From assembly GCA_026387965.1 (NCBI GenBank), contig JAPLKR010000028.1:1-7787 (forward strand): 7,787 nt of DNA, written 5' to 3'. Under the pieces are notes generated by a model, which did no database searches, was not told where the DNA came from, and saw nothing but the letters and a program-made list of their open reading frames with translations. Origin of the DNA: Fusobacteriota bacterium. GTDB lineage: Bacteria > Fusobacteriota > Fusobacteriia > JAPLKR01. This document shows positions 1 to 7,787 of this stretch, in pieces (positions within the stretch are counted from its first letter, which is position 1; every line of letters starts with the position of its first letter). The translations under genes and the position numbers were made by a program.

Positions 1-1
1 T

Positions 2-61
2 ATGATAGAATTAGCAATAATTCAATTGCAAAAAGAGAAACTTTCTAAGAAAAACAAATAA
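2..61 (+). CDS. Small peptide MIELAIIQLQKEKLSKKNK, unknown function
   Basis: This is a 19-residue ORF, almost identical to the one at 800-859 (Met-Leu in place of Met-Ile at the start). Its ribosome binding site would lie outside the window; the equivalent copy has GGGAGG five bases before the ATG. The peptide has a hydrophobic first half and a very basic second half (several Lys), so it could form a short amphipathic helix. The next small ORF starts 18 bases after its stop. I do not recognise it; expression is inferred only from duplication and from the ribosome binding site of its copy. Confidence 0.4.
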   Translation: MIELAIIQLQKEKLSKKNK

Positions 62-79
62 TAAAACTTAGGAGATGTA

Positions 80-124
80 ATGATTAAGAAGTCATGGGCA
101 GTTGAGTTTTATAGCACAGAATAA
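80..124 (+). CDS. Small peptide MIKKSWAVEFYSTE, unknown function
   Basis: This 14-residue ORF has TTAGGAG (68-74) five bases before its ATG. Its first eleven residues, MIKKSWAVEFY, are shared with three other ORFs in the window (505-573, 713-781 and 878-922); the tail STE is shared only with 878-922. Its stop runs directly into the terminator stem at 124-156, so it is the last translated element of its transcript. The sequence before the start contains ATGTAATG, in which a start-stop pair overlaps the real start. It could be a leader peptide or a peptide shortened by recombination. No function is recognised. Confidence 0.45.
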   Translation: MIKKSWAVEFYSTE

Positions 125-160
125 AAGCTAATCATGCGAAATAAATGATTAGCTTTTTTT
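124..160 (+). terminator. Rho-independent terminator after small-ORF unit, copy 1
   Basis: A perfect 12-bp stem (AAAGCTAATCAT, 124-135, with ATGATTAGCTTT, 145-156) encloses a 9-base loop and leads into seven T residues (154-160). It immediately follows the stop of the 14-residue ORF. An identical copy lies at 922-958. Confidence 0.9.
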
Positions 161-228
161 ATTTGCAAAGAAAATGTGAAGAGTGAAGATCTCTAATGTT
201 AAGTATTTTTTAGAAGCTTGAAGGAGTA

Positions 229-430
229 ACTTTTGGAGGACATTTTAGGAATGATGCGTTATACCGCATGTGAATTGGTAATTAAAGAGACTTAGAAGAC
301 TCTTTTTAATTTATTCCGAGAATGCATAATATATAAATCGATTGAGCACGGTGTGGTTAGATTTAATTTGATATTTGAAGATTAACGAGAAATAATAAAT
401 TCTTATGCGCATAAGCAGATTTACTTAAAT
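229..430. other. Non-coding stretch between the two small-ORF blocks
   Basis: I see no ORF with a convincing ribosome binding site here on either strand. It holds a small hairpin (ATGCG 254-258, CGCAT 265-269, loop TTATAC), a weak terminator-like hairpin (AAAGAG 284-289 with CTCTTT 300-305, followed by two more T), and a 14-bp perfect palindrome at 402-415. The rest is AT-rich filler before the promoter at 440-468. Confidence 0.5.
402..415. promoter_or_regulatory. Perfect palindrome, possible operator
   Basis: CTTATGCGCATAAG is its own reverse complement over 14 bases. It ends 24 bases before the -35 hexamer of the small-ORF promoter at 440-468, a position suited to an activator or repressor dimer. 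The related promoter at 649-677 has no such palindrome. Binding is inferred from symmetry and position only. Confidence 0.4.
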
Positions 431-439
431 ACAATTAAG

Positions 440-468
440 TTGCATATATGTAAATAAAGTGCTATACT
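440..468 (+). promoter_or_regulatory. Promoter P1 of the small-peptide cluster
   Basis: TTGCAT (440-445), a 17-base spacer and TATACT (463-468) give a good housekeeping-type promoter. Transcription would start near 475 and reach the first MIKK ORF about 30 bases later. The surrounding sequence (TTAAATAC-ATT-A-TTG ... AAATAAAG) is repeated around the promoter at 649-677, so the promoter was duplicated along with the ORF. Confidence 0.7.
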
Positions 469-481
469 TTGTGTGTGGAAA

Positions 482-598
482 AAAGTAAAACTTAGGAGGC
501 AAAAATGATTAAGAAATCATGGGCAGTTGAGTTTTATAGAGATTTAAGAGAAACGGTAAGATTTACAAAATAAATTATTAGGGAGGTCAATATGTTAG
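482..598 (+). repeat. 208-bp tandem unit, conserved core copy A
   Basis: Bases 482-598 match 690-806 at an offset of 208 with two differences (A/G just before the ATG, and a silent G/A in the Thr codon of the 22-residue ORF). The core spans the ribosome binding site, the 22-residue ORF, the next ribosome binding site and the first codons of the following ORF. The similarity continues more weakly upstream through the promoters. Confidence 0.9.
505..573 (+). CDS. Small peptide MIKKSWAVEFYRDLR..., unknown function (copy A)
   Basis: This 22-residue ORF begins MIKKSWAVEFYRDLR and ends ETVRFTK. It has a near-perfect ribosome binding site (AGGAGG, 494-499) five bases before ATG and lies about 30 bases after the predicted start of transcription from P1. 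An identical peptide is encoded at 713-781, where the one coding difference is silent. The peptide is charged, with one Trp, two Phe and one Tyr, and has no signal peptide or membrane segment. Strong translation signals and conserved residues argue that it is translated; it may be a regulatory leader peptide, a signalling peptide or a short membrane-active peptide. I do not recognise the family. Confidence 0.6.
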   Translation: MIKKSWAVEFYRDLRETVRFTK

Positions 599-666
599 CA
601 AGGACAATAGTACAGTTAAAAAAATATATTCGCTTAAATACGATTGAGTTGAATTCGTGCAAATAA
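592..666 (+). CDS. Small ORF MLARTIVQLKKYIRL..., probably a recombined copy
   Basis: This 24-residue ORF has GGGAGG (581-586) five bases before ATG. It occupies the same place after the MIKK ORF as the 19-residue ORF at 800-859 and shares its start and a QL-K pattern, but its second half is encoded by the DNA that forms promoter P2 (649-677). That overlap suggests the tandem duplication fused the start of one ORF to the next promoter region, so it may be a by-product of rearrangement rather than a selected peptide. Confidence 0.35.
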   Translation: MLARTIVQLKKYIRLNTIELNSCK

Positions 667-677
667 AGAGACATACT
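649..677 (+). promoter_or_regulatory. Promoter P2 of the small-peptide cluster
   Basis: TTGAAT (649-654), a 17-base spacer and CATACT (672-677) match P1 in spacing and in flanking sequence, with a weaker -10. It would drive the second 22-residue ORF (713-781), the 19-residue ORF, the 14-residue ORF and stop at the terminator at 922-958. It lies inside the end of the preceding small ORF. Confidence 0.6.
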
Positions 678-689
678 AAATGTATAAAA

Positions 690-806
690 AAAGTAAAACT
701 TAGGAGGCGAAAATGATTAAGAAATCATGGGCAGTTGAGTTTTATAGAGATTTAAGAGAAACAGTAAGATTTACAAAATAAATTATTAGGGAGGTCAATA
801 TGTTAG
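690..806 (+). repeat. 208-bp tandem unit, conserved core copy B
   Basis: This is the second copy of the segment at 482-598, two differences in 117 bases. Its right end overlaps the start of the second 228-bp repeat at 799, so the two duplications are nested: the 228-bp unit continues the natural downstream part of the 208-bp unit. Confidence 0.9.
713..781 (+). CDS. Small peptide MIKKSWAVEFYRDLR..., unknown function (copy B)
   Basis: This ORF encodes the same 22 residues as 505-573, with AGGAGG five bases before ATG. The only coding difference from copy A (ACA for ACG, Thr) is silent, which fits selection on the peptide, although recent duplication would explain it equally well. Copy B heads the most complete unit: promoter P2, 22-residue ORF, 19-residue ORF, 14-residue ORF, terminator. 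Confidence 0.6.
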   Translation: MIKKSWAVEFYRDLRETVRFTK

Positions 807-859
807 AATTAGCAATAATTCAATTGCAAAAAGAGAAACTTTCTAAGAAAAACAAATAA
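800..859 (+). CDS. Small peptide MLELAIIQLQKEKLSKKNK, unknown function
   Basis: This 19-residue ORF has GGGAGG (789-794) five bases before ATG and starts 18 bases after the stop of copy B, as in a polycistronic message. A hydrophobic N-terminal half (LELAII) and a Lys-rich C-terminal half resemble short amphipathic, membrane-active peptides in general character only. It is duplicated at 2-61 with a single residue change. No family is recognised. Confidence 0.45.
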   Translation: MLELAIIQLQKEKLSKKNK

Positions 860-877
860 TAAAACTTAGGAGATGTA

Positions 878-922
878 ATGATTAAGAAGTCATGGGCAGT
901 TGAGTTTTATAGTACAGAATAA
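878..922 (+). CDS. Small peptide MIKKSWAVEFYSTE, unknown function (copy 2)
   Basis: This 14-residue ORF gives the same peptide as 80-124; one Ser codon differs silently. TTAGGAG ends five bases before ATG. It shares the first eleven residues of the 22-residue peptides, then diverges to STE and a stop that abuts the terminator. The most complete unit therefore carries both a long and a short version of the MIKK peptide. Confidence 0.45.
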   Translation: MIKKSWAVEFYSTE

Positions 923-958
923 AAGCTAATCATGCGAAATAAATGATTAGCTTTTTTT
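922..958 (+). terminator. Rho-independent terminator after small-ORF unit, copy 2
   Basis: Identical to the hairpin at 124-160: a 12-bp perfect stem, a 9-base loop and seven T residues. It closes the P2 transcript and insulates the TM2-sigma operon downstream. Confidence 0.9.
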
Positions 959-1047
959 ATTTGCAAAGAAAATGTGAAGAGTGAAGATCTCTAATATTAA
1001 GTATTTTTTAGAAGCTTGAAGGAGTAGCGACTGTCTTTAAAAATTAG

Positions 1048-1076
1048 TTGAATTACATTTAAAATCATGTTATTAT
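1048..1076 (+). promoter_or_regulatory. Promoter of the TM2-sigma operon
   Basis: TTGAAT (1048-1053), a 17-base spacer and TATTAT (1071-1076) lie 36 bases before the TM2 gene start. The predicted transcript would begin near 1083, leaving a short untranslated leader that holds the ribosome binding site. The -35 hexamer is the same variant as in P2. Confidence 0.7.
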
Positions 1077-1111
1077 GGATTTAATAACTAAGCTTATGGA
1101 GGAAAATTTAC

Positions 1112-1486
1112 ATGAGAAACATCGCGTGTCCAGTATGTCATAAAATTTTTGAAGTTAAGTCGGAGTATTGTCCACATTGTAATAGCAAGATACTTAAAAA
1201 AGTTCAAGGAGTTGCTAAGGTGCAAAAAAAGAGAGCTGTTGCTGGGTGGCTTGCTATTTTAGTCGGTTCAGTGGGAATGCATAAATTTTATCTCGGTTAT
1301 AATAAGCAAGGTATTGTGATGCTTATTATTTCATTTATATGTGCCGTATTTGCAAGTACATTGTACGCAGAAATAATATTTTGTATAGTAGCATTGATCG
1401 GTATTTTAGAAGGAGTTACTTATCTAAGAAAAACGGATAAAGAGTTTAATCGAATTTACATAAGAAATCAACAGTATTGGTTTTAG
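1112..1486 (+). CDS. Zinc-ribbon and TM2-domain membrane protein
   Basis: This is a 124-residue protein. Residues 6-23 form a zinc ribbon (C6, C9, C20 and C23 in two CxxC pairs). Residues 40-105 are a TM2 domain: a first hydrophobic segment (about 43-56), the signature turn with HKFYLG (57-62), then one or two membrane segments (about 68-105). The C-terminal tail is polar. TM2 proteins are small bacterial membrane proteins of mostly unknown role; the zinc ribbon probably lies in the cytoplasm. GGAGGA (1098-1103) precedes the ATG by eight bases. The sigma-factor gene starts 13 bases after its stop, so the two are co-transcribed; a role in sensing a membrane state and passing it to the sigma factor is conceivable but is only inference. 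Confidence 0.85.
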   Translation: MRNIACPVCHKIFEVKSEYCPHCNSKILKKVQGVAKVQKKRAVAGWLAILVGSVGMHKFYLGYNKQGIVMLIISFICAVFASTLYAEIIFCIVALIGILEGVTYLRKTDKEFNRIYIRNQQYWF

Positions 1487-1499
1487 TCAAGGGGGAAAT

Positions 1500-2369
1500 A
1501 TGGAAAGAGACGAAGTTGAAAGTGAAGAGATACGCGAAGAGAGTGAAGAACTTGATATTATCAAAATGTACCTGAATGAGCTCCATTATATTGAGCCTAT
1601 AACGCTAGAAGAAGAATATAAAATATCTAAAGCGGCGTTTGAAGGTAATGAAGAAGCTAGAGAAAAGTTATATGTATGTAATTTGAAATTAGTTGTGAGC
1701 TTAGCTAAACGCTATCTTTACAGCGGTCTTCCAATACTCGATTTAATTCAAGAGGGGAACGTTGGTTTAGTAGAAGCCGTGAATCGATTTGATGTATCTA
1801 AAGGATATAAGTTTTCAACTTATGCAGCACATTGGATTAAAAAAGAGATTATTCGATATATTGCAGATCAAGGCAAATCAATTCGAATTCCACAACATGT
1901 TATGTCATTTGTATATAGAATAAAAAAAGTCAAAAGAGAGTTTTATCAAATGCATAGCAGAGAACCTGAGATTATTGAAATAGCGGAAATTTTGGACGCC
2001 GATGCATGGAGAGTGCAAGAGGTTCTTTCATATCAATTAGATAGTGTTTCATTAGAAGCCCCAGTGGGAGATGAAGAAGAAAAAAATCTTTCTGATTTTG
2101 TTGAGGACTGTACAAGAATGTCTCCTTATGAAGAAATAGAGCGTAAAATGCTGAAAAAAGAGATTATTAAGGTACTAGATGGTCTCAGTATTCAGGAAAA
2201 GGATGTCATTGTTGCCTACTATGCACTTGAAAATGATTTGACTCCATCAATAGATAGTGTGGCCGATAAGTTTAATATTTCAGTAGAAGAAGTTAGGCAA
2301 ATTGAATATAGAGCACTAAAAAAACTAAGAAGCCCAAATATTAAAAGAAAATTGATTGCTTTAAGATAA
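1500..2369 (+). CDS. Sigma-70 family RNA polymerase sigma factor, short and divergent
   Basis: This 289-residue protein has sigma regions 1.2 (about 18-50), 2.1-2.4 (61-135, with DLIQEGNVGLVEAVNRFD and KFSTYA), 3 (about 136-190) and 4 (about 225-280, ending in VRQIEYRALKKLR). Region 1.1 is missing, so it is shorter than RpoD/SigA and looks like a group 2 or alternative factor. Residues that in SigA/RpoD contact the -10 element are changed: the TWWIRQAITR segment reads AHWIKKEIIR (110-119). In region 4.2 the position matching the -35-contacting Arg584 of E. coli RpoD is Val262, while Gln267 (Gln589) is kept. AAGGGGG precedes the ATG by a few bases. It is the second gene of an operon with the TM2 protein and is followed by a terminator. 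Family assignment is certain; the alignment numbers are from memory. Confidence 0.93.
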   Translation: MERDEVESEEIREESEELDIIKMYLNELHYIEPITLEEEYKISKAAFEGNEEAREKLYVCNLKLVVSLAKRYLYSGLPILDLIQEGNVGLVEAVNRFDVSKGYKFSTYAAHWIKKEIIRYIADQGKSIRIPQHVMSFVYRIKKVKREFYQMHSREPEIIEIAEILDADAWRVQEVLSYQLDSVSLEAPVGDEEEKNLSDFVEDCTRMSPYEEIERKMLKKEIIKVLDGLSIQEKDVIVAYYALENDLTPSIDSVADKFNISVEEVRQIEYRALKKLRSPNIKRKLIALR

Positions 2370-2401
2370 AATCTGTTGATTTCCAATCGACAGATTTTTT
2401 T
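2368..2401 (+). terminator. Rho-independent terminator of the TM2-sigma operon
   Basis: The stem AAATCTGTTGAT pairs with ATCGACAGATTT through one T-G wobble, around a TTCCA loop, and runs into seven T residues. It starts inside the sigma-factor stop codon. Confidence 0.9.
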
Positions 2402-2578
2402 ATGTTGGTATTAATTAATTTCAACTTATCACGAGCAAAAATTAATAGATTTTTTTACTGAATCATGCTTATTATGATTAGTTTGACATGTATTGAAAGT
2501 TGGGTGGATATTGAGGCGTTGCTAAATAATTTTTAAGTATATTTATATCAAGAAGCCAAATCATAGGAGGCAAATAAA
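2402..2578. other. Intergenic region before a broken small gene
   Basis: No ORF is supported. A TTGACA hexamer (2483-2488) is followed after 18 bases by GATATT (2507-2512), a possible but weak promoter for the broken gene at 2579. A strong ribosome binding site (AGGAGG, 2565-2570) lies at the right end, eight bases before its ATG. Confidence 0.35.
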
Positions 2579-2778
2579 ATGAAAAAACTAATTTATTAGC
2601 AGTAGGGATGCTGTTAATTACAAGTATAATGGTTGCAACAAGTATCTACCGATATAGAAACAAGCATTATTGGGGTCCAGTACCAGACTATTTCTACTTT
2701 TAATTGCAATTATTTAATCAAATCGATCAATCTGTTCAATTTATCAATAATGATGATGGTGGAGATGGCGTTGTATAG
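2579..2778 (+). pseudogene. Broken gene for a small secreted or membrane peptide
   Basis: An ATG (2579) with AGGAGG eight bases upstream starts a peptide that stops after six codons. One extra A in the A6 run after the ATG would open a frame reading MKKTNLLAVGMLLITSIMVA, then TSIYRYRNKHYWGPVPDYFYF, to a TAA at 2701. Past that stop the same frame continues as LQLFNQIDQSVQFINNDDGG and DGVV to TAG at 2776-2778, which still looks like protein. The original was probably a product of about 66 residues with a Lys-Lys hydrophobic signal or anchor and a polar, acidic tail. One base deletion plus one nonsense change fits decay; slippage on the A run could restore only the first 41 residues. No family is recognised. 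Confidence 0.6.
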
Positions 2779-2802
2779 GGGTGTAAATATTGAATTGGGA
2801 AA

Positions 2803-2840
2803 ATGATATCAGCGAACTCAAAAACCTATATGGATATCAT
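2803..2840. repeat. Inverted repeat upstream of the tracrRNA promoter
   Basis: ATGATATC (2803-2810) and GATATCAT (2833-2840) are exact inverted copies separated by 22 bases. They lie about 70 bases before the tracrRNA -35 element. This could be an RNA hairpin end or a protein-binding site. The stretch 2841-2909 after it has no other feature that I can support. Confidence 0.3.
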
Positions 2841-2909
2841 CTGGCAACTTCGAACAGTACGCGACAAAGATAGCAACCACTCAGGAATTGTTCTCAATAA
2901 CTGGCGACC

Positions 2910-2938
2910 TTGACAACTGAAAAAGAGAATGGTATACT
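2910..2938 (+). promoter_or_regulatory. tracrRNA promoter
   Basis: TTGACA (2910-2915), a 17-base spacer and TATACT (2933-2938), preceded by TGG, give an almost ideal vegetative promoter with an added extended -10. It is the strongest promoter in the window and predicts a start near A2945. Confidence 0.85.
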
Positions 2939-2944
2939 AATTTT

Positions 2945-3103
2945 ATCAGCGACGGCTGAAGCTGACGACGGTTAGCGAAAAAAAGGAACCTAAAAAATTA
3001 TACCATATCCAAATTTTGCTAGGTTGCTATAATAAGGCTGCTTTCGAGCATGCCGCAAAGCTCTAATCCCCAGTGATTCATTTCACTGGGGATTATCTTT
3101 TAT
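2945..3103 (+). ncRNA. tracrRNA, long form
   Basis: This RNA pairs with the crRNA repeat and with Cas9. The anti-repeat is 2997-3033: against the repeat at 7752-7787 it gives 7 bp, a UUC/UUG internal loop, 5 bp, a small internal loop and 20 bp without a mismatch, so the whole repeat is covered. After the anti-repeat comes a hairpin (3036-3054) with a GGC/GCC base, a UGCU/AGCA upper stem, one bulged U and a UUCG loop, then CGCAAAGCTCT and the terminator hairpin. This order (AUAAGGC ... GCCGCAA-GCUCU ... CCCC) matches the Neisseria tracrRNA layout as I recall it. The leader 2945-2996 has two small hairpins and can fold onto the anti-repeat. RNase III processing would trim the leader. The ends are predicted from the promoter and terminator. 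Confidence 0.92.
3065..3103 (+). terminator. tracrRNA terminator hairpin
   Basis: AATCCCCAGTG (3065-3075) and CACTGGGGATT (3084-3094) form a perfect 11-bp stem with an 8-base loop. The following T tract (ATCTTTTATATTT) is interrupted, so some read-through into cas9 is possible. The hairpin is also the 3' structural element of the tracrRNA. Confidence 0.85.
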
Positions 3104-3112
3104 ATTTCACTA

Positions 3113-3141
3113 TTAATTAAATTTAAATAATGTGGTAAAAT
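3113..3141 (+). promoter_or_regulatory. cas9 promoter with extended -10
   Basis: TAAAAT (3136-3141) is preceded by TGG, an extended -10, with a poor -35 (TTAATT, 3113-3118) 17 bases upstream. The transcript would start near 3148 and lead into GGGAG (3165-3169) and the cas9 ATG. It is much weaker by eye than the tracrRNA promoter. Confidence 0.6.
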
Positions 3142-3175
3142 ATAAATAAGCAAATTTTATTAATGGGAGAAAATT

Positions 3176-6100
3176 ATGAAATATAAAATTGGATTAGATT
3201 TAGGAATTGCATCATGTGGCTGGTGCGTTATCAATAATGATGAAGATAGAATAGAAGATTTAGGGGTTAGAATATTTACATCGGCTGAAAATCCTAAGGA
3301 TGGTGGTGCGTTAGCAGTACCGAGACGAGAGGCTCGAAGTGCAAGACGACGTAATAGAAGAAGAAAATTTAGAATGCATCGTATTAAACAACTTCTAATC
3401 AGGAAAAATTTAACGACAAAAGAGCAGTTGGAAAGTTCAGTGAAAGGCTTGTTGTCGCCATGGGAGTTAAGAAAAGAGGTTCTTTCAAGAATTGTTACTG
3501 GTGAAGAGTTGGCAAAAATATTGGTTCACATAGCAAAACGTCGTGGGTATCAATCAAATAGAAAATCCGATGAGCGAGACGTTACAAATGATTCGGGGAA
3601 AGTTATAAGTGGCATCAAAGAGATGCGTGAGGTGTTACAAGAAAAAGGGTATCAAACAGTGGGAGAGATGTTTGCTGTTGATGAGAAATTTCATGAGCAC
3701 AAACGTAATAAAGGGGGAAGTTATGCTTTTTCAGTTGATAGAAAAATGCTACTTGACGAGATTTCCCAGATATTTCAAATACAAAGAGAATTAGGAAACC
3801 CTCTAGCTACTAATGAACTTGAAGAAAAGTTTGTTGAAGTTTTTAAAAGTCAACGAAATTTTGCAGATGGGCCAGGAATTTCAGGGTATACAAAAGAGGG
3901 TGAAATAATATTCTCTCCTTTTGGAGGAGATCAAATTGAAAAAATGATGGGGCGATGCGCTCATTTTAAAGAAGAACCGAGAGCGGTAAAAAATGCATAC
4001 AGTTCTGAACTTTCAATTTTGTTTCAAAAAATCAATCAACTCAAAATTGGAAGAGGGCATGATAAACGTCATTTACTAGCAGAAGAGAGAGAACTCTTAG
4101 TTAAAGAAGCGCATGAAAAAAAAGAGTTGAAATATGCACAAATTAGAAAATGGTTAAATTTGACAGAAGATGAACGTTTTAATTTGTTGAGTTATGGGCG
4201 AAAAAGTAATGAAGAAATAGAAAAAGCAAAATTTTGTGAGCTCAAAGGGTATCAAGAGACAAAAAAAGCCATAGAAAAAGTGAGTAAATCGTATTTTGAA
4301 ACGATTAAAGAAAATAGAGAACTCCTTGATGATATCGCCTATGCTGTAACAGTGTATAAGAGTGATGAAAAAATCATTGAAAAGTTATCGAAATATTCCA
4401 TACCTAACGACATATTGGATGAAATTTTACTTTTGAGTTTTTCAAAAACGTCCAATCTTTCGATAAAAGCATTAAAAATGATAGAGCCTTATTTACAAGA
4501 AGGGTGTATGTATCATGAGGCATGCGAAATGGCGGAGATAAATCATACAAAAAATCAGCAAGGAGATAAGTTCGATATATTGCCTGTAATTAGTAAAGAA
4601 GAGGTAATTAATCCAGTGGTGCTGCGTTCTCTTTCACAAACGCGTAAAGTGGTAAATGGTATTATTAGAAAGTATGGAACACCGGATACCATTCATATAG
4701 AGCTTGCACGAGAGCTTTCAAAAAACTTTAAAGATAGACAAGATATTATTAAAGAACAAAAGAAGAATCAAGATAAAAATGAAAAAGCAAAGGCAGATTT
4801 AATTGAACGGTATGGTCTTAAAACGCCTACCGGTGGAGATATTCTTAAGAGTAGACTTTTTGATGAACAAGATGCAAAGTGTTTTTATTCATTTAATACC
4901 ATTGATAGAAATAGACTTTTTGAAAAAGGATATGTAGAAATTGATCATATCCTGCCGTATAGTCAAACATTTGATGACTCATACAATAATAAGGTACTCG
5001 TACTTGCTCAAGAGAATCAGCATAAACGCAATAGAACGGCGCATGAATATGTAGAATCTAAGGGTGGTGAGTTTTTACATAAATATGAGGAGATTATAAA
5101 AGGCACTTATAAAATTTCGTCTACAAAGCGTGATAATTTATTAAAGGGGAAACTCACGCAAGAAGATATGGAGGGATTTAAAGAGAGAAACTTAAGTGAT
5201 ACAAAATACATCACGCGTTTTATGAAGAATTTTCTAGAAAATAATCTTGAGTTTTCATCAAAATCCAATAGTTTAAAAGTATATACGGTAAAAGGCGCTT
5301 TGACGGCAAAGCTTCGAGGTATCTGGGGAATCACAAAAATAAGAAGTGAAAGTGATATACATCACGCCATAGATGCTGCAGTTGTCGCTGTAGCGACTAA
5401 GTCTGCAGAGCATTTTGTGGAGAATTTACAAAAATTGAGTGTGAAATCCGTTAATTTAAAGACGGGAGAGTACTTCGAAAATAGTAAGGATTTAGAAACG
5501 TATCGAATGGCAGAGCTCAAAATGAAGATACCTCAACCTTGGGCACATTTTAGAGATGAGCTAGAATACAGAGTGGCGGAAAATGGAATTGAAGCGCTTA
5601 AGAATGAGGCAACACGAAGTTATATGAAGTATTCACAAGAGTTTGTGAATACCTTAAAGCCTATTTTCGTCTCAAGAATGCCAAATCATAAAGTGACGGG
5701 GCCAGCGCATCAAGAGACTTATCGTAGTAGTAAGCATTTGCAAGATGAAAAGTCTACAGTAAAAACACCTCTAACCAAGCTGACCTTTAAGAATATCGAT
5801 GATATTGCTAATGCAGAGAGCGATACTCTTTTGGTAAATGCTTTGAAAGTAAGACTGGAAGAATATTCGGGAGATGGTGTTAAAGCCTTTGCCAAAGCAT
5901 TTTATAAACCAAAATCAGATGGAAGTCAGGGACCATTGGTAAGAAGTGTAAAACTTCTTTCAGTTCAAAAAGGGGGCGTTCCCGTTCTTAAAGGAGACGC
6001 AATTGCAGATAGAGCTTCGATGGTGAGAATTGATATATTTTCTAAGAAAAATGCTAAAGGAAAGGAACAGTTTTATATTGTTCCAATCTATGTCGCCGAT

Positions 6101-6427
6101 ACAGTCAAAAAGGAGCTTCCTAATAATGCGATAGTTGCCAACAAATCACACTCGGAGTGGATAGAGATGGATGCTGAGTATGGATTTAAATTTAGTCTGT
6201 ACCCTAATGATTTAGTTAGATTAGAAATGAAAGAGGAAAAAAATTTTTACTATTATAAAGGTGTAGATGTATCTACGGGCGCAATTAGTTTGGATGATAT
6301 TTTGGGAAGATTGGAGAAAGATACAAGGAAAGGAATCAAAAGTCCGGAAAAATTTGAAAAATGGGGTGTGGATGCTCTCGGAAATATTGCAAAAATCAAA
6401 AATGAAAAGAGGCTCTCATTTCGATAA
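3176..6427 (+). CDS. cas9: CRISPR-associated endonuclease Cas9, type II-C
   Basis: This is the RNA-guided DNA endonuclease of the locus. It has 1083 residues, close to the compact II-C GeoCas9 (about 1087) and well below SpCas9. Order: RuvC-I with KIGLDLGIASCGW (D8), Arg-rich bridge helix (about 49-72, PRREARSARRRNRRRKFR), REC lobe, RuvC-II with IELARE (E509), HNH with EIDHILPYS and ENQHKRNRT (D590, H591, N614), RuvC-III with SDIHHAIDA (H730, D733), then WED and PAM-interacting domains to the C terminus. All residues expected for cutting both strands are present, so it should be an active nuclease. GGGAG lies six bases before the ATG. It heads the operon: cas1 begins nine bases after its stop. 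Partners are the tracrRNA just upstream and minus-strand crRNAs from beyond the window. PAM preference cannot be read from this sequence. Confidence 0.98.
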   Translation: MKYKIGLDLGIASCGWCVINNDEDRIEDLGVRIFTSAENPKDGGALAVPRREARSARRRNRRRKFRMHRIKQLLIRKNLTTKEQLESSVKGLLSPWELRKEVLSRIVTGEELAKILVHIAKRRGYQSNRKSDERDVTNDSGKVISGIKEMREVLQEKGYQTVGEMFAVDEKFHEHKRNKGGSYAFSVDRKMLLDEISQIFQIQRELGNPLATNELEEKFVEVFKSQRNFADGPGISGYTKEGEIIFSPFGGDQIEKMMGRCAHFKEEPRAVKNAYSSELSILFQKINQLKIGRGHDKRHLLAEERELLVKEAHEKKELKYAQIRKWLNLTEDERFNLLSYGRKSNEEIEKAKFCELKGYQETKKAIEKVSKSYFETIKENRELLDDIAYAVTVYKSDEKIIEKLSKYSIPNDILDEILLLSFSKTSNLSIKALKMIEPYLQEGCMYHEACEMAEINHTKNQQGDKFDILPVISKEEVINPVVLRSLSQTRKVVNGIIRKYGTPDTIHIELARELSKNFKDRQDIIKEQKKNQDKNEKAKADLIERYGLKTPTGGDILKSRLFDEQDAKCFYSFNTIDRNRLFEKGYVEIDHILPYSQTFDDSYNNKVLVLAQENQHKRNRTAHEYVESKGGEFLHKYEEIIKGTYKISSTKRDNLLKGKLTQEDMEGFKERNLSDTKYITRFMKNFLENNLEFSSKSNSLKVYTVKGALTAKLRGIWGITKIRSESDIHHAIDAAVVAVATKSAEHFVENLQKLSVKSVNLKTGEYFENSKDLETYRMAELKMKIPQPWAHFRDELEYRVAENGIEALKNEATRSYMKYSQEFVNTLKPIFVSRMPNHKVTGPAHQETYRSSKHLQDEKSTVKTPLTKLTFKNIDDIANAESDTLLVNALKVRLEEYSGDGVKAFAKAFYKPKSDGSQGPLVRSVKLLSVQKGGVPVLKGDAIADRASMVRIDIFSKKNAKGKEQFYIVPIYVADTVKKELPNNAIVANKSHSEWIEMDAEYGFKFSLYPNDLVRLEMKEEKNFYYYKGVDVSTGAISLDDILGRLEKDTRKGIKSPEKFEKWGVDALGNIAKIKNEKRLSFR

Positions 6428-6436
6428 GGAGGTTAG

Positions 6437-7312
6437 ATGGCATTTAGAAATATCCTTATTTCAAACCATGTAAAACTCTCGGTAAAAAATGGGCAACTGC
6501 TTGTGGAGAAGGCGGGGGATATTACCCCCATTCCACTTGAGGATATATTTGCATTGGTGGTAGATGAGCCAACCGTTTATTTCTCTACAGCACTGCTCTG
6601 CAAATTGGCGAATTTCAACATCTTACTCTTTGTGTGTGATGAAAAGCATCTGCCACATGGTATATTTCAGGGATTTCAGCAACATTCAAGACAGTATAAG
6701 GTTGTGAAAAGTCAGTTAGAGATCCCCAAACCTCTTGAAAAGCAGGTGTGGCAAGCAATCATAAAACAAAAGATCATCAATCAAGCTAGAACTTTAGAAA
6801 AGCTAGAATTAGAATTTGAAAAAGTAGAAAATATTGCAAAACTGGTAAAATCAGGGGATAGTGATAATCGAGAGGGGTATGCAGCAAAAGTATATTTTGA
6901 AATACTTTTTTCACGGCAGATGACACGGAGGTGCGAGCATGTTGTTAACAGTGCGCTCAACTATGCTTACGCTGTCGTAAGAGGGGCAATTGCGCGTGAG
7001 TTGGTGGGATATGGATTTTTACCGTGCATTGGGATTAACCATGAGAGCGAGCTAAATAATTTTAACTTAGCAGATGACTTTATAGAACCCTTTAGACCTT
7101 TAGTAGATTACTATGTGTTAAAATACGTCGCCCTTGAAAATGATCTGCTTGTGATTGAAGATAAACGGAAAATTCTTGAGATACTTACTTTTGATGTTTC
7201 AGTTGAGAGTGAAAGCTATTGGGTTATGAATGCTGTATCGGCTATGGTGAAAAGCTTTTCTACTACGCTGAGAACAGGCACTTTAGAACTTAAAATGCCA
7301 ACATTTTTATAA
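6437..7312 (+). CDS. cas1: CRISPR-associated integrase Cas1, type II
   Basis: With Cas2, Cas1 inserts new spacers into the array. This 291-residue protein is of usual type II length. It has the N-terminal beta-strand domain (about 1-80) and a C-terminal helical catalytic domain with the metal-binding triad E146 (NREGYAAKVYF), H202 (GINHESELN) and E217 (DDFIEPFRPLVD). AAGGAGG (6426-6432) overlaps the cas9 stop and lies four bases before ATG, so translation is probably coupled. Cas2 follows after 20 bases. In type II systems Cas9 and tracrRNA also take part in choosing spacers with a PAM. Nothing is missing. Confidence 0.97.
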   Translation: MAFRNILISNHVKLSVKNGQLLVEKAGDITPIPLEDIFALVVDEPTVYFSTALLCKLANFNILLFVCDEKHLPHGIFQGFQQHSRQYKVVKSQLEIPKPLEKQVWQAIIKQKIINQARTLEKLELEFEKVENIAKLVKSGDSDNREGYAAKVYFEILFSRQMTRRCEHVVNSALNYAYAVVRGAIARELVGYGFLPCIGINHESELNNFNLADDFIEPFRPLVDYYVLKYVALENDLLVIEDKRKILEILTFDVSVESESYWVMNAVSAMVKSFSTTLRTGTLELKMPTFL

Positions 7313-7332
7313 CACTTATTGAGAGAGGAAAT

Positions 7333-7650
7333 ATGCCAAAATTTATGCAACTTTTAGTTTTTTTTGATTTGCCCGTAGTGGCACTAACGGATAGAAAAAA
7401 TTATGCACGGTTTAGAAAATTTTTACTCAATGATGGGTATCAAATGATCCAATTCTCTGTGTATTCAAGAGTGTGTGGGGGAATGGATGGTGTGGAAAAG
7501 CATCGAAGACGGCTTTCACACAATTTGCCCCCCAAAGGATTTGTACGTTCCTTAATACTGACAGACAAACAATTTTCTGCAATAGAGTTTTTGGTAGGAC
7601 TTGAAAAGAAGGCTGAATCGCTTCGACCAGATATATTAACACTTTTTTGA
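7333..7650 (+). CDS. cas2: CRISPR-associated protein Cas2
   Basis: Cas2 is the small dimeric scaffold between two Cas1 dimers in the spacer-integration complex. This 105-residue protein has the ferredoxin-like fold start MPKFMQLLVFFDLPV with the conserved Asp (D12) after the first strand, then the RYARF-like helix (NYARFRKFLLNDGY) and the QFSVYSRV strand of type II Cas2. A purine-rich site (GAGAGAGGA) precedes the ATG by two to three bases. It is the last gene of the operon: no csn2 (II-A) or cas4 (II-B) follows before the terminator and the array, which makes the locus II-C. A 7-bp inverted repeat (7640-7646 with 7660-7666) overlaps its end; significance unknown. Confidence 0.96.
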   Translation: MPKFMQLLVFFDLPVVALTDRKNYARFRKFLLNDGYQMIQFSVYSRVCGGMDGVEKHRRRLSHNLPPKGFVRSLILTDKQFSAIEFLVGLEKKAESLRPDILTLF

Positions 7651-7704
7651 AAAAACATTAAAAGTGTAGAAAAAATGTGCTTCAACAAGGAATTTTCATA
7701 AAAC

Positions 7705-7742
7705 AAAAACCCCAGTAAATGCGTCCATTTACTGGGGTTTTT
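7705..7742. terminator. Bidirectional terminator between cas2 and the array
   Basis: AAAAACCCCAGTAAATG (7705-7721) and CATTTACTGGGGTTTTT (7726-7742) form a perfect 17-bp stem with a CGTC loop. The A and T tracts are symmetrical, so it can end both the plus-strand cas operon and minus-strand transcripts arriving from the CRISPR array. Confidence 0.93.
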
Positions 7743-7751
7743 GTGTCACCT

Positions 7752-7787
7752 ATTATACCATATCCAAATTTACTAGGGAACTATAAC
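7752..7787 (-). CRISPR. First visible CRISPR repeat (36 bp) at the edge of the array
   Basis: Read on the minus strand, the repeat begins GTTATAGTTCCC and ends GGATATGGTATAAT, 36 bases in all. It is identified as a repeat by its near full-length complementarity to the tracrRNA anti-repeat at 2997-3033, and by the shared GTnATAGTTCCC start and TGGTATAAT end that I recall for the GeoCas9 repeat. The window stops exactly at the repeat edge, so spacers and other repeats are not visible. The last nine bases form an extended -10, a probable crRNA promoter. Because the array is read toward cas2, this should be the leader-distal, terminal repeat. Confidence 0.88.

What the first reader, a model, noticed from the sequence alone, without database searches (positions are those of the whole stretch)
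1..960. Repeated cluster of very short peptide genes (MIKKSWAVEFY family)
Four ORFs share the start MIKKSWAVEFY (14 or 22 residues), each with a strong ribosome binding site five bases upstream, interleaved with three ORFs beginning ML or MI. The cluster has its own promoters and terminators (P1, P2, 124-160, 922-958). The repeated order is promoter, 22-residue ORF, 19-residue ORF, 14-residue ORF, terminator. ORFs this short are usually missed by gene callers. Possible roles include leader peptides, signalling peptides, small toxins, or paired membrane-active peptides; none can be chosen from sequence alone.
Basis: partly seen in the sequence, partly recalled or inferred. Interest (0 to 1): 0.72.

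Follow-up and report, generated by a model that had tools for sequence, protein, structure and literature searches.

The report
Lineage-specific arrays of tiny peptide genes
A little-studied relative of Fusobacterium carries two clusters of genes for peptides only 14 to 24 residues long; the pattern of DNA changes between the clusters indicates that the peptides are real products under selection, but nothing like them is known and what they do is not shown.

Summary
Window 1-960 has four ORFs starting MIKKSWAVEFY (14, 22, 22 and 14 codons) and three B-type ORFs (19, 24 and 19 codons), all but the first (cut by the contig edge) visibly led by a GGAG-like box. The stated order promoter-22-19-14-terminator is complete only once; most copies are recent DNA duplicates, so copy number is weak evidence for genes. 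The decisive evidence lies elsewhere: the same genome has one further, diverged locus (contig C121, before a menB-like gene) with the order promoter-B-A-terminator. Its MIKKSWAVEFY differs from the window's at 4-5 of 33 bases, all synonymous third positions (simulated chance 0.0002-0.002), and the B ORF keeps its QKxKxSKKNK end. Both loci share one promoter/operator sequence with exact matches nowhere else in the genome. I found no homologue in 97 Fusobacteriia genomes, GTDB species genomes, viral contigs, phages, plasmids, Pfam, NCBIfam or the PDB. An RNA hairpin over the A start exists but is only partly kept at C121. Best reading: autonomous, co-regulated operons of cytoplasmic micro-peptides that act in trans on a cellular partner. 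That they are genes is well supported (about 0.8); that mode of action is inferred. Leader-attenuator and membrane-toxin roles are less likely.

The parts
2..61 (+). B-type ORF, 19 aa, MIELAIIQLQKEKLSKKNK (upstream region cut by contig edge)
   Evidence: homologous to C121:2860-2922
80..124 (+). A14 ORF, MIKKSWAVEFYSTE
   Evidence: GGAG at 71-74
123..157 (+). terminator-like stem AAAAGCTAATCAT...ATGATTAGCTTTT with T run; overlaps the A14 stop codon
   Evidence: (inverted repeat I1), 52 for the copy at 921-955
251..295 (+). possible further short ORF MMRYTACELVIKET, followed by a hairpin and T run; weak resemblance only
424..468 (+). promoter P1: conserved block TTAAATACAATTAAG, -35 TTGCAT (440-445), 17-base spacer, -10 TATACT (463-468)
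505..573 (+). A22 ORF, MIKKSWAVEFYRDLRETVRFTK
592..666 (+). B-related ORF of 24 aa, MLARTIVQLKKYIRLNTIELNSCK; its 3' half runs through promoter P2
633..677 (+). promoter P2: conserved block TTAAATACGATTGAG, -35 TTGAAT (649-654), 17-base spacer, -10 CATACT (672-677)
713..781 (+). A22 ORF, identical peptide; one silent difference from 505-573
800..859 (+). B-type ORF, 19 aa, MLELAIIQLQKEKLSKKNK
878..922 (+). A14 ORF, MIKKSWAVEFYSTE; one silent difference from 80-124
921..955 (+). terminator-like stem with T run

Best explanation
Window 1-960 is a tandemly duplicated operon of genuine micro-peptide genes. A sigma-70-type promoter preceded by a conserved, roughly palindromic block (probably a regulator's operator) drives a short mRNA that carries an A peptide (invariant MIKKSWAVEFY plus a variable tail) and a B peptide (variable start plus QKxKxSKKNK), and ends at its own terminator. 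The peptides have no signal sequence or membrane segment, so they most likely stay in the cytoplasm and act in trans by binding a protein or ribonucleoprotein partner, A by its invariant 11-residue start and B by its basic end, when the common regulator switches the units on. Shown: the ORFs, the duplication, the second locus, the synonymous pattern and the promoter block unique to these units. Inferred: translation, regulation by an operator, cytoplasmic action and a binding partner.
For: One diverged second locus in the same genome (C121:2777-3026, DNA E 1e-15, 75%) with the order promoter-B-A-terminator. A-core differences are at bases 6, 9, (12), 24 and 27, all silent; P = 0.0002-0.002 by simulation. 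The recent duplicates also differ by silent changes inside the A ORFs (ACG/ACA, AGC/AGT). B keeps QK.K.SKKNK with three silent differences. TTAAATACNNTTNAGTTGNAT has exact matches at the three units only in 1.79 Mb, and all three have a 17-base spacer to the -10. SD-led short ORFs exceed shuffles. The genes downstream differ (TM2/sigma operon here, menB-like there), so the units are autonomous. Precedents for 14-15 residue peptides acting in trans: SpfP on CRP (PMC11955535, PMC11188072) and peTrpL (PMC7298713).
Against: No homologue outside this genome, so selection is inferred from a single paralogous pair and few changes. No expression data. The A start region also forms an RNA hairpin whose core is kept at C121, so part of the conservation could be at RNA level. 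The A tails differ, and the 24-codon ORF looks like a by-product of the tandem duplication. No partner or regulator is identified.
Confidence: 0.42

Rival explanations
1. Structured regulatory RNA: the conserved thing is the hairpin UAAAAY...GGAG...AUGAU....AUCAUGGGCAGU..RUUUUA, and the short ORFs are incidental or only serve to control the RNA (non-coding or dual-function sRNA with a 3' terminator).
For: Unit transcripts fold better than shuffles (z -4.7 and -3.5, terminator included). Window copies fold better than most synonymous versions (3-9% as stable). One compensatory C-G to U-A pair.
Against: At C121, 29% of synonymous versions are at least as stable. Three outer pairs and one inner pair are broken there, whereas no codon of the A core changes meaning. 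B ORFs show no excess of structure. No Rfam family matches.
Confidence: 0.17
2. Exported peptides: leaderless signalling, bacteriocin-like or membrane-active peptides released to act on the same or other cells.
For: Small multi-peptide arrays with separate ribosome-binding sites resemble leaderless peptide operons (own knowledge); most peptides are cationic (+3 to +4). B keeps its C-terminal end.
Against: No significant amphipathicity, the 14-mer has no net charge, and no transporter, immunity, receptor or modification gene was recognised beside the array in the window; at C121 the neighbour is an MFS-type transporter gene that looks like an ordinary metabolite carrier (by eye).
Confidence: 0.14
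3. Leader-peptide attenuators: translation or stalling on the last A ORF disrupts the adjoining terminator and lets RNA polymerase read into the downstream gene.
For: The A14 stop codon overlaps the terminator stem in the window, and at C121 the ORF runs through the 5' arm. A contains Trp, Phe and Tyr.
Against: Downstream genes are unrelated at the two loci and have promoter-like sequences of their own (1048-1076 here; a TACAAT box before the menB-like gene, by eye). One window copy precedes only another unit. Leader peptides do not need identical 11-residue cores before unrelated genes.
Confidence: 0.1
4. Remnants: repeats without present function, for example decayed N-termini of RelE/HigB-type toxins, which can also begin W[S/A]VEFY.
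For: A relaxed pattern scan hit three proteins with a W-S-V-E-F start, about 107-121 aa, that look like RelE/HigB/Gp49-type toxins from their sequence (L070, L076, L081).
Against: The pattern selected for that resemblance; no full-length relative in the genome. Silent-only differences and kept SD, promoter and terminator do not look like decay.
Confidence: 0.1

Closest known systems
SpfP (15 aa, encoded in Spot 42 sRNA of E. coli; acts on CRP)
   Same: Peptide of the same size on a short transcript of its own; acts in trans on a cytoplasmic protein
   Different: Single ORF in a base-pairing sRNA; no sequence similarity seen; here several ORFs of two kinds per unit, tandemly duplicated
peTrpL (14-aa leader peptide with a role in trans, Sinorhizobium)
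   Same: 14-residue peptide next to a terminator
   Different: peTrpL is the leader peptide of trpE(G); the units here do not precede a common gene
Leaderless multi-peptide operons (tandem short cationic peptides)
   Same: Several short ORFs, each with its own ribosome-binding site, mostly cationic
   Different: Not significantly amphipathic; no dedicated transporter or immunity gene recognised; two unrelated peptide types
RelE/HigB-type toxins
   Same: W[S/A]VEFY at the N-terminus
   Different: The proteins found by the pattern have about 107-121 residues; A ends after 14-22; the similarity was selected by the search pattern

Membership tests
Translated small-protein genes (general) | Substitution pattern that keeps the peptide | tested here: met
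   A core: 4-5 of 4-5 differences silent, P 0.0002-0.002; B: C-terminal end kept
Translated small-protein genes (general) | Ribosome-binding site | tested here: met
   GGAG about 5 bases before each A start in the window; 6 SD-led short ORFs against 0.12 in shuffles
Translated small-protein genes (general) | Ribosome occupancy or peptide detected | not testable with these tools
   no expression data
Ribosome-dependent attenuator leader peptides | Common function of the gene downstream / no separate promoter | tested here: not met
   menB-like gene at C121, TM2/sigma operon here; promoter-like sequences after the terminators (partly read by eye)
Leaderless membrane-active peptides | Amphipathic helix | tested here: not met
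   helical moments not significantly above shuffles (p 0.10-0.80)
Leaderless membrane-active peptides | Dedicated transporter or immunity gene nearby | tested here: inconclusive
   none in the window; an MFS-type carrier lies before the C121 unit, no family search run on it; the left side of the window array is beyond the contig edge
Type I toxin | Hydrophobic membrane-spanning peptide | tested here: not met
   mean hydrophobicity 0.18-0.46 and no long hydrophobic run (and the sequences)
RelE/HigB-type toxins | Full toxin fold of about 100 residues | tested here: not met
   14-22 residues; no Pfam or NCBIfam match to the 20-24-residue peptides, no PDB match to A22
Known RNA families | Match to an Rfam model | tested here: not met
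   none at gathering threshold; best below-threshold matches 18-26 bits

The most novel reading that the evidence does not exclude
A previously undescribed family of co-regulated two-peptide operons in a deep-branching Fusobacteriia lineage, in which an invariant 11-residue peptide (MIKKSWAVEFY) and a basic partner peptide control a cellular process in trans, with translation of A gated by a hairpin over its own start codon.
Probability: 0.3. Interest if true: 0.65.

Novelty: new variant of a known kind. Interest (0 to 1): 0.45.

Why it matters
Peptides of 14-22 residues are below the cut-off of gene callers, so families like this stay invisible. Two diverged loci in one genome allow a codon-level test that is rarely possible for such short ORFs, and here it comes out in favour of coding. 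If true, this is a compact model for co-regulated micro-peptides, directly testable by ribosome profiling and pull-down.

Tried and rejected
Homologues: exact and relaxed degenerate patterns in viral contigs and GTDB 220 genome contigs, profile search in viral contigs, profiles and patterns in 97-98 Fusobacteriia genomes, tblastn in phages and plasmids, blastn in both. The hits that I read, which include the best-scoring ones, were chance or unrelated genes. phrog_28059 matched the C121 B peptide at E 0.008, but the same model gives equal or better scores in frames of long unrelated ORFs, in 41 of 97 genomes at E up to 1, and in 7 of 14 control genomes, so it is dropped. Further operator sites: two 2-mismatch hits (C23, C117) lead no peptide unit; a 1-mismatch hit at C58 was not read. 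Further DNA copies: weak hits on C88, C114, C41 and C67 are chance. One search was a malformed alignment and is not used. Searches of the PDB and the literature for the peptide gave nothing. Structure prediction was not run because the peptides are below the tool's 30-residue minimum.

Full report
What is in the sequence. The window is a 7787-base contig (G000:C99) of a 1.79 Mb draft genome in 141 contigs. Its nearest held genomes share only its class. That class is most likely Fusobacteriia: one of them, G050, has a contig of 961,624 bases, exactly the length of the Ilyobacter polytropus record NC_014633.1 that the window's Cas9 also matches; this is an inference from the equal length. Window 1-960 holds four A ORFs and three B ORFs as listed under parts. 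The array is built by duplication: 1-228 equals 799-1026 at 99%, and 479-624 equals 687-832 at 92%. The contig begins inside a repeat copy, so more units may exist to the left. SD-led short ORFs number 6 against 0.12 in shuffles, with the caution that the copies are not independent.

The second locus. In the rest of the genome the A sequence occurs once more, at C121:2940. That locus reads: promoter (2777 onward), B ORF MSLAWTFVEAQKAKISKKNK (2860-2922), A ORF MIKKSWAVEFYNKRRVNQSI (2940-3002), terminator-like hairpin, then a menB-like gene and, further on, other menaquinone-pathway-like genes (named from their sequences, no family search run). B-A-terminator matches the window's B-A14-terminator at 75% DNA identity (E 1e-15). 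No other copy was found.

Coding or RNA? Over the 11-codon A core, C121 differs from A22 at bases 6, 9, 24 and 27 and from A14 also at base 12. All are third positions and all are silent; random substitution gives this with P 0.0017 (four) or 0.0002 (five). The recent window duplicates differ by one silent change in each A pair and one I/L change in B. B and its C121 counterpart share QK.K.SKKNK, with three silent differences and two changed codons. Against this stands an RNA hairpin that encloses the A ribosome-binding site and start codon. In the window only 3-9% of synonymous versions are as stable, but at C121 29% are. Counting pairs, C121 keeps the core and has one compensatory pair, but loses three outer pairs and one inner pair, besides a variable two-pair helix. 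Constraint on the peptide has no exceptions in the A core, constraint on the hairpin has several; peptide constraint is therefore the better account, while a regulatory role for the hairpin remains open.

Promoter. P1, P2 and the C121 promoter share TTAAATACNNTTNAGTTGNAT, with TTGNAT as a -35 and a -10 (TATACT, CATACT, TATAAT) 17 bases on (spacing read). Exact matches in the genome are these three only. The block TTAAATACATTTAA at C121 is close to a palindrome, less so at P1 and P2, so an operator is a reasonable but unproven reading. The tool's own promoter scan did not list P1 or P2, so the promoter assignment rests on the conserved spacing, not on that scan.

How it most likely works. Each complete unit has its own promoter and terminator, and the genes downstream of the two loci are unrelated, so the unit is autonomous. 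The peptides lack signal sequences, membrane segments and significant amphipathicity, which speaks for action inside the cell. The invariant start of A and the kept end of B suggest binding determinants. The B stop codon lies next to the 5' arm of the A14 hairpin, so a ribosome finishing B could open the A start (translational coupling); this is inference. Peptides of 14-15 residues that act in trans are known (SpfP, PMC11955535 and PMC11188072; peTrpL, PMC7298713), which makes the model plausible without making this a member of those families.

Distribution. No homologue was found in any collection searched (see tried and rejected), and no family model matches the 20-24-residue peptides convincingly. 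For sequences this short, absence in distant genomes is weak evidence, because diverged relatives could not be recognised. The relaxed scan did show that RelE/HigB-like toxins can start W[S/A]VEF(Y); the scan pattern selected for this, so it is a lead only.

Verdict. Real micro-peptide genes: about 0.8. Cytoplasmic, trans-acting peptide operons: about 0.42, with a structured-RNA reading at 0.17 as the main rival.

Noticed in passing
window 2985-3105: Likely tracrRNA: anti-repeat ATTATACCATATCCAAATTTTGCTAGG followed by hairpins and a strong terminator (z -6.2); cas9, cas1 and cas2 follow at 3176-7650.
   Followed up: partly
window 7751-7787: The contig ends in a sequence similar to the anti-repeat (ATTATACCATATCCAAATTTACTAGGGAACTATAAC), probably the first CRISPR repeat, so the array itself is missing.
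   Followed up: no
window 2578-2703: A short secreted-type peptide frame (TNLLAVGMLLITSIMVATSIYRYRNKHYWGPVPDYFYF) whose ATG at 2580 is in another frame: apparent frameshift in an A run.
   Followed up: partly
window 1500-2369: RpoD-like sigma factor of 289 aa that scores below the RpoD equivalog cut-offs, in an apparent operon with a TM2/zinc-ribbon protein, next to the peptide array; whether it has to do with P1/P2 is unknown.
   Followed up: no
window 251-295: Another short ORF (MMRYTACELVIKET) followed by a hairpin and T run, between the first terminator and P1.
   Followed up: partly
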